This document shows, in pieces, positions 1-64,000 of a stretch of 64,000 nucleotides of DNA (its first letter is position 1; every line of letters begins with the position of its first letter). Position numbers and translations under genes: made by a program. The stretch lies in the NCBI GenBank assembly GCA_001769215.1, contig MEOL01000050.1, positions 1 through 64,000 of the forward strand, read 5' to 3'. The stretch comes from Bacteroidetes bacterium GWF2_41_31. GTDB lineage: Bacteria; Bacteroidota; Bacteroidia; Bacteroidales; F082. Below the pieces are notes generated by a model. That model saw only the letters and a program-made list of their open reading frames with translations, did not search any database and was not told where the DNA came from.

Positions 1-98
1 ATGCATTTTAACGAGTTTTAAAGCTTGAACTTATCAACATAATGATGTGAATATCAGTTGATAATGATTGATTTTTTGAAAAATCAGCAGACCCTAAT

Positions 99-190
99 TA
101 ATAACCCACCCATTTTCAATCGCTTAAAATTATTAAAATCAGCTCTTTGCTTCATTGTAAATAGATTGTCGGGTGTTTGGTGGGTAAATC
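99..190. repeat. Dispersed ~92-bp repeat, copy 1
   Basis: This segment matches 11761-11853 in the same orientation, with roughly 90% identity by eye and at least one single-base indel. Shared blocks include CATTTTCAATCG, AAAATTATTAAAATCAGCTC and CGGGTGTTTGG. Read on the minus strand both copies can encode a peptide containing RADFNNFKRLKMG. They may therefore be remnants of the end of a coding mobile element rather than a regulatory motif. The rest of bases 1-231 shows no gene I can support. Confidence 0.75.
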
Positions 191-231
191 CAGATAATAC
201 TTTTATTGAAGCATTGGCAATCTGCCGTAAA

Positions 232-1980
232 TCAGGAAGAGTAATCTTTACAATTAAGAACTATTGAAAACACGCTTCCAACACCGAGTTGACTTTCAAC
301 AGATATTTCCCCGCCCTGGGCTTCTATAAACTCTTTACTTATAGCCAAACCAAGTCCGGAACCTTCCTTTTTTGTACCGGGGATGGTAAAATAGCGGTCG
401 AATACCCGGTTAATATATTGAGTTTCGATTCCACGTCCAAAATCTCGTATCAACAATTTGACTTTGTTATTCAGTACTAAAGCCGAAATCTCTATTTTGG
501 AGTTTTCACCAGAGTAGCGAATTGCATTTGATATTAAATTGGTAATTACCCAGGCTGTTTTTTCTTTGTCAGCAATCACCTCGGGCAAATCAGATGGCAA
601 CTCGATTTCAAAGACAATATTTTTTTGATATGCTGCTGACTTACTTGTGTTAATAGCATATTGCAAAATCTCTGGAAGTCGGGCCGGCATAATATTCAAC
701 TGGATATTTCCTGTTTCAACCTGGGCGAGGTTCAGCAGTTCAGAAATTATTTTTAACAAATGATTTGCATCTTCTTCACAACTCTTAATCAATTCCGTTT
801 GTTCCTGGTTCAGCTTGCCCGTTTTTTCATTTTCCAATAATTGCAAACTGAATTTTATTGCCGACACAGGCGTCTTTAGCTCATGCGAAACGGTGGCAAT
901 AAAATTTGTTTTTGCCAAATCGAGCTCCATATACCTGGTTACATTTTTCAGAACTACCACATATCCCATTACATACCCTTTTTTTTCATGTTGAGGGTTT
1001 AAGGAAATTTCCTGAATTTCTTTTTCAAAATAGATGTCTTTCCCATTGATGTTGGTATGTATTTTTGAATCCGCTTCATCATTGGAAGAAACAGCCGTTT
1101 TTCCGGAACTATCAATAATTATTTGATTGATCAAATCATTTTCGGTTGCAATCTCAAGAATATTTGATCCGATTAAATCGGAATGGCTCATGCCGGATAC
1201 TTTTGAAAACTCATCATTTACCAGGTTGACTTTCATCACATTATCGAATCCAATTATGGGATAGTGTATTTTATTGATCAGCGTTTCGGTAATTTTTTTT
1301 TCGGTAAGTAGTTTTGCAATATTGCTGTTGTTATATTCTTCGAGTTTATTGGCCATCGTGTTAAACGAAACCGCCAATTCTCCAAATTCGCTGTGCCCTT
1401 CCAGATTTACCCGTTGCGAGTAGTCATTACCGGCAATTTGTTTGATGCTTCTGTTTAATTCTTTAATGGGATTGGATATATTTCCCGGTAGTTTAAGCAA
1501 AAGTATGAGTGCAATAATGAAGCAAAAAAAACTTAAAGTACTGATCAGAAAAATGGACTTTTTGGCTGTTTTACCTGCAATGGTATTTTTTAGTTCAATC
1601 GCATTTAAGTTGATGTTCATTATTTCGTGCAGGGTTGATTGCAAATTAGTATACGCAGTATCATTGGAGGGTGTGCTTTTTAACAGTTCGAAATTTTCAG
1701 ATAGTTTATTGGTTAGTTCTTCTTCACCGGATTCAGTAATATTTGATTTTTGTTTTAGAAGATATTTCTCAAAGTGTTTGAATGCCTCTTTATTTTTATC
1801 GATTTCCGATAATGCTTTTAACATATGATGCGTGTAGCCAATCGTTTCTTTGTTGTCTTTAATGATGTTTTCAGAAGCAGTTGACAATGAATTGATTTGC
1901 CCGATGCTTAAAAATGCCAAAAGAATGATTAAAGTAAACAAAAAACCGATTCCAAGGTTTAATTTAGTCTTGATTTTCAT
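232..1980 (-). CDS. Membrane sensor histidine kinase (HAMP-PAS-HisKA-HATPase)
   Basis: A 582-residue inner-membrane sensor kinase that autophosphorylates and passes phosphate to a response regulator. Visible parts: a first membrane segment near residues 8-27, a periplasmic sensor region, a second membrane segment near 141-163, a HAMP linker (165-218) and a PAS-like region (about 230-350). The H-box SHELKTP puts the phosphorylated histidine at H366. The C-terminal ATPase has an N-box (NLISNAIRYS) and a GSGLGLAI G-box. It is the last gene of a minus-strand run after trkA and trkH, and an NtrC-type regulator lies upstream at 5510-6856. The likely role is sensing linked to potassium or osmotic state, with that regulator as partner. 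Family assignment is sure; signal and partner are inferred from context. Confidence 0.93.
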   Translation of the reverse strand: MKIKTKLNLGIGFLFTLIILLAFLSIGQINSLSTASENIIKDNKETIGYTHHMLKALSEIDKNKEAFKHFEKYLLKQKSNITESGEEELTNKLSENFELLKSTPSNDTAYTNLQSTLHEIMNINLNAIELKNTIAGKTAKKSIFLISTLSFFCFIIALILLLKLPGNISNPIKELNRSIKQIAGNDYSQRVNLEGHSEFGELAVSFNTMANKLEEYNNSNIAKLLTEKKITETLINKIHYPIIGFDNVMKVNLVNDEFSKVSGMSHSDLIGSNILEIATENDLINQIIIDSSGKTAVSSNDEADSKIHTNINGKDIYFEKEIQEISLNPQHEKKGYVMGYVVVLKNVTRYMELDLAKTNFIATVSHELKTPVSAIKFSLQLLENEKTGKLNQEQTELIKSCEEDANHLLKIISELLNLAQVETGNIQLNIMPARLPEILQYAINTSKSAAYQKNIVFEIELPSDLPEVIADKEKTAWVITNLISNAIRYSGENSKIEISALVLNNKVKLLIRDFGRGIETQYINRVFDRYFTIPGTKKEGSGLGLAISKEFIEAQGGEISVESQLGVGSVFSIVLNCKDYSS

Positions 1981-2042
1981 GCCCTTGTATTAAGTAAACA
2001 CATACAAAGATATGCCTAAAAGGCATTATCAAACGCATCATG

Positions 2043-3632
2043 TTACACTACGGTAGGTTTTGTTCCTAAAAAAATTGTTCTGAATAAAATCAAAATGGGT
2101 ATAATTTCCAACCTGCCAGCCCACATCTGAATGATGTAGGTAATCTCAAGAACCGGTGACATGGCCGGACTGGTAATTCCACACGACAATCCAACAGTGC
2201 CTAATGCTGATGCCGACTCGAACAATGCATCCTTTAAAGTATATCCGGAAAACATCTGATAGTAAGTTATTAAGGTCCCGATAATTAGAAAAAGCATATA
2301 AACAAATGCAAAAGTTGCGACATTGGCGAGTTCTTTGTTCATTTCATCAGGCAACAACCGCTTATCATTAAATTTAACAACTTTTATTGCATTCTCAGAC
2401 GAAAAATAATTGTTAATATTCCAGAATAATCCTTTAAAAATAAGCAATACCCTGATGATTTTTATTCCTCCGACCGTGGCCCCGGCGGCACCTCCTACAA
2501 CCATGGCTGCCAACACAATGAATACAATAGAAGCGGCATCCCATACGTGTATATCCGTGGTTTGCCATCCGGTTGTTGTTAATGCACTGATAAATTGAAA
2601 AAATCCAATACGAAACGGCTCAGTGATTATGCCCGACTTCAACAGCATGACAGACAGTATGATGCTGCCAAAGAAACTGGTAATTATAATAGCGCGTGTT
2701 TGAAGGTTCTTCCAAAACTGGCTGAATTGTTTTTCATAAAAGACTTTATAGTAAAAAGGTAAGGAAAGGGCTCCCAATATCATTGGCAATAAGTACAATA
2801 TATCCATTGCTTTTGAATGGTAACTTGCGATGCTGCTTTCAAGCGTGCTAAAGCCACCCGTTGACTGGCCCGACATGGCATGATTAATCGAATCAAAGAG
2901 GTTTTCGGTGAAACTGTATCCAGGTAAAATCAAATAAGTCCCTATGACGAGATAAATAAAACTAAAAACCGTCATTCCAATATACAATTTCCAAATGGAA
3001 CGAGTTGTTTGAATGATGGTAAGTTTTAATCGTTCGCCTGTGGATTCGGCACCATATAACATATAGGCAATTCTTCCACTTGAATGGCCTAATAATGCTA
3101 AAGTAAGAACAATAAAACCTGCTCCACCCAACAATTGTGTAAATGAGCGATAAAACATCAAACCTTTACCTATGGTGGGCACGTGAAGCGCCATGCTTAA
3201 CCCGGTAGTTGTTAAACCGCTCATGCTTTCAAAAATGGCATGTAACGGGTTTTTAAAGAAGTAAATGCTGGAGCCATAATCTGCTCCTGCGGGAACAAAT
3301 TGTTGTGCTACGTCTACAGGTGTAATGTAAGCGATAATAAGGTATGGCAAGGCACCCATCAGGGCTATTGAAAACCAACCCGCTGCCGCAATAATTAATG
3401 CGTGGTGAGTTAGCGGTTCAGAAGTGTTTTTAATTTTTTTGTAGAGTAAAAATCCAACAATTATGCATGCAAGGGAGGAAATAAGAAAGCCTAGTGCAGA
3501 ATAGTATTCTGAATAAATTAACGATATTAAAATTGGTAAGGCCATTGTATAGCCCAAAATAATTTGCAGACCACCAATTTGTCTGAATATCATTTTGAAA
3601 GTACCGAGCCTTTTCTGCAACATCAAATTCAT
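2043..3632 (-). CDS. trkH: Trk/Ktr-type potassium uptake channel subunit TrkH
   Basis: A 529-residue integral membrane protein of the TrkH/KtrB superfamily, which forms the K+ (or Na+/K+) pore. It is strongly hydrophobic, with repeated pore-loop glycine signatures such as SGLTTTGLS, SGQSTGGFS, SALTTTGWQ and SALGTVGLS. These correspond to the four selectivity-filter repeats of the family. Its start is 16 bp downstream of the trkA stop, so co-transcription is likely. The gating partner TrkA is encoded immediately before it. Length fits the family. Confidence is high for a Trk/Ktr transporter; ion preference cannot be read from sequence. Confidence 0.95.
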   Translation of the reverse strand: MNLMLQKRLGTFKMIFRQIGGLQIILGYTMALPILISLIYSEYYSALGFLISSLACIIVGFLLYKKIKNTSEPLTHHALIIAAAGWFSIALMGALPYLIIAYITPVDVAQQFVPAGADYGSSIYFFKNPLHAIFESMSGLTTTGLSMALHVPTIGKGLMFYRSFTQLLGGAGFIVLTLALLGHSSGRIAYMLYGAESTGERLKLTIIQTTRSIWKLYIGMTVFSFIYLVIGTYLILPGYSFTENLFDSINHAMSGQSTGGFSTLESSIASYHSKAMDILYLLPMILGALSLPFYYKVFYEKQFSQFWKNLQTRAIIITSFFGSIILSVMLLKSGIITEPFRIGFFQFISALTTTGWQTTDIHVWDAASIVFIVLAAMVVGGAAGATVGGIKIIRVLLIFKGLFWNINNYFSSENAIKVVKFNDKRLLPDEMNKELANVATFAFVYMLFLIIGTLITYYQMFSGYTLKDALFESASALGTVGLSCGITSPAMSPVLEITYIIQMWAGRLEIIPILILFRTIFLGTKPTVV

Positions 3633-3648
3633 CTATAATCGGGTATAA

Positions 3649-4983
3649 TTATTTAAAAAAAGAGGTAACTTCCTTATTACTTTGCGGTAAGGAAAATACA
3701 AAGACCCTGTCATTGGCTTTCAGTTCAAAATCGCCAAGGGTGATGTAGCCTTTATCGTTTCTTATCACACCACTGATGATTGCATTTTTAGGAAAATGCA
3801 GGTCTTTTATCGGCAAGTTTATTATTTTGGAATTTTCTTTAAGAATAAATTCCTGAATTTCGGCATCAATTCCGTAGAGTTGAGTAAGAACCCTTCCTTT
3901 CAGTATGTTACGAAATATAAAATTGGCCGCAGCCATTTTTTTATTGATCAGGGTATCGACCCCCATTTTTTGTGAATAGTCGAATAAGCCAATGTTCTCG
4001 ACCATGGCAATGGTTTTTTTAATGCCAAGATCTTTAGCCAACAGACACGAAAAAATATTTGTTTCTGCGTTTCCTGTTACAGAAATTACTGCATCATATT
4101 GACTTATTTGTTCTTCTTCGAGCAAATTAACATCGGCGCCATCGCCCCAAATAAACTGAACATTTGGAATTTCTTTTGCCAAATAATTACATCTTTCAAG
4201 ATTTTTTTCAATCAATTTAATATGATAATACTTGCTAAGTCGTAATGCGATGTATTTTCCGGTTTTGCTACCACCAATAACCAAAATATTTTTAATTTGA
4301 ATGGGCTTCTTGCCTGCATATTCAAGCACTTTTTCCTTTCCCTCATCTGAAGCCACAAAATATAGTATATCTTCTTTTAATAATTGCAATTCGCCAGTTG
4401 GAATAAGGGTTTTGCCATTGCGCAGAATGGCTATAATCATAAAAGATTTGTTTGATAACAACCGGGCCGATTCTGCTATCGTTTTATTCACTATTGGTGT
4501 ATCTTCTTCAAGACGTAGTCCCAACATATACAGGTCTTTTTTATAAAGATTAAAGATTTCTGTCAGGGCGGGTGATTTTAGCATGTACTTTACCTCACGT
4601 GCAGCAAGCGATTCCGGTGAAATCAATTCATCAATACCTAAATCATGTAGGTCGAGCGTATCTTTGTCTACCAAATATTCCATGTTGTTGATTCGGGCAA
4701 TTGTAAGCCTGGCTCCCAGTTTTTTTCCAATTAAACAGGTCGTAATATTTGATGATTCAGAAGAAGTTACGGCAATTAATAGGTCGGCTTGTTCGACACC
4801 TGCCTCTTTCAATACTTTATAACTTGTTGAATCCCCTATAACAGTTGCAATCCCTAATTTCTTCTCGACCTGTGCCAGTTTATCACTTTGCGTATCAATC
4901 AGTGTAATATCCTGATATTCTTTTTCCAATAATTTTGCAAGGTAAAATCCTACTTCACCATCGCCGGCTATTATTATTTTCAT
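3649..4983 (-). CDS. trkA: TrkA, cytoplasmic NAD/nucleotide-binding gate of K+ uptake (two RCK modules)
   Basis: A 444-residue soluble regulator that binds the TrkH channel and gates it in response to nucleotide. Two RCK (TrkA-N/TrkA-C) modules lie in tandem. The first begins with a Rossmann fingerprint GDGEVGFYLAKLL at residues 7-19 and the second with VIGGSKTGKYIALRLS near 236. Each is followed by a C-terminal ligand-binding half. Two full modules in one chain is the usual size for bacterial TrkA. It sits between the unknown protein at 4999-5334 and trkH, all co-oriented with gaps of 15-16 bp. Confidence 0.95.
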   Translation of the reverse strand: MKIIIAGDGEVGFYLAKLLEKEYQDITLIDTQSDKLAQVEKKLGIATVIGDSTSYKVLKEAGVEQADLLIAVTSSESSNITTCLIGKKLGARLTIARINNMEYLVDKDTLDLHDLGIDELISPESLAAREVKYMLKSPALTEIFNLYKKDLYMLGLRLEEDTPIVNKTIAESARLLSNKSFMIIAILRNGKTLIPTGELQLLKEDILYFVASDEGKEKVLEYAGKKPIQIKNILVIGGSKTGKYIALRLSKYYHIKLIEKNLERCNYLAKEIPNVQFIWGDGADVNLLEEEQISQYDAVISVTGNAETNIFSCLLAKDLGIKKTIAMVENIGLFDYSQKMGVDTLINKKMAAANFIFRNILKGRVLTQLYGIDAEIQEFILKENSKIINLPIKDLHFPKNAIISGVIRNDKGYITLGDFELKANDRVFVFSLPQSNKEVTSFFK

Positions 4984-4998
4984 TTTTACCTGTCTGTG

Positions 4999-5334
4999 TT
5001 AGTTTTCTAATATTGTTTTAAGATAAACTGCCCGGAGAGGTTCCGGCATTAAACTCAGGTTTTGTCTTAAAGTTTGAGGATTTTCTTCAAAAGCAAGGAC
5101 GTAAAAAAATGCGTTCTCTATTGCATTTCGCTCAAACAAAGAGCCTTTTGAGTATAACAAATTAATGATCTTAAAAGGTTCGCTTTTATTCTCACTATCA
5201 TGTTTTATTAAACTTTTAGTGTGTTTTGCAAAATGGTTGAGGAGTTCATAGTCTGATTTTAATGCTGTTTTTTTGACATCAGCAAAGGCATCCGGAAACC
5301 ATTGAACAAGGGTTTTTTGAATTCTCGATTCCAT
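4999..5334 (-). CDS. Small uncharacterised soluble protein heading the trk operon
   Basis: A 111-residue protein that I do not assign to a family. It is mostly helical in character, with no signal peptide, no membrane segment and no cysteine-rich motif. It starts at ATG 5334 and its stop is 15 bp before trkA. A sigma-54-like GG-N10-GC element sits 41-56 bp upstream (5375-5390). It is probably the first gene of a transcript with trkA, trkH and the histidine kinase. A role in regulating potassium uptake is only an inference from position. Confidence 0.75.
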   Translation of the reverse strand: MESRIQKTLVQWFPDAFADVKKTALKSDYELLNHFAKHTKSLIKHDSENKSEPFKIINLLYSKGSLFERNAIENAFFYVLAFEENPQTLRQNLSLMPEPLRAVYLKTILEN

Positions 5335-5374
5335 AATCTGAATTTTTTAGATATTACAAACTTGTAAAATCAAT

Positions 5375-5390
5375 TGCAATTCATAAACCA
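5375..5390 (-). promoter_or_regulatory. Candidate sigma-54 (-24/-12) promoter of the trk operon
   Basis: On the minus strand the bases read CTGGTTTATGAATTGCA (one base more than the span given). That is a GG and a GC separated by exactly ten bases with a TTGCA -12 element, close to the sigma-54 consensus. It would start a transcript about 30 bases before the gene at 5334. An NtrC-family activator is encoded directly upstream. The call rests on one motif match. Confidence 0.4.
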
Positions 5391-5449
5391 GAAACCATAA
5401 GCACGGTTTATATTAATGGATATCAGAAGCTTAGTGGATTTTCGTTTTT

Positions 5450-5484
5450 AAAAAAAACAAAAAACCCTATCATTCTGAAAGGGT
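5450..5484 (-). terminator. Rho-independent terminator after the NtrC-type regulator
   Basis: Read on the minus strand, a short stem (ACCCT/AGGGT at 5464-5484, about 11-base loop) is followed by a T-rich run. It lies 26 bp past the stop codon of the regulator at 5510. It separates that gene from the trk operon downstream, which fits the operon having its own promoter. Confidence 0.6.
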
Positions 5485-5509
5485 AAATAATAGCGAAATG
5501 AAAGGGGGT

Positions 5510-6856
5510 TTAATCTATTTTATATTCAGATATCTTCCTGTAAAGGGTGGTAAGCGCTATTCCCAATAATTCAGCTGTTTTGGTTTTATTGCCATTGGTA
5601 TAATTTAGCACCTTTTGAATATGGGTTTTTTCGGCCTGTGCCAATTCAAACGATGATACTACTTTGTCTTTAGAAGAAGAGTTTGCATTTTGCTTGATTT
5701 CTACAGGCAACAAATCGGTAGTGATTACTAAACCATCGGCCAAAATTACACAGCGTTCAATCACATTTCTAAGTTCACGAATATTTCCTTTCCATTGGTA
5801 CTGCCTTAAAGCACTTATGAAGTCGTCAGTAAATCTTTCAACTTTCTTGTTGGCTTTTGCTGAAAACATTTGTAAAAAATGATATGTGAAAAGTTCAATA
5901 TCACAAACTCGTTCCCTTAAAGCTGGTAAGGCTATTTGAAAGGCAGCAATTCTGTAAAATAAATCTTCTCTAAAATTCCCTGCATCTATTTCGTTCTGTA
6001 AGTTGCGGTTTGTAGCCGCTATTATGCGCACATTTGTTTTTGTGGGTTTGCTCTCGCCGACCTTATAAAACTCACCTGTTTCGATTACTCTAAGTAACTT
6101 GGCTTGTAGATCGGGTGCTAATTCTCCAATTTCATCCAGAAAAATAGTGCCATTGTTGGCTTCAGAAAACAGTCCTTTATGGTCTTTAATTGCTCCGGTA
6201 AAAGCACCGGCTTTGTGTCCGAAAAGTTCACTTTCTAATAGGTCTTTGCTGAATGCCGAACAGTTGATAGCAACAAAGTTTTTGTTTCTTCGGTTACTCT
6301 CCTGGTGAATGGCCTGTGCAAATACTTCTTTACCGGTACCGGTTTCCCCCGTAAGTAAAACGGTTGTATTGCTTAGAGCCACTTTTTTTGCCAGTTCAAT
6401 CGAACCCTTTATTTGCCTTGATTTCCCAATAAAATTGTCAAAAGAGTATTTGTCGCCCAGTTGTTTCTCCAGGCGCTGAACGCGTTTTGCCAGATCCGCT
6501 TTTTCAACGGCACGTTGGAGTAAAGGAATGATTTTATTGTTGTCATCACCTTTTGTAATATAATCAAACGCGCCGTTTTTAATAGCCTGAACACTATCCG
6601 GGATATTGCCATAAGCTGTAAGCAGAATGATCTCTACTAATGGATAGTTGTTTTTAAGTGCTTTTGACAGCTCCACTCCATTTCCGTCAGGTAGTTTCAC
6701 ATCACAAATTACAACATCAATATCAAACTGCTCCATTTTTTTTAGAGCTGTTTTACTGTTTTCGGCTTGAATTACTTCAAATCCTTCGTAGCTAATAATC
6801 TTTGCAAGCAAATTTCTAAGCTTTTCTTCATCGTCTATGATTAATATATTCTTCAA
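5510..6856 (-). CDS. NtrC-family sigma-54-dependent response regulator
   Basis: A 448-residue transcription activator in three parts. The receiver domain (1-115) has the phosphoacceptor D52 in ICDVKLPDG. The AAA+ sigma-54 interaction domain has Walker A GETGTGKE (170-177) and the GAFTGA loop that contacts sigma-54. The C-terminal Fis-type helix-turn-helix includes KTAELLGIALTTLYRK. The start is TTG: no in-frame ATG exists between it and an upstream stop, and the encoded N-terminus (KNILIIDDEEKLR) is the standard receiver start. It is separated from the trk genes by a terminator and is the plausible partner of the kinase at 232-1980. Confidence 0.93.
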   Translation of the reverse strand: MKNILIIDDEEKLRNLLAKIISYEGFEVIQAENSKTALKKMEQFDIDVVICDVKLPDGNGVELSKALKNNYPLVEIILLTAYGNIPDSVQAIKNGAFDYITKGDDNNKIIPLLQRAVEKADLAKRVQRLEKQLGDKYSFDNFIGKSRQIKGSIELAKKVALSNTTVLLTGETGTGKEVFAQAIHQESNRRNKNFVAINCSAFSKDLLESELFGHKAGAFTGAIKDHKGLFSEANNGTIFLDEIGELAPDLQAKLLRVIETGEFYKVGESKPTKTNVRIIAATNRNLQNEIDAGNFREDLFYRIAAFQIALPALRERVCDIELFTYHFLQMFSAKANKKVERFTDDFISALRQYQWKGNIRELRNVIERCVILADGLVITTDLLPVEIKQNANSSSKDKVVSSFELAQAEKTHIQKVLNYTNGNKTKTAELLGIALTTLYRKISEYKID

Positions 6857-6962
6857 AATGCTTGATATTAATAATTACAAATTTAGTAATTATTAGTGAG
6901 TTGGTAAAATTGCGGATATACCGGGCATGTTGGCCAGTTAATACTGGTGAAATTTCCAGGTC

Positions 6963-7136
6963 AAATTTACGAAGCGAATAGCTGATGAAATGTACCCGGA
7001 AGCAAAAAAGATGCCACTGGTTTTTGACAACTTCAAAACACACAACGCATCTGCTTTTTATGAAACATCTGAACCAGAAGAAGCCAAAAGACTGTGGGAC
7101 AGGTTTGAGTTTATTTTTACTACACAGCCTGGCAGC
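6963..7136 (+). pseudogene. IS630-family transposase fragment
   Basis: The plus-strand frame through ATG 6990 encodes FTKRIADEMYPEAKK, then PLVFDNFKTHNASAFYE, then EEAKRLWDRFEF and TTQPGS. This is the block around the second catalytic aspartate of IS630-type DDE transposases (typical family pattern DNLNTH..ASLYEAF..EEARRL..RFEFHYTPKHGSWLN). The rest of the enzyme is missing on both sides. The match stops at the GS codons, exactly where the palindromic repeat at 7136 begins. The remainder of 6857-7194 holds only that repeat. This is a dead relic. Confidence 0.8.
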
Positions 7137-7185
7137 CTCCCCTCGACATCGTTACCGCTGCGCTCAACCGAGGTCGAGGGAGGGG
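7136..7185. repeat. GC-rich palindromic repeat, copy 1
   Basis: Arms CCTCCCCTCGAC and GTCGAGGGAGGGG enclose a core TCGTTACCGCTGCGCTCAA (7149 onward). The same core, with two changes in 23 bases, recurs at 8126-8148 inside a second palindrome. This copy abuts the transposase scrap on the left and the hepT stop codon (7195) on the right. Confidence 0.75.
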
Positions 7186-7194
7186 TTGCGTTTT

Positions 7195-7536
7195 TTATTC
7201 TTTTTCTATTACTTCTTTAATTTGGTTGTATAGTTCTGGAATTTTATTTTTAACCACATCCCAGATAATTGAATAATTAACGCCCATATAATCATGGATC
7301 AATCTATCACGCATTCCTTCCATATTTCTCCACATTATCGAATTCCATTTAATCTTGAAATCAGCAGGAATCTTCTTAGTCGCTTCACCAATTATTTCTA
7401 AACTTCTTACGACAGCTCTTTTTAAAGTCTCGTCTTGCAGGAAATCGTCTTTTGTTAAATCGCTATTGATAACCGAGATGATATACAAACTCTCATCACG
7501 AATATGTTTCAAATATTCAATAGGTTCTTTAGACAT
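7195..7536 (-). CDS. hepT: HepT-like toxin of an MntA-HepT toxin-antitoxin pair
   Basis: A 113-residue all-helical HEPN protein (formerly DUF86). The family's RNase motif Rx4-6HxY is seen as RDRLIHDY. In characterised systems the toxin acts on RNA and is silenced when MntA adds AMP residues to the tyrosine of this motif. The ATG at 7534-7536 is preferred over an in-frame TTG six bases earlier. It overlaps the mntA stop by 8 bp, the usual coupled arrangement. A palindromic repeat lies directly after the stop. Confidence 0.88.
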   Translation of the reverse strand: MSKEPIEYLKHIRDESLYIISVINSDLTKDDFLQDETLKRAVVRSLEIIGEATKKIPADFKIKWNSIMWRNMEGMRDRLIHDYMGVNYSIIWDVVKNKIPELYNQIKEVIEKE

Positions 7537-7825
7537 ACACAACCTCGTTTAAAATCCTATGTCCAATATATGGGCTTAACCCGTTCTTTGTTACAATCTC
7601 AACTCGTTCATTCTTAAACAACATTTCAATTAAATCATAAACTGCCATGTAATTGTCGTAATTCTCTTTATCAGGTTCGAAATCAATTAAAATATCAATA
7701 TCACTTTTATCTGATTGTTCTCCTCTAACATAGGAGCCAAACAGACCAATATTACAAATCCCAAGTTTATTTAACTCTGCTTTATTAGTCTGAATTGTAG
7801 TGAGTATATTATCTTTTGTTGTCAT
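7529..7825 (-). CDS. mntA: MntA-like minimal nucleotidyltransferase antitoxin
   Basis: A 98-residue nucleotidyltransferase. The motif FGSYVRGEQSDKSDIDILID holds the GS and DxD metal-binding residues of the pol-beta fold. This matches the MntA antitoxin, which AMPylates HepT. The reading frame stays open upstream to 7963, but the ATG at 7823-7825 begins the conserved domain and is chosen; the upstream codons do not look like protein. It is the first gene of the pair, overlapping hepT by 8 bp. Confidence 0.88.
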   Translation of the reverse strand: MTTKDNILTTIQTNKAELNKLGICNIGLFGSYVRGEQSDKSDIDILIDFEPDKENYDNYMAVYDLIEMLFKNERVEIVTKNGLSPYIGHRILNEVVYV

Positions 7826-8110
7826 AATCAAAACTTTACTACAAATATACGTATCTTTAATTGAATGCCGGAGGCCGTTGTTAAAATTACCGGCATTGTT
7901 TGATGGTATGGTGTCGTAGGGATTTCGTGACGTTTTTCTATTTCCATAAATTTTAGACTGCATCGGTGCTTTTTAATGAGTCACAAACCCCGCCGGAAAG
8001 CAAGTCTGGAAAACCCCTGAAACACGCACCTGCCAGCCGACAGGGTAAAATGGCAATTTATATATCACACGCTAAAACAACTAAATGCTTCATTTTGGTT
8101 GGCTTTTTTT
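7826..8110. other. Accessory intergenic region upstream of mntA
   Basis: No gene is supported here. A hairpin with perfect 8-bp arms (AATGCCGG ... CCGGCATT, about 7863-7898) lies about 40-75 bp upstream of mntA and could be an operator or an old element end. A small imperfect palindrome CCTGCCAGCCGACAGG (8031-8046) resembles the Bacteroidota CCTGCC...GGCAGG elements. The rest has no recognisable signal. Confidence 0.5.
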
Positions 8111-8161
8111 CCCCTCCTTTCATCCTCGTTATCGCTGCGCTTAACCGAAGACGGGGGAGGG
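8111..8161. repeat. GC-rich palindromic repeat, copy 2
   Basis: The arms are C-rich (CCCCTCC) and G-rich (GGGGGAGGG), with core TCGTTATCGCTGCGCTTAA, in the same orientation as copy 1 (7136-7185). It ends 5 bp before the stop of the CBS-domain gene at 8167. With copy 1 it brackets the MntA-HepT pair. Confidence 0.75.
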
Positions 8162-8166
8162 TTTTT

Positions 8167-9231
8167 TTATTCGTCCCGATTCTTTAATTGGTCTAAGAGG
8201 TTGTATTTGGTCTGACGAGCATTCCATCTCTCTCGTGCAAACTTTTGCATATCTGTTATGGTGTCTTTCTCGTCTATAATTTCTAAACCCAGCAGTGTTT
8301 CAATGATGTCTTCCATTGTTACAATACCGTCTAAACCACCATATTCATCGACTATTAGTGTGATATGTTCCTTTTTTTCAATCAGTTTCTCCCATAGAGT
8401 AAAAAGGACTATTGAATTGGGAACAATAATGATGTCTCTCTTGATGTCCCTGAGTTTTAATTCGTGCTCATCTTCGGCTAGTTTCTCAAAAACCGTTTGT
8501 CTGAAAACGTAACCCGTTATGTTCTCGTCATTTCCGGAGTAAATGGGTATTCGTGAAAATTTCAGGTAGTCCTTATTCTTTAAGAAGTCGGCAAGTGAAA
8601 GATTCTCGTCGGCAACAGCGACCACAACCCTTGGCGTCATTATTTCAGTTACCCTCACATTTTTCAACTTGAGTATATTCTGTATGATCTTATGCTCTTT
8701 TTCTGTAAAAACACCTTCATCTGTTCCAATGCTGGCAAGCGCAGCGATTTCCTCCCGGCTTGTTGTTTGTTCCTGCTGATTTTTGGAAATGGCTTTAGTA
8801 ATCAGAGATGAAATAACAACCAAAGGATAAGTTATCACAATCATAACATTGATAACAATGGACGCTGGTTTTGCCAAAGTTCTCCAATACCTGGCTCCTA
8901 CTGTTTTAGGAATGATTTCGGTAAGGACTAAAATCAGGATTGTAAGTATAGCGGATACTATCCCGAAGTATTCATCGCCAAATAATACAACGGCTTGAGC
9001 ACCTACACCCGCTGCTCCAACGGTATGAGCAACTGTGTTTAACGAAAGTATGGCTGATAGCGGTTTGTCTATGTTGCTCTTGAGTCCTAAAAAGGCTTTT
9101 GCCCAAGAGTTTCCGCTCTCATATTTAACAATCAGAAATGTATTTGGAGTTGAAAGAAGAACGGCTTCCATAATAGAACATAGAAACGAAACGAACAGAG
9201 CGAGAAATAGATAGGAAAGAAGAAGTGTCAT
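8167..9231 (-). CDS. CNNM/HlyC-type membrane protein with CBS pair
   Basis: A 354-residue protein with an N-terminal DUF21/CNNM membrane domain (about four hydrophobic segments in residues 1-140) and a cytoplasmic CBS pair from about 190 to 310 (VTEIMTPRVVV, HITLIVDEYGGLDGIVTMED). The family, often annotated as hemolysin, is linked to Mg2+/Co2+ transport. The C-terminal CorC_HlyC domain seen in longer members is absent, since only about 40 residues follow the CBS pair. It starts at ATG 9231 and stands alone. Confidence 0.88.
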   Translation of the reverse strand: MTLLLSYLFLALFVSFLCSIMEAVLLSTPNTFLIVKYESGNSWAKAFLGLKSNIDKPLSAILSLNTVAHTVGAAGVGAQAVVLFGDEYFGIVSAILTILILVLTEIIPKTVGARYWRTLAKPASIVINVMIVITYPLVVISSLITKAISKNQQEQTTSREEIAALASIGTDEGVFTEKEHKIIQNILKLKNVRVTEIMTPRVVVAVADENLSLADFLKNKDYLKFSRIPIYSGNDENITGYVFRQTVFEKLAEDEHELKLRDIKRDIIIVPNSIVLFTLWEKLIEKKEHITLIVDEYGGLDGIVTMEDIIETLLGLEIIDEKDTITDMQKFARERWNARQTKYNLLDQLKNRDE

Positions 9232-9408
9232 TTTTTCTTATAAAGATATATTTTTTTTCAACATAGTTTGTTGTTTGCGAGAGGGCTAAAAATATCCAGC
9301 CATCAAACTACCGTAAGAGTTAAGAAATATAAGGATTCCTGGTTGTCGATTTTATATCTGTCGCATGACATGGCGCGACAAATATAGTTAATTAGTTGGT
9401 TTTAGGTT

Positions 9409-10080
9409 TCATTCAGCATGCGATGTACTTTCAATACCAAACAGGTCATAAGGTTTTTCACTGAATGGTTCGTTAAATAAGAAGACGACCACCACAATCC
9501 AGGCGATAAAGCCCAGAACAATCATTAACTGGGTTATGGATGTTCTCTGAATCGGCTGCCGCGATTTTACATCACACACTTCGCCGGGGCAGTATTGCGC
9601 TTTCTCCTTATAGAACCATGAATAGAATTTACACCCCAGGCAAATGCCAAAGGCCGATTCAAAAAACAGGAATATGAGACAAATTAAACAGATCAGTCCG
9701 GTTATCGGACTGAATGAATTAACGATGATCTGTAGCACAAGCATAATCACACCCAGCCCCAGCCCGATGACCCAGGCAAACTTTTTCTGCTGCGCCCCCA
9801 CGTATTCGGGTGTCTGGTTATAGACTATCATACGCCCAAGAATGAGTGTTGGAGCGTATCTGGGATTAATAAAAACCCGGATGAGGAAATCAGTCAGAAA
9901 GATGACAATGGCATATTTCAGCATCAGAAAATCCCCTTTCATGATCACTATCAGGATGGAAATAAACATCAACAAGAAGAGCAAACCTGCGGCTGCCCTT
10001 ACTTCGCGTTCATTCAATACCGGGATGTTATACCCATCCACATCTTCTCCGAATTTTATTATTTTATTTGCCTTACTCAT
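9409..10080 (-). CDS. DUF4395 integral membrane protein
   Basis: A 223-residue membrane protein with roughly five hydrophobic segments. The sequence RVFINPRYAPTLILGR followed by paired cysteines (FGICLGCKFYSWF and YCPGEVC) matches the DUF4395 family, whose function is unknown. The CxxC-like motifs suggest redox or metal chemistry at the membrane, but that is speculation. It has its own flanking gaps of about 100-180 bp. The downstream gap holds a small TGTCGC/GCGACA hairpin near 9359-9380 without a T-run. Confidence 0.75.
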   Translation of the reverse strand: MSKANKIIKFGEDVDGYNIPVLNEREVRAAAGLLFLLMFISILIVIMKGDFLMLKYAIVIFLTDFLIRVFINPRYAPTLILGRMIVYNQTPEYVGAQQKKFAWVIGLGLGVIMLVLQIIVNSFSPITGLICLICLIFLFFESAFGICLGCKFYSWFYKEKAQYCPGEVCDVKSRQPIQRTSITQLMIVLGFIAWIVVVVFLFNEPFSEKPYDLFGIESTSHAE

Positions 10081-10180
10081 GGTTTAGTTTTTTAAGATTT
10101 CGTATTATAACGATTGCCGAGCATAATAGTTACACCAGGCAGTAACATTTAATGATTGCCCACAACAGGACAGGGAGTTA

Positions 10181-11668
10181 TTAATTCGTTTCAGCATTAA
10201 AAATTCCTTCTGCATCTTTCTCTAAATAGTGATTGATAATTTCCATAAAAGCATCTGTGCCATTATCGCTATTGGTAAAAATAACCAGGCCTTTCTTTGA
10301 ATGGGGCAAAATAAAAGCGATACAGTGAACTCCTATATCATCTCCACCATGAACAAGGGCAAAATCTCCATATTCATTTATATTTTCATCTATCCACCAG
10401 CCAAGTCCAAAATGTTTAAATGAGCTCACTCTAACCTGGTCAGCAATCATTTCCTGTTGAAGGCTATCAGAAAGACTCGCTCCTTGTAAGACGTAAAGCA
10501 TAAATTTAGAATAATCTTCAATTGTAGTTAACAGGTTATCCGCAGCATTAGCTTCATAAAACTTTTCTGTTTCATAAAGAATTCCGTCTGATGTGTACCA
10601 ACATGCAAAAGGGCTATTGTCCATTTCCTTATTCCAAACAAATGAGGTATTATTCATGTGAAGGGGAGTAAAAACCAATTCTTGAGCTAGTTGCTCTAAG
10701 CTTTTATTAAATTTAGCTTCTAAGGCTTTTCTTAAATATTCGTAGCCCTCTCCTGAATATTGATATTGCGTCCCGGGCTCGAATGCAAATTGTAATTTTC
10801 CATTTGGATTATTTCCTCTCCAATTTGGTAAACCTGACTGATGGCTTAATATGATTCTTGTAGTCAGAAGTTTTGCCATTGGGTCATTTGCTACATCCGG
10901 GTGGGTATAATAATTGTAAATAGGTTCGTCAAGATTCCACAAACCTTCATTAACGAGTTTTAAAGTCACTACTGCTGTGATGGGTTTTGTCAGCGATGCT
11001 ACATTCCATACTGTATTCAAAGGAGCAGATGTGCCATTTTCCAATTCGCCAAAAACGCTGGTTTGTACAATTTTATCATTTTCGATGAAACCAATACCTA
11101 AAGATGGTATTTTCTTTTGCTTTAACCAATTGTTCGTTAATTCATTGTCAATGAAAAGTTCATTTTCGTTATTCTTTTTATCTATGTCCTTGTGGTCGTA
11201 GCTTAAAACAGAACGCAATTTCCACCCTCCATTTTCAATAATCCAAACATGGGTAAACTTCGCTACACTGGTTAAGTATTTTTGGTTATCGGCTTCTATC
11301 GCATAAAAACTATGTTCACCATTCTGAATCGCACCATAAATAATATCATTATTTTTAAGTGGATAAATGGTTAAAGAACTGTTTTTTAAGATTCTGAGCG
11401 CTTTGTAAGGTAGTTTGCAAAGCCCATTTCCAATACTTTCTATAAATGCTTCTTTCGATTCTGTGATTCCTGTTTGGTCATGATAAAAGATGAATTCCTG
11501 ACTTACGAGTTCTTGAAGTATGTCAATATTACAAGCATTGAATCCGACATCAAAAAGAAGGCTGTCTTTTTCTTTAATTGTATTGTATAAATCATCCGAT
11601 TTATCAATTTGACTAAATGCTGAGAAAGTCAGAAATAGTACTGCTATGGAAATTGTTAATTGTTTCAA
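10181..11668 (-). CDS. Secreted NTF2-like / beta-lactamase-family serine hydrolase fusion
   Basis: A 495-residue secreted protein. A signal peptide (about 1-19, ending AFSQ) is followed by an NTF2/DUF4440-like domain (about 25-155). A class-C beta-lactamase/D-alanyl carboxypeptidase-like domain (about 180-480) then shows SxxK at S225-LTK, a YSG where many relatives have YxN (304-306), and a VHGGDD motif near 440. The start codon is TTG; no in-frame ATG precedes it. Relatives include esterases and peptidases, so an antibiotic-resistance role should not be assumed. It stands alone, and the upstream 324 bp carries copy 2 of the dispersed repeat. Confidence 0.85.
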   Translation of the reverse strand: MKQLTISIAVLFLTFSAFSQIDKSDDLYNTIKEKDSLLFDVGFNACNIDILQELVSQEFIFYHDQTGITESKEAFIESIGNGLCKLPYKALRILKNSSLTIYPLKNNDIIYGAIQNGEHSFYAIEADNQKYLTSVAKFTHVWIIENGGWKLRSVLSYDHKDIDKKNNENELFIDNELTNNWLKQKKIPSLGIGFIENDKIVQTSVFGELENGTSAPLNTVWNVASLTKPITAVVTLKLVNEGLWNLDEPIYNYYTHPDVANDPMAKLLTTRIILSHQSGLPNWRGNNPNGKLQFAFEPGTQYQYSGEGYEYLRKALEAKFNKSLEQLAQELVFTPLHMNNTSFVWNKEMDNSPFACWYTSDGILYETEKFYEANAADNLLTTIEDYSKFMLYVLQGASLSDSLQQEMIADQVRVSSFKHFGLGWWIDENINEYGDFALVHGGDDIGVHCIAFILPHSKKGLVIFTNSDNGTDAFMEIINHYLEKDAEGIFNAETN

Positions 11669-11760
11669 AAATCTATCTTTTTAATTAATGCCTACCGGGA
11701 GTATAAACCCAACTCAGAAAGTTCTCTATTCAATATTAATATTTTTATCCTCTTTATGTT

Positions 11761-11853
11761 TAATAACCTACCCATTTTCAATCGTTTAAAATTATTAAAA
11801 TCAGCTCTTTTTTCATTGTAAATAGATCATCGGGTGTTTGGCGTGGTAAATCT
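11761..11853. repeat. Dispersed ~92-bp repeat, copy 2
   Basis: Direct repeat of 99-190 with a few substitutions and one indel. It occupies the middle of the 324-bp gap between the hydrolase start (11668) and the ABC permease stop (11993). I see nothing else recognisable in that gap. Confidence 0.75.
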
Positions 11854-11992
11854 AGGAAATTAATTTATCTTTTTTGCATGGGGGTTCAAAAAAATCAGCT
11901 CCCTCGGAAAAGTCCATTCTTACGAACCTGGCCTGTCGAATAGCCTTTTTAACAACCATCATTCCCGCTTTTTTGTTTTTACGAAAAATACA

Positions 11993-13105
11993 CTACACCG
12001 TCTTCCTGTACCTCCAAATAGAAAAGGTAAATAACACCACTGCATAACCGGCCAATATCACCACCTCGCTTTGAATGTCGGACCAGCCCGATCCCTTGAG
12101 CATAATCATGCGGTTGATCTTAATGAAATAGGCCACCGGATTGGCATAATCCAACATTTGAGCCCAGTGGGGCATGCTCTCGATGGGGGTAAACAGGCCA
12201 CTCATTAAAATGAAAATCACCAGAAAAAACCACGAAATAAACATGGCCTGCTGCATGGTGTTGGCCAGGGTGGAAATTACCAATCCAATCGACAAAATAG
12301 CCACGAGGTAAATGGACGCTACTCCAAACAACAACCCTACGCTGCCGATCACGGGAATGTTAAATACAAAAAAGGCCAACAGCAAACCAATCGCCAAATC
12401 GACGTTGGCAATTACCCAGAAAGGAATGAGCTTACCTGCAATAAACTGGTATTTTTTGATAGGGGTAACATTGATTTGCTCAATGGTGCCAATTTCCTTT
12501 TCTTTCACCAGGTTCATGCTTCCTAAAAACAACCCGATGATGGTCACCAACAGCACCAGTATTCCGGGAACCATGTAGGTGATATAGTTGAGTTCGGGAT
12601 TGTACCAAAACGAAGGCTGAACACTGATGGGCAAAGCATGGCCGGCCAAAGGAGTCATTTCCACGATAATTTCGCGGTTATAATCGCCGATGATGGAAAT
12701 GGCATAGGCACTCATCAGGCTCGCCGCACTGCCATTGATGGCATCGGTTATCACCTGGATATTGGCTTTTTGTTCGATGATGAGTTTGCGAGCAAACTGA
12801 GGTTCAATCACGATGAACTGATCGGCTTTGCCCCGCTTAATCAAATCGGCAGCCCGATCATATTGCTCCACCTGATCGGTGACCTTGTAAAAGGAAGAGC
12901 CGGAAAACTTAGCGATCAATGCACGCGATTCAGGCGTATGGTCGTGGTCGACAACCACCAGCCTGACCTGTTTGATTTCGAAAGTTGCAGTATACGACAA
13001 AACCAGCAATTGCATGACCGGCACGATAAATATGATGGGCAACATTGCCTTATCACGAAATACCTGGGTAAATTCCTTTTGCAGTATGTAGAGTAGTTTT
13101 CTCAT
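11993..13105 (-). CDS. ABC-2 type export permease (YhhJ/YbhR-like), second copy
   Basis: A 370-residue inner-membrane permease. One N-terminal membrane segment (about 20-40), a large extracytoplasmic domain (about 45-170) and a C-terminal bundle of five segments (from about 175) fit the ABC2_membrane_3 family. NLVKEKEIGTIEQINVTPIKK is the typical family motif between segments. It pairs with the permease at 13142-14242 to form a heterodimeric pore, driven by the two ATPases upstream. The partner HlyD and TolC genes in the operon imply export across both membranes. Confidence 0.9.
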   Translation of the reverse strand: MRKLLYILQKEFTQVFRDKAMLPIIFIVPVMQLLVLSYTATFEIKQVRLVVVDHDHTPESRALIAKFSGSSFYKVTDQVEQYDRAADLIKRGKADQFIVIEPQFARKLIIEQKANIQVITDAINGSAASLMSAYAISIIGDYNREIIVEMTPLAGHALPISVQPSFWYNPELNYITYMVPGILVLLVTIIGLFLGSMNLVKEKEIGTIEQINVTPIKKYQFIAGKLIPFWVIANVDLAIGLLLAFFVFNIPVIGSVGLLFGVASIYLVAILSIGLVISTLANTMQQAMFISWFFLVIFILMSGLFTPIESMPHWAQMLDYANPVAYFIKINRMIMLKGSGWSDIQSEVVILAGYAVVLFTFSIWRYRKTV

Positions 13106-13141
13106 TTATATTTTAGGCCTTGTTGCAAAGTTAAAAGTTAC

Positions 13142-14242
13142 CTACCCTAATCTTATTTTAAATTTCTTCACACTCAAACCAACAAAAAACAAGGTCATAA
13201 CCAATATAATAAGGGTTTCTTTCCAAAAATATGCCAGGCCCGTTCCCTTTAACATGATGCTTTTCACGATAACGATGAACCATTTAGAGGGCATCAGGTG
13301 ACTAATCCATTGTAAAATAAGGGGCATATTCTCCACGGGGAAAATAAATCCGGACAACAAAATGGTAGGCAACATCAGTGCAAACATGCTTAACAACATC
13401 GCTTGTTGCTGGGTTTTGCTGACCGTTGAAATCAGAATACCCAGCGCCAATGACATCATGATAAACAACAAACTTTCGCCAAGTAACAACGGCAGACTGC
13501 CCTGAACGGGCATTAAAAAAACATACCGTGCCAACAACAAAATCACAATCAGGTTGATAAATGATAACAATACGTAAGGGACGACTTTACCCAAAATAAT
13601 CTGAACCGGGCGTAATGGAGAAACCAACAGTGCCTCCATGGTCCCCTGCTCTTTCTCACGGGTGATTGAGATGGAGGTCATCATGGCCGAAACCAGCATT
13701 AACAAAATGGTGATCACTCCCGGGACAAACATGTATACACTCTTTACTTCCGGGTTGTACATCATCCGGCTTTCCACCTGGATGGAGACCGGGATTTTCA
13801 TTTGCTGTTTCATGTGCCGTAGGGTATAGGTGTTGATGATTCCTGCGGTATAACTGCTTAACATGTTGGCCGTATTGGGTTCGGAAGCATCCAAAATAAC
13901 CTGTACCGAAGCACCACTTCTCTCTTCCATCTTTCTGGCGAAATCCGGTTCAAAAACCACCACCTCCTTTACCCTGCCCTGTTCAAAGAGGCGCTTAATT
14001 TCCTCGTTCGACTCCAGGTAAGCCTCCAGCTTGAAATATCCTGATGAAAGCAGTTTCTGAATGATTTCACGGGTAACCACATCCTTTGAATGATCTAATA
14101 TTCCAATGCGGGCATTGTTGATGTCGTTTGTAATGGCAAAGCCAAACAACAAAACCATCACCACAGGCATGCCAAATAATATGACCATCGATCGGTAATC
14201 GCGAAAGATGTGAAAAAATTCTTTTTTTACAAAGGCCCACAT
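13142..14242 (-). CDS. ABC-2 type export permease (YbhS-like), first copy
   Basis: A 366-residue permease with the same layout as its neighbour: an N-terminal membrane anchor, an extracytoplasmic domain and five C-terminal segments. The motif ITREKEQGTMEALLVSPLRP is a hallmark of the family. Its ATG overlaps the TGA of the preceding ATPase gene by one base (TGATG), so translation is coupled. The substrate is unknown; related YbhFSR pumps export drugs or cations. Confidence 0.9.
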   Translation of the reverse strand: MWAFVKKEFFHIFRDYRSMVILFGMPVVMVLLFGFAITNDINNARIGILDHSKDVVTREIIQKLLSSGYFKLEAYLESNEEIKRLFEQGRVKEVVVFEPDFARKMEERSGASVQVILDASEPNTANMLSSYTAGIINTYTLRHMKQQMKIPVSIQVESRMMYNPEVKSVYMFVPGVITILLMLVSAMMTSISITREKEQGTMEALLVSPLRPVQIILGKVVPYVLLSFINLIVILLLARYVFLMPVQGSLPLLLGESLLFIMMSLALGILISTVSKTQQQAMLLSMFALMLPTILLSGFIFPVENMPLILQWISHLMPSKWFIVIVKSIMLKGTGLAYFWKETLIILVMTLFFVGLSVKKFKIRLG

Positions 14243-14970
14243 CAGCGTGCAATTTTAACAAACACCTCATTCATGGTTTGTGCGTTGTAATTTTCCTTCA
14301 ACTGAGCAGGCGTACCCAGTGCAACAATGCGCCCCTCTGCCATAATGCTCACCCGTTCGCAATATTCTGCCTCATCCATGTAATGGGTCGTCACAAAAAC
14401 AGTAGTACCCTGATGAGCCGTTTCATAAATCAACTCCCAAAACTGACGGCGTGTGATGGGATCGACGCCTCCCGTAGGTTCATCCAAAAACACCACTTGA
14501 GGATCGTGCATGATGGCCACAGAAAAAGCCAGTTTTTGCTTCCATCCCAATGGAATTTTACTCAACACCATGTCACGGGTTTGTTCCATTTCCAGTTTTT
14601 TCAAAAAATAGGAGGTACGCTCCTTGATGGCTGAGGCCGACAGACCATAAATACCCCCATAAAACCTAAAATTTTCCTTCACCGTGAGATCGTTGTACAA
14701 CGAAAACCGCTGACTCATATAACCAATGCGTTCTTTTACCCTGTCGGGATATTTACCCACATCCCAACCGGCTACCATGACTGTTCCTGAAGTGGGCGAC
14801 GACAGCCCGCACAAAATTTTGATGGCCGTGGTTTTCCCGGCTCCATTGGCTCCTAAAAAACCGAAAATCTCCCCTTTAAACACCTCAAAATTCAGGTCGT
14901 TGTTTGCTGTAAAATTCCCAAACTTTTTTACCAGGTGGCTTACTCCGATGATTTTTTCCCGATTGCTCAT
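14242..14970 (-). CDS. ABC transporter ATPase subunit (second)
   Basis: About 242 residues with Walker A GANGAGKTT, a Q-loop in GYMSQRFSLY and Walker B VVFLDEPTGGVDP. The signature position is altered: SKIPLGWKQKLAFSVA replaces the usual LSGGxKQ. The start ATG 14968-14970 forms an ATGA overlap with the preceding ATPase and is preferred over an in-frame start at 15006 that would lie inside it. It probably acts as a heterodimer with the ATPase at 14967-15923, which keeps a canonical LSGGMKQ. Confidence 0.9.
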   Translation of the reverse strand: MSNREKIIGVSHLVKKFGNFTANNDLNFEVFKGEIFGFLGANGAGKTTAIKILCGLSSPTSGTVMVAGWDVGKYPDRVKERIGYMSQRFSLYNDLTVKENFRFYGGIYGLSASAIKERTSYFLKKLEMEQTRDMVLSKIPLGWKQKLAFSVAIMHDPQVVFLDEPTGGVDPITRRQFWELIYETAHQGTTVFVTTHYMDEAEYCERVSIMAEGRIVALGTPAQLKENYNAQTMNEVFVKIAR

Positions 14971-15923
14971 CTTTTTGCAGGTTGATCCATTAAGGCAAGG
15001 AAACAATCTTCAATCACCGGTTTTATGGGTGAAATCTGTATTTCCTGATGGCCTTTGCTTTTCAAATAATTGGTCAGGTCTTCAATGATTCCGGCTGTGT
15101 TTTCACTTTGAAAAGTGATGTGAATAAATTCGCCAAAGCGGAAAACCTGCGTGGCATCCGGAAATTGCTCCAGAACCTGCCTACCGGCAGGCAGGTCGGA
15201 TAACAAGCCATACATCTGATTTGACTTAACGGCCAACAGGTTACCAGTAAAACTTTTTTCAATGCATGCAGGGGTGTCGACAGCCAGGAGTTCGCCATGT
15301 TCCATCAGTGCAACACGATCGCAGAGCGAAGCCTCATCCATGTAAGGTGTTGAAACCAGGATGGTAATCCCCTTTTTCTGCATTTTCTTCAACAACTCCC
15401 AAAATTCCATGCGCGAAACAGCATCCACACCGGTAGTGGGTTCGTCCAGCACCAGTACTTCCGGGTTGTGAATCAAGGCGCACGAAAGGGCCAGTTTTTG
15501 CTTCATGCCACCTGAAAGGTCACCGGCACGTCGCTTTTTAAAAGGCTCAATTTGCCGATAAATATCACTTATCAGGTCGTAGTTTTCTTTTACGGATGTC
15601 TTAAAAATACGCGCGTAAAACTGCAGGTTTTCTTCCACGGTAAGGTCTGAATAAAGCGAAAACCGCCCCGGCATATATCCTGTACTTTTTCGGATTTTTT
15701 TGTAATCTTTCACCACATCCAGCGATCCGATAAAAGCCGATCCCGCATCGGGAAGAACCAAACTGGTCAGTATGCGGAACAAGGTGGTTTTACCGGCACC
15801 ATCCGGACCAATAAAACCAAAAAGCTCGCCTTGAATTACGTCAATGGAAACATCTTTCAATGCTTCCACCGTGCCATATTGCTTTTTGATGTGGTTGAAC
15901 CGGATGAATGCTGGCCGTGTCAC
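14967..15923 (-). CDS. ABC transporter ATPase subunit (first), with in-frame palindrome insertion
   Basis: A 318-residue ATPase with Walker A GPDGAGKTT, a canonical signature DLSGGMKQKLALSCAL and Walker B VLVLDEPTTGVDA, followed by an accessory C-terminal domain. It starts at GTG 15923. In the C-terminal domain, near residues 242-249, the peptide DLPAGRQV is encoded by a 20-bp palindrome (15176-15195). That palindrome is a common Bacteroidota element, inserted without breaking the frame. It heads the ABC part of the export operon and overlaps the next ATPase by an ATGA. Confidence 0.9.
   Translation of the reverse strand: MTRPAFIRFNHIKKQYGTVEALKDVSIDVIQGELFGFIGPDGAGKTTLFRILTSLVLPDAGSAFIGSLDVVKDYKKIRKSTGYMPGRFSLYSDLTVEENLQFYARIFKTSVKENYDLISDIYRQIEPFKKRRAGDLSGGMKQKLALSCALIHNPEVLVLDEPTTGVDAVSRMEFWELLKKMQKKGITILVSTPYMDEASLCDRVALMEHGELLAVDTPACIEKSFTGNLLAVKSNQMYGLLSDLPAGRQVLEQFPDATQVFRFGEFIHITFQSENTAGIIEDLTNYLKSKGHQEIQISPIKPVIEDCFLALMDQPAKR
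15176..15195. repeat. Palindromic element inserted in frame in an ABC ATPase gene
   Basis: CCTGCCTACCGGCAGGCAGG has 7-bp perfect arms (CCTGCCT/AGGCAGG) around a near-palindromic centre. In the coding frame it gives LPAGRQ, a peptide I recognise as recurring in unrelated Bacteroidota proteins where this repeat has landed. Confidence 0.75.
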
Positions 15924-16016
15924 CTTGTGAGATTAAAATAGTTCATTTTTGCTGCGTTCATTATTCCCTGCCGAAAAGTGAGTGTCACCGACTTTTCTTT
16001 GAGACCTCCCAACTGT

Positions 16017-16475
16017 TTACTCAACCCTTGTCCAATAGGTTGTTTTACCCAGCAAACTGACGCCAATATAACCCCGGATTTTTAATGTGTTCAGGTTGTC
16101 TTCGTCTTCAAATTCCATGTAGCAGCTATAGGTTTTGCCGCTTTTTGGATCGTAAACGGTGCCCTCATTCCATTCGTCATCATCAAAAACAAAGTCTTTT
16201 AAGAGCAGCAGGCCCATACGGGGGCGCGATTGAAGTGCCGGATCGGGGTTGAGGTTATCGGTTTTTGGTTTTCCGGTTTCCGGATCGTTGGGTGTTAACA
16301 TCCAGACAATCTTCCCGAAATACTTGTTTCCTTCCTGATACACCTGGATGTGGGCATCTCCATCGGCATTGAGCCATATCCCGATAACATCGCTCGCTTT
16401 TTGAGCCGATGCAGAGTTCACCGAAAAGGTAAAGATCCCTACCAGGGCAATAAATAATAAGGTGATTTTTTTCAT
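16017..16475 (-). CDS. Secreted DUF2147 protein
   Basis: A 152-residue secreted protein. A signal peptide (about 1-24, ending SASA) is followed by a DUF2147 beta-barrel-like domain: VIGIWLNADGDAHIQVY at the start, a charged middle loop and LKIRGYIGVSLLGKTTYW at the end. The function of the family is unknown; members act in the envelope of Bacteroidota and Proteobacteria. It sits between the HlyD gene and the ABC genes of the export operon, with gaps of about 100 bp, so it may be a passenger or an accessory factor. Confidence 0.82.
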   Translation of the reverse strand: MKKITLLFIALVGIFTFSVNSASAQKASDVIGIWLNADGDAHIQVYQEGNKYFGKIVWMLTPNDPETGKPKTDNLNPDPALQSRPRMGLLLLKDFVFDDDEWNEGTVYDPKSGKTYSCYMEFEDEDNLNTLKIRGYIGVSLLGKTTYWTRVE

Positions 16476-16579
16476 GGTAAAAATATTTAGTTAGTAATGA
16501 TAAGTATGCGTGTTATTAATTTGTGCCTTTACAACTGTTTATTTTATGCTATTACGAAAAAAAGAACTCCTGGTGACCG

Positions 16580-17458
16580 TTAAAAATTGATTTCTCCGGG
16601 CATCCCTATTTTAATTGACCCGTCATTGATCACCTCCACCTTGATGGCATACACCAAATCGATCCGTTCCTCTTTGGTTTGAATGGTTTTTGGCGTAAAC
16701 TCAGCGGCAGAAGATATCCAAACCACTTTTCCTTTCACCGTGGTGTTTTCATTGGCATCCCGGTCGTATTTCACCTCTACTTCCTGGCCAATCTGAACCT
16801 GTGGCAACTGCGCGCCGCTAATATAAGCTTTTAGTTTTACCGTTGACACATCGGCCAGTTTATAAAGTGGTTTGCCAATGGCGGCCAGTTCGCCCTTTCG
16901 GGCATAAACCACCAGCACAGTCCCTGTTACGGGGTTGGGTATCAAACATTTTGAAATAACCTCGTTGAGCTGTTCAATCTGCACATCCAGGGCAGCCATC
17001 TGGTTGAATATATTTTGCTTGCGCGATGAAATGGCTTCTATTTGTTTCTCATTTAACACCACCAGACCGTGAATGTCATCAAGTTGTTTTTGTGTGGCTG
17101 CACCTTCAGAAAACATGTTGACAATCCGTTTTTGATTTACCTTGTTGTTAGTCAACAGCTGTTTTTGCACTTCCATTTCTGCATCGAGGCTGGTAATTTG
17201 CGAGGCCACCGTATTCAATTGTTTAAAGAGTAATTTTTTCTTCAGGTGTAAATCGGTTGTGTCGATCAGTCCGATGATTTCTCCCGCTTTAAGCAAATCG
17301 CCTTCATTGGGTAAAAAGCGTATAAGTTCGCCATTGCCCTGGGCAGATACAATCATCTCGTCAGATTCAAAGTTTCCATAGGCATCCGAAACTTCGTGAT
17401 TTGAATTGCAGGAGCCCACGAAAAGGGCCAACAGGATTATCAAGATCGTTTTATTCAT
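16580..17458 (-). CDS. HlyD/YbhG-type periplasmic adaptor lipoprotein
   Basis: A 292-residue membrane-fusion protein that links an inner-membrane pump to TolC. A lipoprotein signal (lipobox VGSC near residue 17) is followed by a barrel/lipoyl half (GELIRFLPNEGDLLKAGEII), a coiled-coil hairpin (about 75-160), the second lipoyl half (NPVTGTVLVVYARKGE) and a beta-barrel. It lies 17 bp after tolC. With TolC and the ABC genes it makes up a tripartite exporter. Confidence 0.9.
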   Translation of the reverse strand: MNKTILIILLALFVGSCNSNHEVSDAYGNFESDEMIVSAQGNGELIRFLPNEGDLLKAGEIIGLIDTTDLHLKKKLLFKQLNTVASQITSLDAEMEVQKQLLTNNKVNQKRIVNMFSEGAATQKQLDDIHGLVVLNEKQIEAISSRKQNIFNQMAALDVQIEQLNEVISKCLIPNPVTGTVLVVYARKGELAAIGKPLYKLADVSTVKLKAYISGAQLPQVQIGQEVEVKYDRDANENTTVKGKVVWISSAAEFTPKTIQTKEERIDLVYAIKVEVINDGSIKIGMPGEINF

Positions 17459-17475
17459 AGTTGATGGTTTTCAGA

Positions 17476-18744
17476 TTACAGATTTCCGAGTGCAATGTTA
17501 TATTGATATTTGGATAAAATCGATTGTAGTTTATGCGCTTCGAGATTGAGCTGCGCCTTTACCTGCTTGTTTAATTCGATAACATAATGGGTAGCGGTAA
17601 TGGTACCGTTTTTAAGCTGAACATGGGCCGTATTGACCACATTTTGCTGCAGGCTCACTATGATTTCGTCCGTTGTAATCAATTGTTCCGCTTTACGAAT
17701 GGCAGCCATTTTCGCCTCCAGTTCAACTTTCAAATGCTGATCGAAACTTTGCTTTTGGGTGTTGATTATTTCATTTTGAACTTTCAACACGAGCACTCCG
17801 CGCCTGACCTGGTTCCAGTCCCAGATATTCCAGTGCAACCGGGCTCCTACTTTATAATACGAATCAAAATGATCGTTTAACATATCGTAACCGGGACGCC
17901 CGTAACCTGCTTGTCCAAAAGCCATGAATTTGGGCCGCCGTTTTTCTTTTGTTAATGCTGATAACATCTCAAGTTTCGTTTGCTGCATTCCCATCAACAG
18001 GTATTCGGGTCTATTGTTCAAAAATTGATCCTCTGCCAATTTCACTTCCGGAACTACCAGCTGGTCGGCACTTGAGATAGTTAAACCTGTCAGCACATGC
18101 AGGTTTGCCATCAAGGCCCTTAGATCTTCCTTTTTCTCTACTATTTGCTGAAGGGCCAGGTGATATTCCACCTTGAGTGCATCCACATCCGAACCCAGCA
18201 GGGAACCATTTTCATAAGCCACTTCAGCCTCTGCAACAGTCACCTCGAGGTTTTTCTTCAGTACATCAAAAATTTCCATCGTTTTCCGCAAAAGCACAAT
18301 CCCAAAATACAGTTGGTTTACTTGTTCCTTTAACTGATAAAACTCAATTTGAAGTTTTTGATGGGCGATCCCCAGATCAGCATCTTCAACTTTTTTCAAG
18401 CTATTGGTCAGACCTCCATCATAAATCATCTGCTCAATATCGAGGTTTAACGCGTACCAGTCTTTGGCGATGGTTGGAATGTTGATACCAGGTACATTGA
18501 TGGGGACTTTGGTCACATCCGACTGGTACGAAGCCTGTCCGTTGAGATTGAAAGAAGGCAAATAATTGGTTTGGAGATTTTGCTTGTTTAATTGGTTCAT
18601 CTGCACATTCAAATCGAGCTGACGGATGTTGGGATAGTTATTGATGGCCGCCGTATAGCAATCGTCCAGGGTAACAACCTGATTTGTTTGCGCAGTTCCT
18701 TGTTGAAGGACCAGGAAAAACAGAAAAATTAATATCTTTTTCAT
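17476..18744 (-). CDS. TolC-family outer-membrane efflux channel
   Basis: A 422-residue outer-membrane channel protein with a signal peptide (about 1-18, ending GTAQ) and two long coiled-coil repeats typical of the OEP/TolC family. One is LNKQNLQTNYLPSFNLNGQ in the first half; the other is KAQLNLEAHKLQSILSKYQYN at the C-terminus. Its ATG overlaps the tetR stop as ATGA, so it is translated with the repressor gene. It provides the exit duct for the ABC/HlyD pump encoded downstream. Confidence 0.9.
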   Translation of the reverse strand: MKKILIFLFFLVLQQGTAQTNQVVTLDDCYTAAINNYPNIRQLDLNVQMNQLNKQNLQTNYLPSFNLNGQASYQSDVTKVPINVPGINIPTIAKDWYALNLDIEQMIYDGGLTNSLKKVEDADLGIAHQKLQIEFYQLKEQVNQLYFGIVLLRKTMEIFDVLKKNLEVTVAEAEVAYENGSLLGSDVDALKVEYHLALQQIVEKKEDLRALMANLHVLTGLTISSADQLVVPEVKLAEDQFLNNRPEYLLMGMQQTKLEMLSALTKEKRRPKFMAFGQAGYGRPGYDMLNDHFDSYYKVGARLHWNIWDWNQVRRGVLVLKVQNEIINTQKQSFDQHLKVELEAKMAAIRKAEQLITTDEIIVSLQQNVVNTAHVQLKNGTITATHYVIELNKQVKAQLNLEAHKLQSILSKYQYNIALGNL

Positions 18745-19364
18745 TTCTCGGCAGGGTTAATAAACAATGAATTTTTTATAAATGTGGTAACATGCTCTGT
18801 ACGTTCATCGATAAAATGTTGATATTTTGCTTCATCGCCATTGAGCATAAATCCCATGATGATGGGTTTGGCCACAAAAGGGAAAATGCACATTGATAAG
18901 ATATTTACTACCAGGTGGACGGGATTGATTGGACGTATTTTATTTTGAGCTACCCCGTTGATGATTAGCTGCTGAAATTTTGAGAAATCAATTCCATTGA
19001 TCTGAATCTGCTCAACAATCAGTTGTGGGTTTCGGTTCAGCTCATGTAAAACAAAGTCAGGCACAAAGGGACGCTCGCTGATCAGATGAATATAGTTGTG
19101 GACCATGTTGTCAATCAGCTCAACAATATCAGCAGAACTGGAGACTACATCGCCTAACAAGGTGGTGATCCCCGAAAATATTTCGACAAAAACCCGATCG
19201 AAAAGTTTGTTTTTGCTTCGGAAGTAATAATGCAGCAAAGCCTTGTTAATGCCCGCCTCGTCGGCAATTTCCTGCATGCGTGCGCCGTCCATTCCTTTCA
19301 GGATAAACACCTTGCAAGCGGCATCAATAATTTTTTGTTCGGTATTCTCGGCTACGCTAACCAT
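18741..19364 (-). CDS. TetR-family repressor of the export operon
   Basis: A 207-residue regulator. The N-terminal helix-turn-helix is clear: IIDAACKVFILKGMDGARM, then IADEAGINKALLHYYFRSK. The C-terminal ligand pocket is of the YbiH/CecR-like sort. As first gene of the operon (tetR-tolC-hlyD-DUF2147-ABC-ABC-permease-permease) it most likely represses its own transcript until an exported compound binds. A Bacteroidota-type promoter lies just upstream at 19396-19427. Confidence 0.9.
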   Translation of the reverse strand: MVSVAENTEQKIIDAACKVFILKGMDGARMQEIADEAGINKALLHYYFRSKNKLFDRVFVEIFSGITTLLGDVVSSSADIVELIDNMVHNYIHLISERPFVPDFVLHELNRNPQLIVEQIQINGIDFSKFQQLIINGVAQNKIRPINPVHLVVNILSMCIFPFVAKPIIMGFMLNGDEAKYQHFIDERTEHVTTFIKNSLFINPAEK

Positions 19365-19395
19365 TTGTTTTAACTGTTTGGTTAAATCGAATGGG

Positions 19396-19427
19396 CAAAT
19401 GTAAGTGATTTTAGTTTAGTTTGTCAA
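19396..19427 (-). promoter_or_regulatory. Bacteroidota-type promoter of the tetR/efflux operon
   Basis: On the minus strand TACATTTG fits the TAnnTTTG -7 box. A TTG (in TTGACA) lies 21 bases upstream, as expected for the -33 element. It ends about 32 bp before the tetR ATG. No clear palindromic operator is visible. Confidence 0.5.
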
Positions 19428-19549
19428 GCGTTTTAGGAAAATAAATTTTTTAATGTTTGTAGCAACCTGATATCAAATTAGATACATAGGTGTTCTTTAC
19501 TTGTTTTGGATGTATAGATACCTTCCCGGAGGTGTTCTTTGGACGATTT

Positions 19550-19670
19550 GCAGCTATCCAAAGGGCGGGGCTTTTACCACAAAATTGATTTGAGAAACTA
19601 ATATTTGATTAACCGCTAAACTGTCTTTGGAACACGAAAAAACACCTTTTGGGTAGGTGCTGTTACAAGC
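19550..19670 (-). repeat. 120-bp hairpin element beside the McrBC-like island
   Basis: Read on the minus strand it begins TAACAGCACCTACCC and ends GGATAGCTGC, so its ends are inverted (GCACCTACC/GGaTAGcTGC). It aligns over its whole length, about 80% by eye, with 48621-48740 on the plus strand, including the block GTGTTCCAAAGACAGTTT. In both places it lies just downstream of an accessory gene, in the same orientation relative to that gene. Confidence 0.75.
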
Positions 19671-19804
19671 TGCCCTTCTTTCAATAGTGGTTTGTCTGTC
19701 CACTATGATGCCGTTTCTGTGCGGTTGGCATGCACACTCTTTTGCAAGCTTTGGCTTGTGTGTCGGTTTGTGAGGCTTGCAAATGTGTGTGGCTGTTACA
19801 TTGA
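19671..19804. other. Left flank of the McrBC-like island (hairpin and direct repeat)
   Basis: A large imperfect hairpin has arms CACTCTTTTGCAAG and CTTGCAAATGTGTG (about 19734-19790). Its segment 19740-19766 (TTTTGC...CTTGTGTGTCGG) recurs at 26311-26338 on the other side of the island. TTTGTCTGTCC at 19691-19701 recurs at 26374-26384. GTTACAAGC (19662-19670) is the inverse of GCTTGTAAC at 26417-26425. The remaining gap back to 19428 shows nothing else. Confidence 0.6.
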
Positions 19805-22021
19805 CTATTGGCTTACTTTTAAAACTTCTACTTTATTATCTTTAGGCGTTCTGATATTCTTCAAATTTGTATAGCGATAAGGAATTTGACCAATTGATCC
19901 GTCTGATATTTTCAAATATTTCCCATTATCTATTTGATATTTTATTCCTAGCCTAATTACAAGTCTTTCTCCATCTTCATCTTTGAAAAGGGGATGATTT
20001 GTTTTAAAAATGTCTTTCCTGTCAACGATTTGATAATCGATGATTTCATAGTAATCTCGTATACCTTTCTTTTTAATGTAAGGAGCGAAGTATTTTAAAT
20101 TCTTAAAACCAAATTTTGTAGGTTTCCTAGTTCCTGAAAAATAAAATGGATTGTCACTGTTTACGAAACACAACATATGGTTCTCTGTCGCGACAAAACC
20201 AATTAACACGTATGGATTAGGAGATTCATAAGAGCTTTCTTTTTGAGGAGAAACATCATTCAAAACAGATTCAGTGTCTAATCTTAGGATTGTTTTTAGA
20301 TGGTCTTCTAAAAGGACTCTGTTTGAATAGTCGTTTGGTCTTAATGGAAATGCACCAATATTTACAGATTCTATTGATTTGTAATAGTCAAGTTTTTTGA
20401 TGGATTCGATTTCACCTGAACCAGGGAAAAGGATATAAGCACCAATAACTTCTTTTTCGGGTTTTGTCTTGTCCTTGTTCACATAGTAAATAGCATCTCT
20501 GTATCGGTGCATTTGATTTATTGAGTCTTCAGTTGGTAGGTCAGGCGAACCTTCCTTTTCGTCTGAAGCAAGTCTGTATTTGGCATCATATAAATAGGTG
20601 AGAACATAGTTCTCTCTTAGGTCGTTCTTTGTAATCCTTAAAACAATGTCAGGTCTTTGGTTTACGGTAAATGATTTTATATTTTTTCTTTCTGATGTAT
20701 CATATGAGAAGTCATGGAACAAGTCAATAACTTCTCCATCTGGTTTGTAAAATGAAACTTTGGATTTTACGCCACGCTCAATTTTAAAAACAAAGTCATC
20801 TATTTGAATTTCTGCTAAATCAACATCATCCGGATTGTACTTGCCTAAAAGATTCTGTAAAACATTTTTGATTTCAAGGAAACACCAAATTTGATATAGG
20901 TCAGCAATATTCTTAAGTTCAATTTTCTGAATGCCTTCTAAAAACTTTAACCCACTATTCAGCATTATCCATGATTTATAAATAGTACTGTAACCTGTTG
21001 CTTTTTGTAATACTAGAGATTCCTGCTTAATTCCTTGAAAATCATTAATCGTCCTAAAAAATGGGTTTGCTGAAATTATTTCAAGTTGCTTTTCAATAGA
21101 AGATAGTTCGGCTTTAAATGGTTCTGTAATTGAGTTAGAAAAACGCCTCTCGATGAATGATTTTACTTTTTTGTAACGTCTTAATGTCTGAAAAACGGCA
21201 TGCTTGAAAAAACGATTTTCTGATGTATTCGTGCTTAATGTTTTATATTCTGAACGGTAACTCTTATTTGGGAATTGTTTGAACTGTGAATACTCTTCTT
21301 CTAAAGCGGTTGTCCATTTATTTATTCTGTCAGCCTTCACATATTTAGTCTGCCTTATTATTCGGCTATGTGGCTTGTTTAGGATGAACTTTGATGACTG
21401 AATAAAATCTTTGTATAAACCACCGAAGACTTGCCACCAAATTAAGTCAGTGTTTGGAGAATTGCCAGTTTTAAACGATGTGTAAGTTTTCTTTAGGAAG
21501 TCTAGAACGAGATATGGATAATCTTCTTCAATATCCGAAACAATTTTCTCGTAATCGCTTCTGTAGTTGAGTTTTGTCGGGAATACTTCAAACTGAAAAT
21601 TAATTTCTTGAATTGAATTGTCCTTTTTGTATCTTAAAATAAGGTTGCTTTTTCCAAGGTCATTGCCAAAGTTTATTGTCCCTGCCAAGAACCCAAGTTC
21701 TTCTCTGTAAAAGAATTTCTCTTCTACTTCTTTCAGTTTTGAATAAATGTAAGGCGATTGGATAGCCGATTTGCTTTTGAAAGTAACTCCAATAAAATAG
21801 TCTTTGTTCTCAAATATTAATGGATATGTTTTGTCTGAAGTAAGCGACTCCAAATGCTTACTTTCAAAATTGCATATTGAGATTTTACCTTGATTAACTG
21901 AATATGATGTTGCAGTTAGTATCTGTGATTGCTTCTTCTGAGCCTTATTAAAAGTAGATTCTAGGTTATTGCATTCAATAACCATATCAAAATCAATATG
22001 TTCTACTTTAATAATCTGCAT
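19805..22021 (-). CDS. DUF2357/McrC-like PD-(D/E)XK nuclease
   Basis: A 738-residue protein resembling DUF2357/McrC-type nuclease partners of McrB motors. The catalytic core is seen as YQIWCFLEIKNVL (E383), QRPDIVLRI (D458) and LYDAKYR (D479, K481), followed by QMHRYRDAIYY (503-513). This is the order expected of a PD-(D/E)XK fold. The first 370 residues are a DUF2357-like region that may bind DNA or the motor. The last 130 residues (from about 605) form an extra domain with VLIGFVATENHMLCFVN that I cannot place. It is the last gene of the operon, and its ATG overlaps the McrB stop (TAATG). Confidence 0.82.
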   Translation of the reverse strand: MQIIKVEHIDFDMVIECNNLESTFNKAQKKQSQILTATSYSVNQGKISICNFESKHLESLTSDKTYPLIFENKDYFIGVTFKSKSAIQSPYIYSKLKEVEEKFFYREELGFLAGTINFGNDLGKSNLILRYKKDNSIQEINFQFEVFPTKLNYRSDYEKIVSDIEEDYPYLVLDFLKKTYTSFKTGNSPNTDLIWWQVFGGLYKDFIQSSKFILNKPHSRIIRQTKYVKADRINKWTTALEEEYSQFKQFPNKSYRSEYKTLSTNTSENRFFKHAVFQTLRRYKKVKSFIERRFSNSITEPFKAELSSIEKQLEIISANPFFRTINDFQGIKQESLVLQKATGYSTIYKSWIMLNSGLKFLEGIQKIELKNIADLYQIWCFLEIKNVLQNLLGKYNPDDVDLAEIQIDDFVFKIERGVKSKVSFYKPDGEVIDLFHDFSYDTSERKNIKSFTVNQRPDIVLRITKNDLRENYVLTYLYDAKYRLASDEKEGSPDLPTEDSINQMHRYRDAIYYVNKDKTKPEKEVIGAYILFPGSGEIESIKKLDYYKSIESVNIGAFPLRPNDYSNRVLLEDHLKTILRLDTESVLNDVSPQKESSYESPNPYVLIGFVATENHMLCFVNSDNPFYFSGTRKPTKFGFKNLKYFAPYIKKKGIRDYYEIIDYQIVDRKDIFKTNHPLFKDEDGERLVIRLGIKYQIDNGKYLKISDGSIGQIPYRYTNLKNIRTPKDNKVEVLKVSQ

Positions 22022-23625
22022 TATGACCAGAATGAAGTGTACCCGTTAGATTGAAGGCGGGCTTCCATTTCTTTAATCTTGGCATTTGACTTTTTATAGT
22101 CGACTGATAATATTCTTTGTAAATTTTTCAAAACTGAACCTGTTTTAGTTTCGTCACCTTCTATTCTTGACAAAATTTTCATGCTTGTCATTTCGTCTAA
22201 TGCATTAGTCAACCAATTTACTGTAGGATTTAAACTGGCATAATAGCAATAGATTAAAAATTCATCCCTAACCCGATATGCGATTTTGAAAGGCGTGCCT
22301 TCAAGTTCAGTGTTTATATTGATTAAGAAGTCTATTACCTTTGTGCTCTCACTATATTTATTCACGACTTCAGCACCTGCTGTAAACTCACCAAGAATTT
22401 CGTTTGAAGGAATAGAGCTGTCTGGGTAATTCCAGTCGTTTTGAGATAGGTCTAAGCCAGCGTTTAAGTCAATATTGTTCATTTCAAAAGTCATAGCCCT
22501 ATCAAGAACCTTTCTGCTAAATGAATGCGTGGTTTCATCCATGTTTACAGTTCCAATTACCACAAGATTGTTTGGTACACTGATACCTTCAGAAAATTCA
22601 CTTTCGTTTAATTCTAAATCTTTCAATAATTGGGTATACAAATCCTTGTTTTCAAAACTGGATTTGGGAACTAAAAAGTCTGTAACAAGGTTACCATACT
22701 TAATTTGTTTTGTCTCGATAATGCTTAAATACTCTGCAAAGTATTGCTCTACCGGAGCAAGATTCATTTCATCCAAGCAAAGAAAGAATGGAACTGTAAT
22801 ATTTTTCCATGCTTTTGCAATAAATTGTAAAAACGATGTTGTAATGTATTTCTCGCCATTTATTCTGCTCACATATCCCATTAGTTCTGATGAGTCATGC
22901 CAATTCGGTCTAACAGGAATAAGTTCAAAATTGCCTGGTTTTTTCTTTTCTTCATCCTGTAATTGTGGAGGACATGTTTTAAAGGCTAAAGTTCTAACTA
23001 ATCTCGATTTACCAGTCCCTGATATTCCGGCTAGAAGTATAAAGGGTTTTGTTTTTATGGCTGTTAGAATATTCATTTCATTCTGTGTATTTGGCTTGGG
23101 TTTAGCAATAGGTTTGATTGGAAAAGGTTTAGCATTGCTTCCATTAAAATTTAGTCTGGAATTCTCTAATATTTGCAAAATGGTTTCATCATCGGTTAGT
23201 TGCTTTAACTGGTTTATGTTTTTTATTCGATTTTCTGAACTATTTAAACCAATTCGAGAGCCATTTAAATATGTTGTTTCGCTACTGCCCAAACTTTGCC
23301 ATTGCCAATCAGTTGGAGTAGTTATATTATTGATAATTTCTAAACGGATGAATTTGTTCCATTTACCGCTGACAGTAAAATCTTTTCCAACGTCGCTAAA
23401 TATGGTTGTATCTCCTTTTTCGGAAGTTGGGATATCAATTTTATCTAATCGACTAAATAGAACCCATCTATTAGTTCGGTTTACAACAAAAATGAAATCT
23501 CCTATTTTTAAATTTTTGAATTTAGTTTCATTCCAGTAAAAGTATTTCGAATCATCACTGAAAAGTTCTTTGGCATTTGATGAAGCAGTACTTTTTACTT
23601 CATATATCATTACTTGTTCTGTCAT
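22021..23625 (-). CDS. McrB-like AAA+ NTPase with N-terminal EVE/PUA-like domain
   Basis: A 534-residue motor of McrBC-type restriction systems. The N-terminal 100 residues (KYFYWNETKFKNLKIGDFIF, then NRTNRWVLFSRL) look like an EVE/PUA-type reader of modified bases; this is a pattern judgement. The AAA+ part has Walker A GISGTGKS (200-207), Walker B CLDEMN (283-288), the NMDET motif at 361-365 (McrB of E. coli has MNTAD) and an arginine finger in LDRAM. It is joined to mazG by an ATGA and to the nuclease gene by a TAATG. Confidence 0.85.
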   Translation of the reverse strand: MTEQVMIYEVKSTASSNAKELFSDDSKYFYWNETKFKNLKIGDFIFVVNRTNRWVLFSRLDKIDIPTSEKGDTTIFSDVGKDFTVSGKWNKFIRLEIINNITTPTDWQWQSLGSSETTYLNGSRIGLNSSENRIKNINQLKQLTDDETILQILENSRLNFNGSNAKPFPIKPIAKPKPNTQNEMNILTAIKTKPFILLAGISGTGKSRLVRTLAFKTCPPQLQDEEKKKPGNFELIPVRPNWHDSSELMGYVSRINGEKYITTSFLQFIAKAWKNITVPFFLCLDEMNLAPVEQYFAEYLSIIETKQIKYGNLVTDFLVPKSSFENKDLYTQLLKDLELNESEFSEGISVPNNLVVIGTVNMDETTHSFSRKVLDRAMTFEMNNIDLNAGLDLSQNDWNYPDSSIPSNEILGEFTAGAEVVNKYSESTKVIDFLININTELEGTPFKIAYRVRDEFLIYCYYASLNPTVNWLTNALDEMTSMKILSRIEGDETKTGSVLKNLQRILSVDYKKSNAKIKEMEARLQSNGYTSFWS

Positions 23626-23951
23626 AATTCATTATATTTTTTAGCTGTCCCTTTTGCTTTTTCAATTGGGTATTTTTCAGCGTTTTGTTTAATCTTTTCA
23701 AGGACTATGTCTTTTACATCCAGCTTGTATTTTTCTGCAAGTAGGAAAGCAAAAGCAAAAACATCAGCCAATTCTTCTTTTATCTTTTCTTCATTTGCCT
23801 CACTTGAATCTTTCCAAAGAAATAATTCAAGCAATTCACCAGCTTCGACATTTATTGCCAAAGCCAAATCTTTTGGATTGTGAAATTGTTCCCAATCTCT
23901 TTCATTTCTGAATTTCAAAAGTGCTTTTATTATTTCTTCGTTTTCTTTCAT
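23622..23951 (-). CDS. MazG-like nucleotide pyrophosphohydrolase
   Basis: A 109-residue all-alpha NTP pyrophosphohydrolase of the MazG/dCTPase (DCTPP1-like) group. The metal-binding motifs are seen as EAGEL (36-40) and EELAD (59-63), with the preceding RDWEQFHNPKDLA typical of the short single-domain form. The expected reaction is (d)NTP to (d)NMP plus PPi. It overlaps both neighbours (TAATG with the upstream peptidase, ATGA with McrB). That fusion-like coupling suggests it belongs to the defence module rather than to house-cleaning. Confidence 0.85.
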   Translation of the reverse strand: MKENEEIIKALLKFRNERDWEQFHNPKDLALAINVEAGELLELFLWKDSSEANEEKIKEELADVFAFAFLLAEKYKLDVKDIVLEKIKQNAEKYPIEKAKGTAKKYNEL

Positions 23952-25927
23952 TATTTACTTGGTTTATGCATTGTCAATGCTAATTTGTATTCATCATCAT
24001 AAGGCAATTGCAGTTGTGATAACATCTCAGGAATTGCCAAAGCCCAACTTACATAGTAATATGCGAGAATATGATACCCCGAAAAAGTTTTGTCTGAAAT
24101 AGAACTGATTCTGTAGTCGTCTTTGTCTGGTCTATAGCCCTGAGTTCCTTGCATGGCGATTTCAAATGCTATTTTTTTGATTTCTTCTATTGGCATTCCT
24201 TCAAAATATTGTAAAGCACCTACCATAAACATAACTACAGCCATGTTTGTCCCGATGCTTTCTTGTGACTTTTGGAACTTATCCATTTCCCTTTGCTTGT
24301 AAGGGTCTTTGGATTCTAAGTCATAAGGATCTTTTTCAATTGATGTTAGAAGGTTGTCAATGTCTGTTCTTTTAGTTCGATATTCATGTTCATTGACAAG
24401 CTCAAAGTTTTTATCAAGTTTCAGGTCTTCAGCCCAATGCAAGACTAATTCATATTCTTCAGCAGGTTCTTTGTCATCTTTGTATTGAAGGTATTCGTCA
24501 TAAAAATCTGTTGCAAGTTTTAATTCGCTTGCTGTTGCATTGAAGTCTTGGATAAAATCAAATCCAAAGAGTTCCTTGAATTGCAAAGCATATACAAGAT
24601 TGTAAACCTTGCTTTTAGAAATGATCTCCTTTGGAGAGAGTTCAACAATCTTTTTATCTGTTACTGCCTTGAGTCCTTCCTGTATCATTGTATAAAGAGA
24701 AATGAACTGGAAAGGTCTTAGTTCTGAAAATTTATTGTAGAGGAAGTTTTCAATGAACAAGTCAATCGGAGTATTAAAAATTTGACGATTCATGCCTTCA
24801 AATAGGTTGGAGCAGTAATCGGCAATTGACTTTTCAGAAATTCCCATTTTGTTGAATTTCTTGATTGTAGGTTCAAGTTCTTTTATGAACTGTGCTTTGT
24901 GACTCTGATTTGAAATGAAAAGTTGATTCAAGTCGTCCTTTCTTGCTTGAATAACAAAATCTAAATGTACCAATTCATGCATGATAAGGTGTTCAACTGC
25001 CGGATAACTGGGCTTGTATCTTACAATATGAGTTTCTCTGTCATAGTTCTCAGCAAACTCGAATTTTGCTGCAGTTGGAATTTCATCATCTTGAACAACA
25101 TCAATTTTTCTGTCTCCTTCAAATTCAAGTTTATGCCTGTATTCACTGAATATTATTTTTCCAGTGTCAGCTGCAACGATTTTTTTTGAAATTTCAAAGG
25201 CTTGTTTTACAGAGTTCTGATATAGAACATCTTTATTTTTATTTAATTTAATTGCCTGAATGGTGCTGTAAAAAGCAGACAGAAAGTCTGCTTCTATATC
25301 AGCAATCATTCCTAATGCAAAATGAGAGTTTGGATATTGGTCGTTAATCTTTAATGCTTCCCAAAAATATTTTTTGGCTTCTTCCAATTTGCCTTGTTGC
25401 ATCAGGTTTGCACCAATGTTGTTTATGGTTATATTGTCCTTTGGATTTGCAATTAGTGCTTGGTCATAATATTTCATAGCAGTTGGAACATCATCTTTGA
25501 ACTTAGCAAAAATGTTTCCCATCATAAGCAATGCCCATCCATTCTTTGAGTCCCAACGTAATGAATCAATTAAGCAATTGATTGCTTCCTCTTGTTCGCC
25601 TTCGTCTGACAGTATTTGTCCCATAATTCGGTGGTATTCCGAATTTGTTGGATTTTTTTCAATAAGTTTTTTTAGGATTGGTTTTGCCTCTGAGTATTTT
25701 CCATTCTCGCAAAGAGCTACAGTTTTTTTGTAGTCGGCTTCCTGTGAAATGATGGTTGGGGTGTCAATTTCTATTTTTACCCAATCGTTGTCAATGCTTA
25801 TTTTTGGTTTGTATGGCCCGTAAGTGTAATAATTTTCTAATGTGTTGATTATTAAGTTATTACCCCCCCACATTAGTTCAGGAAAAATGGTAAATAAAAA
25901 ATCGTTTATTTTATGAATGATTTGCAT
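23951..25927 (-). CDS. TPR-repeat zinc metalloprotease-like protein of the island
   Basis: A 658-residue protein I cannot assign to a named family. Residues about 60-230 form tetratricopeptide repeats (for example NPTNSEYHRIMGQILSDEGE). An HExxH zinc-protease motif follows (HELVH, 317-321), preceded by YPAVEHLI. The C-terminal half is helical and ends with short hydrophobic stretches. There is no signal peptide, so it is probably cytosolic. It follows an XRE regulator by 5 bp and overlaps mazG by one base. XRE plus HExxH pairs (ImmR/ImmA type) commonly use the protease to remove a regulator; by analogy this may be a trigger or effector. Confidence 0.75.
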   Translation of the reverse strand: MQIIHKINDFLFTIFPELMWGGNNLIINTLENYYTYGPYKPKISIDNDWVKIEIDTPTIISQEADYKKTVALCENGKYSEAKPILKKLIEKNPTNSEYHRIMGQILSDEGEQEEAINCLIDSLRWDSKNGWALLMMGNIFAKFKDDVPTAMKYYDQALIANPKDNITINNIGANLMQQGKLEEAKKYFWEALKINDQYPNSHFALGMIADIEADFLSAFYSTIQAIKLNKNKDVLYQNSVKQAFEISKKIVAADTGKIIFSEYRHKLEFEGDRKIDVVQDDEIPTAAKFEFAENYDRETHIVRYKPSYPAVEHLIMHELVHLDFVIQARKDDLNQLFISNQSHKAQFIKELEPTIKKFNKMGISEKSIADYCSNLFEGMNRQIFNTPIDLFIENFLYNKFSELRPFQFISLYTMIQEGLKAVTDKKIVELSPKEIISKSKVYNLVYALQFKELFGFDFIQDFNATASELKLATDFYDEYLQYKDDKEPAEEYELVLHWAEDLKLDKNFELVNEHEYRTKRTDIDNLLTSIEKDPYDLESKDPYKQREMDKFQKSQESIGTNMAVVMFMVGALQYFEGMPIEEIKKIAFEIAMQGTQGYRPDKDDYRISSISDKTFSGYHILAYYYVSWALAIPEMLSQLQLPYDDEYKLALTMHKPSK

Positions 25928-25932
25928 CTAAA

Positions 25933-26217
25933 TTAATTTTTGATTTTTCTTAATGCTTTTTTTATTCCTTTTACGGCAAGTGGGTCATCACCGACTGCCT
26001 CAATAACTTTGTCACAAAGCCACAAGGAAATGAATTCATCTTCTGAAGCTTTTAAAAGTTGAGCAAGTTTTAAAACATGATCTCTGTTTAAATTTCTTTC
26101 GCCACGTTCTGCTTTGCTCATCAGAGCCGTGTCAACTTCTAAATGTGCAGCAACTTGTCTGAGTAACAGATTTTGCTTCTCTCTCGTTTCTCTAATTTTC
26201 TGTCCCAGGTAACTCAC
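25933..26217 (-). CDS. XRE-family helix-turn-helix regulator of the island
   Basis: A 94-residue Cro/CI-like regulator with a full helix-turn-helix (LLRQVAAHLEVDTALMSKAE) and a short charged tail. I choose the GTG at 26215-26217, giving M-SYLGQKIRETREK. The more upstream TTG at 26250 lies inside a TACATTTG promoter box and has no preceding in-frame ATG. As first gene of the five-gene operon it probably controls expression of the whole module. Confidence 0.82.
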   Translation of the reverse strand: MSYLGQKIRETREKQNLLLRQVAAHLEVDTALMSKAERGERNLNRDHVLKLAQLLKASEDEFISLWLCDKVIEAVGDDPLAVKGIKKALRKIKN

Positions 26218-26247
26218 TTTTCTGTATTTTGACTTGTCAATAAGTGT

Positions 26248-26255
26248 CAAATGTA
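26248..26255 (-). promoter_or_regulatory. Candidate -7 box for the five-gene island operon
   Basis: TACATTTG on the minus strand matches TAnnTTTG and lies 30 bp before the chosen GTG start of the XRE gene. No convincing -33 TTTG is present at the usual distance, which would suit a promoter that needs activation. Single-motif evidence. Confidence 0.35.
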
Positions 26256-26529
26256 ATACTTATTTTCGGAATGTCAGCCCGTGCAGTGGGAAAAATTAAT
26301 GCTCTTTTAGTTTTGCGAAGGGTTGACTTGTGTGTCGGGCAAAACCAAATATGCTGAAATGTGCAGCTGGCGTTTTGTCTGTCCGTTGATGGTAGAACTT
26401 TCGGTCTGCTAGGGTTGCTTGTAACAATTCGATATATTACTTCAAAACACGATGCTAAATTCGCAATTCGCGAATTGCAAATTGATTGGTGCTATTGAAA
26501 AGGCATGAGGACAGGTACTCTGTAAACCA
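26256..26529. other. Right flank of the McrBC-like island
   Basis: Holds a perfect 7-bp stem GTTTTGC/GCAAAAC (26310-26345). The 28-bp relative of the left flank is at 26311-26338, TTTGTCTGTCC at 26374-26384, and the inverted end GCTTGTAAC at 26417-26425. Beyond the presumed end is a perfect 16-bp palindrome GCAATTCGCGAATTGC (26463-26478). No gene is supported here. Confidence 0.55.
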
Positions 26530-27845
26530 TTATGTTGGCGATCCAACCACATGCCAATAGGTATTCCAATCCCAATATCCGATTCCATAAAAACACCCAT
26601 CGTAGGAGTAGGTCATTTTCAGGTTATAGGCAATCATCAAAGCAATAATCAACCAGAAGATAGATTGAATAAGCCAGCCTTTTTTTATGATGCTTTGGTA
26701 TCCATATCCAAGTGCAAGCGCAAAAAGTGCATAATACTCAACACAACAAAATTCCGGGCACCAAATGAACAGCCAAATTCGGGCTGCAACCAGCACGATA
26801 GCACATAGGAAAGCACCAAAAAGAGGATTCCGATCAGCACACCATTGCTTCTGCTCTGCTTTTGGAATATCATGTATACAATGGAAAAAAGCATGATCAG
26901 GACCAATGGCGTATACAACAACAATCCATTTTTTGGTGAAAACCAGGTAATCATCAGTTGAGGATTCAACCAATTGAATCCCTCATTGCCATATGAATAA
27001 CTTATAAAAGAACCTGTTAAATATTTCCAGTAAAACAGTTGCGGACTCAGCATGACTAAAACTGAGATTAAAATTATTCCCAACGTTTTAAGCTGAAAAA
27101 CAGAGCCCAGTCTTCTTTTGAGTTCATTCCTGTTTTGAACATCCAGAAAGAAAGTTCCCACCAGAAATATCACATTCAACGGGCGTAAAAGGATGATCAG
27201 TCCAGCGATCATCGAAATAATGACCAACCACAATATTTGCTTGTTCTCCTTTTCGTGGAATCGCTTCCATAAATATAAATAGCCTGAAAACAAGGCAAAT
27301 GAATATACATGCGACATCCCCGTTTCATCAATGGCGTAATAATATAAATTGGTTCCCAACACCAGTGAAGCCAAAACCAAAACCGTGGCAGAAATTTTAA
27401 AATAATTCCTTAAAAAGAGGTATAAAAACAGGATGCCAGCCAACAGATAAAACACAGCAGCCACATTAACAGCCCGGTGATAAACAGGAGAAAATCCATC
27501 TGCTTTCTGATGAAGTGGTGTCGCCAAAATATCCGCCACAAAGTAAAATGGGATTTGCATCAGCGCCACTCCACAGGTATATTTGGTTCTGATTTTGTGG
27601 CCTTTCAAGTCAAGGGAAAAACTGTTTCCGGTCCTGACATCCATCGAATCGGGGAATTCGGCAGGATTGAAAGCATACTTAAAAGTTGCCGGCAAATACA
27701 CATAATAGCCTGCTTTATCAGCCCAAATTTCACTGTGGTAATTAAAATATCCCGATTTGCTGTGCCGGTTAAAGGTCAGGAATATCATGATGCCCAGCAG
27801 CAGGATCAGGATTGAATACAAGAATTTCTTTTCGGTTTTTTTCAT
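26530..27845 (-). pseudogene. Membrane glycosyltransferase-like gene with a 5-bp duplication frameshift
   Basis: Two minus-strand frames together make one protein of about 437 residues. The N-terminal 360 residues (from ATG 27845) carry about ten membrane segments and an early KAGYYVYLPA motif, typical of GT-C/dolichyl-mannosyltransferase-like integral proteins. The frame should run from SFGARNFV into VEYYALFALALGYGYQ, then end TYSYDGCFYGIGYWDWN at 26530. The frames are separated by a tandem duplication of CAACA at 26739-26748. Removing five bases restores NFVEYYAL. It is either a real disabling mutation or an assembly error. The function is not known in detail. Confidence 0.8.
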
Positions 27846-28169
27846 TTGAGAACCTGCTCAATTAGTGATCCTGCTGACTGTAATATTCTTCATCATTTTC
27901 TGATTACAAATTAACTCCAAATTTATGATCCAACCACACTTATGATCTATTAATCGATAATCTACTCTGAAACCAACAAAATTAGGTAAAATTGCTTGAA
28001 ACCTAAATGCCCTGAATATCTTTTAAATATCTGTTTCCAACCGTTTAAAAACGCTTAAACACGTAAGTAAATGGTTATTAACCGAGTAACCTCTTGGAGC
28101 CGACATATCTTTGCTCCATCAATTGTTCATCGAAACTTTTAACTCACTATTCATTAATTATTTACTATC
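27846..28169 (+). promoter_or_regulatory. Upstream region of ssb with candidate -7 box
   Basis: A 324-bp gap between the broken membrane gene and ssb. TATCTTTG at 28106-28113 matches the TAnnTTTG -7 box and is 56 bp before the ssb ATG. No clear -33 element is seen. The remainder is AT-rich without recognisable structure. Confidence 0.4.
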
Positions 28170-28517
28170 ATGACAACTTTAAGAAACTCAGTTCAACTGA
28201 TTGGCCGCCTGGGCGCAGACCCTACAACCAAAAAATTTGGTGAAAACAATTCCATCACCAGTTTCAGACTGGCTACTACCGAATCGTTTAAAAACAAAGA
28301 CGGCGAGCGTGTTACCGATACCCAATGGCATCAGGTAGTGGCCCGCAATGGCAATGCCCGCGTAGCCGAAAAATACCTTCAAAAAGGACATGAAGTGGCT
28401 GTTTCAGGGAAACTGATCAATCGCTCGTGGGAGGACAAAGAAGGTAAAACACACTACATCACCGAAGTGGAAGTAAAAGAACTGGTATTGCTTGAGAGAA
28501 AAGCTAAGTCTGCCTGA
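28170..28517 (+). CDS. ssb: Single-stranded DNA-binding protein (short form)
   Basis: A 115-residue OB-fold protein with the classical SSB start (RNSVQLIGRLGADP), a central DTQWHQVVA and the oligomer strand VAVSGKLINRSWEDKEGKTH. It binds and protects single-stranded DNA in replication and repair. The usual flexible linker and acidic tip (DDDIPF-type) are absent, because the protein ends at ERKAKSA. It may therefore be a second, specialised SSB rather than the replicative one. It stands alone between a minus-strand pseudogene and the MOSC gene, with a shared terminator after it. Confidence 0.93.
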   Translation: MTTLRNSVQLIGRLGADPTTKKFGENNSITSFRLATTESFKNKDGERVTDTQWHQVVARNGNARVAEKYLQKGHEVAVSGKLINRSWEDKEGKTHYITEVEVKELVLLERKAKSA

Positions 28518-28552
28518 GCTTTCCTGAGAAACTTTAACCTGCTATTGATTTT

Positions 28553-28588
28553 AAAGTCCGGATCAACTGTGATTCGGACTTTTTTTTC
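28553..28588. terminator. Bidirectional terminator between ssb and the MOSC gene
   Basis: Stem AAAGTCCG/CGGACTTT is extended by GATC/GAT pairing around a short loop. It is followed by a T-run on the plus strand and has an A-rich start that serves the minus strand. The two convergent genes end on either side; its right edge overlaps the last codons of the MOSC gene. Confidence 0.8.
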
Positions 28589-29228
28589 GTGCCTCAAGAA
28601 AACCCAGGATATTGGTTTTAATGCTTTCAGATAAAAATGGTTCCTGAAGTGCATTTTCAATTAAATGACCGTTTAAGGTTCCTCCCCTAAAAAGACTGAA
28701 CACCTGGGCCACAGTAATATTACCAATGTCTTTTGGATCGAGCAAAACAACTTCATCGCCCACGTTTACAAACCCTTCTTCCAACACCCTGAAATAAGCA
28801 CCGGGGAAATCGGCCATTTGAAATTGTTTCACCATGCTCATGTCATTAAACCGGATTCCCAATTTATAGCATGGAATACGTGGCTGCGAAACCTGAATCA
28901 AAGCGCCTCCCACCTTAAAAAGTTGACCAATGAATAAGTTGGTTTCATCCAGACCCTCAATGGTCAGGTTCTCGCCAAACATCCCAGGTAGCATTTCTTT
29001 TTCAGGATATTGCTTTTCCCAAAAAGCATAGCCACCCAATCCATAAGCATAACAGGCTTTATCGATACCACCATGATAACGCCGATCAACCACGTGATCG
29101 TCTTTTACTCCAGATTTGGCAACAAAAATGGGTGCTATAGAAGAATATTTGTAAATACCTGTTTCCTCTTTTTTTCCATTGTAAACAATAGGGGTTCGTA
29201 CTCCAATATTAACCGCAACGATTTTCAC
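28563..29228 (-). CDS. MOSC-domain protein (YiiM-like)
   Basis: A 221-residue MOSC-domain protein. The family carries sulfur or molybdenum-cofactor chemistry through a conserved cysteine, here in QVSQPRIPCYKLGIRF (near residue 117). The N-terminal DHVVDRRYHGGIDKACYAY and GMFGENLTIEGLDE are family hallmarks. The C-terminal 3-alpha extension of YiiM-type members is present. It starts at GTG 29228, 11 bp after the DUF59 gene, and so extends the suf operon. YiiM relatives reduce N-hydroxylated compounds, but the substrate here is unknown. Confidence 0.88.
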   Translation of the reverse strand: MKIVAVNIGVRTPIVYNGKKEETGIYKYSSIAPIFVAKSGVKDDHVVDRRYHGGIDKACYAYGLGGYAFWEKQYPEKEMLPGMFGENLTIEGLDETNLFIGQLFKVGGALIQVSQPRIPCYKLGIRFNDMSMVKQFQMADFPGAYFRVLEEGFVNVGDEVVLLDPKDIGNITVAQVFSLFRGGTLNGHLIENALQEPFLSESIKTNILGFLEARKKSPNHS

Positions 29229-29239
29229 AAGCAGGTAAG

Positions 29240-29563
29240 TTAAAGCAGGCCCATTTCAAGTTTTGCCTCTTCCGACATCATCTCCATGTCCCAGGGGGGC
29301 TCAAATGTGATTTCAAGATTGACCTCTGTAACACCTGTGAGGAATCCGATTTCTTCCTTTACCTGGGCCGGCAAACTTTCGGCAACAGGGCAATTGGGTG
29401 CGGTGAGTGTCATCACCACCTTCACCAGCCCGTCTTCTTTCACATCGACCTCGTATATAAGCCCAAGTTCGTATATATTAACGGGAATTTCAGGGTCGTA
29501 AATATTCTTGGTTACGCGAATGATTTTTTCTGTCAGTTCACGGATTTCATCTGGGTTCATCAT
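29240..29563 (-). CDS. sufT: DUF59/MIP18-family Fe-S assembly protein (SufT-like)
   Basis: A 107-residue protein of the MIP18 (DUF59) family, whose members help deliver Fe-S clusters to target proteins. The hallmark cysteine is in TLTAPNCPVAESLP, and the N-terminal DPEIPVNIYELGLIY is typical. The first of two adjacent ATGs (29563) forms an ATGA overlap with sufE, supporting coupled translation inside the suf operon. Confidence 0.85.
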   Translation of the reverse strand: MMNPDEIRELTEKIIRVTKNIYDPEIPVNIYELGLIYEVDVKEDGLVKVVMTLTAPNCPVAESLPAQVKEEIGFLTGVTEVNLEITFEPPWDMEMMSEEAKLEMGLL

Positions 29564-29988
29564 AGCTGATTTGATTTTAACTGAAAAGCCCTGGCATACA
29601 GTTGAATTTGTTTGATCATGGAAGCCAGACCATTGGCACGGGTTGGCGAGAGGTGCTCCTGCAAGCCGATGCTTTCCAAAAATGAAAAATCCGCTTCCAA
29701 AATTTCCTTCGGAGTATGGTTTGAAAGAATACGAATCAACAACGAAACAATGCCTTTGGTAATAACGGCATCGCTATCGGCAGTAAAAACAATCTGCCCT
29801 TCCTGTTCTTCGGCATGCAACCAAACACGCGACTGGCAGCCGGAGATCAGGTGGTTGTTTGTTTTGAATTGTGAGTCAATCACCGGAAGGTCCTTTCCCA
29901 GTTCGATGAGGTAGGCGTATTTGTCCATCCAATCATCAAACATCCAAAATTCCTCCACAACGGCCTGTGCTTTTTCTTTTATTGTCAT
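29560..29988 (-). CDS. sufE: SufE sulfur-transfer protein
   Basis: A 142-residue SufE. The sulfur-accepting cysteine is C51 in HLISGCQSRVWL. It accepts persulfide from SufS and passes it to the SufBCD scaffold. The gene follows sufS by about 20 bp and overlaps the next gene. Confidence 0.95.
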   Translation of the reverse strand: MTIKEKAQAVVEEFWMFDDWMDKYAYLIELGKDLPVIDSQFKTNNHLISGCQSRVWLHAEEQEGQIVFTADSDAVITKGIVSLLIRILSNHTPKEILEADFSFLESIGLQEHLSPTRANGLASMIKQIQLYARAFQLKSNQL

Positions 29989-30008
29989 TTCAAATTTAAT
30001 TTTCAGTT

Positions 30009-31226
30009 TTACAACAACATATTAATCGCCCTTTTCAGGGAGTCGATGAAATAATCCACTTCGGAAAGTGTATTATACAAACCAAAAGAAACCCGGATGG
30101 TACCATTTAAACCAAGCGACTCCACCAAAGGTTGTGCACAATGATTCCCGGTACGAACTGCTATGCCCATCTGATCGAGCAATGTTCCCAGGTCGTAAGG
30201 GTGAATGCCCTCAACAATAAATGATATTACTGCCGTTTTTTGTTTTGCCCGACCAATGATTTTAATACCGGGGATTTTTAAAAGTGATGAGGTGGCATGT
30301 TCCAGCAAACCATCTTCATATTGTTGAATATTTTTTATTCCGAGAGTATCCAGGTAGCGCAATGCCGTTTCCATTCCCAGCACATCTGCCACATTGGGTG
30401 TGCCGGCCTCAAATTTATAGGGTAACTTGTTAAAAACAGTTTTGTCGAAGCTTACCTGGTCAATCATTTCACCACCAAACTGACAGGGAGGTAATTTGTT
30501 CAGCCATTCCGATTTTCCATAAAGTACCCCTGTTCCCATGGGACCGTAGGCTTTATGTGCCGAGAAGGCATAAAACTCACAATCTAATTCCTGCACATCC
30601 ACCTGAACGTGGGCAATGGCCTGAGCTCCGTCAATTAAAACCGGAATGTTGTATCGATGAGCTTCCGCAACGAGTTCTTTCACAGGATTGATGGTTCCCA
30701 GCACATTGCTGATGTGGGTGAAAGCAAGTATTTTTACTTTCGGTGAAAGCATTTTTCTTGCTACAGGCATGTCCAGCATACCATCTTCCAATACCTGAAT
30801 CACACATAAATGTGCTTCTTTGTTTTTACATAATTGTTGCCAGGGAACCAGGTTGCTGTGGTGTTCCATGGCCGTAATCAGGACTTCATCCCCCTTTTGG
30901 ATGAAGGAATGAAAGCTTGAAGCGACCAGATTGATGGAATCGGTTGTGCCACGCGTAAAAATGACTTCCTCCGTTCTCTGAGCATTAATGTATTGCGCGA
31001 TAAAATTTCGGGCACCTTCAAAACTAACTGTTGCCAGGTTGCTCAAATGATGTGCTCCCCGGTGAACATTGCTGTTTTCGGTTTCGTAATACTGCACCAA
31101 CCTGTCGATCACCTGGCGGGGTTTTTGTGTAGTGGCTCCGTTATCGAAGTACACCAGCGGTTTTCCGTGCACCTGCGTCGACAGGATAGGAAAATCATTG
31201 CGCAATTGGTTAACAGGAAAGGCCAT
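30009..31226 (-). CDS. sufS: SufS cysteine desulfurase
   Basis: A 405-residue PLP enzyme that takes sulfur from cysteine for Fe-S cluster assembly. The PLP lysine is in FSAHKAYGPMGTG, the catalytic cysteine in RTGNHCAQP, and the N-terminus (FPILSTQVHGKPLVYFDNGATTQKP) is the standard class-II desulfurase start. The short loop before the cysteine marks it as SufS rather than IscS. It lies 4 bp from the sufD stop. Confidence 0.96.
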   Translation of the reverse strand: MAFPVNQLRNDFPILSTQVHGKPLVYFDNGATTQKPRQVIDRLVQYYETENSNVHRGAHHLSNLATVSFEGARNFIAQYINAQRTEEVIFTRGTTDSINLVASSFHSFIQKGDEVLITAMEHHSNLVPWQQLCKNKEAHLCVIQVLEDGMLDMPVARKMLSPKVKILAFTHISNVLGTINPVKELVAEAHRYNIPVLIDGAQAIAHVQVDVQELDCEFYAFSAHKAYGPMGTGVLYGKSEWLNKLPPCQFGGEMIDQVSFDKTVFNKLPYKFEAGTPNVADVLGMETALRYLDTLGIKNIQQYEDGLLEHATSSLLKIPGIKIIGRAKQKTAVISFIVEGIHPYDLGTLLDQMGIAVRTGNHCAQPLVESLGLNGTIRVSFGLYNTLSEVDYFIDSLKRAINMLL

Positions 31227-31229
31227 GTT

Positions 31230-32645
31230 TTAAATTTTACTCATATCAATTTCAAATTCCATGGGGATGTCCGGTGTAGAACAATGCAATACGCACTTTT
31301 CGCAAATGGATAATTCGCCTCGCAGACGTTTTTTAACCATGTCTTCAATGCTTACGCGAAGTGGCTGTATGTCAATTTTTTCAGCCACTTCGGCTGCAAA
31401 AGCATACATCAGCAACAAACGGGCATCACGCTTACAGATACCACGTTGCATCAGATAGAACATGGCATCATGATCGAGCTGACCGATGGTGGCACCATGG
31501 CTGCATTTTACATCATCTGCATAGATTTCCAAAAAAGGCATGGTATCCACCTTGGCGGTGGAAGTCATGAGGATATTGTTGTTTCGCTGAAAAGCGTTGG
31601 TTTTCTGGGCATCCCTGCCCACAAGAACAAACCCGTTAAAAATGGCAGAGGATTCATCATCCAACACCCCTTTGAACAATTCAGAACTATTGCAATTAGG
31701 AACAGCATGGTTTACAAACACCTGGTTATCTACCTGTTGTTTTTTATCCATGAGGTAAATACCATTCAAATCCGCTTCAGCACCTTCACCCTGCAAATCC
31801 ACATTCAGTTCGTTGCGGATAGCCCCACCGTTTAAGGTGATCACATTCACTTTTAAACGGCTGTTACGCTGTTGAACCACGGAAGTGCTGTTTATCAGAA
31901 ATGTATGATTGTTAATATTTTGTAGCTTATACAAATCGAGGCTGGCGTTCTCACCGATAAAAATCTCAGTAACCGTATTAATCATACTGGATTGATGATT
32001 AACAGAGTCATCGCAATGCATGAGCGACAAATGGCTGTTCTTACCTAATATCACCAGGTTGCGCGAGTTGATCATCAGCTTTTGTGTATCATTCACCATT
32101 TTAATCAACTGGATTGATTCCTCAACATGCACCTGATCGGGAACATAAATAAATAAACCATCATTAAAAAAGGCTGTATTTATATGCGAATAACCATGCA
32201 AATTGTATTTTGCGATTTTGCCAAAATGCCGTTCAAATAATTCAGGAACCTCTTTTTGAGCCGTCTGAATGCTGCCAATCACCACCCCATTTTCCATGGT
32301 GCGTAGTGTTTGTTTCTCTGAGGTATAATACCAGCCATTGAGCAATGCTTCCACTTGGGTGGTAAAACCATGAATGGAACATTGAAATATTTCGCTTACT
32401 TTTTGTGTATAAGTAGGCTTTGAACTAACTACCTCATAAGATTGCTCACTAACCTGATCAAATTTGGAGTTTCGCCACTTCTCGTTTAAACGGCCTGGCA
32501 ATCCGGTTTTCCTGAATGCTTCATAAGCGAGCAAACGTGCTTCCGTCACCTTAGTTAATTCGTTTGAAGATCGACTCAGGGAACTTTCAAACGAATTTCG
32601 CAGGGCGGACTCCAGGATTGAATATTTTTTTTCTGATGGATTCAT
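31230..32645 (-). CDS. sufD: SufD, Fe-S scaffold subunit
   Basis: About 471 residues. The right-handed beta-helix core ends with the family signature MPFLEIYADDVKCSHGATIG, followed by DHDAMFYLMQRGI. It forms the SufBC2D scaffold with SufB and SufC. The start is placed at ATG 32643-32645, preceded by AGAGAGG. An in-frame start 21 bp earlier is less likely because it would include that ribosome-binding site. Confidence 0.93.
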   Translation of the reverse strand: MNPSEKKYSILESALRNSFESSLSRSSNELTKVTEARLLAYEAFRKTGLPGRLNEKWRNSKFDQVSEQSYEVVSSKPTYTQKVSEIFQCSIHGFTTQVEALLNGWYYTSEKQTLRTMENGVVIGSIQTAQKEVPELFERHFGKIAKYNLHGYSHINTAFFNDGLFIYVPDQVHVEESIQLIKMVNDTQKLMINSRNLVILGKNSHLSLMHCDDSVNHQSSMINTVTEIFIGENASLDLYKLQNINNHTFLINSTSVVQQRNSRLKVNVITLNGGAIRNELNVDLQGEGAEADLNGIYLMDKKQQVDNQVFVNHAVPNCNSSELFKGVLDDESSAIFNGFVLVGRDAQKTNAFQRNNNILMTSTAKVDTMPFLEIYADDVKCSHGATIGQLDHDAMFYLMQRGICKRDARLLLMYAFAAEVAEKIDIQPLRVSIEDMVKKRLRGELSICEKCVLHCSTPDIPMEFEIDMSKI

Positions 32646-32675
32646 ATCAAATTTACCTCTCTGCATTCAGTTTTA

Positions 32676-33416
32676 CTACTTAAGCCAGTCGTATCCTTTT
32701 TCTTCAAGTTCGAATGCCAGCTCTTTTCCTCCCGATTTCACGATGCGGCCATCGTACATAACATGTACAAAATCGGGTACAATAAAGTCGAGCAGTCGTT
32801 GGTAATGTGTAATCACCACGAAACCATTGTCGTTCGATCGCAATGCGTTAACGCCTTTAGCAACTACTTTCAGCGCATCAATGTCCAGACCCGAATCGGT
32901 TTCATCTAAAATCGCCAGTGCAGGTTCCAACATGGCCATTTGAAAAATTTCATTTTTCTTTTTTTCTCCACCTGAAAACCCTTCGTTTACAGAACGGTTG
33001 TTCAATTTCGCCTGAATTTCGACCAATTGCTTCTTTTCTTCCATTCTTTTCAGGAATTCTCCTCCGGTGAGGATGGGCAAACCTTCGAATTCATGTTTGG
33101 CATTTAAGGCTGTCCGCATGAAGTTGGTCATGCTAACTCCCGGAATTTCCACCGGATACTGAAAACTTAAAAAAACACCCTTGTTTGCCCGTTCGTTGGG
33201 GAGCATCTCATTGATTAACTCCTCTTTAAACCAGATTTCGCCCTGGGTGATTTCATAACCATTGCGCCCGGTAATGGCAGCGGCCAACGTACTTTTGCCG
33301 GTTCCGTTGGGACCCATGATGGCATGAACTTCCCCTTCGTTTACGATCAGGTTTAACCCTTTTAATATTTCTTTTCCATTAATGGAAACATGAAGATTAT
33401 TAATATTCAGTAGCAT
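32676..33416 (-). CDS. sufC: SufC ATPase of the Fe-S assembly complex
   Basis: A 246-residue ABC-type ATPase with Walker A GPNGTGKST (about 35-43), signature FSGGEKKKNEI and Walker B LAILDETDSGLD. The E-T-D replacing the usual E-P-T is a known SufC feature. It powers cluster assembly on SufBD. It lies between sufB and sufD in the standard order. Confidence 0.96.
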   Translation of the reverse strand: MLLNINNLHVSINGKEILKGLNLIVNEGEVHAIMGPNGTGKSTLAAAITGRNGYEITQGEIWFKEELINEMLPNERANKGVFLSFQYPVEIPGVSMTNFMRTALNAKHEFEGLPILTGGEFLKRMEEKKQLVEIQAKLNNRSVNEGFSGGEKKKNEIFQMAMLEPALAILDETDSGLDIDALKVVAKGVNALRSNDNGFVVITHYQRLLDFIVPDFVHVMYDGRIVKSGGKELAFELEEKGYDWLK

Positions 33417-33458
33417 TCTACTCTTTTTTTATTAAATAACTATCTAATTAAATGACGT

Positions 33459-34913
33459 TTAGCCTACACTGCCCTCCAGCGTGATGGCCAATAATTTTTG
33501 AGCCTCCACAGCGAACTCCATGGGAAGTTTGTTGAGCACTTCTTTGGCATAACCGTTGACGATGAGTCCGATGGCTTTTTCCGAATCGATTCCGCGTTGC
33601 TGACAATAAAATAATTGGTCTTCTGAAATTTTGGATGTGGTAGCCTCATGTTCCACCACAGAGGTTTCGTTTCCGGTGTTGATATAGGGGAAAGTATGGG
33701 CTCCGCATTTACTTCCAAGCAACAGCGAATCGCATTGTGAAAAATTACGCGAATTGCTCGCTTTTTTGGCAATGCGAACCATTCCCCGGTAGCTGTTGTT
33801 GCTAAAGCCGGCTGAAATGCCTTTTGAAATAATGGTGCTCTTTGTGTTCTTACCCAGATGAATCATTTTTGTTCCGGTGTCAGCCTGTTGGTAGTGGTTG
33901 GTAACGGCTACCGAATAAAACTCACCAATACTGTGGTCACCTTTTAATATGCAGGAAGGATATTTCCAGGTAATTGCAGATCCTGTTTCAACCTGTGTCC
34001 AGCTGATTTTCGAATGATCGCCTTTACAAATACCCCGTTTTGTCACAAAATTATAAATCCCGCCTTTTCCGTTTTTATCTCCCGGGTACCAGTTTTGTAC
34101 AGTGGAATATTTTACCTCCGCTCCTGTTTCAGCAATAATTTCAACGATTGCGGCATGCAATTGGTTTTCATCACGTTGAGGCGCAGTGCAACCCTCCAGA
34201 TAACTCACATAAGCTCCTTCGTCAGCCACCAGTAAGGTGCGTTCGAACTGACCGGTATTAGCGGCATTAATTCTAAAATAGGTTGACAATTCCATTGGGC
34301 TGCGCACACCTTTTGGGATATAGCAAAACGAGCCATCACTAAAAACGGCTGAATTAAGTGCAGCAAAAAAGTTGTCACGATAAGGCACCACGCTACCCAT
34401 GTATTTTTTTACCAATTCGGGATATTCTTGCACGGCTTCGCTGAACGAACAAAAGATGATGCCATGTTTCGATAGCGTTTCCCTAAAAGTAGTTTTTACC
34501 GAAACACTATCAATGACCGCATCCACAGCAACTCCGGAGAGAACTTTTTGTTCTTCAAGTGAAATACCCAGTTTTTTAAAGGTGTCGAGCAGCTCAGGGT
34601 CTACTTCGTCCAGGCTTTCGAGCTGCTTTTTCTTTTTTGGAGCTGCATAATAGATGATATCCTGGTATTTGATTGGAGGATGATGCAAATGAGCCCAGGT
34701 TGGTTCTTCTATGGTAAGCCAGTGATGAAATGCTTTTAATCGAAATTCGAGTAACCAGTCGGGTTCGTTTTTTTTGGCAGAAATAAACCGGATGGTTTCT
34801 TCCGTTAACCCGACAGCGGCAGTATCCATCTCAATATTTGTATAAAACCCATACTTATATTCTTTTGATGTTACTTCCTCTAATATATTGTTCTGATCTT
34901 TATCTTCTGACAT
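33459..34913 (-). CDS. sufB: SufB, Fe-S scaffold subunit
   Basis: A 484-residue SufB with the diagnostic C-terminal pattern [28 protein letters not shown] and the conserved middle [17 protein letters not shown]. It is first gene of sufB-C-D-S-E-DUF59-MOSC, which builds Fe-S clusters and is normally induced by oxidative stress or iron lack. Upstream, TATTTTTG on the minus strand (34949-34956) fits a -7 box about 40 bp before the ATG. Confidence 0.96.
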
Positions 34914-34948
34914 TTTGTTCCTATTTAGAACTATTTTAAATAAGATTG

Positions 34949-34956
34949 CAAAAATA
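34949..34956 (-). promoter_or_regulatory. Candidate -7 box of the suf operon
   Basis: TATTTTTG on the minus strand matches TAnnTTTG, 36-43 bp before the sufB ATG. A TTTG lies only 12 bases upstream, closer than the usual 19-21, so the -33 element is unclear. Confidence 0.4.
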
Positions 34957-35075
34957 CGAATTATATATCAAACATAGGGTTCGTCTAACGAATTTCGATG
35001 CAACCCTTACAAAATGAATGGTTAACCAATCTTTTCACTTTAAAGACTCAAAGGACACCAGGAAACACCAGGATT

Positions 35076-35112
35076 AAAGGCACTATAAACTGAAATTCTT
35101 TGTGCCTTTTGG
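35076..35112. terminator. Hairpin downstream of the HPt gene
   Basis: Arms AAAGGCAC and GTGCCTTT enclose an 18-base loop, 25 bp past the HPt stop codon (35138). Read on the minus strand it is followed only by TAAT rather than a full T-run, so terminator function is tentative. Confidence 0.4.
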
Positions 35113-35137
35113 AAAAAAATTCTCTGGAAAGATTAAC

Positions 35138-35494
35138 TCAATGACGGAGTTCGTCTGCCATGATTTTAAGCGCGTATTGAAGGGTAACGGTCAGTTCCTC
35201 GACCAGGGCAGGAACCTCTCGCTGAGTTGCGCCATCCTTCGAAAAGAGTTCCAAGGTTCTGATGACCTTCATGGCTTGCTGTAAATCGAACACATCAAGT
35301 GATGGTTTTATCCGGTGCGCGATGGTGGCCACCTCATCAAAACAGCCTCTGGCGGCATTTTCCTTAAGCAAAACCAGTTCAGGCGGAATGGTTTCCAGAA
35401 AAAGCCCAATCATTTCGACCACTTGCTGTGGATCGTCTCCTAAAAATCCGGATAGTTTTTTCAGGTTATATGGTTTAGGTTCTTGCGTGCTCAT
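35138..35494 (-). CDS. HPt (histidine phosphotransfer) protein
   Basis: A 118-residue four-helix HPt module with the phosphorylatable H60 in IAHRIKPSLDVF. HPt proteins relay phosphate between a hybrid kinase and a response regulator. Its ATG overlaps the stop of the NtrC-type gene upstream as ATGA, so the two are made together. No hybrid kinase is encoded in this window. The likely partner is the receiver domain of that regulator (D54). Confidence 0.85.
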   Translation of the reverse strand: MSTQEPKPYNLKKLSGFLGDDPQQVVEMIGLFLETIPPELVLLKENAARGCFDEVATIAHRIKPSLDVFDLQQAMKVIRTLELFSKDGATQREVPALVEELTVTLQYALKIMADELRH

Positions 35495-36834
35495 CCAATT
35501 TCATGATTTTTTAACATCCGGTAGATGGTCGATTTGCCGATGTTAAGTTTCTTGGCGGTAACGACCACGTTGTTATCGTTTTTTTCAAGAAAATAACTCA
35601 CGATACGCTTGTTATACTCCTCAAGGGTGCATTCGTTGAGCAGAAAATTTGAAATCGAATCTGTTGTGTTAAAGTTAATGCTTTCGGGATCAATCTCAGC
35701 GGTATCAGAAAGCACTACTGCCAGTTCTATTACAGCCTTTAACTCACGCACATTTCCGGGATAACCATAACTCATCAGTTTTTCCTGGGCTTTAAGACTG
35801 ATGCTTTTTGTGGGTAAATTGTTTGCTCCGCAAAATTCATCTGTAAAATATTTGGCCAACACGATAATGTCACTTCCCCGCTGCCTTAAGGGTGGTAATT
35901 CGATGGGTAATCCGAGTAACCGATAATAAAGATCTTCCCTGAAATTTCCAGCCTTAACCTCGTCTGCCAGGTTTTTATGAGTAGAAACTATTAATCTGAC
36001 ATCAAGCTTAATGAGTGTATTACCCCCGAGACGTGAGAGCTCGTTTTCCTGCAATACCCTCAATAGTTTTGATTGCATATTTAAGCTCATCTCGCCAATC
36101 TCATCCAAAAAAATGGTGCCTCCATTGGCTTGCTCAAATTTTCCTATTTTTCGGGCGTTGGCACCTGTAAATGCTCCTTTTTCATATCCAAACAGCTCAC
36201 TTTCTATCAGTTCTGAAGGGATGGCCGCCACATTTACCGCCACGAATGGTTGGTTGGCCCTGGTAGAGTTGTAGTGAATGGCCTTTGCCACCAACTCCTT
36301 TCCGGTTCCTGTTTCGCCAATTATAGAAACGGTAATCCGTGCCTTTAGAGCACGATCCATCAGAGAAAAAACATTTTTTATTGCCGTACTATTTCCTTTT
36401 ATGTTGGCAAAATTGTATTTCTTCCCAACTTCTTCTTTTAGCACGTTGATTTCTCGCTTTAATTGCTTGTTCTCACGGATTTTATTAGCTACGTTCCAAA
36501 GCCTGTCCTGCGTATCCTGATCTTTAACAAAATAATCGTAAGCCCCTTCTTTCAAAAGGTAAACAGCCGTCTTTACATCCTCCTGCCCCGAAACAATAAC
36601 GATGGGCAGATCGGGGTAATCAAAATGAACTTTTTTAAGGATACTGTCGCCCGAAAAATCGGGTAATCGATAATCCAATGAGATCATATCCGGCTTAAGG
36701 TGAAGATTTGTGAGACAATCCTTTCCAGTTAGATACAAATAAACTTCATTTTCAGGATTAAGTTGTAAATGGCGTTTTAACAATTCTCCATAAAAACGGT
36801 CGTCCTCAACAATAAATATTTTAAATGAACTCAT
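35491..36834 (-). CDS. NtrC-family sigma-54-dependent response regulator (second)
   Basis: A 447-residue regulator. The receiver has D54 in ISLDYRLPDF, the AAA+ domain has GETGTGKE and GAFTGA, and the C-terminal Fis-type helix-turn-helix includes VVVTAKKLNIGKSTIYRML. It activates sigma-54 promoters when phosphorylated. It is paired with an HPt gene rather than a kinase gene. A 15-bp palindrome (36893-36907) lies about 60 bp upstream and could be an enhancer or operator. Confidence 0.93.
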   Translation of the reverse strand: MSSFKIFIVEDDRFYGELLKRHLQLNPENEVYLYLTGKDCLTNLHLKPDMISLDYRLPDFSGDSILKKVHFDYPDLPIVIVSGQEDVKTAVYLLKEGAYDYFVKDQDTQDRLWNVANKIRENKQLKREINVLKEEVGKKYNFANIKGNSTAIKNVFSLMDRALKARITVSIIGETGTGKELVAKAIHYNSTRANQPFVAVNVAAIPSELIESELFGYEKGAFTGANARKIGKFEQANGGTIFLDEIGEMSLNMQSKLLRVLQENELSRLGGNTLIKLDVRLIVSTHKNLADEVKAGNFREDLYYRLLGLPIELPPLRQRGSDIIVLAKYFTDEFCGANNLPTKSISLKAQEKLMSYGYPGNVRELKAVIELAVVLSDTAEIDPESINFNTTDSISNFLLNECTLEEYNKRIVSYFLEKNDNNVVVTAKKLNIGKSTIYRMLKNHEIG

Positions 36835-36892
36835 AAAGTTAGGTGTTTATGGGTTGTGACACACTGAGAGTTTGAACAAATGTAGTGCGTTT

Positions 36893-36907
36893 TTCCAATT
36901 ATTGGAA
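36893..36907. promoter_or_regulatory. Palindromic operator-like site between divergent genes
   Basis: TTCCAATTATTGGAA is a perfect inverted repeat in the 192-bp gap between the divergent regulator (36834) and the plus-strand operon (37027). Its size and place fit a dimeric regulator site; the binding protein is unknown. Confidence 0.35.
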
Positions 36908-37026
36908 TTTATTTCAAACATTTCACCTAAAATATTTCATAGTCATCATTTCTTTATCGACACACAAAGGCATGATAGAACCATCTGGTTGTTTTTGATT
37001 AATTTCGCGGCCACTAAACTCGCTTA

Positions 37027-38217
37027 ATGAAGGTAATTTTTAGATTTATTAAACGCTTTCTTCTGGTGATGCTGGTCATGCTTATTGGCATGCTCCTGAT
37101 GTTCTACCTGTTAGCACCTATTTATCAATTTTCCGGACCGGTTCCTTTTTCAGGAGAAAATATCCACAACCCATATTCAGGTATGAGGGCTTCGGATTGG
37201 AAAAAATATAATTTTCAGGTACAATCAAAAGCCTGGATGGGCATTACCTCAGGACGTGACAATACCAACACGCTGATCGACAGTATTTATCATCAGTTGA
37301 GTTACGATCACGTGGCTACTTCTGATTATCAAAAGATTAACGCTTACCAAAGTGAACAACCCGCCTATATTCCTACCTACGAACATGGATATAATGCCTT
37401 TAAAACACACCAGGTTTGTATCGACTCAAAAAAAGTATTGTGGACGGACCTTATTTTATGGCAAAGCCTGAGCATGAAACAATGGATTATTGATTTACTT
37501 CAAAAAGATTCCCGGTTTGTTGTGCTTGCCCATCCGTTGTTGCGCAACGGCTATTCGCTAAACGACATGAAATACCTCACTAATTATCAGGGAATTGAGG
37601 TACTTAATAACTTACGGGTGAGCCTAAAACATTGGGATGAGGCTCTGGGTTCGGGTCAAATTGCATGGATTATTAGTAACGATGATGCCCATGATGTTCA
37701 AAACTCAAACGAAGTTGGCAGAAGATTCACTTTGATCAATTCGCCTTCGACAAACAAAAATGACATTATGACGGCGCTGGAAAAAGGCAATGCTTTCGGA
37801 GTTGATTTTTATCGCATTGATGACGAACCCATGCAGGAAAAAATCATCCGATCAAGACTCCTTCCTTCGATTTTAAATGTTGTGGTGCGCAACGACAGCC
37901 TGATAATAACCATCGACAGCCTGGCAAAGGAAATACGTTTTGTCGGAGATGGCGGCAAATTGCTTAAATCTATGCAACATGTCAACAAGGCTATTTATGT
38001 GATTCCAACAGCAGAGCCTTATGTACGGACTGAAATTGAATTCTATAGCCACAGTATCTTTTACCTGAACCCGATGATCAGGTACAGTGGCAACGATTTC
38101 ATAACCAACAAAAAGGCCTCCATCAATCCATCAGCAACGCTCAGGTTAAGAATACTGTACTTTATTCTGGCACTTGTCATAGCCTATCTATACAGACGAT
38201 ATCGCATTAAAAACTAA
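37027..38217 (+). CDS. Membrane-anchored PHP-like metallohydrolase
   Basis: A 396-residue protein with an N-terminal membrane anchor (about 10-32), an extracytoplasmic domain and a second membrane segment at the C-terminus (about 372-390). The middle has PHP-type motifs: DHVATSDYQKI near residue 95, VVLAHPLLRNGY near 165, GIEVLNN near 190 and a metal-site ISNDDAHD near 216. PHP proteins hydrolyse phosphoesters. The early HxH motif of many relatives is not seen, so activity is uncertain. It is first in a plus-strand run with a glycosyltransferase and an amylase. Confidence 0.65.
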   Translation: MKVIFRFIKRFLLVMLVMLIGMLLMFYLLAPIYQFSGPVPFSGENIHNPYSGMRASDWKKYNFQVQSKAWMGITSGRDNTNTLIDSIYHQLSYDHVATSDYQKINAYQSEQPAYIPTYEHGYNAFKTHQVCIDSKKVLWTDLILWQSLSMKQWIIDLLQKDSRFVVLAHPLLRNGYSLNDMKYLTNYQGIEVLNNLRVSLKHWDEALGSGQIAWIISNDDAHDVQNSNEVGRRFTLINSPSTNKNDIMTALEKGNAFGVDFYRIDDEPMQEKIIRSRLLPSILNVVVRNDSLIITIDSLAKEIRFVGDGGKLLKSMQHVNKAIYVIPTAEPYVRTEIEFYSHSIFYLNPMIRYSGNDFITNKKASINPSATLRLRILYFILALVIAYLYRRYRIKN

Positions 38218-38237
38218 ACGAACTCATGTAAAACAGG

Positions 38238-39803
38238 ATGACAAAAAAAGTTGATTATACCCGTTATCTGATCATTCTTATGGTATTATCAGCCCTTGTC
38301 AGGGGAATAATTGCCTCTGTCATTGAACTTGGTAACGACGAAGTATATTATCGGCTTTATGCCATGTACCCCGATTGGTCGCATTTCGACCATCCATTGA
38401 TGGTAGGTGGTGTGATCCAATTCTTTAGTTTGAATCTTTTGTTTACCAGCGAGTTATTTATCAGGATGGGATCCATTGTGTTTGGAACCATCAACCTTTG
38501 GCTGATGTTCCAGATTGGTAAAACCCTTCGGGACGAACGCACCGGTTTTATTGCAGCCTTGTTATATACTTCATCGGTTTATGGGTTCATCATCACAGGT
38601 ATTTTCATTCTGCCCGATACGCCACAAGGATTGTTCTGGCTTTGGTCGTTGTATTTAATGATGAAAACTTTGCCGGGATGTCCTCGTATTTACGAACACC
38701 GAAATAACATGATACAGTTGGGAGTGGTCATGGGACTTGCCATCTTATCAAAATATTCTTCCGTATTTCTTTGGGGAGGGGCTGTTCTTTATTTGGTGTT
38801 TTTCAACCGAAAATGGTTTAACAGCAGGTACCTGTATTATGCCCTGATAGCATCAACCGTTTTAGCTTTGCCTATTCTGATATGGAACCTGCAAAATGAT
38901 TTCATTAGTTTTACCTGGCAGGGTGAGCGGGTTAATATGGCCGGGCAAACCATTCGGATTGATTACCTGCTGACTGAGCTCGTGGGAGAAATCTCATACA
39001 ACAACCCCATTAATTTTATACTGATTGTGCTGGCCGTGATCGCCTATTACAGGGGAAAAATGACCATCAATAAAAGTCACGCCCGGGTCATGCTTCTCTT
39101 GAGCTTCCCTCTCATTGTGACTTTTCTGGCTTTCTCTTTCTTCCGAAGCACACTTCCGCATTGGACAGCACCCGGTTATACCACCCTGATTCCCCTGACC
39201 GCTGCCTGGCTGACAGAAAAAACCACTAACAGCCTGATTCCAAACTCAATAAAGACAGCTTTGGGATTGCTTGTGCTGACCATTATACTGGGAATTGCTC
39301 AAATAAAAACCGGTTTGATTCCATTGGATAAAACAATCCTTTTTGAAGAAATAGGCGAAAATGATCCTTCACTAGACCTATTTGGTTATACTGAAGCCGG
39401 AGAAGCGTTCGTGGAGATCGTACAACGCGATCGTAGAAACAACGAGATGAATGAAGAGGTCTTTTTGACGGGAACAAACTGGTTTCCTTTGGCTAACTAC
39501 GACTACTATGCGGCCACGCCGGCAGGAATAAAAAGTCTCGGCATCAACACCCTCGACCGTCTTCACAAATATGCATGGATCAACCACATTGAAGGCGGAT
39601 TTAAGTTGGGATGGGATGCTTACTATTTAACCGACAGCCGTGATTTTAAGGCTCCCGACAGTACCCTTTACAGCTATTTTGAAACCATGATCCCGGCAGA
39701 CACCATCCAAATATCCCGAGGCGGCAAAATAGCAAAACGGGTATTTGTTTATAAGATGAAAAACCTTATCAAATTGCCTGATGATCCGTTACAACATGAA
39801 TGA
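38238..39803 (+). CDS. GT39/ArnT-like glycosyltransferase
   Basis: A 521-residue integral membrane glycosyltransferase of the GT-C fold (PMT_2 domain). The catalytic acidic pair lies in the first external loop (LGNDEVYYRLYA, about residues 32-43), next to FDHPLMVGG. About ten membrane segments follow, then a C-terminal soluble domain from about residue 380. Such enzymes move a sugar from a polyprenyl-phosphate donor to lipid or protein. Its stop overlaps an ATG at 39800 that probably starts the next gene. Confidence 0.88.
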   Translation: MTKKVDYTRYLIILMVLSALVRGIIASVIELGNDEVYYRLYAMYPDWSHFDHPLMVGGVIQFFSLNLLFTSELFIRMGSIVFGTINLWLMFQIGKTLRDERTGFIAALLYTSSVYGFIITGIFILPDTPQGLFWLWSLYLMMKTLPGCPRIYEHRNNMIQLGVVMGLAILSKYSSVFLWGGAVLYLVFFNRKWFNSRYLYYALIASTVLALPILIWNLQNDFISFTWQGERVNMAGQTIRIDYLLTELVGEISYNNPINFILIVLAVIAYYRGKMTINKSHARVMLLLSFPLIVTFLAFSFFRSTLPHWTAPGYTTLIPLTAAWLTEKTTNSLIPNSIKTALGLLVLTIILGIAQIKTGLIPLDKTILFEEIGENDPSLDLFGYTEAGEAFVEIVQRDRRNNEMNEEVFLTGTNWFPLANYDYYAATPAGIKSLGINTLDRLHKYAWINHIEGGFKLGWDAYYLTDSRDFKAPDSTLYSYFETMIPADTIQISRGGKIAKRVFVYKMKNLIKLPDDPLQHE

Positions 39804-39831
39804 ATAAATTCCTGGCACACTTTTATTAAGT

Positions 39832-41670
39832 TTGCTTCTTGTGTCGTGCATTCAACCGGTACCTAAAGCCATGAAGGAACAAAAGTTAGAAAAAATAAAT
39901 GTCTATCAGGTGTTTACCCGCCTTTACGGAAATAAAAACACCCATAACAAGTCCTGGGGAACCATGGAAGAAAATGGAGTGGGTAAGTTCAACGATTTTA
40001 ACGACAAGTCTTTGTCGGAAATAAAAAAAATGGGGATCACCCATCTTTGGTTCACGGGTGTTCTACATCATGCCGTTATCCGCGATTATACAGCTTATGG
40101 CATCACCAATGATGATCCTGATGTGGTAAAGGGCCGCGCCGGTTCACCTTACGCAGTAAAAGATTATTACAATGTAGATTCCGACCTGGCAGTGGATCCG
40201 GCACAAAGATTGCACGAATTTGAAGCCCTGATCAAACGCACCCACCACCACGGTCTCAAGGTGATCATTGACATCGTTCCCAACCACGTGGCACGCAATT
40301 ATCAGTCAGTTTCCAATCCGGAAGGCACCGAAGACTTTGGCGCTTTGGATAACACTTCCGTGGAATATACCCGCAACAACAATTTTTATTATATCCCTGG
40401 TCAGGATTTTCAAGTGCCTGATTTTTTAAATGGTTATGAACCACTTGGTGGAGAACCCCACCCGCTTTCGGACCATATATTTTACGAAAGTCCTGCCAAA
40501 TGGACCGGAAACGGCTCGCGCGAAGCCAAACCCGGCTTTTACGACTGGTACGAAACAGTGAAAATCAATTATGGAATCCGTCCCGATGGATCTAAAGATT
40601 TTGAAAACCTTCCAGAAAAATATGCTCAGAAAGATTACAAGGAACATGCTTTCTTTTGGGCAGATAAACAGGTGCCCGATTCGTGGAAGAAATTCCGTGA
40701 TATCGCTCTCTATTGGATCGGCAAAGGCGTGGATGGATTCCGTTACGATATGGCTGAAATGGTACCCGTTGAATTCTGGAGCTATATGAACTCGTCGATC
40801 AAAATGAAAAACCCGGGCGCCTTTTTGCTGGCTGAAGTGTACAATCCATCGCTTTACCGGGATTACATTTTCATGGGAAAGATGGATTACCTGTACGACA
40901 AAGTGGAGCTTTACGATACACTGAAACACATCATGCAGGGATCTGGAAGCACCGACAATCTGGTTCCTATCCAGGAAGGCCTGGCTGATATCGAGCACCA
41001 CATGCTGCATTTTTTGGAAAACCATGATGAACAACGTATTGCCAGCACCGGTTTCGCCGGAAGTGCGCAAAAAGGCAAGCCCGCCATGGTAGTTTCAGCG
41101 TGTTTAAGTACCGCTCCAACCATGTTGTATTTTGGGCAGGAAGTGGGCGAACCCGGTGACGGAAACCCGGGGTTTGGCTCCGAAACCCGCACCACTATTT
41201 TCGACTATTGGGGAGTGCCCAACCACCAACGTTGGATAAACAACGGCGCTTTCGATGGCGGACAGCTATCGATGAAAGAAAAAAACTTACGCGATTTTTA
41301 TGTGAAGTTGCTGAATACGGTTAAAGAACACCCTGCCTTCACCGGGAAATATAAAGAAATACACAGCCACAACCGATCGCATACGCCTTACTACAACGAC
41401 CGTGTTTTTTCTTTCGTCCGATGGGATGAAGACGAACAGATCATCATCGTGTCCAACTTCGATGCCGACAGTAGCTTTGGTTTTCAACTATCGTTGGATT
41501 CGGAACTCATTAACCAATGGCAGCTTAAAAAGGGAGTTTTTCATTTCACTGACCTGTTGAATGAACAGTCTGGTTGCGAACTTTTAGTAGATGACCATGT
41601 CGCCAGTTTGCGGGTGGATTTAAAGCCGCTTGAATCCCTGGTTTTGAAGCTGGAGAAAAGTGGGAAATAG
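39832..41670 (+). CDS. GH13 alpha-amylase-family lipoprotein (5' end frameshifted)
   Basis: About 612 residues of a GH13 TIM-barrel glycosidase. Four catalytic regions are visible: DIVPNHVAR, the nucleophile in GFRYDMAEM, the acid in FLLAEVYNP and FLENHDEQR. A C-terminal beta domain follows. The open frame has no ATG; it begins after a stop at 39805 and could start at TTG 39832, inside LLSLLLVSC. An ATG at 39800 overlapping the previous stop as ATGA reads MNKFL. Adding one base near 39812 joins it to GTLLLSLLLVSC, a complete lipoprotein signal. A one-base loss (or sequence error) is therefore likely. It hydrolyses alpha-glucans at the cell surface or in the periplasm. Confidence 0.88.
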   Translation: MLLVSCIQPVPKAMKEQKLEKINVYQVFTRLYGNKNTHNKSWGTMEENGVGKFNDFNDKSLSEIKKMGITHLWFTGVLHHAVIRDYTAYGITNDDPDVVKGRAGSPYAVKDYYNVDSDLAVDPAQRLHEFEALIKRTHHHGLKVIIDIVPNHVARNYQSVSNPEGTEDFGALDNTSVEYTRNNNFYYIPGQDFQVPDFLNGYEPLGGEPHPLSDHIFYESPAKWTGNGSREAKPGFYDWYETVKINYGIRPDGSKDFENLPEKYAQKDYKEHAFFWADKQVPDSWKKFRDIALYWIGKGVDGFRYDMAEMVPVEFWSYMNSSIKMKNPGAFLLAEVYNPSLYRDYIFMGKMDYLYDKVELYDTLKHIMQGSGSTDNLVPIQEGLADIEHHMLHFLENHDEQRIASTGFAGSAQKGKPAMVVSACLSTAPTMLYFGQEVGEPGDGNPGFGSETRTTIFDYWGVPNHQRWINNGAFDGGQLSMKEKNLRDFYVKLLNTVKEHPAFTGKYKEIHSHNRSHTPYYNDRVFSFVRWDEDEQIIIVSNFDADSSFGFQLSLDSELINQWQLKKGVFHFTDLLNEQSGCELLVDDHVASLRVDLKPLESLVLKLEKSGK

Positions 41671-41738
41671 AATACGCCTGCCTGAAATGCAAGGTTGACG
41701 TGAAATCAATTGATTATTACTTATAAATTATCATTACC

Positions 41739-42185
41739 ATGCAAGAAACTGAATACATGATGAATGAAGCCTTTGAAGAGGCAAAAAAAGGACTTATTGA
41801 AGGAGGCATCCCCATAGGTTCTGTATTGGTCCACAACGGACAAGTAATTGGGCGCGGGCACAACCACCGGGTACAAAACAACAGTGCCATTCTCCATGCC
41901 GAAATGGATGCACTTGAAAACGCAGGAAGACAACCAGCTACAGTGTATCAGAAGTGCACGTTGTATACAACGCTATCTCCATGCCCTATGTGTTCGGGTG
42001 CTATATTGCTGTATGGAATACCCAAGGTAGTGATTGGTGAAAACCAGACTTTTATGGGTGAGGAAAATCTATTAAAGGAGCGCGGAGTGGAGATTCAAGT
42101 ACTAAATCACAAAGGTTGCCGGGAGATGATGGAGCAATTCATTAAAGACCAGCCTGAGCTTTGGAATGAGGACATAGGAGAATAA
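41739..42185 (+). CDS. Cytosine-deaminase-like nucleoside deaminase
   Basis: A 148-residue CDA-fold deaminase. The zinc site is H53-A-E55 and C82-P-M-C85. The C-terminal ending (ELWNEDIGE) and GIPKVVIGENQTF closely follow the yeast cytosine deaminase (Fcy1) type rather than TadA. The probable reaction is cytosine to uracil, or deamination of a related base. It starts at ATG 41739 after a short leader and is followed by a tRNA gene on the other strand. Confidence 0.85.
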   Translation: MQETEYMMNEAFEEAKKGLIEGGIPIGSVLVHNGQVIGRGHNHRVQNNSAILHAEMDALENAGRQPATVYQKCTLYTTLSPCPMCSGAILLYGIPKVVIGENQTFMGEENLLKERGVEIQVLNHKGCREMMEQFIKDQPELWNEDIGE

Positions 42186-42212
42186 TCTCAATAAAGAACT
42201 ACGAAAAAAAAG

Positions 42213-42285
42213 AGCCTTCCATGGGACTCGAACCCACGACCTGCTCATTACGAGTGAGCTGCTCTACCAACTGAGCTAAGAAGGC
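42213..42285 (-). tRNA. tRNA-Thr (anticodon CGU)
   Basis: A 73-base cloverleaf on the minus strand: acceptor GCCTTCT/GGAAGGC, D-arm AGCTCAGTTGGTAGAGC, anticodon stem GCTCA/TGAGC around loop CTCGTAA (anticodon CGT), T-arm GTGGGTTCGAGTCCCAT. It reads ACG codons. CCA is not encoded. There is no nearby integrase. Confidence 0.95.
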
Positions 42286-42445
42286 TTGGTTTTGTGGCGG
42301 CAAAGATAACCCTATTTTCTTTTTGTTTCTTCCCATCAGGGTTTAACTTTTCTTGTGAAAATACAAAAAGTGATTTTCAATATTATTTGTATCTTGCACG
42401 CCGGAATAAGAATGAATCATTTATTAATCACAAAAATTTAATCAC

Positions 42446-43405
42446 ATGTTAAAAAAATCATTGATGATGATGGGGCTGGTTGTGTTCGCACTGGGACTAT
42501 TGGCCCAGACGGTTGAAGAAGCCGGTGCCAAATACAATGACGGAAATGAATTGGTAAAGCAAGAAAACTATGAGGCTGCCGTCCCTGTATACGAACAAGC
42601 ATTGAAGCTGGCCAATGAAGCCGGTGCCGATGCTGCCGACCTGAGAGGGAACATCGAAAAGCAACTTGGTAATGCTTATTATCGTGCAGGTGTTAGTTTA
42701 TATAAAGACAAAAAAATCGAGGCCTCTATTGCCATGCTTGAAAAAGGATATGCTTTCGGACAACAAATTGGTGATGAGGATATTAAGAATAAAACTACCG
42801 ACCTCGCTTCTCAACTTCGCTCAAAAGTAGGCGATTCAATGCGTAAAAAAAATAATCTCGACGAAGCTTATGTTGAGTATGAAAAGGCGCTTAAGATTGA
42901 CCCGACCAATGTAAAAGCCATGTATGGCCAAGGCCTTGTTTATAAGGAAAAAGACGACCTGGAGAAGATGAAGGAGAAAATGAACCAGGTTATTGAGTTG
43001 AGTGATGGATCGGATAAATTGCAAAAAATGGCAGATGCCGCGCGCCAAACTACAGCTAATGCCCTTGAAGTAGCCGGCGCAAAAGAGCTTCAAAGCGGTG
43101 ATGCCCACAAAGCCATAGCGCTTATTAACGAATCGTTTACCTATCAGCCAGGCGAAGCCAACGCCTATTATTACTTGTTGATTGCCTATAACAAAATCAG
43201 TGAATGGGAAAATGCCATTGCTGCCGGCACAAAAGCCCTGGAACTTAAAAAGGAAGATGCTTCTGAAATATACTTTGGCTTAGGGCAAGCCAGCGAAGGA
43301 AAAGGGGATGCTGCAGCAGCCTGTGAAGCTTACAAAAATGTAACTTCCGGTCCCAACGTGGAATCTGCTAAATATCAAATGACACAAAAGCTGAAATGCA
43401 GTTAG
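42446..43405 (+). CDS. Secreted TPR-repeat protein
   Basis: A 319-residue protein with a signal peptide (about 1-20, ending GLLAQT) and at least five tetratricopeptide units. Examples are AAVPVYEQALKLANEAG, LDEAYVEYEKALKIDPTN and WENAIAAGTKALELKKED. It is a periplasmic scaffold for protein interactions with no catalytic motif. It stands alone, with a strong terminator 20 bp after its stop. Confidence 0.85.
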   Translation: MLKKSLMMMGLVVFALGLLAQTVEEAGAKYNDGNELVKQENYEAAVPVYEQALKLANEAGADAADLRGNIEKQLGNAYYRAGVSLYKDKKIEASIAMLEKGYAFGQQIGDEDIKNKTTDLASQLRSKVGDSMRKKNNLDEAYVEYEKALKIDPTNVKAMYGQGLVYKEKDDLEKMKEKMNQVIELSDGSDKLQKMADAARQTTANALEVAGAKELQSGDAHKAIALINESFTYQPGEANAYYYLLIAYNKISEWENAIAAGTKALELKKEDASEIYFGLGQASEGKGDAAAACEAYKNVTSGPNVESAKYQMTQKLKCS

Positions 43406-43423
43406 TTGTTGAGTCAGACTTTA

Positions 43424-43460
43424 AAAGCCCGGATAGAGAAACTACCCGGGCTTTTTTTTG
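43424..43460 (+). terminator. Rho-independent terminator after the TPR gene
   Basis: Stem AAAAGCCCGG/CCGGGCTTTT with a short loop and a run of eight T, just downstream of the stop at 43405. It may also serve the convergent AI-2E gene that ends at 43567. Confidence 0.8.
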
Positions 43461-43566
43461 TTTAAAACAACCCTGGAATTTCCTGTCTCACAACTTACGG
43501 CTTCGTGCTTCAGGATCTTCTAATCGACCTATCACTTTATCCGGTTACAAACCGAATATCAACACT

Positions 43567-44667
43567 TTAGTCCAATGCCGGACTTACTCTGTCCGGAGGG
43601 TCAATTCCTTTTTGTTTCCTGTTGGCCAATGCTTCACGTGCATTTTTTTCGGAACCCAGCAAAATGGCAATCCATTGGGTACTCTTCCGGCTTCCCAAAC
43701 TAATTTTAATGGCCATGGTGATGGGAACGGAAAGTAACATGCCAATATCGCCAAATACCCACCCCCAAAATACCAGCGAAAGGAATACCACAAGGGTGCT
43801 TAAATCCATTCCCTTAGCTAAAAACTTAGGCTCAACAATCTGCCCAACGATAAAATTGATGGCTCCATAACCTATCCCGGCATAGAGCACTCCTGAAATT
43901 CCATCTTGTATCAGCACAAAAAGCATGATGGGAATGGCCGAAATGGTAGACCCAATATTTGGTATAAACCTGAAAATAAACACCAGCAAACCCCATATAA
44001 CGGCATAGGGAATATCCAGGATAATCAATAACAAAGCCACCAAAATACCGGCAACGCTTCCTGTTATTGTCTTCATCCCAAGATAATTACGCACGTTTTT
44101 GGTTATCAGTCCCAGGTTGGTCATCGACTGATCGGGTTTTTTAAGAATGGCGGCAAGCTTTATTGGGAAACTGGTTGATTCACCTATAACAAAAGCAACC
44201 ACAAGAATCAGCAACACAATCTGACCCATTACGCCTCCCAGGGAGGCAAGGAAATTGGTTGCATAACCAAATACATTTCCTCCTCCGAATTTGGAGAGAA
44301 CGTCATCCGGATGCAAGCTCATCCCAAAACCATTGACCCATTCTATAAGCTGAGTGATCACCGCACTCAACTTTTCCTTGTAGACGGGTAAGTTAAGAGT
44401 AAACTTCTTAAGTGACTGGTTGATAACGACGCTGAACCCAAAAATAATCGCACCCAGGCTCACCATCACAATCAGGATAGATAAGGAGCGGTTCACTTTT
44501 TTTTTGATCATCCAGTCGATGGGCTGATAAATAATGATGCTGACAAAAACAGCCATGAGCACCGGGTTGATGATGGGGGCGGCATAACGTAACCCGGCAA
44601 TGACAATAAAACCGGCCGCAAATAAAACAATGGGGTGATTTCCTGAAAATGACATTTTTGCTTTCAT
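43567..44667 (-). CDS. AI-2E family transporter (TqsA/PerM-like)
   Basis: A 366-residue membrane protein of the AI-2E/PerM family with about eight membrane segments. Family marks are PVLMAVFVSIIIYQPIDWM near the start and the C-terminal GLLVFIFRFIPNIGSTIS and ILVALLLIILDIP. Members have been linked to autoinducer export or Na+/H+ antiport, but substrate cannot be read here. It has ATG start 44667. Confidence 0.9.
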   Translation of the reverse strand: MKAKMSFSGNHPIVLFAAGFIVIAGLRYAAPIINPVLMAVFVSIIIYQPIDWMIKKKVNRSLSILIVMVSLGAIIFGFSVVINQSLKKFTLNLPVYKEKLSAVITQLIEWVNGFGMSLHPDDVLSKFGGGNVFGYATNFLASLGGVMGQIVLLILVVAFVIGESTSFPIKLAAILKKPDQSMTNLGLITKNVRNYLGMKTITGSVAGILVALLLIILDIPYAVIWGLLVFIFRFIPNIGSTISAIPIMLFVLIQDGISGVLYAGIGYGAINFIVGQIVEPKFLAKGMDLSTLVVFLSLVFWGWVFGDIGMLLSVPITMAIKISLGSRKSTQWIAILLGSEKNAREALANRKQKGIDPPDRVSPALD

Positions 44668-44768
44668 GGTTGCGTAGATTGATACGGGCCATAAAGATAT
44701 TAAAATGGTCGAAAAGGAGAATGATTTACAAAAAGAATCATGAACCTGTCAAGGCAAAATTGTCACGG

Positions 44769-47105
44769 TTATCTGATTACCAATATTTTCGTAACCACCT
44801 TTTCCGATTTATCTACCGTGAAAGCAAATACCATGTAGATCCCTGTTGCCACATCATGCCCGTCGAAATTTTTCCCATTCCAAACCGCCTGGCCACCTTC
44901 GCTTTTTGTTTGGTAAACCAGGTTACCATAGCTATCGGTAATTTTGATAAACGAGTCGCTTACCAGGCCCTTGATGGCAATATCGCCATGATAATCTTCG
45001 CGCACCGGGTTAGGATAAGCATACACTTTTGATCCGGGCGGATTTGGGGGCGTTGCGGAACCACGGTACGAAATAAGTCCGTTGGCTGTTCCAATATACA
45101 CTTCGCCTTGTTGGTCGATGCCAATGCTGATGATTTGATTGGATAGCAACGGGCTGTTTTCAGCTGTAAAATGATAAATTTCTTCCAGGCCGTCAGGCGA
45201 GATCAGAAAAACACCTGTACGTTCAGTCCCAATCCATTTGCGGTTGGCACCATCAACTGTAATGGCAGTAACAAGCTCTGTTTCAAGCAATATATCGGCC
45301 AATCCAGAGCCATCATTTCGTGGAACAAGAATTTGCTGGGCATCGTAATTGGCTCCCGGCACAAAAATATTTTCAGGTGAATAAAACACGGATACTCCTT
45401 TATCAGATCCAATCCATACTTCACCATCCAGGTCGGTGGCAAACGAATAGACCTTATTACCCGGAATATGTCCTAAGCCGGTTGTCGAACGCAATACTTT
45501 TGCCTGGTCATCGGACGGATCGTCGAGAGTGTTATTGTCGTTAAACACGATCACAAATCCATCAACCCGTTTTATCATCCACTTTTGATTGTAATCATCC
45601 ACCATCAGTTCAGTAACATCGGTTCCGCTCAAGGCTCCGCCGAGATTATAAGAGACCCATTCACCATTGTTTTTCATCACTGAAATCAAGTTTCCGGCCC
45701 CCGAATTGGCTACCCAAAGATTATGATCGCTGTCGAAATCAAGTCCGCCCGCCAGGGTAAGGTTTTGGGCGCTTGTCCATGACTGAAGAGACGAATTTTG
45801 TTTATCGAAGATGGTATTCAACTCGTTGTTTACAAACTGCAGCACGCCATTGCCCCATGTGCCTATATAGGCAATATCAGGATTATTTGGATCGACCTTT
45901 ACCGCTATAAAATCAGTTACGGTGTCAAAGGCCGGTGTATTGCTTCTGTTGTGTGTAGTCCAGTTGCCGTCATTAGATGAAAAAACACCATCGGTCATGT
46001 AGCGTTTCGACCAATCCGACTCGTGGCCACCCGACGCAACCCATACATTGGAGCCCCCGCAATCCAAATCAAATACGTTTTTTGTTCCCGGGCCATTCGG
46101 CTTAATAAATTCTCCGCTCCAACCGTTGTTCCACGCTTTTACAAGACCCAGTTTTGCATCACCTATCCAGTAAAAATCATTGTCCATATCCACCGAAAGA
46201 GGTGTAATTGTTTGATCGGATGGTTTATAAATGGTGGCCGTTTTTTCTACCCGGTCATTAAATACATTCACAAAGCCCCGATTTACCACTAAAAACCAAT
46301 CGTCATAAGCCTTCATTTGATAGCGTGCATAGTTATTCTCCCGGTCAAAATAGTTCCACGCGGTTCCATCAAACACGAACATGGTATCCGATGCCCATTG
46401 TCCGCTGGCATAATTGGTGTAAATTTTACCTTTATAATTTGTTATCAGGTTATACTTCAAGTTGGGGTACTTCAGTTTGCTATCTTTTTTCCATTGTTGA
46501 AAATCGGCCAGGTTGACGGAGGAAACTCTGGCATAATAAATTCCTGAAACAGTGGCAGCAAAATAAGAGGTGTCGTTGAAAGTAATATCCAGCACATCGA
46601 GGGCGTTTCCGCCGGGGCCTATATACCAGGTGTCGTAAATTTCAATTCTGTCCATATCAACTACCACAATACCAAACCCACATGATAAATAAGCATACTT
46701 TCCTTTAATCAGGATATTGTTGATGGTTTTATTCCCTAATATATCCTTGTCACGTATGTCTGAAAGATTGATCACGCTTCCGTTGGGATAAACCAAATCG
46801 AGGTTGGCATTTGAGTAGGCCACTAACAAGGCATCAACGGTAGGGTTATAGGCAATTTTATTAATTCCCACATCGCTTAAACCCTTAACCTTATCGAACC
46901 TGGTGATGCTATTGTCGTCCTGGTGATAAATAAAGAGGCTGTAAGGAGTGGCGGCATACACATCGGTGTGAACCAGTGCCACATCTATTACATTGCTATA
47001 TGGAAGATGGGTTCTCCATTCACCAATACCAATTTCCTGTGCCGATGTGCCTGATGCCCATAGCATGACAAAGATGAAGAACACAATTTGATTAATTTTT
47101 ACCAT
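44769..47105 (-). CDS. porZ: PorZ-like type IX secretion system beta-propeller protein
   Basis: A 778-residue secreted protein. The signal peptide ends near TSAQEIG, and the next residues GIGEWRTHLPYSNVIDVA are the PorZ N-terminal signature. Two seven-bladed propellers follow; one blade carries a DFDSDHNLWVANSGAGN repeat. The end is a T9SS-type C-terminal domain (YAYPNPVREDYHGDIAIKGL ... VVTKILVIR). PorZ forms part of the cell-surface attachment complex that anchors T9SS cargo. It stands alone, as it usually does. This gene is the strongest marker of Bacteroidota in the window. Confidence 0.88.
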   Translation of the reverse strand: MVKINQIVFFIFVMLWASGTSAQEIGIGEWRTHLPYSNVIDVALVHTDVYAATPYSLFIYHQDDNSITRFDKVKGLSDVGINKIAYNPTVDALLVAYSNANLDLVYPNGSVINLSDIRDKDILGNKTINNILIKGKYAYLSCGFGIVVVDMDRIEIYDTWYIGPGGNALDVLDITFNDTSYFAATVSGIYYARVSSVNLADFQQWKKDSKLKYPNLKYNLITNYKGKIYTNYASGQWASDTMFVFDGTAWNYFDRENNYARYQMKAYDDWFLVVNRGFVNVFNDRVEKTATIYKPSDQTITPLSVDMDNDFYWIGDAKLGLVKAWNNGWSGEFIKPNGPGTKNVFDLDCGGSNVWVASGGHESDWSKRYMTDGVFSSNDGNWTTHNRSNTPAFDTVTDFIAVKVDPNNPDIAYIGTWGNGVLQFVNNELNTIFDKQNSSLQSWTSAQNLTLAGGLDFDSDHNLWVANSGAGNLISVMKNNGEWVSYNLGGALSGTDVTELMVDDYNQKWMIKRVDGFVIVFNDNNTLDDPSDDQAKVLRSTTGLGHIPGNKVYSFATDLDGEVWIGSDKGVSVFYSPENIFVPGANYDAQQILVPRNDGSGLADILLETELVTAITVDGANRKWIGTERTGVFLISPDGLEEIYHFTAENSPLLSNQIISIGIDQQGEVYIGTANGLISYRGSATPPNPPGSKVYAYPNPVREDYHGDIAIKGLVSDSFIKITDSYGNLVYQTKSEGGQAVWNGKNFDGHDVATGIYMVFAFTVDKSEKVVTKILVIR

Positions 47106-47224
47106 AGGAGGTTTCTTTTTTCAGTTTAGTATTAACTGCAAATTACCTGATTTATTGTAAACAAAACAGAAGCGGCATCAGGAAAATATTTAACTTTTTA
47201 AATATATTATTACATTTGTGTGCT

Positions 47225-47848
47225 ATGAAAAAAATAACCCTCCATCTCAACAACATGATCTGCGACTGCTGTGTTCGCGTGGTTAGGATGGATTTGGAAG
47301 CGATGGGTGTGAAGGTATTAAAAATATCCCTGGGAGAAGTTGTTATCAATTTCAATCCGCTCAAAACCACCATGGAGGCTATTGAAAAAATGCTTGAGAC
47401 AAACGGAATTACGTTGATAAAAAATAAAGAAGGGATCATGGTGAAAGAAATCAAGAGGAGTGTGATATCTCTGGTGCACCACACCACTTTCAACGCCATG
47501 GTACGCAATTCGGATTACCTGGTAGGAAAATTTGGCAAATCCTATCCCTATCTTTCTTCCCTGTTTTCAAAATACGAGGGCATCACCCTGGAAAAATACA
47601 TCATATTGCACAAGGTGGAACGCATCAAGGGACTTATCGAAGAGAACGAACTCACACTCAGTGAAATAGCCTTTATGATGGGTTATAGCAGCGTGCAATA
47701 CCTTTCCACCCAGTTTAAAGGTGTTGCCGGGGTTTCTGTTTCCGAGTTCAAAAAACATCCGGCACAATACCGTGTTTCCATCGACAAACTCGGGAAAGGA
47801 AGTTTTGCATCAGAAAGTGATGGCGACATACCGATGTCGGTTATTTAA
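47225..47848 (+). CDS. AraC-family regulator with HMA-like N-terminal domain
   Basis: About 207 residues. Residues 1-65 have a heavy-metal-associated (ferredoxin-like) pattern, MKKITLHLNNMICDCCVRVV with cysteines 13, 15 and 16, then ISLGEVVINF. The C-terminal half is an AraC DNA-binding domain (LTLSEIAFMMGYSSVQYLS, FKGVAGVSVSEFKKHP). A metal or redox signal may thus control DNA binding directly. The ATG at 47225 is chosen over a TTG at 47216. A TACATTTG -7 box (47211-47218) sits only 6 bp before that ATG, so the message could be leaderless. Confidence 0.82.
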   Translation: MKKITLHLNNMICDCCVRVVRMDLEAMGVKVLKISLGEVVINFNPLKTTMEAIEKMLETNGITLIKNKEGIMVKEIKRSVISLVHHTTFNAMVRNSDYLVGKFGKSYPYLSSLFSKYEGITLEKYIILHKVERIKGLIEENELTLSEIAFMMGYSSVQYLSTQFKGVAGVSVSEFKKHPAQYRVSIDKLGKGSFASESDGDIPMSVI

Positions 47849-48163
47849 ATAGGCCAACCCTCGTTTTTAATTTGCCAAAAGGCAGAATTTAAGTAAAAAA
47901 AGAATTTTTAAAAAAATGGCTGTCATATAAAAACGTTTAATTTAGTCGCATCAAACACAGATGTAATCAGTTAAATTTTACAAAAGCGGGAAGGTATGTC
48001 ACAGAATGCATTTCCAGAAAATATTATTATACATTCGTTAAATCAGGCTTTTAGGTTGATAAACGCGTTAACATAAAATAGGCATAAACACAATGTGTGT
48101 ATGGGATAGTTATTGGGCATTTTAAAAGACGGCATAAATCGACAATAAGAGAATAAAAAAAGT
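47849..48163. other. AT-rich gap before the cyclophilin-like cassette
   Basis: A 315-bp stretch with no gene, tRNA or clear terminator. It contains long A/T runs and short repeats only. It may include the upstream edge of the inserted single-gene cassette at 48164-48740. Confidence 0.4.
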
Positions 48164-48589
48164 ATGACAGGATTTAAATTAACGACATCGGACAACAAAG
48201 AAATAAGATTTGAATTTTACAAAGACACTGCACCTGTGACATCAAAATCGTTTGTTGACATATTGCCATTTACAAGGACTTTTCATCACGCAAGGGTTTC
48301 TGGACAAGAAATATGGATTGACAATGTTCCCAAACTTGACATCATTCAAGAGAACGCATCAGTATTTACCGAACCAGGCGAAGTTGTATTTGGCCCGACA
48401 AAGCCCACTAGAACAAAGACTGCAAACTGTTTTGGAATCTATTATGGTGATGGTAAAGGACTGGACGCTTGCAACATTTTCGCAAGGGTAATTGAAAGTG
48501 ACAAACAAAAATTGATTGACCTTGGAAATAGTATTTGGAAAAATGGGTCACAAGATTTGACTATCTCAGTAATCGAAGAAACAAAATGA
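48164..48589 (+). CDS. Cyclophilin-like fold protein (DUF3830-like)
   Basis: A 141-residue protein with a cyclophilin-like pattern: IRFEFYKDTAPVTSKSFVDILPF near the start, then GEVVFGPTKPTRTKTANCFGIYYG and a final strand. The arrangement resembles the small bacterial cyclophilin-like/DUF3830 group, whose function is not settled; prolyl-isomerase activity is not established. It carries no signal peptide. It stands alone between unrelated housekeeping genes and is followed 31 bp later by the same 120-bp hairpin element that borders the McrBC-like island, so it is probably a mobile single-gene cassette. Confidence 0.65.
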   Translation: MTGFKLTTSDNKEIRFEFYKDTAPVTSKSFVDILPFTRTFHHARVSGQEIWIDNVPKLDIIQENASVFTEPGEVVFGPTKPTRTKTANCFGIYYGDGKGLDACNIFARVIESDKQKLIDLGNSIWKNGSQDLTISVIEETK

Positions 48590-48620
48590 CCGACAAAGCA
48601 ACGACAGAAATAAAAACGCT

Positions 48621-48740
48621 CTATAACAGCACCTACCCAAAAGGCGGGGTATTGTGTTCCAAAGACAGTTTTGTGGTTAATCAAACATGCGTTTTTCAAA
48701 TCAAGTTTTGTGGTAAAATCCCGCCCTGCGGGTAGCTGCG
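48621..48740 (+). repeat. 120-bp hairpin element after the cyclophilin-like gene
   Basis: Starts CTATAACAGCACCTACCC and ends CGGGTAGCTGCG. The outer arms GCACCTACCC/GGGTAGCTGC and inner arms GGCGGGG/CCCGCC can fold back. It aligns along its length with the minus strand of 19550-19670. The rest of the 338-bp gap to mlaE (48741-48927) shows no further signal. Confidence 0.78.
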
Positions 48741-48927
48741 AAAAGCTATTTATTATGTCATTTGTCCTGTTTTTTAGCCTTATTGCCCATTTCCTAATCA
48801 GTTTACTTGTATATTTGCCTTTGCAGGTAATAAGATCAGCTACTGGTATTAAATGATCCCTTTTCAGAGCAATAAACGCTTGAATAAAATAATAAGGATG
48901 TTGCACATTTTAAGATGGTTATACTAA

Positions 48928-49662
48928 ATGATTAGCGAAATTGGGAAATACCTGATGGTTATCTTTCAGGCTTTTAAAAAGCCGGATAAAGGAAGTGTGT
49001 TTCTAAAACAACTGGTTATTGACTTTCGTGCCCTGGGGGTAAGCTCAATCGGACTGGTGGCGTTTATTTCCTTGTTTACCGGTGGCATTATCGCCCTGCA
49101 AACAGCCTACAACATCGACAATCCTTTGGTTCCCATGTGGCTGATTGGTTACACCACCAAACAAATGATGATCCTGGAGTTTTCGCCTACCATCATCAGT
49201 TTGATTTTGGTCGGTAAAGTAGGGTCGAGCATTGCTTCCGAAATTGGCACCATGCGCGTAACACAACAAATTGACGCGTTGGAAGTGATGGGCATCAACC
49301 CGGCCAATTACCTGATCCTTCCCAAAATAACCGCCGCCATGATTTACAACCCCATCCTCATTGTCTTTTCGATGGGCGTTGGTTTGTTCGGAGGCTGGTT
49401 CTCCGTAGTCATCACCGGACAGGTTACTTCCGTGGCTTTTGTCGATGGACTGCAGTCGTTTTGGGATCCGTTTTCCATTACTTATGCTCTCATTAAAACG
49501 GTGGTTTTCGCCTTCATCCTGGCTTCTGTGGCCGGCTACAAGGGTTTTACCGTCCAGGGCGGTTCGGTGGAGGTTGGCAAAGCCAGTACACAGGCGGTGG
49601 TCATCAGTAGTGTGTTGATTATTATTTTTGATTTGTTGCTCACCCAGATGCTGCTCACATGA
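48928..49662 (+). CDS. mlaE: MlaE-family ABC permease (lipid transport)
   Basis: A 244-residue inner-membrane permease of the Mla/Mce lipid transporter. It has about five membrane segments and the family motif SIASEIGTMRVTQQIDALEVMGINP. It works with the MlaF ATPase whose gene overlaps by 4 bp (ATGA). The substrate-binding MlaD partner is not in this neighbourhood, which is common in Bacteroidota. Confidence 0.93.
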   Translation: MISEIGKYLMVIFQAFKKPDKGSVFLKQLVIDFRALGVSSIGLVAFISLFTGGIIALQTAYNIDNPLVPMWLIGYTTKQMMILEFSPTIISLILVGKVGSSIASEIGTMRVTQQIDALEVMGINPANYLILPKITAAMIYNPILIVFSMGVGLFGGWFSVVITGQVTSVAFVDGLQSFWDPFSITYALIKTVVFAFILASVAGYKGFTVQGGSVEVGKASTQAVVISSVLIIIFDLLLTQMLLT

Positions 49663-50408
49663 TCGAAGTAAAAAATATTTCCAAATCTTTCGATGGCCAG
49701 GAAGTGCTTAAAAACATCAGCACTACGTTCGAAAAAGGCAAAACCAACCTGATTATCGGGCAAAGTGGTTCCGGGAAAACCGTTCTGATGAAATGTTGTA
49801 TCGGCTTGTTGGATACTGATGAAGGTGAAATAAAATTTGATGGCCGGAGGTTCTCGAACCTGAAAGGTACAAATCAAAAAAATGTACGCAAAGAAATGGG
49901 GGTTCTTTTTCAGGGTGGTGCGCTCTTCGATTCTTATACCGTGGAAGAAAATGTAATGTTCCCGCTCAATATGTTCTCCGACATAACCTTGGAAGAAAAG
50001 CGCGCAAGGGTAAACGAAGTGCTGACTCATGTAAACCTTGAAAATGTGAACAGTAAATACCCGTCCGAAATCAGTGGAGGAATGATTAAGAGAGTGGCCA
50101 TTGCCCGGGCCATTGCGCTAAATCCAAAATATTTATTTTGTGATGAACCCAACTCGGGTCTCGACCCAAAAACGGCCGAAGTGATTGATGAACTAATCTC
50201 TGAGCTCACTGAGAAATTTCAAATGACTACAGTTATCAACACGCATGATATGAATTCGGTACTTCAGATTGGTCAAAAAATAGCCTTCATCTACAAGGGG
50301 CAATTGTGGTGGGAGGGAAACCACAAAGGCATTTTGGAAACCACCAACGAAGAACTTAACGATTTTGTTTTCTCCACCGAATTAACCCGAAGACTAAAAC
50401 ACAGGTAA
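49659..50408 (+). CDS. mlaF: MlaF-family ABC ATPase
   Basis: A 249-residue ATPase with Walker A GQSGSGKTV, signature EISGGMIKRVAIARAI and Walker B YLFCDEPNSGLDP. The MIKR signature variant is typical of MlaF. It energises phospholipid transport between the membranes with MlaE. It overlaps mlaE by ATGA and is followed 10 bp later by the CvpA-like gene. Confidence 0.93.
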   Translation: MIEVKNISKSFDGQEVLKNISTTFEKGKTNLIIGQSGSGKTVLMKCCIGLLDTDEGEIKFDGRRFSNLKGTNQKNVRKEMGVLFQGGALFDSYTVEENVMFPLNMFSDITLEEKRARVNEVLTHVNLENVNSKYPSEISGGMIKRVAIARAIALNPKYLFCDEPNSGLDPKTAEVIDELISELTEKFQMTTVINTHDMNSVLQIGQKIAFIYKGQLWWEGNHKGILETTNEELNDFVFSTELTRRLKHR

Positions 50409-50418
50409 TAAACCGTTT

Positions 50419-50958
50419 ATGAATATAAATTTTCTGGATATCATTTTAGTTATTCCGTTGTTGTTGTTTACTTACAGCGGATTTAAAAAAGGACTTGTCA
50501 TTGAAGTTGCTACTCTTGCTGCCTTAATCCTGGGACTGTATTTTGCCTTTTACTTTTCGGAATTTGCCACCGAAATTCTGGACAATTGGTTTACCATCGA
50601 CCCCGCCTATCTTACTGTCATCGCCTTCATTGTTACTTTCACCGTGGTGATGCTGTTGGTGATTGCCATAGGAAAAATATTTGAAAAATTTATAGACCTC
50701 CTGTTACTGGGCTTTTTTAATAAGCTTGCGGGAGCCGTGTTTGGATTGATGAAAGGAGCGTTGGTGGTAAGTATTGTAATCTTCACTATCAATTATTTTA
50801 ATGAAAGCCGGACTGTACTTAAAAAGGAAACCTGCGAGCAATCAATTTTATACAGACCTCTTGAATCCATTGCCCCTACTTTGTATTCATGGGTACAGAC
50901 AACCCATTTTCATTTCAAAATTCCGGAAAAGCAGGAGTTAATCGATCAGGTGTACTAA
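50419..50958 (+). CDS. CvpA-family membrane protein
   Basis: A 179-residue inner-membrane protein with four hydrophobic segments and the CvpA start pattern (NFLDIILVIPLLLFTYSGFKKGL). Family members were named for colicin V production and are linked to envelope stress tolerance; biochemical function is unclear. It is likely co-transcribed with mlaE-mlaF. Confidence 0.87.
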   Translation: MNINFLDIILVIPLLLFTYSGFKKGLVIEVATLAALILGLYFAFYFSEFATEILDNWFTIDPAYLTVIAFIVTFTVVMLLVIAIGKIFEKFIDLLLLGFFNKLAGAVFGLMKGALVVSIVIFTINYFNESRTVLKKETCEQSILYRPLESIAPTLYSWVQTTHFHFKIPEKQELIDQVY

Positions 50959-51137
50959 GTTTAAATCTACTATTCTAATGGAGATTTGAAAGTAACAGGC
51001 CCGTAAAATAGATTTCTCGGATTCAGATATAAGAGATGCTATGATGTCACATTATCTTTTTATTAATTTTTTTGGCTACGTAATATTTAGAAATAATTTG
51101 CCACTAGTTTTACAATTCAATATCATAATTCACAACC

Positions 51138-51641
51138 ATGAAAACCCTGATTTTAGTCCGGCATGCCAAATCATCTTGGGACAACCCCCTCATATCCGAC
51201 CACGATCGACCACTGCTTGAGATAGGTAAAAAACGTACCAGGCTGGTCATCGCGAAATTGCAGGAAATGAAGGTCCAACCCGATTTAATCATCAGCAGTT
51301 CCGCCGTAAGGGCCATAGAAACAGCCAGGTACCTTGCAAAAGGAGTAAATTATCCGGTTGAAATGATTAAAACATCATCCGTCTATTATACTGCCTCTGC
51401 CCGTGAACTCCTAAATGAATTTCTCGATATGCCCGATCGATTTAATACCATCATGCTGGTGGGCCACAATCCAACAATGACCAACCTGACCAATAAATTT
51501 TTATCAAATCCTATCGACAACCTGCCTACAACAGGTATAGTTCAAATTTGTTTTAAAACCGATAAATGGGACCAAATACACCTGTCAAAAATCGAAAGTC
51601 AGGCGGTGATCACACCCAAGAATTTAAATGGCAACCATTAA
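51138..51641 (+). CDS. SixA-type histidine phosphatase
   Basis: A 167-residue member of the histidine-phosphatase superfamily. The catalytic motif is ILVRHAKSSWDNP (RHA variant near residue 8), with the second histidine in MLVGHNPTM. SixA removes phosphate from histidine phosphotransfer proteins, so it might act on the HPt protein encoded at 35138; that link is speculation. ATG 51138 follows a short leader. Confidence 0.88.
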   Translation: MKTLILVRHAKSSWDNPLISDHDRPLLEIGKKRTRLVIAKLQEMKVQPDLIISSSAVRAIETARYLAKGVNYPVEMIKTSSVYYTASARELLNEFLDMPDRFNTIMLVGHNPTMTNLTNKFLSNPIDNLPTTGIVQICFKTDKWDQIHLSKIESQAVITPKNLNGNH

Positions 51642-51736
51642 ACTCATCATTTAGTGGGACTATTGGTGATTCTTATCTGTATTCTCGCCTTACGAAATTT
51701 GCAAAATTAACCTGTCTCTAAATTGAACCATCGGAC

Positions 51737-51871
51737 ATGAGAAATAAACAGGTGCTGGTATTTTCTTTCCTCGGCATTCTTTGGATCCTTTATCTGGGTT
51801 TACGCGCTTTTTTTACCATAGAAGAGGGTCAAATTGACTTGTACCGGGTGAAAGAGATCTGTTTGGAGTAG
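51737..51871 (+). CDS. Possible 44-residue membrane micropeptide
   Basis: ATG 51737 to TAG 51871 encodes a 44-residue peptide. A clear hydrophobic helix (about 6-26: VLVFSFLGILWILYLGL) is followed by a charged tail. It lies in the 272-bp gap between the SixA gene and the alkaline phosphatase gene. No homolog is recognised and no strong ribosome-binding site is seen. Confidence 0.35.
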   Translation: MRNKQVLVFSFLGILWILYLGLRAFFTIEEGQIDLYRVKEICLE

Positions 51872-51913
51872 AGGCAAGAATTTCTCTACCTTGCGGCTTC
51901 CTCATCCCATCCA

Positions 51914-53356
51914 CTACTCTTGAATCATTAACAGTTTCTCCAGATTTTTCGGGATATCCGTGTTGTCAATCATTCCTTTAAACATCTCGCTTCCGGGGCC
52001 AATGGCATAAACCGGCACATTGATTCCCGTGTGTGAATAGGTTGTCCATCCCAACCCGGCCTTGTTGCTCATTAATTTAATCAGAAAAGAGGTGATGTGC
52101 TCATAACTGCTACCGGATGCATCCGCTTTTTCACCCGAGCCAATATACATGTTTTGATTAAAAACGTGCTGAAGTTGTGTTAATTCACTTGAAGTTAAAG
52201 ATATTTTGGTGGAGTCGCCCAAACCAAATTCCTGGCCGATGAGTACCAACATGTCTGCAAAATCCTTGCCTTTGTCACTGCTCAGTTGCCTGCTGAATTC
52301 GGCTAATTTCATATCAAAGACTTCTGATGAAATATGTTGGTTAGCCAGAGCTGCCAAATTCGACTCATATTGCATCCCGCCATTTCCAAGGGCTAGGCCC
52401 CCGGTTTCGTGATCGGCTGTTACCACAATGATCGTCTCATTGGGATGTTGATCGTAAAAAGCTTTGGCTACCGCGATGGCCTCATCAAAAGCAAGTGTTT
52501 CCATTATATTGGTGGCGGCATCGTTTCCGTGTCCGGCCCAGTCGATTTTTCCTCCTTCGACCATCATAAAAAAACCAGATCCGTCTTGTAATAAATCGAT
52601 GGCTTTTTGGGTGAAGTCGGCCAGGGAAGGGTTCCCTTCATTTCCATCAATCATGTAAGGCATGGCTGCGTCAGCTGCCAACCTTGGTGCAATGGCTAAT
52701 ACCTTGCCTGTTCCCGGTTTTAACGCCTTAAAACCTTCAAGCGTATTCACGAAAGTAAAACCATTTTCGATGGCTCGTTTTATGATCTGAATGGTGTCGC
52801 CATTAATTACCTTCATTGGAATGACAAAACCGCCACCACCAAAAAAGTCAATATCACTCGCAGCCAAATCCAATCCAATTTCGAAATAATTTCCACGTGA
52901 GGCCTGATGGGCATAAAATACAGCCGGAGTGGCATGATCTATGGAAACACTGGTGATAATGCCGGTTTTTAAACCATGTGCTTTGGCTTTCTCAGCAATG
53001 CTTTCAAAAGGCAAATTACCTTCAGGGTTCATCGAAATGCGATTAATATTAGTCTTATGACCTGTGGCCAGTGCCGTTCCCGCTGCCGCGGAACATGTGA
53101 TAAAGCGGTTGTTGGCATAGGTACTCGCCCATCCTAAAACAGGAAATTGAGTGAAGGTGAGCGGTTGAAAACCTGGCTTATTGCCAATTGCAGCTTCATA
53201 CGCTTGCGCCGTATTTACCTGTGCCTGGCCCATCCCGTCACCAATAAACAGAAAAGCATATTTAATTTGAGTCTCTTGTGGTTTGTTTTGACATGAAACC
53301 AGAAAAAATGCTGACCATGTAAGAATCAGGATTGAAAAACCAACTTTCTTCATCAT
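51914..53356 (-). CDS. Secreted alkaline phosphatase (PhoA family), lipoprotein
   Basis: A 480-residue secreted enzyme. A lipoprotein signal (lipobox FLVSC near residue 22) is followed by the metal-binding FIGDGMGQAQ. The nucleophile serine lies in ITCSAAAGTALATGHK, then VEGGKIDWAGHGND, VTADHETGG and YSHTGINVPVYAIGPG. The residue before the serine is cysteine, where the classical family has aspartate (DSA). It hydrolyses phosphate monoesters outside the cytoplasm. No Pho-box-like site could be identified. It is convergent with nothing and starts at ATG 53356. Confidence 0.92.
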   Translation of the reverse strand: MMKKVGFSILILTWSAFFLVSCQNKPQETQIKYAFLFIGDGMGQAQVNTAQAYEAAIGNKPGFQPLTFTQFPVLGWASTYANNRFITCSAAAGTALATGHKTNINRISMNPEGNLPFESIAEKAKAHGLKTGIITSVSIDHATPAVFYAHQASRGNYFEIGLDLAASDIDFFGGGGFVIPMKVINGDTIQIIKRAIENGFTFVNTLEGFKALKPGTGKVLAIAPRLAADAAMPYMIDGNEGNPSLADFTQKAIDLLQDGSGFFMMVEGGKIDWAGHGNDAATNIMETLAFDEAIAVAKAFYDQHPNETIIVVTADHETGGLALGNGGMQYESNLAALANQHISSEVFDMKLAEFSRQLSSDKGKDFADMLVLIGQEFGLGDSTKISLTSSELTQLQHVFNQNMYIGSGEKADASGSSYEHITSFLIKLMSNKAGLGWTTYSHTGINVPVYAIGPGSEMFKGMIDNTDIPKNLEKLLMIQE

Positions 53357-53514
53357 TCAATTATTTTATGCAAAAATATTGAAAACATCACGTCAAATTA
53401 TGAAAAATAATAAAGTAACGATTTGATAATAATGCGAAAGCTCCCACATAAGAGTCAACCATTTGAATAAAGAACATTCAAAATCACTACTTTTGCAGCC
53501 TGAAAAAACTGCTC

Positions 53515-54783
53515 ATGACCGCATCCGATATTGAAATTATGGCTCCCGTGGGGTCGTACGAATCGTTACAAGCTGCCATCCAGGGAGGAGCCAATTCGGT
53601 CTATTTTGGAATCGGCAGCCTGAATATGCGCTCTAAATCATCACAAAATTTTACCCTTGAGGACCTGGCCCGGATTACAGCTTTGAGCCAACAAGCCAAC
53701 ATACGTACTTACCTTACCCTGAATGCGGTTATTTACGATCATGAGCTGGAACAAATGCGCCAACTCGTGGACGCGGCCAAAAGCAATGGCGTTACGGCCA
53801 TTATCGCTTCCGACCAATCGGTAATTCAATATGCCCGACAAATTGGAATGGAAATCCACATGAGCACACAGACCAATATCACCAACCTGGAAGCGGTAAA
53901 ATATTATGCTCAGTTTGCCGATGTGATGGTCACCGCACGTGAATTGCAGATTGAACAGGTGAAATCCATCACGCAAGCCATCGAAAAACAACAAATCAAA
54001 GGACCTTCGGGAAATCTCGTGCAAATTGAGGTGTTCGCTCATGGGGCACTCTGTATGGCCGTCAGTGGCAAATGCTACCTGAGCCTCGACAACCTCAACT
54101 CATCGGCCAACCGTGGAGCCTGCCTGCAACAGTGCCGGCGTAAATACATCGTAAAAGACAAGGAAAGCGATCTGGAATTAGAGATTGACAATGAATATAT
54201 CATGTCGCCAAAAGATTTAAAGACGGTCGCTTTTCTGGACAAAATTCTGGATGCTGGTGTTCGGGTGCTGAAATTGGAAGGCAGGGGTCGTTCGCCGGAA
54301 TATGTAAAAACGGTGACGCGCGTTTACCGGGAAGCCGTTGATGCCTGGTTTGCCAATGAATATACGCTGGAAAATATCGATCGGTGGAATGAAGAACTGG
54401 CCACCGTTTATAACCGCGGATTCTGGGATGGTTATTACCTGGGCAAAAAGTTAGGCGAATGGACAGATAATTATGGAAATCAGGCTACTACCCGAAAGTT
54501 ATATATCGGACTGGTAACCAATTATTTTGGCAAAATCGGGGTGGCCGAAATCAAGATTGAAACCCATGATTTAAAGGTTGGGGAAGAGTTTAAGATCATC
54601 GGCCCCACAACAGGAGTTTATGAGGACCATGTAAAGGAACTACGCCTTGAGCTATCACGTGTTGATCAGGTTATTAAAGGGGATTTGTGCTCGCTTCCCG
54701 TAAAGGAGTTGGTACGACGTGGCGACAAATTATATAAAATTGTTACTCTAGACCATTCAGTACCGAATTTGGTGCAACTGTAG
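53515..54783 (+). CDS. U32 family peptidase / tRNA-modifying protein (TrhP-like)
   Basis: A 422-residue U32-family protein. Typical blocks are IMAPVGSYESLQAAIQGGANSVYFG at the start, IHMSTQTNITN, and the family's cysteine motif FAHGALCMAVSGKCYLS with NRGACLQQCRRKY. Members act in tRNA hydroxylation (TrhP) or ubiquinone synthesis rather than as simple peptidases. An iron-sulfur site is likely from the cysteines. It is monocistronic; a large palindrome follows its stop. Confidence 0.88.
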   Translation: MTASDIEIMAPVGSYESLQAAIQGGANSVYFGIGSLNMRSKSSQNFTLEDLARITALSQQANIRTYLTLNAVIYDHELEQMRQLVDAAKSNGVTAIIASDQSVIQYARQIGMEIHMSTQTNITNLEAVKYYAQFADVMVTARELQIEQVKSITQAIEKQQIKGPSGNLVQIEVFAHGALCMAVSGKCYLSLDNLNSSANRGACLQQCRRKYIVKDKESDLELEIDNEYIMSPKDLKTVAFLDKILDAGVRVLKLEGRGRSPEYVKTVTRVYREAVDAWFANEYTLENIDRWNEELATVYNRGFWDGYYLGKKLGEWTDNYGNQATTRKLYIGLVTNYFGKIGVAEIKIETHDLKVGEEFKIIGPTTGVYEDHVKELRLELSRVDQVIKGDLCSLPVKELVRRGDKLYKIVTLDHSVPNLVQL

Positions 54784-54789
54784 AATAAT

Positions 54790-54872
54790 GGAACACGGGT
54801 GACACGAATGCTCTGGATAAATCACGGATAATAATCTGTGATCATCCGTTTAACCTGTGTCATCCGTGTTCC
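54790..54872. repeat. 83-bp imperfect palindrome between convergent genes
   Basis: The outer arms GGAACACGGgTGACAC and GTGTCATCCGTGTTCC pair almost perfectly, and pairing continues inward with mismatches (GGAT/ATCC, TCACGGAT/ATCTGTGA). It sits between the U32 gene stop (54783) and the alpha-2-macroglobulin stop (54891). There is no T-run, so it is a repeat element rather than a classical terminator, though it may act as one. Confidence 0.75.
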
Positions 54873-54890
54873 AAACATTCGAATCTATTT

Positions 54891-57800
54891 CTATTCCACC
54901 ACAACCTTTCCTCCTGCCGAATGCGCGGCAAACTCAGGCGCATACATGCTCTGAATGGTGGCCATTCCATCAACAAATGTTCCCTTTTGCGTTACATAAA
55001 GTCCGTATTCAAGCACATAGGTTCCCTTTTGCATATACCGGATAAAAAAGTCAGAACCCACATCGGTGATCTGATGATAGTAGCCCAATCCCCCTGAATA
55101 CATGTATCCACTCAGGTTGGAAACCGGTTCCAGCCCTGTGGCACGCATATCCGACAAATGGACAAATTCCAGGTTACGGTCGGTTTTCACCACCAACCGC
55201 ACCACCAGCTTATCACCGGTTTTAATTATTTGGTTTTTTTCTACAGGCATCAATACCTGTCCGCTATCGGTGCTCATTTCCAGAAACAGTTTTTTATCTA
55301 CCGAGAGGGAGGTTTGCTGTTTTATCACCTTGTCGATTTGCTCAAAATATTGCCAGTAAGCCGCCCCCCAGGTCAGCTGGTTATTGGGGTTTTTTACTGT
55401 AATTTCTCCCAAATCTGAACTTACTTCTTCTTGCGCCCAGGACTTGCGAAAATACCCGGTTCCTGCTTCGGGAGCTTGTCCCTGATCGGATTTGCTATCG
55501 AGTACCTGACCGGCCACCGTGATATCAACCTGAACATTTTCATCCAGCATTTTCCCGTCGGTCATCAACAAAGCATAAACTGCCTCCGCGGTGGCAGAAG
55601 AAGTACTCCATTTGCTGGTTTGCTTTTGCTTCAGCAACCACATCTTCATCTGATCGATGATGGTGAGGTTTTTCTGCAGTTTGCTAACGGCTTCAATCAA
55701 CATGGCCTGAGTTTCCACCGGAGCTTCGTACCAGTTCCAGCCTGATGGCTGACGCCAGTACATCCCCATTTCATCGCTTACCAAAGCACGTTCCATTAAT
55801 GAACGCAGGATGGCTTCCGAGTCGCTGCGGTAACCAAATTCAGGCAAAGCCAATGCCAGCATCCCTTGCAGGTAGTTGCTTTGTTTGAGCCAATATTTCC
55901 GAGCCTGTTCTACGAAATAATCCACCGCCTTTTGACTTTTTTGTGGGATGGGATAGTATTTTATCAGCAGCGATCGGGTATATAAATATTGTATGGCATT
56001 GCCCGACAGGTGGTTGTCGTTGATGGATTTGGGGAAATTCCGTTTAATTTCATCATAGTCGTCCGCCATCTCCTGATCGAGCCATTTCACCGCTTTTTCA
56101 ATCATCTGTAAGCGATTGGCATCGGAAGAAAGTTCAAGCACTCCTTTGCTATCGAGCTTAGCCATTCCCAATACGATGGCCTGTGTAGTATAGCGGTCGT
56201 CTCGCATGCCATCAAACCAGGGCCAGGCACCTGTCGAAAGTTGCTTTTCCTGTAAAAGCGCCATGGTTTTTTCCTTTTCGCGGGCCAGTTGGTTTAAATC
56301 GAACAATGAGGCAATACGCTGTTTTTGGGTGGCTTCATCCTCAGCTTCCAGAACCCATGGAGTAGCGCTTAAAACGGCATTTTTCAAGTCCTCATTCTTT
56401 TGAAGATTCGACAAAAAGGCATCTAAGGAATGTTGCTTCCAGCTATCGAACACCTGTTTGATTATCGGATTGCTGTTTACGATGAATGATGACATCGCGT
56501 TGGCCATGTACCGGTTGAAAACCGAAAGTGTGCTTTTGTCGACAGATTCGGCAATGGAGGGCAAAGCCTGAATGGCATACCAGGCAGGATTGGAAGTAAA
56601 TTCCAATGTAAACCGATAGTTCTGTGCGGAGGTAGGCCGTTTCATGCGACCAGTATTCACCAGATTCAAAAATTCAAATTCTTTCTCTTCATTGGCTTTC
56701 ACATTCATGGGCATGGTTTCGGTCACCAACACCCTGTTTGTTAATACGGGGATGACGCGTTCTTCACCGTCCGTGTGTGTTCCATCTGTAGCAGTGGTTC
56801 TTATTCCCAACATTTGCAGATCACCGGGAATGAGTATCTTTTCGTTGAAAGCAGTACCTTGGCCGGGAGGAATTGACAGCTCTTGTTTTTGTGACGATTC
56901 ATCCGACGAAAGATCAAACTTGCTTCCTGTTATAGGATCGAAGAACTCAATAGTGACCAGTGCTTTCATATTTACATCCGTCATATTTACCACCTTGGCG
57001 GTAAAATCCAGCTCATCATTCTGTCGGACAAAACGCGGCACATTGGGCATTACCATCAACGATTTTTTGGCTTTAAATTCTTCCTGTGAGGTTCCCACTT
57101 TTAAATCCGGAGTATAGGCCAACATGAGGAGCTTCCAGGTGGTAAGGGCATCGGGTGTTTTGAAACTAAAGGTCACATTTCCCTCTTTGTCGGTAGACAA
57201 ATCGGGATAAAAGAAAGCAGTTTCGTTGAAGTTGGTACGAAGAGGAATGACGGGTTCCTGTTTTGTAACTGGAGGTGTGATTTTTTCGTCAGCCAATGTG
57301 GGTATTTCCTCCATTACAATCAGCTCATCTACTTTACTGTCACTGTCTTCCATCTCCATCATCAAACCACTGCGACCTGATGTTGATTTTAGATACATAA
57401 TCTCCGAATCTTCATAAAAATATCCAAACCAGTTGATATTGGGGTATTGGGGGCTAAAACCTGTTAAATAGGGAATTTTTACTGTAAACAAATTGCTTGA
57501 ATTTTCAGTATGAAATTGTTTTCCTTCCCACCCATGGCCTGTTGCAGTTGAATGATAAAGTGACATATTCCATGTATGGTCGGTGAACTGATCCAATGAA
57601 GCATCGTACATTCCGGCCATCAGCCTTGAAGCCAGCGCTTTCCCGTCAGTACCTTTGATGTGCACTTTCCAGGTTTCCTTTTCTCCGGGAGTAAGGAAAT
57701 CACGTCGGGTTTCCAAAACGATGTCCAGCTTTTTGTTGGTAAAAGGTATGTCGATAGTATATTTTTCTGTAAAAAGGCGGTTGTTGATTACCATGCATGT

Positions 57801-60800
57801 GTTGACCAAAATACCTCCCCGATGTGCTTCCTTTACGGGAATTTCAAAGGTCTTTAGGCCACCGCTCAGGTTCACCCATTGGCTGAATAAAGTCTCCGTT
57901 CCATGAGAAACTTCAACCAACATATTGGCATTTCGGACCGCGGAGCCAACTGTAATAGTCACCGTTTGGCCGGGTTCAGCCTTTTGGGAGGATAAAGCGG
58001 CCCAATATGGAGGCTTGCCGGGAATGGTTTTCTCATTTGAAGAATAAAGTGAAAAATAATGCTCTGCCTTTACCGGTTTTCCATATTGATCTTTTCCTTC
58101 AATAACCATCACATATTCACCCACAGGCCATGTGTTTAATTCACCCAGCGATATAGAAGCTTTCCCATTTATAGATAATTCTTTGTTTGACATTTCATTC
58201 CTTGTCCATTTTTCGGGCCTGTTCTCCTCTTTCCAGGCCAGATCGGGAAACTGATCACGATAGGATTGCTCGCTTATTATTTCCTGGTCGGGAAGACCAA
58301 AAGGTGTTGAAAATAATACTTTCCCGGGTGCATTCAATTGGTAAAAAGTAACCTTCGCCTCCATCTTAATTACTGACCCTGACAGATTTGAAGCGGAAAT
58401 GCTAAAGTTTTCGATTGCTTCTCTATTCACCTGATCGGTACCCTTCACGTTGAGTAAGGCCGAAACGGAGCCCACTCGAATGGATGTTTGCGCATCGTGC
58501 ACCTCGCCCGTGATGTCGGTAACCTGAACCGAAACGGTGTATTGGTAAAACTGATCCAACCTGTTTTGAACTGACGGATCGGTATTGGCTTTAAATTTCA
58601 GAGAGAAAACACCCTGATCATCAGAGATAAGTTCTCCAAAATCGATTTGCATATCAGACATCAGGTAAGGAGGAATCCAGCCATAGCTGCGGTATGGAAT
58701 AGGCCAATAACTGCTACGTGTAACTCGGTAGGAGGCAAAAGCATTGGTAACAGCATTACCCGCGTAGTTTTCAACTTTTCCGGTAACGCGAATGCTGTCA
58801 TTGAGTGAATATTGACCTGCTACTGTATCCAGAATTACTAAAAAGGCGGGCCTTTTGTATTCTTCAACCAGAACCTGTACATTACCCGATTTGGTTCTCA
58901 AATTCATGCTTCCATTGAGTTGATCCTGCGGGATTTGAATTGAACCCTGAAATGCACCATACTCATCCGTAACAACAGGGATTTCCATGATCTTTTTTCC
59001 ATTGGGACTATACAACTGCATTAAGTCGCTCTGTCCCTTGACCAGGGTTACTTCATCGCCTAAACTTGAAACCACGATGCCCTTATAATACATGGTTTGA
59101 CCGGGTCTGTAAATCGACCTGTCGGTGAATAAATAGGTATGGATTGTTGGGTTAACTTGCTTTTCATTTTTAGAAAAACGCATGTAATTTTGAGAAATCA
59201 GAACATCCTCCCCTTTGCGGAAGACAAAAGTGTAATTTCCATAACGCTCTTTTTTAAATGCAGTGATGGAGGTAAATCCGGCTTTGTTAGTTACTAACTG
59301 TCCTACCTGAATCGTTTCATGAATTCTCAGTTTGTTATTATACTGACTTTGGTACACTTCGATATCAACACCAGGGACTTGTTTTCCGGTAACGCGGTCG
59401 AGCACATACAACTCGCCACCATCGGTGTTGCTGTTTTCTTTCAAGATATAACTCAACTCAGAAACCCACAAGGGTTCAAATTCAACCTCAGATTGCTCAC
59501 TAAAATCAGGCTCATTACAAATAAACAGTGCATAAAAACCTTTGTTAAGTGCCGGAATGCTGATGAGAGCCGTATGACCCTGATGATCCTTAGTATCGGG
59601 GAGATCACGCGAAAAGCTGAGAACCTCTTGTTGTTGAAGGGCTTGTTTCATCTGGTCCTTTTGCGGGACATTGCTTTTCAGGTAAGCATCCACATCCAAC
59701 CTGACCAATTTAAAATACAGCTTATTTACATTTTTAAAGCCAAGTGAAGCCAAAATCGGCTTACCCGGAAGGATTACCTCCTCGGTGGTGAGTGAAAAAC
59801 TTTTTCGAAGAATTTGCTGAAGAAGTGCATCAAAAGGTGCTTTCTGGGCTGAATCAGTATAGATTTCCAAAGCCTGTTGGCAAATTCTGGCCGATTCTAC
59901 AAGTTGAAAACGAGAACTGTCACCAACTTGCGGTTGATAGCTTTGTCCATTGCTATAATATAGTTCTGCCAAAGTATAATACACGTTGCTCATTGATTTC
60001 TTGTCCTGGTTACCTTCAATCAATTCGCTTAAAGCGTTGGCGTACTGATTCCACGAAGCTGAAGTTTGAACGGATTGTTGATACACATAAGTTAGTCGTC
60101 TGAGATCGAGATCGATGAATGCCCCGGAGTTATGCGAGGTAAGATGAAAGGCCAGCAAACGCTGAAATAGTTCAAGAACCAGAGCGTGGTTTTGTCCCAA
60201 CTGATTGGCATCAAGGGGCAAACCAACAAAAGTATGTGCGTCCGCAAAGTAGGGGTTTTCAGGTTGAAAAAGAGGCTCCGGTGCATTTTTAAAATCATGA
60301 GTGGATTCTGTAAAAAACAACAAGGCCCTGTTGGCGAGTAAATCGTACATCGTTGGCCAAAAATTGGTGTCGTATTTGGTAATAATTGCCTGAAAATCTT
60401 TCAAAGGCAACGCTTCAAGTTGTTTTCTGTGTTCAAGCGAAAGCAGGTAGTGTGTTCGGATGGCTTGTTCAAACTGCATGGCATCCCAGGTTTGTATATC
60501 CTCTGAAACTTGGTCGTTGATCGCGGTGCGTTGTAGGATATTCCACTTGTTTTGATTATAATATTGCTGTATGAGTTGTGCCAACAGGGAATGCATAATT
60601 TCCTTTTCAGGTGTTTGTGCTGTTTGTAAAGCCGTCATTGTCTGCTGCATGGCTTTTTCCAGGTGATCCTCTTCAAAATCACCCTGAAGGCTCATCTTGT
60701 AAAGCATGGCCTTTATCAATTGAGGCTGATTTTTATCAACTTTTGCCTGATCGTAAATTTGATCCACCATTTTGATGGCGCTTTGCGGAAGACCCTGTAT

Positions 60801-60917
60801 TTTAAAAGATTCAATTTCTTTCCAGGATTTCTCAAAGTCATTGTGTTGTTGGGCACAGGCCGGGAAAAGAAGTAATATAAACGAAAAGGAAGCGAGAATT
60901 TGGGCAAATCGTTTCAT
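54891..60917 (-). CDS. Giant alpha-2-macroglobulin-family surface lipoprotein
   Basis: A 2008-residue lipoprotein (signal with FPAC lipobox near residue 21). After a helical N-terminal part (about 25-380) come macroglobulin domains, with the MG2 block DRSIYRPGQTMYYKGIVVS near 600. The A2M module (LSTDKEGNVTFSFKTPDALTTWKLLML, from about 1230) and a thioester-domain-like helical part (STGAWPWFDGMRDDRYTTQA, about 1560) follow. No CxEQ thioester is seen, so it is the thioester-free bacterial type (YfaS/BcMG relatives). These trap or inhibit proteases and protect the envelope. Single ATG start 60917. Confidence 0.92.
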   Translation of the reverse strand: MKRFAQILASFSFILLLFPACAQQHNDFEKSWKEIESFKIQGLPQSAIKMVDQIYDQAKVDKNQPQLIKAMLYKMSLQGDFEEDHLEKAMQQTMTALQTAQTPEKEIMHSLLAQLIQQYYNQNKWNILQRTAINDQVSEDIQTWDAMQFEQAIRTHYLLSLEHRKQLEALPLKDFQAIITKYDTNFWPTMYDLLANRALLFFTESTHDFKNAPEPLFQPENPYFADAHTFVGLPLDANQLGQNHALVLELFQRLLAFHLTSHNSGAFIDLDLRRLTYVYQQSVQTSASWNQYANALSELIEGNQDKKSMSNVYYTLAELYYSNGQSYQPQVGDSSRFQLVESARICQQALEIYTDSAQKAPFDALLQQILRKSFSLTTEEVILPGKPILASLGFKNVNKLYFKLVRLDVDAYLKSNVPQKDQMKQALQQQEVLSFSRDLPDTKDHQGHTALISIPALNKGFYALFICNEPDFSEQSEVEFEPLWVSELSYILKENSNTDGGELYVLDRVTGKQVPGVDIEVYQSQYNNKLRIHETIQVGQLVTNKAGFTSITAFKKERYGNYTFVFRKGEDVLISQNYMRFSKNEKQVNPTIHTYLFTDRSIYRPGQTMYYKGIVVSSLGDEVTLVKGQSDLMQLYSPNGKKIMEIPVVTDEYGAFQGSIQIPQDQLNGSMNLRTKSGNVQVLVEEYKRPAFLVILDTVAGQYSLNDSIRVTGKVENYAGNAVTNAFASYRVTRSSYWPIPYRSYGWIPPYLMSDMQIDFGELISDDQGVFSLKFKANTDPSVQNRLDQFYQYTVSVQVTDITGEVHDAQTSIRVGSVSALLNVKGTDQVNREAIENFSISASNLSGSVIKMEAKVTFYQLNAPGKVLFSTPFGLPDQEIISEQSYRDQFPDLAWKEENRPEKWTRNEMSNKELSINGKASISLGELNTWPVGEYVMVIEGKDQYGKPVKAEHYFSLYSSNEKTIPGKPPYWAALSSQKAEPGQTVTITVGSAVRNANMLVEVSHGTETLFSQWVNLSGGLKTFEIPVKEAHRGGILVNTCMVINNRLFTEKYTIDIPFTNKKLDIVLETRRDFLTPGEKETWKVHIKGTDGKALASRLMAGMYDASLDQFTDHTWNMSLYHSTATGHGWEGKQFHTENSSNLFTVKIPYLTGFSPQYPNINWFGYFYEDSEIMYLKSTSGRSGLMMEMEDSDSKVDELIVMEEIPTLADEKITPPVTKQEPVIPLRTNFNETAFFYPDLSTDKEGNVTFSFKTPDALTTWKLLMLAYTPDLKVGTSQEEFKAKKSLMVMPNVPRFVRQNDELDFTAKVVNMTDVNMKALVTIEFFDPITGSKFDLSSDESSQKQELSIPPGQGTAFNEKILIPGDLQMLGIRTTATDGTHTDGEERVIPVLTNRVLVTETMPMNVKANEEKEFEFLNLVNTGRMKRPTSAQNYRFTLEFTSNPAWYAIQALPSIAESVDKSTLSVFNRYMANAMSSFIVNSNPIIKQVFDSWKQHSLDAFLSNLQKNEDLKNAVLSATPWVLEAEDEATQKQRIASLFDLNQLAREKEKTMALLQEKQLSTGAWPWFDGMRDDRYTTQAIVLGMAKLDSKGVLELSSDANRLQMIEKAVKWLDQEMADDYDEIKRNFPKSINDNHLSGNAIQYLYTRSLLIKYYPIPQKSQKAVDYFVEQARKYWLKQSNYLQGMLALALPEFGYRSDSEAILRSLMERALVSDEMGMYWRQPSGWNWYEAPVETQAMLIEAVSKLQKNLTIIDQMKMWLLKQKQTSKWSTSSATAEAVYALLMTDGKMLDENVQVDITVAGQVLDSKSDQGQAPEAGTGYFRKSWAQEEVSSDLGEITVKNPNNQLTWGAAYWQYFEQIDKVIKQQTSLSVDKKLFLEMSTDSGQVLMPVEKNQIIKTGDKLVVRLVVKTDRNLEFVHLSDMRATGLEPVSNLSGYMYSGGLGYYHQITDVGSDFFIRYMQKGTYVLEYGLYVTQKGTFVDGMATIQSMYAPEFAAHSAGGKVVVE

Positions 60918-61030
60918 AGGATCATTGTTGTTAAAAGATGCGTGAAGTACAAAGATAATGCCTAAATGGATTGCAATTGAAACAGCGGGTTAATTGAGTA
61001 CTGATAACACAGATTCAACTATTGATGATG

Positions 61031-61834
61031 TTATTCTTCTTTTTTCACAAACTTCAACGGTTTCACCAGGCCCGAATACTCAATCAGTTCCATTTTTATA
61101 GAGCCTACAATCACCTCCGATTCACCCATGACAGGCACATGGTTTTCGTCATCGCTTACCCAGACAAACATGGGATATTTGTCTGCAAAAATATCACCAG
61201 TAGCCATCATGGGTGCAATTTTCAAACACAGAATTCTGCCCCATTTTGTTTTTATATAACCCCTTCCCTGGAATTTAATGGCTGATGTATACACCGAATC
61301 ATCCAGAAAAAAGTTGAGATAAAACATACTATCGGCATCAAAATCGCTTACTTTAAAAGTGCGCATATAATAAATCGCTGAAATAACATCCTGAACATTT
61401 ACCGGAATTGATTTAGTTTTTGAAGTGCTGACAGCGGTTAGTCTTTCCCTGTCAAAGGTCACCTTATCGTCTTTTTTAAATTTCCCTTCACGGGTTTCGC
61501 GCAAGAAAACATACGGCAACAGGGTTTGCTGATCGACAAACGACTGAAACTTATCTCTCACCTTAAAAAAGAAATTAAACACCCCGGTTGAATTTCCCTC
61601 GCCGGTTAAATGAAAGACTGTTTTATCTGATCCTGTATATTGCTCCTCCCATTCTTCAACAGTAAGAATGGCTTCTCCAGCTGTTACATTGCCTATACCC
61701 GATTGATAATACACCCGGTATTCGAGCTTTTCTCCAGTTTTAAATGCTTGATTCAGAATGACATCTTGTGCAAATACACCTGATGTATTTAGAGAGAGAA
61801 TAATAACTGAAATTAATAAACAGATTCGCATCAT
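61031..61834 (-). CDS. Secreted DUF3108 protein
   Basis: A 267-residue secreted protein with a signal peptide (about 1-22, ending GVFA) and a DUF3108 beta-sheet domain (KTGEKLEYRVYYQSGIGNVTAG at the start). Its function is unknown; it may be an outer-membrane or periplasmic factor. It stands between the alpha-2-macroglobulin gene and leuS with its own ATG 61834. Confidence 0.85.
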   Translation of the reverse strand: MMRICLLISVIILSLNTSGVFAQDVILNQAFKTGEKLEYRVYYQSGIGNVTAGEAILTVEEWEEQYTGSDKTVFHLTGEGNSTGVFNFFFKVRDKFQSFVDQQTLLPYVFLRETREGKFKKDDKVTFDRERLTAVSTSKTKSIPVNVQDVISAIYYMRTFKVSDFDADSMFYLNFFLDDSVYTSAIKFQGRGYIKTKWGRILCLKIAPMMATGDIFADKYPMFVWVSDDENHVPVMGESEVIVGSIKMELIEYSGLVKPLKFVKKEE

Positions 61835-61885
61835 AGTGCAAACGTACAGAAAGTATGGTTCTTAAACGGTATCAGTTGTGGGATA

Positions 61886-64000
61886 TTATATTACAATATT
61901 AATAATTCTATTGGGAACGATGATGACTTTACGCACAGGTTTGCCTTCCATCCATTTTTTCGCTTCATCGGATTCGAGGGCCGCTTTTTCGATTTCTGCG
62001 ATGGTCAATCCCATCGGGAGATCCAGTTTAAAGCGCATTTTGCCGTTAAATGAAACCGGATACTGAAAACTGGCTTCCGCCAGATATTTTTCAACGTATT
62101 GAGGAAAGTCAACTGTGCTGATACTTCCAGTATGTCCCAACGATTGCCACAATTCTTCGGCTACATGTGGCGCATAAGGTTCAATCAACAAGGCCAGAGG
62201 CTCCAGAATTTCACGTTTGTGACAGTTCAACTCCATGAGTTCATTAACGCAGATCATAAAAGCGCTCACCCCTGTATTAAACGAAAAACGTTCTATGTCC
62301 TCATGAATCTTTTTAATGGTTTTGTGCAACACCTTTAGTTCTTCTTTTGTAGCATTTTCATTGGTAACAATCAATTGATCGTTGTTATCAAAATACAATC
62401 TCCAAAGTCTTTTCAAAAACCTGAAAACGCCTTCAATACCATTGGTATCCCAGGGCTTGTCCTGCTCAAGAGGCCCCAGGAACATTTCATATAAACGCAG
62501 TGTATCGGCACCATATTTTTCGATGAGCGCATCCGGGTTTTGGACATTGTGTTTTGATTTGGACATTTTCTCCACCTCCCATCCACAGATGTATTTTCCT
62601 TCTTCCAGAATAAACTCAGCATTTTTGTATTCTTCACGCCAGGCTTTAAATCCTTTGGTATTCAGCACATCATTTTCCACCAGATCGATATCTACATGCA
62701 GGCGTTGTGTGTCGTAATCTTTGCGTAAGTTATGCGAAACAAATTTGTTGGTGCCCGGTATCCTATATACAAAACTTGACCTCCCCTGGATTTTCCCCTG
62801 GTTTATCAGCTTTTTAAATGGTTCGGCTTCGCAAGCCATACCAAGATCATACAAGAATTTGTTCCAGAAACGGGAGTAAATTAAATGGCCGGCTGCATGT
62901 TCATCGCCACCCACATACAAGTCTACATTGCGCCAGTATTGGTTGGCTTCCGCAGAAAAATATTCTTCCTTATTTTGTGGATCCATGTACCGCAGATAAT
63001 AACCACTCGAACCTGCAAAACCAGGCATGGTATTGGTTTCCAGCGGATAGCCTTCCTTTGTTTTCCAGTCTGTCAGGGCAGCCAGTGGTGGATCACCCTG
63101 TTCAGTGGGTAAATAGCTCTCTACCTGAGGTAGTTTGAGCGGTAATCCACTTTCATCCAAAGTATAAGGCATTCCATCTTTATAATATATTGGGAACGGT
63201 TCACCCCAATATCGTTGACGGCTGAAAATGGCATCGTGCAAACGGAAATTGATAGTTCCATAGCCAATGCCCATCTCCTGTATTTTGTTGATGGTCGTTA
63301 TGATAGCTTCTTTCACTTTCATACCAGTAATGAAGCCTGAATTTACCATCACCCCTTCTTTACTGTCGATGGAATCGTCCCAGGTAGCGGGATCAGTAGG
63401 CTCTTCACCCTCCTTCACCACCACCTGGATGATGGGTAAATCAAAATGACGTGCAAAGGCAAAATCGCGGGAATCATGACCTGGAACCGCCATAATAGCA
63501 CCTGTACCATATCCGGACAGCACGTAATCAGCAATCCAGATGGGAAGTTTTCCACCCGTAAGTGGGTTTACGCCATAGGCACCGGTAAATTCTCCGGAGA
63601 TATTTTTTACTTCGGTCATACGTTCCCGTTCCGAGCGATTTTTGGCCCAGGAAACATATGCCTCAACCTTTTCTCTTCTGCTGGCGGAAGTAATCTGAGA
63701 AACAAGTTCATGTTCAGGAGCAAGCACCATGAAAGTGGCACCAAAAAGGGTATCTGGACGGGTGGTGAAGACTGTGATTTTTTGTGTTTGTTGATTCGGT
63801 TTATTTACCCCACCTATATCCTCCCCGAGGGGGAGGACTTTGGTTGATTCGTTTAAATTTTTATCAGTGATCTGCTCCCTCCCCTCCGGGGAGTCCCAGA
63901 TGGCTATCGGCAGGGGTGGGGTAAATGAATCTCCTTTATCAGTAGTCTTTACTTCTGCTTCATTTACCCCACCTAAATCCTCCCCAAAGGGGAGGACTTT
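61886..64000 (-). CDS. leuS: Leucyl-tRNA synthetase (5' end beyond window), with in-frame palindromic repeats
   Basis: About 705 C-terminal residues of LeuRS. The editing domain (CP1) begins [22 protein letters not shown] at about 63685-63750. Later come [37 protein letters not shown] and KMSKSKHN, and a C-terminal anticodon-binding part. The ATG at 63730 is internal: the frame stays open to the window edge at 64000. In that stretch, just ahead of the editing motif, the frame reads through palindromic DNA (63803-63926 and 63962-64000). That adds peptides such as [13 protein letters not shown] and [13 protein letters not shown]. It charges tRNA-Leu and is essential. Confidence 0.95.
63803..63926. 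repeat. Palindromic repeat element translated inside leuS, unit 1
   Basis: The ends ATTTACCCCACC (63803-63814) and GGTGGGGTAAAT (63915-63926) are perfect inverted repeats. Inside is a hairpin CCTCCCCGAGGGGGAGG, and a second C/G-rich half-palindrome (CTCCCTCCCCTCCGGGGAG) lies further in. All 124 bp are in frame with leuS. Confidence 0.85.
63962..64000. repeat. Palindromic repeat element translated inside leuS, unit 2 (cut by window)
   Basis: These 39 bases match 63803-63841 at 36 positions, including ATTTACCCCACC and hairpin CCTCCCCAAAGGGGAGG. The leuS frame is still open here; the element probably continues beyond the window. Confidence 0.85.

Follow-up and report, generated by a model that had tools for sequence, protein, structure and literature searches.

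A palindrome-bounded DUF559 nuclease domain carried in frame within leucyl-tRNA synthetase: a candidate unspliced, homing-like element of Bacteroidota

The leuS gene and its insert

The window analyzed here, a stretch of 64,000 nucleotides from Bacteroidetes bacterium GWF2_41_31, ends inside leuS, the gene for leucyl-tRNA synthetase (LeuRS). The gene forms one frame of 1210 residues (contig C50, 61886-65518, minus strand), of which the window holds 61886-64000 only. It is present as a single copy, this being the sole locus in the genome above the leuS_bact cut-off (TIGR00396, 908.7 bits). A sequence-only reading of the window had proposed that palindromic repeats are translated in frame within leuS, immediately ahead of the FTTRPDT motif. 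The translated frame is indeed open from 63730 to 64000 on the minus strand, and LPxGEDxGGVN peptides directly precede FTTRPDT. The palindromic units at 63808-63826 and 63967-63985 are real as well, none such appearing in 100 shuffles. The RNA fold of 63790-64000 has a z of -6.0, with none of 200 shuffles equally stable. Two of the six GC-rich 9-bp hairpins in the window fall within this 200-bp stretch of leuS; the other four (15176-15195, 43427-43451, 9693-9713, and 28556-28579) differ in sequence from the leuS repeats.

The sequence-only reading captured only part of this feature. The insert runs past the window end and contains a nuclease domain, which that reading could not include because the domain lies just outside the window, at contig positions 64178-64489. 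In all, approximately 283 residues are added ahead of FTTRPDT, with translated palindromes on either side of a complete DUF559 domain (PF04480; 107.4 bits vs a curated cut-off of 20.6), and the distance from NWIG to FTTRPDT is 307 residues. The features are collected in Table 1.

Table 1. Coordinates of leuS and the parts of its insert (contig C50 numbering)
Feature	Position	Strand	Remark
leuS, in-window part	61886..64000	-	gene continues to contig position 65518
R-type palindrome, AAAGT-hairpin-ATATAGGTGGGGTAA	63800..63841	-	translated; right edge of insert
L-type palindrome, outer end TTTACCCCACC	63872..63930	-	translated; REPIN-like pair with R-type palindrome at 63800..63841
Second R-type palindrome	63959..64000	-	translated
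Further L-type and R-type palindromes of insert	64001-64177		outside window
DUF559 nuclease domain of insert	64178-64489		aa 344-447; outside window
Left-edge R-type palindrome of insert	64582-64624		outside window

At the DNA level, the order of a unit is TTACCCCACC, hairpin, spacer, AAAGT, hairpin, ATTTAGGTGGGGTAA, giving paired hairpins with inverted outer ends in a REPIN-like plan. Four of the six frames are stop-free in the R-type repeat, five in the L-type, and two in the whole unit of another species of the genus (G003). Across the genome, the R-type repeat yields four matches at up to three mismatches, all inside leuS. A reversed-pattern control also gives four matches and is uninformative, since the R-type pattern is nearly identical when read backwards. 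With every R-type match confined to leuS, we reject the simple spread of a repeat family through the genome. The sequence-only reading had inferred a repeat family able to spread into coding DNA; the leuS repeat is not widespread here, and the thing that spreads is the combined element of DUF559 and palindromes, found across the phylum.

Partial matches to the leuS palindrome are found on contigs C21 and C10 of the same genome. The C21 contig carries a leuS-like palindrome within the frame of a 679-residue protein, near its C-terminal end (L015:597-650). The genome's second DUF559 gene, on C37, is free-standing, encodes 135 residues, and lies between palindromes of similar plan. We also note a MITE-like repeat with ends TGAGTCCACTCCGAAAAGT on C52, C34, C22, C14, and C7 (L160-L164), which nests the palindrome pair found beside the free-standing DUF559 gene.

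Occupied and empty sites in LeuRS and other enzymes

The NWIG-to-FTTRPDT span was read at 23 leuS loci, including that of the window. It measures 24-27 residues in 12 loci and 36 and 42 residues in two, 52-73 residues in the three that have palindromes without DUF559, and 175-337 residues in the six with both. The segment is not universal, as 14 of the 23 loci lack a palindromic insert. The earlier proposal is correct in that palindromic DNA was added in frame to a tolerant loop ahead of FTTRPDT. Within the genus, G001 and G002 have several palindrome units plus the nuclease in leuS, and the same insert anatomy is found in assemblies of three species; G003 has a single palindrome unit in frame at the site and no nuclease there. 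The leuS loop of G005 combines palindromes with a KEYLDNKV stub, which by eye resembles the tail of the nuclease part, so a deletion may have left this loop as a remnant. DUF559 is present in leuS in at least 8 of 61 relatives. The LeuRS proteins of G037 and G041, without DUF559 at the FTTRPDT site, are long for other reasons.

A degenerate DUF559 occupies a second LeuRS site, after the residue matching position ~921 of the window protein, in nine LeuRS from five genera of the same family (g3, g4, g9, g14, and g15; L197-L202 and L206-L208). In these copies the E, W, and DF residues persist and the D, G, and H residues are gone. The nine aligned LeuRS show no palindrome-like peptide next to the degenerate domain. 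Sites thus exist in four states: empty, with palindromes only, with a live-looking nuclease, and with a dead one. A homing cycle, which proceeds through invasion, decay, and loss, would be expected to produce all four.

DUF559 is present in 222 of 395 genomes of the phylum and in 2 of 14 control genomes. Among the 150 top-scoring matches listed in the phylum search, 49 lie in frames of at least 300 residues. A scan of named genomes gave at least 586 confirmed matches, the best 80 of which were kept as named loci; 54 of these best 80 are in frame with another protein. This share is an overestimate, because the scan alignment (A1) has in-frame copies in nine of its ten rows, and the 49 of 150 is the less biased figure. 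LeuRS accounts for 18 of the 54 in-frame loci plus one at another site, IleRS for seven, and MetH for five plus one at another site. IcmF, RecG, and ValRS are hosts in three cases each, and PurL, RecJ, and type ISP proteins in two each. Acetyl-CoA synthetase, CoA-transferase, PriA, MetRS, an epimerase-type protein, MazG, and an AAA helicase each appear once. The host labels derive from motif rules with HMM checks on 16 proteins, and those of ValRS, HsdR, Mod, HsdS, and MTase were assigned by eye. The HMM scan named the host family in all 16 of the in-frame proteins submitted to it. Host matches flank DUF559 on both sides in 13 (judged from two matched stretches for L082, L099, and L147); the match lies only before DUF559 in L079 and only after it in L104 and L151. 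In PurL, the domain is C-terminal rather than internal in all three cases.

In the ValRS proteins of L173 and L171 (G497 and G484), DUF559 sits just before ATTRPET, the spot corresponding to the LeuRS site. Proteins resembling restriction-modification enzymes by eye also contain DUF559 in frame (L196, G002 C105; L209, G014 C152; and L056/L059/L064). A few cases lie beyond Bacteroidota, in a Paceibacterota LeuRS, an Alphaproteobacteria PriA, and an Anaerolineae type ISP protein. For MetH, 121 genomes of one genus were searched and 115 matched the query, some possibly through DUF559 or a fragment only; at least 12 have the insert, and the loop is empty in all 18 other genomes fetched from that genus. 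Empty and filled sites therefore both occur in leuS and MetH, as compared between species.

The association with palindromes extends to these loci. Over the 80 named loci, hairpin density is 5.6 per kb within 100 bp of DUF559 vs 0.28 per kb at 1-10 kb, a 20-fold difference, and perfect-stem hairpins number 2.9 per kb within 150 bp vs 0.10 beyond 2 kb. The 54 in-frame loci have 65 hairpins within 200 bp of DUF559, with about 4 expected from random anchors. Hairpins are found on both sides at 13 of 26 free and 20 of 54 in-frame loci, compared with 1.7% and 0.14% of random anchors, a free locus being defined as a frame under 260 residues without a host motif. At least one side has a hairpin at 18 of the 26 free loci, and neither side does at 24 of the 80 at the settings used. 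Edge peptides such as PPTPKGG, PSPKGRG, LPSGEDLGG, and APPSGAGGA resemble read-through palindromes. Beside free-standing genes the hairpins may in part be terminators, which could hardly be the source of hairpins inside frames.

Fold, conservation, and descent of the nuclease domain

Ten positions are invariant in all 116 DUF559 copies aligned (T15, E18, W22, D46, F47, C49, E57, G60, H63, and R73), and D59 is conserved in 115; D46, F47, and C49 belonged to the scan pattern for 80 of the rows and not for the other 36. Profile searches of the PDB match DUF559 to 3hrl (6e-33) and 3r3p (4.8e-7). A good-quality model of a LeuRS copy from another species (L092; pLDDT 88, pTM 0.82) superimposes on 3hrl with a Z-score of 15.8 and on I-Bth0305I (3r3p) with 11.9 over 94 residues. 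Foldseek likewise aligns it to 3r3p_A (E 1.3e-4). The match to Vsr (1cw0) has a Z-score of 9.7 over 99 residues and is tied with mitoribosomal protein chains (9.4 and 9.2). The modeled domain is thus predicted to adopt an EDxHD/Vsr-like PD-(D/E)xK nuclease fold. Seven of 13 pairs have a measurable dS, and in these DUF559 has a dN/dS ratio of 0.09-0.33; the ratio exceeds that of the host in five of the six pairs in which dS could be measured in both. Given the invariant residues, the fold match, and the dN/dS, the embedded nuclease is kept in an active-looking form, with presumed catalytic residues and predicted activity.

The AlphaFold model of a whole LeuRS, based on 16 sequences, is only fair (mean pLDDT 68.5, pTM 0.44). 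It presents DUF559 as a separate domain with flanks of low confidence, as are other segments of LeuRS. No separate DNA-binding domain is seen in the DUF559 insert. Pfam still annotates DUF559 as a protein of unknown function. Of two proteins run through PADLOC, one had weak matches to homing endonuclease and restriction enzyme models and the other had no match. The PHROGs matches were likewise weak; the top one is of unknown function, and another is named HNH endonuclease. As these matches are weak, we reject membership in a defense system.

A tree of the 116 domains has 31 changes of host label, compared with 68.9 when labels are shuffled; it was built from 113 columns, its bootstrap had not settled, and row L116 is shortened by a stop. 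The IcmF, RecG, HsdR, and RecJ copies each lie on one side of a branch. Label changes relative to rows are 2/10 for MetH, 6/26 for LeuRS, 4/7 for IleRS, 2/3 for ValRS and PurL, and 3/3 for TypeISP. Judged from these sequences, copies at one host site tend to fall together even when their families differ, and this grouping is partial. The MetRS copy falls inside the MetH group and one ValRS copy inside the IleRS group, placements in which jumps between host genes are visible. A single LeuRS clade is not rejected by the AU test (p = 0.193), and vertical descent with loss is therefore compatible with the LeuRS copies.

Within the genus of the window, the nuclease is less diverged than the gene that carries it. 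Over codons 325-447 (the nuclease plus the linker on its left), G001 differs at 4 of 74 synonymous sites, vs 174 of 521 in leuS outside the insert (p 5e-8); for G002, the counts are 14 of 74 and 277 of 555 (p 4e-7). This test excluded the remainder of the insert, codons 270-296, and, in the G001 comparison, the codons up to ~80. The right-hand palindromes (codons 500-576) differ from G001 at 12 of 23 synonymous sites and are as diverged as the rest of leuS, so the likeness is confined to the nuclease and its left side. Relative to G003, divergence rises from 0.12 ahead of the insertion point to 0.46 immediately past it and then drops to 0.27, the kind of trace that recombination near the element leaves. 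Ordinary recombination could also explain the low divergence of the nuclease, leuS being mosaic in general.

The RecJ pair has a dS of 0.28 in DUF559 vs 1.22 in the host, and in all the element is clearly less diverged than its host in 4 of 13 pairs, three of them from one genus plus RecJ. In L059/L064 and L087/L092, the element is saturated in dS and the host is not. Synonymous sites in the MetH set are near saturation; they reveal no clear recent transfer and are uninformative on recency. LeuRS from a Paceibacterota metagenome-assembled genome (MAG) is 42-46% identical to 15 Bacteroidota LeuRS, which are 56-60% identical to one another in four cross-family pairs. Its DUF559 is 42-56% identical to the Bacteroidota copies, with 43-54% in the same four pairs. 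Unless the contig is misbinned, which is possible, this DUF559 is as near to the Bacteroidota copies as these are to one another in the four pairs, and its LeuRS is clearly more distant.

A homing-like reading and its alternatives

We consider it moderately probable that the insert is a mobile element of a homing-like type, unspliced, translated in frame, and flanked by palindromes, with presumed cutting and homing. The observations from which we argue are the anatomy, the open frame, the conserved nuclease, the patchy presence, the tendency to group by site, and the local drop in divergence in one genus. The basic element would be ~0.4-0.5 kb and consist of a palindrome, a short linker, the DUF559 nuclease, and a second palindrome; the leuS copy of the window would have grown to ~850 bp through extra palindrome units. 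The element occupies a loop of an essential protein without breaking the frame and would be produced together with that protein; to the extent that sequence can tell, it is neither spliced from the RNA nor excised from the protein. The nuclease, attached to its host or released, would then cut element-free alleles at the same site, and recombinational repair would copy the element and some flanking DNA into the cut allele. The palindromes, stop-free in most frames, may serve as flexible in-frame joints and perhaps also as substrates for cleavage or recombination. With age, copies would either forfeit the nuclease, of which the second LeuRS site in related genera is an instance, or be reduced to nuclease-free remnants, and occasional ectopic jumps would start new lineages in other genes. 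The recurrence of this arrangement in many other housekeeping enzymes of related bacteria suggests a selfish gene with no need of splicing in order to spread.

The main rival is a transposon or REPIN-like system, in which the nuclease acts on the hairpin ends of the palindromes and transfers them to many sites, whether its own gene goes along or not. Only in-frame copies in tolerant loops of essential genes would survive, and site specificity would be merely apparent. Hairpins flanking free-standing copies fit this account, as do the palindrome-only unit of G003, the paired palindromes inside a different MITE of the same genome, and the great diversity of hosts. We hold it unlikely, because random insertion does not predict the tendency of copies at one host site to cluster across families; the confinement of the leuS repeat type to leuS in its own genome, at up to three mismatches, also counts against it.

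Ancient insertion followed by vertical inheritance and many losses, with DUF559 now a structural or regulatory domain of its host, appears improbable. It accords with the AU result, with purifying selection on DUF559, and with retention of a domain devoid of its D, G, and H residues in the nine second-site LeuRS. The ten invariant positions, presumed catalytic residues included, are intact in every copy, embedded ones too, which is at odds with such a role. So are the patchy presence, the lower divergence of the nuclease part than of its gene in the genus, and, binning error permitting, the nearness of the Paceibacterota DUF559 to Bacteroidota copies despite a distant LeuRS.

A reading in which a RAYT (Y1 transposase) mobilizes the palindromes as REPs, with DUF559 a passenger, is very improbable. 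The units are REPIN-like and the genome has seven Y1_Tnp matches; six of these seven loci were inspected and none has a DUF559-type hairpin, and across 80 loci hairpins cluster beside DUF559. On the basis of these six loci and the clustering, we reject a RAYT as the partner. Each of the RAYT-like loci on C52 and C3 has a hairpin type of its own, distinct from that of DUF559 and present in several copies (C52:81800-84700, L241, GCCCGGGATTAAAATCCCGGGT; C3:158400-161200, L246, GCAGCTGGCTAAAGCCAAGCTGC). Homing nucleases often travel in introns or inteins, as described in part of PMC3943268, yet an intein, a group I or II intron, or an assembly artefact is scarcely credible here: the six Pfam matches of LeuRS (E 0.001) include no intein or splicing domain, L007 has no Rfam match at gathering score to a known RNA element or intron, the frame is kept through repeats and nuclease, and the same anatomy recurs in assemblies of three species.

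The homing-type nuclease is of a known kind, and its way of living in a host gene appears to be new. Its catalytic domain is related to that of the EDxHD homing endonuclease I-Bth0305I by sequence and by fold, and the two systems share site-wise lineages, patchy presence, and, in one genus here, a local drop in divergence. EDxHD enzymes are described with introns in the sections of PMC3943268 available to us; in contrast, no self-splicing intron or intein is found here, and the element is bounded by palindromes and translated within an essential host protein. Like inteins, it places a homing-type nuclease in frame in conserved enzymes at recurring sites, but it has no detectable splicing domain and appears to stay in the protein. 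DUF559 belongs to the same fold class as Vsr and YcjD (DUF559/COG2852), which were linked earlier (PMC1189080, in part); that account treats PD-(D/E)xK enzymes, and its relevant passages do not mention palindrome-bounded inserts.

The sequence-only reading had drawn a parallel with Rickettsia palindromic elements, which are palindromic DNAs inserted in frame into unrelated protein genes (PMC10969869, excerpts). By description, the likeness in in-frame insertion stands. The parallel stops at the complete, conserved nuclease domain, which those excerpts do not mention for the Rickettsia elements, and at the recurrence of the present element at the same sites in distant lineages. The paired inverted hairpins beside a small nuclease gene, together with a gene-free pair, recall REP/REPIN systems with RAYT. 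Unlike in those systems, the enzyme is a DUF559 nuclease rather than a Y1/HUH transposase, the units are often coding, and the genome has separate Y1_Tnp loci with other hairpins. Full-text searching of a limited collection found no literature joining DUF559 with palindromes or in-frame insertion.

More tentatively, the window copy may represent a widespread class of unspliced homing elements, in which palindrome-bounded DUF559 nucleases invade essential enzymes in frame, are translated with them, and spread through the cutting of empty alleles. The palindromes, stop-free in most frames, would provide in-frame linkers, each host site would have lineages of its own, and passage between phyla would occur. 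Many Bacteroidota genes contain nucleases with conserved, intact-looking active sites inside essential enzymes, with no visible splicing device. If homing is confirmed, selfish nucleases would have an additional means of residing in essential genes, and proteins would have a source of large in-frame insertions that bring their own linkers. DUF559 would also gain a biological role, and puzzling insertions in tRNA synthetases, MetH, RecG, and RecJ would be accounted for.
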